Shown: positions 1-6,773 of the stretch, one piece after another
Layout: the number at the start of each line of letters is the position of its first letter
Position numbering within the stretch: position 1 is the first letter of the stretch
Source: JBFJWU01 sp041623475 [NCBI: bacterium]
GTDB lineage: Bacteria; J088
Direction of reading: 5' to 3'
NCBI GenBank assembly: GCA_041623475.1
Contig: JBFJWU010000193.1
Coordinates: 1 to 6,773, forward strand
DNA length: 6,773 nucleotides
Position numbers and translations under genes: made by a program
The notes under the pieces: model-generated
What the model saw: only the letters and a program-made list of their open reading frames with translations
What the model was told of the DNA's origin: nothing
Databases searched by the model: none

Positions 1-155
1 CACATGGTGCCGGGGTGAACCCGATGAAATTGTAAGCAGATATCCTGCCACCCCGCGCCGGCCAGAATCGTCCCCCCGGCATCGATGATTCCCACAGCGA
101 AACCGGCGGTTCTCCACAAGGAATCGAGCAACCCCTGGACGACAGTGATATCGAG
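1..155 (-). pseudogene. PocR sensory-domain protein, internal fragment (no start, runs off left edge)
   Basis: Read on the minus strand from about 155 down to 1, this stretch encodes one uninterrupted frame of about 51 residues. It contains the blocks LLDSLWRTAGFAVGIID, then GGTIL, then GWQDIC, then FHRVHP. These match, from memory, the PocR ligand-binding domain found at the front of many diguanylate cyclases, histidine kinases and regulators; in such proteins the domain senses a small ligand and passes the signal to an output domain, which would lie off the left edge. The domain begins at its usual first residues (LDI) near 155. The frame upstream has no ATG or GTG before a TAA at 186-188, so the protein's true beginning is absent. 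It collides head to head with the acyl-CoA reductase fragment, also missing its beginning. I am fairly sure of the domain. Whether the gene is truly broken or only artificially joined is open. Confidence 0.72.
147..155. other. Head-to-head junction between two 5'-truncated genes
   Basis: The nine bases GATATCGAG are read as Asp-Ile-Glu of the acyl-CoA reductase linker on the plus strand and as Leu-Asp-Ile of the PocR domain on the minus strand. To the right only the reductase is recognisable; to the left only the PocR domain is. The first six bases are a perfect palindrome. Two unrelated genes both losing their beginnings at one short shared sequence suggests a microhomology-mediated inversion or deletion, or a chimera formed during multiple displacement amplification or assembly. 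The exact breakpoint is uncertain by perhaps ten bases either way. Confidence 0.6.
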
Positions 156-1097
156 TGCCCGGCCCTCCCCGATTACGCATGGAAATTATGGGATTATTGG
201 GAACGCCACCTGGATCCCGACCTGCACCGCAGCCAGAGCCTGGAATCCAGGGTTGCCGGGCGAAACGTGCTTGTTACCGGCGCATCCAGCGGGATTGGAC
301 GCGCGGTCGCCCTGCAATTGGGCGCTGCAGGCGCAAATGTCCTGCTGGTCGCTCGCAGCCGTGCCCCCTTGAGCAAGGTCCGAAAAGAAATCGAAGCCGC
401 TGGTGGAACCGCCCACGTCTATACCTGCGATTTGAGTGACCTGGAGCAGATCGACGCGGTCGCCCAGCGAATCCAGAAGAAACACGGACCAGTTGATGTC
501 CTGGTCAATAACGCCGGCCGCTCAATCCGACGAACGATCGAGGAATCGACAAACCGGTTCCACGATTTCGAACGGACAATGCAATTAAACTATTTCGGCT
601 CATTGCGGTTGACCCTGGCGTTATTGCCGGCCATGCGCGCGCGCCGTCGCGGCCACATCATCAACATATCGAGCATCGGCGTTCAAACGAACGCGCCCCG
701 GTTTTCCGCCTATGTCGCAAGTAAGGCTGCCCTGGATGCATTTTCCAGATGTATTGCAGCCGAAGTGTTTGCGGACAACGTTGCGATTACAACGGTATTC
801 ATGCCGCTCGTCCGAACGCCAATGATTGCGCCAACCAAAATCTACAATCTGTTTCCGGCCTTGACCCCGGAACAGGCTGCCGAAATGGTCATGAGTGCGA
901 TCATCAAACGACCGAAGCGAGTTGCAACCAGGCTGGGGACATTCGTCGAGGCGCTGTACGCAATCTCACCTACATCTGTCGACTTTTTCCAGAACGTTGG
1001 CTACCGGCTTTTCCCAGCCTCAAAACCTGGTGAAGAAACCGAATTGCCGATGGAGAGCGTCGCATTTGCCCACCTGATGCGCGGCGTCCACTGGTAA
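147..1097 (+). CDS. Fatty acyl-CoA reductase, C-terminal SDR domain only (5'-truncated)
   Basis: In two-domain bacterial fatty acyl-CoA reductases (about 660 residues, NADPH-dependent, acyl-CoA to fatty alcohol, linked to wax ester synthesis) an N-terminal reductase domain precedes a short-chain dehydrogenase domain. Only the linker and second domain are present here. The linker motif LWDYWERHLDPDL lies at about 186-224. Then come TGASSGIG (276-299), NNAG (507-518), the block FHDFERTMQLNYFGS, the catalytic serine in NISSIGV, and Tyr/Lys of YVASK (Tyr codon 711-713). APRFSAYVASK and TPMIAPTKIY match the Marinobacter enzyme as I recall it, and the usual MRG-aromatic-Trp end is intact (MRGVHW). 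The frame is open back to position 36 but contains no ATG or GTG before a GTG at 267, which would start inside the first beta strand, so I do not accept it as a natural start. Sequence left of about 147 belongs to a PocR gene on the other strand. As it stands it is probably not a working reductase. Confidence 0.85.
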   Translation, partial: DIECPALPDYAWKLWDYWERHLDPDLHRSQSLESRVAGRNVLVTGASSGIGRAVALQLGAAGANVLLVARSRAPLSKVRKEIEAAGGTAHVYTCDLSDLEQIDAVAQRIQKKHGPVDVLVNNAGRSIRRTIEESTNRFHDFERTMQLNYFGSLRLTLALLPAMRARRRGHIINISSIGVQTNAPRFSAYVASKAALDAFSRCIAAEVFADNVAITTVFMPLVRTPMIAPTKIYNLFPALTPEQAAEMVMSAIIKRPKRVATRLGTFVEALYAISPTSVDFFQNVGYRLFPASKPGEETELPMESVAFAHLMRGVHW

Positions 1098-1120
1098 TTC
1101 CCGAGCGCTGGGCGATTCGT

Positions 1121-1432
1121 TCAGGCGCTGGGCTGGAATCTGTTCCCGTGGCATTCCGGACACCGGCGAATCAGGCCAAAGTAGCCTACAAAAACCTCGG
1201 TATCGCAGTCGTAGCAAATAACGTGCGCGGGCCCCAACAGCGGTGTACGAAGCCATTTCTTGCCGGCAACCGGCGCGTTCGTTCTCGGTGCCGGCGCACC
1301 ATCGACGCTACCCACGTGCTGAAACGTCCGGCGCGGGCGGTCCGGCGATATTCGGACGTGCCAGCTTTTACCCGCCGCTGGGCGGTCGGAGTCGCGGCCA
1401 CGGCTTGCTGCGGTGTCGTTTTTGTCACTCAC
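1121..1432 (-). CDS. Small zinc-ribbon protein, function unknown
   Basis: I do not recognise the family. The predicted protein is 103 residues. The first 65 or so are hydrophilic, basic and probably disordered, rich in Arg, Pro, Ala and Ser. The last 35 form a compact zinc-ribbon: CYDC at residues 73-76 and CPEC at 91-94, a CxxC-x14-CxxC arrangement expected to bind one zinc, separated by an aromatic stretch (VFVGYFGLIRR). The frame extends to a GTG at 1456, but I prefer the GTG at 1432 because a GGGGG run sits 7 nt before it, whereas nothing comparable precedes 1456. Codon choice looks like that of the neighbouring genes. No membrane segment or signal peptide is visible. It converges on the acyl-CoA reductase fragment (23-bp gap) and lies downstream of the gntR gene on the same strand, across a structured spacer. 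A role in nucleic-acid or protein contacts is possible but only inferred from the fold. Confidence 0.6.
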   Translation of the reverse strand: MSDKNDTAASRGRDSDRPAAGKSWHVRISPDRPRRTFQHVGSVDGAPAPRTNAPVAGKKWLRTPLLGPAHVICYDCDTEVFVGYFGLIRRCPECHGNRFQPSA

Positions 1433-1536
1433 CCGATTGCCCCCAGGATGCGACACCAGTCCCGATTCCCGGAACTGCAGTACAGTAAAACAAGTGTTTG
1501 AATGGAGTTTCAGGTTAACATCGTCCGGCCCACGGC

Positions 1537-1563
1537 AGCAAGTCTGCCAATGGCAGTCTTGCT
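1537..1563. repeat. 27-bp interrupted inverted repeat
   Basis: AGCAAG-T-CTGCCA is followed after a single A by TGGCAG-T-CTTGCT. Twelve of thirteen positions are complementary; the one exception is a T-T mismatch at 1543/1557. As RNA it would fold into an 11-bp stem (five inner plus six outer pairs) with one internal mismatch and a three-base loop. There is no T-run on either side, so it is not a classical Rho-independent terminator. It lies between the stop of gntR and the start of the zinc-ribbon gene, both on the minus strand. It could be an operator, a processing or stabilising hairpin, or a short repetitive element. Confidence 0.6.
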
Positions 1564-1626
1564 CCGCGAAATGTCAGCAGATACCCGGGTCGACCTGTCG
1601 CACTTATCGGAACGTTAAACCTGGAC

Positions 1627-1659
1627 GGTGCCAGCAGATTCCTGCGAAAGACGGGCACC
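1627..1659 (-). terminator. Possible hairpin just downstream of gntR
   Basis: Beginning 8 bases past the gntR stop on the minus strand, GGTGCC and GGCACC form a six-pair outer stem, and GCAG/CTGC form a four-pair inner stem around a four-base loop. Unpaired bases separate the two stems, and there is no U-tract after the structure. It could slow or end transcription or protect the 3' end of the gntR message. The call is weak. Together with the dyad at 1537-1563, it is all that I can see in the gene-free stretch between 1433 and 1666. Confidence 0.25.
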
Positions 1660-1666
1660 ACGGCGC

Positions 1667-2440
1667 CTATTCTTCCGGCGGTTTCCCCCCGTGGGCGAGC
1701 ATCAGGTCCCAGCGATCGAAATAACTTGTTGCCTCTGCCACGGCCAGATCAACGTCGCCAGCGCGACAATGTTCCAGGATGCCATTCCAGATACCGTAAT
1801 ACTCGTCACCCGGCGGTAATTCCATACCCATGTCGTGTACCAGCCCGGAATACAGGCCATAAAACACGTTGAGAATCCAGAGCGCCGGGTAAAATCCGCT
1901 TTCGGTCATCAATAATTGGATCCAGGCGAAATCCCGCTCGATGAACCTGGCCGGATCGTTGCGAACCTGCCAGACCGCCATCAACTCGGCCCGCAGGCGG
2001 TCAAAGTCGACACGCTCCCGAGCCATCGCCAGCCAACGAATCGCTTCGACAACCGGAACTTTCCTGATGTGCAGCGCAGAGAACAACAAAGGCAAGAGAT
2101 TGTCGCCGGCCTTTCCCTCACGAATATAGATCGGCAACAGTTCAATCGTGGCATGGGTCCGCCAGTCCTGGATCGTCGTCCCCGACCCCTGGCGACTGGT
2201 GACCAATCCCATTTGCTCCAGTTTCCTCAGCGCTTCGCGCAGCGTCGGTCGACTGACACCAAGCGATTCGGCCAGTTCGCGCTCGGGCGGAAGCCGGTCC
2301 CCTGCCGACCATTCGTCCGCCATGATCCGGACAGCCAGGTCATCGACCATTTGCTCGACCCTGGTCGAAATTTCTGCTGGTGCTTTCAAGAAAAAATCCG
2401 TTTGCTCTGATACATCGGCCATTCTGGATAATGGCGACAT
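1667..2440 (-). CDS. GntR-family regulator, FadR-like effector domain
   Basis: A 257-residue DNA-binding transcription factor. Residues about 26-92 are the GntR winged helix-turn-helix: the sequence LPPERELAESLGVSRPTLRE (50-69) is the hallmark recognition region, followed by LRKLEQMGLV and the wing RQGSGTTI. Residues about 95-250 are an all-helical effector domain. The segment FIERDFAWIQLLMTESGFYP then ALWILNVFYGLYSGLV aligns by eye with the equivalent region of E. coli FadR, which binds long-chain acyl-CoA, and the histidines that bind metal in the FCD subgroup are not evident. A fatty acyl-CoA ligand is therefore plausible but unproven. I use ATG 2440, immediately preceded by an in-frame TAG; ATG at 2422 is an alternative, and neither has a strong ribosome-binding site. 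It is transcribed away from ribF, and candidate operators lie in the shared 95-bp gap, so autoregulation is likely. The nearby acyl-CoA reductase fragment makes a lipid role attractive. Confidence 0.88.
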   Translation of the reverse strand: MSPLSRMADVSEQTDFFLKAPAEISTRVEQMVDDLAVRIMADEWSAGDRLPPERELAESLGVSRPTLREALRKLEQMGLVTSRQGSGTTIQDWRTHATIELLPIYIREGKAGDNLLPLLFSALHIRKVPVVEAIRWLAMARERVDFDRLRAELMAVWQVRNDPARFIERDFAWIQLLMTESGFYPALWILNVFYGLYSGLVHDMGMELPPGDEYYGIWNGILEHCRAGDVDLAVAEATSYFDRWDLMLAHGGKPPEE

Positions 2441-2471
2441 CTAAATCATATCAGGCACCTGTCACGTGGGT

Positions 2472-2484
2472 TCCGGTCGCCGGA
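2472..2484. promoter_or_regulatory. Perfect inverted repeat TCCGG-TCG-CCGGA, candidate operator
   Basis: A perfect 5-3-5 dyad sits in the 95-bp divergent gap between gntR and ribF, just upstream of the TATAAT box used for the ribF promoter call. Short odd-centred palindromes of this size are typical of GntR/FadR-family binding sites. However, it does not fit the classic FadR consensus (GGTC-N-GACC) well, so its assignment to this regulator is inference. A smaller dyad, CAGG-CA-CCTG, lies at 2452-2461. Confidence 0.4.
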
Positions 2485-2513
2485 TTCAGGCCAGAAAGTA
2501 TAATGTCCTGAAT
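2484..2513. promoter_or_regulatory. Inverted repeat ATTCAGG-N16-CCTGAAT around the -10 box
   Basis: ATTCAGG at 2484-2490 is perfectly repeated in inverse at 2507-2513, with the TATAAT box at 2499-2504 inside the 16-bp spacer. The half-site cores CAGG/CCTG also appear at 2452-2461. A dimeric repressor covering both half-sites would block the promoter. It is a candidate site for the adjacent GntR regulator. It could also be chance in so short a region. Confidence 0.35.
2499..2504 (+). promoter_or_regulatory. Probable -10 box (TATAAT) of the ribF-aroE promoter
   Basis: The match to the sigma-70 -10 consensus is perfect, 31 bp before the ribF ATG, which would give a leader of about 25 nt. I find no good -35 hexamer at 16-18 bp spacing, which suggests a weak or activator-dependent promoter. 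On the minus strand the overlapping bases read TATACT, a possible -10 for gntR, so the two promoters may overlap. The leader is far too short for an FMN riboswitch. Confidence 0.5.
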
Positions 2514-2535
2514 TATCACGCATGGCCGGCTCGCA

Positions 2536-3480
2536 ATGAAAGTATTTCGCAACCTTTCCGACATTACACCGACTGATACGCCCGCGGCTGCCGTGACAAT
2601 CGGCAACTTTGATGGCGTCCACCGCGGCCATCAGGCGCTTCTGCAACGGGCCGTCGAAACCGCGCGCAACCACAATGGCACTGCCTGTGCGATGACGTTT
2701 GACCCCCACCCCCAGGCAGTGTTGAAAAACGATGCACCTGCAGCAATAGCAACGCTGGAGCAGCGCACAGAATGGATTGCCGACTGTGGCATTGATTGCC
2801 TGCTGATCCAGCCGTTTGACGACGATTTTTCAAAGACAGAGCCCGATGCGTTCCTGGACGCGATCTTCGGCGCATTTGGCCCGAATGCCCTGGTCCTTGG
2901 ACACGATTTTCGATTCGGCAGCGGTGGCAAGGGAACCGTTGCGGATGCGCTGGAGCACGCCCGAAAGAACAATTACCGCGTGACCGAGATGCCACAAGTG
3001 TTCGTTGACGAGCAGGTGGTGTCGTCCAGCAAGATCCGCACAGCGCTGGCAGCCGGAGACGTTCGCAGTGCCGGAACGCTGCTTGGCCGGCCCTGGCAAA
3101 TCCGGGGTGTGGTAACCAGCGGAGCCGGACGGGGAAAAACCCTCGGTTACCCGACGGTCAATATTGATACCGCCAACCAGTTGATTGTCCCGGACGGGGT
3201 CTATGGTGGCCGCTTGCAGTTCGACGGGCATAAAGGCGCGATCGCTGCAATCAGTATCGGTACCAATCCGACGTTTGGCGATGAACCCCGCCACGCAGAG
3301 GCGTTCGTACTGGATTATGACGGTCCCGACATTTCCGGTGCCGTCAAACTGGAGTTGCATACGTATGTCCGGACGCAGGTGAAGTTCAGCGATGCGGCCA
3401 AACTGATTGCCCAGATTTCCGCGGATGTCGAAACAATCCGGGGCACGGCTCAACGCGAAGGCTGGATGCACGGTGCCTGA
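2536..3480 (+). CDS. ribF: Bifunctional riboflavin kinase / FAD synthetase
   Basis: Cytosolic enzyme that phosphorylates riboflavin to FMN and then adenylates FMN to FAD, the last two steps of flavin cofactor synthesis. At 314 residues it has the usual family length. The N-terminal FAD synthetase (nucleotidyltransferase) domain shows GNFDGVHRGH (23-32, the HxGH-type ATP site), FDPHP (55-59), GHDFRFG (122-128) and SSSKIR (163-168). The C-terminal riboflavin kinase domain shows GRGKTLGYPTVNI (198-210, with PTVN where PTAN is more common), GVYGG (221-225), IGTNPTFG (241-248), the conserved Glu255 before LDYDG (259-263), and a typical end with KFSD and a QI-x-x-D motif. The ATG at 2536 has no strong Shine-Dalgarno. 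In most gammaproteobacteria ribF sits beside ileS and lspA; here it has its own promoter region and overlaps aroE. Expression may be affected by the divergent gntR. Confidence 0.95.
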   Translation: MKVFRNLSDITPTDTPAAAVTIGNFDGVHRGHQALLQRAVETARNHNGTACAMTFDPHPQAVLKNDAPAAIATLEQRTEWIADCGIDCLLIQPFDDDFSKTEPDAFLDAIFGAFGPNALVLGHDFRFGSGGKGTVADALEHARKNNYRVTEMPQVFVDEQVVSSSKIRTALAAGDVRSAGTLLGRPWQIRGVVTSGAGRGKTLGYPTVNIDTANQLIVPDGVYGGRLQFDGHKGAIAAISIGTNPTFGDEPRHAEAFVLDYDGPDISGAVKLELHTYVRTQVKFSDAAKLIAQISADVETIRGTAQREGWMHGA

Positions 3481-4336
3481 CCACGACACCGGTCTGTACG
3501 GTGTCTGGGGCCACCCCATTAAACATTCATTCAGTCCATTAATCCACAATCCCGCATTTTCAAAATTTGGCATTAATGCCATCTACACGGCGTTTGACAT
3601 ACACCCGGACGAGTTGGAACAAGCCGTTCGAGGGGCTCGGTCGCTGGGGCTTGCTGGCTGGAATCTGACCGTCCCGCACAAACAGGCGATCCTCCCGCTA
3701 CTGGACGAGATTTCCGATACGGCCAACCGTATAGGTGCCGTAAATACAGTAGTCAATGACAATGGGCGCCTCGTTGGTGACAACACCGACGCAGACGGTT
3801 TCTTGTCTCCCTTGCTGGCAAGAACGCAGTTCCAGCCAACGGCTGCGGAATGCCTCTTGATCGGTGCGGGTGGTGCCGCCCGAGCCGTAGCGTTTGCCCT
3901 GGCAGATGCCGGAGCCGGCCGGATCACAATCGCCAACAGGACTGCTGAAACGGCGCAGGACCTTGTCGCCGAGTTGCGGAGCGAAACCAGTTTGCCGTCC
4001 GCCACAGCCTGTACGCTTGAAGCTGTCGCCGGAACACGGTATCCGTCCGTTCAACTGGTGGTACAGTGCACCTCTCTGGGCCTGTCAGGGCATCTCCCAC
4101 CCTGCCCGGATTGGGAATCGTTACCGCGGGATGCCGTAATCACAGACCTGGTCTATGGCCCACAGCCCACGCCTTTCCTGCAAGCTGCCTCCGCCCACGG
4201 GCTGGCCACGCACGACGGCATCTGGATGTTGCTTGGACAAGCATCTCAGGCGTTTTACATCTGGACCGGACACCACTTTGACCTGGACGAAGCGTCAGGT
4301 TGGATTGCCGACGCGATCAAACAGCGGCAGCAGTAA
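3473..4336 (+). CDS. aroE: Shikimate dehydrogenase (NADP+)
   Basis: Catalyses NADPH-dependent reduction of 3-dehydroshikimate to shikimate, the fourth step of the chorismate pathway to aromatic amino acids. From the GTG at 3473 the protein is 287 residues, normal for AroE. Substrate-binding domain: GHPIKHSFSP (13-22, with the shikimate-binding serines 19 and 21), NLTVPHK (64-70, catalytic Lys70), GAVNTV (88-93) and GDNTDADGF (102-110, catalytic Asp106). NADP domain: GAGGAARA (131-138) and NRT (155-157, phosphate-binding). The C-terminal DLVYGPQPTP and GQASQAFYIWTG segments are typical. The usual N-x-T-S segment reads QCTS (198-201), a small deviation. The frame is open further upstream to 3407, but that extension is simply ribF coding sequence; GTG 3473 overlaps the ribF end by 8 bp and has GAAGG about 11 nt upstream, so translational coupling with ribF is likely. 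Confidence 0.94.
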   Translation: MPDHDTGLYGVWGHPIKHSFSPLIHNPAFSKFGINAIYTAFDIHPDELEQAVRGARSLGLAGWNLTVPHKQAILPLLDEISDTANRIGAVNTVVNDNGRLVGDNTDADGFLSPLLARTQFQPTAAECLLIGAGGAARAVAFALADAGAGRITIANRTAETAQDLVAELRSETSLPSATACTLEAVAGTRYPSVQLVVQCTSLGLSGHLPPCPDWESLPRDAVITDLVYGPQPTPFLQAASAHGLATHDGIWMLLGQASQAFYIWTGHHFDLDEASGWIADAIKQRQQ

Positions 4337-4341
4337 CGACC

Positions 4342-5073
4342 CTATTCAGGTGGCGCAAATACATCGCGCTGCGGCCAGATATCCAGCTCGACGGGCGCTG
4401 CCGTAGGACCTGCTGACAAAACCCAGCCGACCGCAGACGCGATGTCCGCGGGATCGACCATTTCGTCGTGCCGGATTCCCGGGATTTGCCGGGTCATGTC
4501 GGTCGCTGTCATGCCAGGGCAGATGCAGGAAACCAGTATCCCGTCGCCGCGGACCTCCTCGAAAACTGCGCGCGAAAATCCGATGACACCGAATTTGCTG
4601 GCGCAATAGCCGGAATTTGCCGGAAACCCCTGTCGTCCGGCGATTGATGCAATATTAATAATCGCGCCCCTCTGGCGCTGCCGCATACCGGGCAGAACCG
4701 CATGCGTCAGGTGCATCGTCGCCCGCAGATTGATATTGATCATTCGGTCCCAATCTGCGGTATCCGCCTCAGTAACCGGAGCGACACTGTAGTATCCAGC
4801 GTTATTGACCAGCACATCGACGGCGCCAAGCCGAATTCCTGCCTGGCCCAGCAGCTCAGCCGAGGTTTCCGGCTCGTCCAGGTCCCAGGCAATCGACTGG
4901 ACCTGCGACTTCGGGAAGTCGGAACCTAGTTCGGCCTCGGCCTGTTGGAGCTTCTGCAGGTTTGTTGCGACGATGGTCACATTCGCACCGTGTGAGGCCA
5001 GTTCCCGGGCGATCGCGAGTCCAATTCCACGGCTGCCGCCGGTCACCAAAGCGTGTTTTTCTGCCAGTTCCAT
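4342..5073 (-). CDS. Short-chain dehydrogenase/reductase (SDR), substrate unknown
   Basis: A 243-residue classical SDR, a soluble NAD(P)-dependent oxidoreductase with a single Rossmann domain. Seen motifs: TGGSRGIG (11-18, cofactor loop), NNAG (90-93), the structural Asn in NINLRA (112-117), catalytic Ser143 in IASIAG, Tyr156 and Lys160 in YCASK, and PG (186-187) followed by a threonine. All catalytic residues are present. It resembles 3-oxoacyl-ACP-reductase-like members, but SDR substrates cannot be read from sequence and I give no symbol. The ATG at 5073 is preceded by a very strong GGGAGGG, only 4 nt away, which fixes the start. The stop lies 5 bp from the aroE stop on the other strand, and the gene diverges from mgtE across 165 bp. 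The acyl-CoA reductase fragment also carries an SDR domain, but the two proteins are clearly different. Confidence 0.92.
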   Translation of the reverse strand: MELAEKHALVTGGSRGIGLAIARELASHGANVTIVATNLQKLQQAEAELGSDFPKSQVQSIAWDLDEPETSAELLGQAGIRLGAVDVLVNNAGYYSVAPVTEADTADWDRMININLRATMHLTHAVLPGMRQRQRGAIINIASIAGRQGFPANSGYCASKFGVIGFSRAVFEEVRGDGILVSCICPGMTATDMTRQIPGIRHDEMVDPADIASAVGWVLSAGPTAAPVELDIWPQRDVFAPPE

Positions 5074-5189
5074 AATGCCCTCCCGATGAGCAGATGCTAA
5101 AGGATAACAACTGCAATAGCGGCCGTAAAGCGCCGACTGATGCCGTCGTCGTTACGATGACCACTGCCATTGGTTCCTGGTCCCCCTGC

Positions 5190-5195
5190 TAGAAT
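5190..5195 (+). promoter_or_regulatory. Possible -10 box (TAGAAT) upstream of mgtE
   Basis: TAGAAT differs from the sigma-70 -10 consensus at one position and would place the mgtE transcript start near 5202, about 37 nt before the start codon. No -35 hexamer stands out at the right distance. The leader seems too short for a magnesium-sensing M-box, and I see no elaborate structure in the 5074-5238 divergent gap. Confidence 0.3.
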
Positions 5196-5238
5196 AAATC
5201 GGTTATTCACAAGCGCAACGCACCGGGAGCGGTCCAAC

Positions 5239-6666
5239 GTGGTCAGCGTCAAGGAAAAAAAGCGGTTTTCTACCGGCCGCGCCCGTAACCCGGAAGCGTT
5301 TGTTGAAGTCACTAGACCAGAACAACTGGTCAAGATCCTTCACCGACTGATTCGGGCCGGCGCGGACCGTCGAATTTCGGCCATACTCGCCCGCCTGCAC
5401 CCGGCCGACATCGCCCACATCCTGACATTCCTGCCGATTCCCGAATCGCGGCAACTGATTCGAATCCTGTTCCGGCTACGCAAGGCGGCGGCAACCATCA
5501 GTGAACTGCCCAGCGGCATGGTCCACGAGATACTTGAAGGAATTGAACCGGACATCATGGCCGAGTTTGTCCGGCGACTGCCCCCGGACGACGCCGCGGA
5601 TATCCTGCAGGAATTGCCGCCTGACGAGCTTCGCGCGGTCTTGCAGATTCTGCACATAGACGAGGTTAACGAGTTAAAAGCGCTACTGGCCTACAGCGAC
5701 GATACGGCCGGCGCAATCATGAACCCGGACTTTTTCGCCCTTGATTCGCAGTTAACCGTTGACGAAGCAATCCAGAAGATTCGCGATGCGGGTGACCTGC
5801 TCGAGTCTGTTTTCTACATCTATGTCGTCGACGAAACGAATCGCCTGCTGGGCACGGTCAGCATGCGCGAGATCCTGCTTGCACCCGGGACTCGCATCCT
5901 CAGCGACGCGCTGCGGACCAATCCGGTAATGGTCCGTGTGGATATGTCAGAAGACAAGGTCGCCGAGATTATTGCCAAGTATGACCTGCTGGCGGTGCCC
6001 GTCGTCGATGAGCGGGAGCAGTTAATCGGTGTAATTACCGTTGACGACGTAATTGATGTCATTCAGGACGCCGCGACCGAAGGGCTGTACCGAATGGCGG
6101 CGCTGGACGAGGAAGACCGTGTATTCAGTTCGCCCGCGCGATCGGTTGCCCTGCGATTGCCGTGGTTGAGCCTGAACTTCCTGACGGCACTGCTGGCCGC
6201 GCTGACGGTTGGGCTGTTTGAGGACCTGATTACCGAAGTCGTTGCCCTGGCGGCCATGATGCCGATTGTCGCGGGAATGGGTGGTAATTCCGGCACCCAG
6301 ACGCTGACCGTGATGATTCGCGGTCTTGCCCTGGGCGAAATTCGATCACTGAACGTGCGCAAGGCTGTCGCCAAAGAGTTCGCCGTCGGCCTGACCAATG
6401 GCATCTGCATTGGCCTGATGGGTGGTATTTTTGCATGGCTCTGGAAAGGTGAATGGTGGCTGGGCGTGTTGCTGGGAATCGCAATCGTCGTCAACCTCTG
6501 CATCGCGGCGCTCGGCGGCGCGACCATTCCCCTGATACTTCGTCGTTTCAAACTGGACCCCGCGTTGGGATCCAGCATCTTCCTGACGACCCTGACCGAC
6601 GTTTTCGGTTTCTTCTGCTTCCTGGGACTGGCTGCCTGGCTGCTGCCGCTGATCGGCGTGATCTGA
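5239..6666 (+). CDS. mgtE: MgtE-type magnesium channel/transporter
   Basis: Inner-membrane, magnesium-gated channel that takes up Mg2+ and may pass other divalent ions such as Co2+. I choose the GTG at 5239, with GGGAG 9 nt upstream, giving 475 residues, close to the usual 450. An open frame reaches a TTG at 5170, but it has no ribosome-binding site and adds residues atypical of the family. Order: cytosolic superhelical N domain (about 27-150, with the typical LPPDDAADILQELP segment), CBS domain 1 (about 161-214), CBS domain 2 (about 228-280), connecting plug helix with an acidic EEDR, then five membrane helices (about 308-473). Signature GNSGTQT is at 349-355, and the pore-lining Asp is in TDVFGF (Asp454), equivalent to Asp432 of the Thermus enzyme. 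All expected parts are intact. The next gene starts within its stop codon, so the two are probably cotranscribed. Confidence 0.95.
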   Translation: MVSVKEKKRFSTGRARNPEAFVEVTRPEQLVKILHRLIRAGADRRISAILARLHPADIAHILTFLPIPESRQLIRILFRLRKAAATISELPSGMVHEILEGIEPDIMAEFVRRLPPDDAADILQELPPDELRAVLQILHIDEVNELKALLAYSDDTAGAIMNPDFFALDSQLTVDEAIQKIRDAGDLLESVFYIYVVDETNRLLGTVSMREILLAPGTRILSDALRTNPVMVRVDMSEDKVAEIIAKYDLLAVPVVDEREQLIGVITVDDVIDVIQDAATEGLYRMAALDEEDRVFSSPARSVALRLPWLSLNFLTALLAALTVGLFEDLITEVVALAAMMPIVAGMGGNSGTQTLTVMIRGLALGEIRSLNVRKAVAKEFAVGLTNGICIGLMGGIFAWLWKGEWWLGVLLGIAIVVNLCIAALGGATIPLILRRFKLDPALGSSIFLTTLTDVFGFFCFLGLAAWLLPLIGVI

Positions 6667-6773
6667 TGTCGGACGGTCGCGACACCAGTTCCATCAGTTT
6701 TACTGCACATTACACAGGGTATGTCTGGTATCGGAATGGAATGTCGCACAGGCGCCTGCGAACAAACAGAGGC
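6666..6773 (+). CDS. SAM-dependent methyltransferase, LCM-like, N-terminal fragment (runs off right edge)
   Basis: The first 36 codons of a gene beginning at the ATG that shares one base with the mgtE stop (TGATG). The frame stays open to the window end. The N-terminus contains SISFTAHYTGYVWYRNGMSH, which strongly recalls the opening of class I SAM-dependent methyltransferases of the leucine carboxyl methyltransferase-like family, whose members often begin with a similar TAHYTGYVW-x-RNGLSH block. These enzymes methylate carboxyl or hydroxyl groups of unknown small-molecule or protein substrates in most bacteria. The SAM-binding motifs would lie beyond the edge, so the identification rests on this one conserved block. 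There is no independent Shine-Dalgarno, so translation is probably coupled to mgtE. Confidence 0.62.
   Translation, partial: MSDGRDTSSISFTAHYTGYVWYRNGMSHRRLRTNRG

What the first reader, a model, noticed from the sequence alone, without database searches (positions are those of the whole stretch)
120..185. Two unrelated genes joined head to head, both missing their beginnings
Left of about 147-155 only a minus-strand PocR domain is recognisable; to the right only a plus-strand acyl-CoA reductase linker and SDR domain is. Neither has a start codon: the PocR frame meets a TAA at 186-188, and the reductase frame has no ATG or GTG upstream of its linker. Both proteins read through the shared bases GATATCGAG, whose first six bases are palindromic. 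Either a natural inversion or deletion occurred at short homology, or this is an inverted chimera of the kind produced by multiple displacement amplification, or a misassembly. If it is an artefact, the two genes may lie within several kb of each other in the true genome, on the same strand.
Basis: partly seen in the sequence, partly recalled or inferred. Interest (0 to 1): 0.7.

Follow-up and report, generated by a model that had tools for sequence, protein, structure and literature searches.

The report
Chimeric joint of two gene pieces
At the edge of this stretch of DNA, two unrelated genes that have both lost their beginnings are stuck together back to front over about nine shared bases, most likely an accident of DNA amplification or library making and not a biological novelty.

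Summary
Minus strand, bases 155 to 6: the first third of a PocR sensory domain (PF10114, 33.2 bits, cut-off 23.9). Plus strand: the C-terminal half (profile 326-657 of 657) of a two-domain SDR/acyl-CoA-reductase-like protein (PRK07201 type). Column scores end PocR similarity at base 155 and begin clear reductase similarity at 141-146 (the profile alignment starts at 126), so 147-155 (GATATCGAG) fits both genes. Of 92 related loci, 89 could be anchored on the linker, and in all 89 the open frame runs at least 215 residues upstream of it; the window's does not. Neither arm shows decay, and the joint lies about 150 bases from the window's edge. Best reading: a chimeric molecule made by template switching at short homology (MDA or library step), matching the main class of MDA chimeras (PMC1855051, passages). 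A natural inversion is not excluded: no reads, source genome or close relative were available. That the two genes lie within a few kb of each other found no support in distant relatives. Interest is low.

The parts
2..155 (-). N-terminal third of a PocR sensory domain; the frame runs off the window's left edge and lacks its beginning at the joint
   Evidence: PF10114 E 5.5e-8, 33.2 bits over cut-off 23.9; 36-55% identity in the 9 of 31 PocR loci that gave a tblastn match of 25 bits or more; similarity ends at base 155
147..155 (.). joint: GATATCGAG, bases that fit conserved positions of both genes (PocR L-D-I on minus, reductase D-I-E on plus)
   Evidence: column scores; reductase similarity may reach back to 144, 141 or, by the profile alignment, 126
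144..1097 (+). C-terminal half of a two-domain SDR / acyl-CoA-reductase-like protein (PRK07201 type), open to its stop; N-terminal half missing
   Evidence: NF005539 E 4.5e-140, profile 326-657 of 657; 80 relatives scored column by column
171..224 (+). inter-domain linker DYAWKLWDYWERHLDPDL of the two-domain protein
   Evidence: near-invariant in 80 relatives; note that one of the patterns used to collect them lies in it
264..830 (+). SDR domain (adh_short)
   Evidence: PF00106 E 3.5e-53, residues 77-265 of P0001

Best explanation
The joint is a chimeric DNA molecule and not a gene arrangement of the organism. During amplification or library preparation a 3' end of one strand annealed to another template over about 9 shared bases (GATATCGAG) and was extended. 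This fused a piece of a PocR-domain gene, in inverted orientation, to the middle of a two-domain reductase gene; the assembler then took the chimeric molecule in at the end of a contig. Shown: two gene pieces head to head, joint within or next to 147-155, both without beginnings, neither decayed, joint about 150 bases from the window's edge. Inferred: that the window is a whole contig, that the cause is artificial, and which laboratory step caused it.
For: Both similarities meet at the same 9 bases. The reductase frame is open for 314 residues from base 153 with linker and SDR domain intact, and the PocR frame is open to the window's edge, so there is no decay as expected of an old rearrangement. 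Of 92 related loci 89 could be anchored; all 89 have 215 or more residues of open frame before the linker, and 88 of 89 keep 10 or more of 25 upstream consensus residues, against 4 of 25 in the window; the exception L039 (2 of 25, 364 residues of open frame) fails by what I read as a one-residue insertion. The joint lies 147-155 bases from the window's end, about one short-read length. Inverted orientation with short complementarity is the dominant MDA chimera class: 406 of 475 inverted, complementarity up to 21 bp (PMC1855051; abstract, outline and 12 passages seen).
Against: No reads, coverage, source record or genome were available, so the artificial origin is not shown. Whether the sample was amplified is unknown. 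The distance from the edge means something only if the window is a whole contig. In the MDA paper complementary bases are common for inverted pairs closer than 10 kb (93.5%) but not for those further apart (34.8%), and closeness of the two genes has no support here. Codon usage of the PocR arm is ambiguous: low for the window's genes by simulation (1.8% of 3000 as low), yet 5 of 35 pieces of 51 codons from the same genes score as low or lower, and 3.2% of 3000 uniform draws score as high. G+C of the first 150 bases (0.593) is ordinary for the window. None of this shows whether the arms share a genome.
Confidence: 0.73

Rival explanations
1. A real, recent inversion or deletion in the organism joined the two genes at microhomology, destroying both.
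For: About 9 shared bases at the joint is also what microhomology-mediated rearrangement leaves. Genomes with both families exist: G003, G384, G491, G500 and G898, 5 of the 12 genomes that matched the reductase at E 1e-90, have a PocR match; in G491 the reductase match is a single-domain frame of 308 residues.
Against: No decay in either arm; position near the window's edge; none of 89 anchored relatives is broken there.
Confidence: 0.17
2. The assembler alone joined two unrelated sequences without any chimeric molecule.
For: The joint lies close to the window's edge, where false extensions are common (general knowledge). Similarity does not exclude a shared stretch of up to about 30 bases (126-155), which a small k-mer could bridge (recalled).
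Against: The best-supported shared stretch is 9 bases.
Confidence: 0.08
3. The arrangement is functional: a stand-alone SDR enzyme and a PocR protein read divergently from overlapping starts.
For: Single-domain SDR relatives exist (open frames of 325 and 308 residues in G500 and G491).
Against: No ATG, GTG or TTG in either frame before the conserved parts. Those single-domain matches begin at query residues 28-29 (bases 234-239), past the linker, while the window keeps the linker of the two-domain type.
Confidence: 0.02

Closest known systems
Inverted chimeras of multiple displacement amplification (Lasken and Stockwell 2007, PMC1855051)
   Same: Two segments joined with a few shared bases at the joint, apparently in inverted orientation
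   Different: Genomic distance and true orientation of the segments, and use of MDA, are unknown here
PRK07201 / NF005539 two-domain SDR family oxidoreductase (fatty acyl-CoA reductase-like; this last label is recalled)
   Same: Linker and C-terminal SDR half; best identity 62% among the 80 loci kept, 63%
   Different: N-terminal half absent; the inverted PocR piece stands in its place
PocR sensory domain (PF10114)
   Same: Profile positions 3-52 of 162 with the W-Q-D-I-C-x-x-F-H-R motif
   Different: Cut by the window's edge; the upstream D-[LIV] of the D-[LIV]-[LI]-D motif is lost at the joint

Membership tests
PocR domain PF10114 | profile score over the curated cut-off | tested here: met
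   33.2 bits against 23.9
PocR domain PF10114 | complete domain of about 162 positions | tested here: not met
   only positions 3-52; the window ends
PRK07201 (NF005539) | whole-protein score over the curated cut-off 549 | tested here: not met
   468.4 bits, from profile positions 326-657 only
PRK07201 (NF005539) | N-terminal half upstream of the linker | tested here: not met
   4 of 25 upstream consensus residues; 7 of 43 upstream columns positive
MDA-type inverted chimera | segments inverted relative to their genomic orientation | tested here: inconclusive
   the genes are head to head across the joint, but their true orientation in the genome is unknown
MDA-type inverted chimera | short shared bases (2-21 nt) at the joint | tested here: met
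   147-155 fits both families; inferred from similarity, not from the parent sequences
MDA-type inverted chimera | segments mostly less than 10 kb apart in the genome | tested here: inconclusive
   0 of 92 related loci hold a PocR match near the reductase, but the relatives are distant and many loci short
MDA-type inverted chimera | sample was amplified by MDA | not testable with these tools
   source of the window not given; no genome held

The most novel reading that the evidence does not exclude
A real, recent genomic inversion at a 9-base microhomology in an undersampled bacterial lineage, which cut a fatty acyl-CoA-reductase-like gene and a PocR sensor gene at once.
Probability: 0.17. Interest if true: 0.2.

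Novelty: not a real feature. Interest (0 to 1): 0.08.

Why it matters
Chimeric joints at sequence ends create false gene fusions, false truncations and false neighbourhoods in annotation. This one would be read as a truncated reductase next to a PocR gene. Scoring homology column by column on both strands located the joint to within about 9 bases without any reads, which could serve as a filter. Otherwise it is of little biological interest.

Tried and rejected
Tried without result: the window's own genome is not held; a plasmid DNA search gave 6 records with weak matches within bases 451-847; in viral contigs 18 stretches matched a pattern of the PocR piece but none was a relative by tblastn, and the joint has no exact copy there; plasmids hold no match to the PocR piece; no RNA family at gathering threshold and no tRNA in the window. 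No repeat of 14 bases or more links the first 150 bases to the joint; one 17-base inverted match joins 53-69 to 5349-5365 (94%), which I take as chance. The PDB search showed only ordinary SDR matches among the 60 of 95 listed.

Tried to place the organism: the best-scoring RibF match is 37% identical in 274 genomes of the class of G008 (a genome titled Chromatiales), 41% in 187 of the phylum of G003 (titled Myxococcales) and 39% in 198 of the phylum of G004 (titled Deltaproteobacteria), with listed matches of up to 38, 42 and 42%. 2 of 26 RibF loci (L109, L112) have aroE right after ribF, as the window does. The lineage stays undetermined. The class of G544 held only that genome. The PocR-fragment search gave 0 of 50 reductase genomes, but a 61-residue query is insensitive; the family search gave 1 of 50 and, in the phylum of G004, 35 of 148 at E 1e-15.

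Considered and rejected: a frameshift hiding the missing reductase half (by eye, none of the three plus frames of bases 1-150 carries the upstream consensus); the palindrome as evidence; the usual k-mer lengths 127 and 141 (recalled) as an explanation of the left arm's length, since they would put the divergence at 128 or 142 while PocR similarity reaches 155.

In one search, 3 of 92 loci (L122, L124, L125) had no anchor and were dropped; L114 and L117 repeat the regions of L004 and L003. Searches used the genomes of 50 of the 80 loci. The PocR columns rest on the 9 of 31 loci that carry the motif, aligned without gaps, which shifts L134 by one residue upstream of its insertion. Papers: only PMC1855051 was opened; some searches gave listings only.

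Full report
What is there. The window reads, left to right: a PocR-domain fragment on minus (155-2), the C-terminal half of a two-domain SDR protein on plus (to 1097), a small unassigned frame on minus (1121-1456), a GntR-type regulator on minus (1667-2440), ribF on plus (2536-3480), aroE on plus (to 4336), an SDR gene on minus (4342-5073) and mgtE on plus (to 6666). The finding concerns the first two.

The minus-strand piece. The 61-residue frame matches PF10114 over profile positions 3-52 at 33.2 bits, above the curated cut-off 23.9. Of 31 PocR loci from other genomes, 9 gave tblastn matches of 25 bits or more, 36-55% identical. Aligned without gaps on the W-Q-x-x-C-x-x-F-H-R motif, these 9 show an upstream motif D-[LIV]-[LI]-D. 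The window keeps L-D-I at its end (bases 155-147) and then has A and R where the others mostly have [LIV] and D; similarity stops there.

The plus-strand piece. P0001 matches NF005539 (PRK07201) at 468 bits but only over positions 326-657 of 657, below the whole-protein cut-off of 549. Scored against 80 relatives, 34 of 39 columns from base 144 to 258 are positive; of 43 scored columns from 9 to 138 only 7 are (bases 12, 21, 54, 72, 102, 126, 135). Because E126 and L135 agree, the profile alignment begins at base 126; the net score of 126-143 is about +1.5 bits, which decides nothing. In 92 related loci 89 could be anchored on the linker, and all 89 have an open frame of at least 215 residues before it. 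L007 has 215 because its frame runs into the end of the stretch, L005 has 238, and L039 has 364 but matches the upstream consensus in only 2 of 25 columns, by my reading because of a one-residue insertion. None of the 89 is broken where the window is.

The joint. With no shared bases, the cheapest placement of the break would need about 6.4 bits of chance agreement (hand sum). The permissive upper bound on sharing is about 30 bases (126-155). The six-base palindrome is not informative.

What made it. A shared stretch of about 9 bases is short for an assembler to join on by itself (recalled), so the molecule was probably chimeric; with the upper bound at 30 this is likely, not certain. Lasken and Stockwell found 406 of 475 MDA chimeras inverted, and complementary stretches of 2-21 nt at over 70% of joints: 93.5% of inverted pairs closer than 10 kb, but 34.8% of those further apart (PMC1855051; abstract, outline and 12 passages seen). 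A natural microhomology-mediated event leaves the same scar. Against a natural event: neither gene shows decay up to the joint, the 89 anchored relatives are unbroken there, and the joint lies 147-155 bases from the window's edge, about the length of a short read. The last point assumes that the window is a whole contig, which I infer from its odd length only. I put an artificial chimera at 0.73.

Are the two genes neighbours? In the 92 reductase loci, 1.38 Mb in all, no PocR motif and no tblastn hit (9 PocR queries, E up to 1e-3) was found; some loci reach only about 1.5 kb to each side. PocR is present in 1 of 50 genomes of the first reductase set. Of the 12 genomes that matched the reductase at E 1e-90 in the phyla of G003 and G004, 5 have PocR (G003, G384, G491, G500, G898), each on another contig than the reductase. 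So the two families can coexist in one genome, but closeness has no support. Codon usage and G+C of the PocR arm do not decide whether both arms come from one genome.

Verdict. Real observation, ordinary cause: most likely an artefactual joint. Nothing here calls for a new mechanism.

Noticed in passing
1121-1456 (-): Small frame of 111 aa ending in a CYDCD...RRCPECHGN pattern that looks like a zinc ribbon (my reading); no Pfam match at E 0.001.
   Followed up: no
2536-4336 (+): ribF and aroE directly adjacent; the same order in 2 of 26 RibF loci (L109, L112, both from the phylum of G004).
   Followed up: partly
39-44, 147-152, 4378-4383, 5599-5604: GATATC occurs 4 times where about 1 is expected; 4 of 200 shuffles reach that.
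   Followed up: no
whole window: No close relative found in the searches made: best reductase identity 62-63%, RibF at most 42% in the listed matches, best near-full-length MgtE 38-39%, so the lineage looks undersampled.
   Followed up: partly
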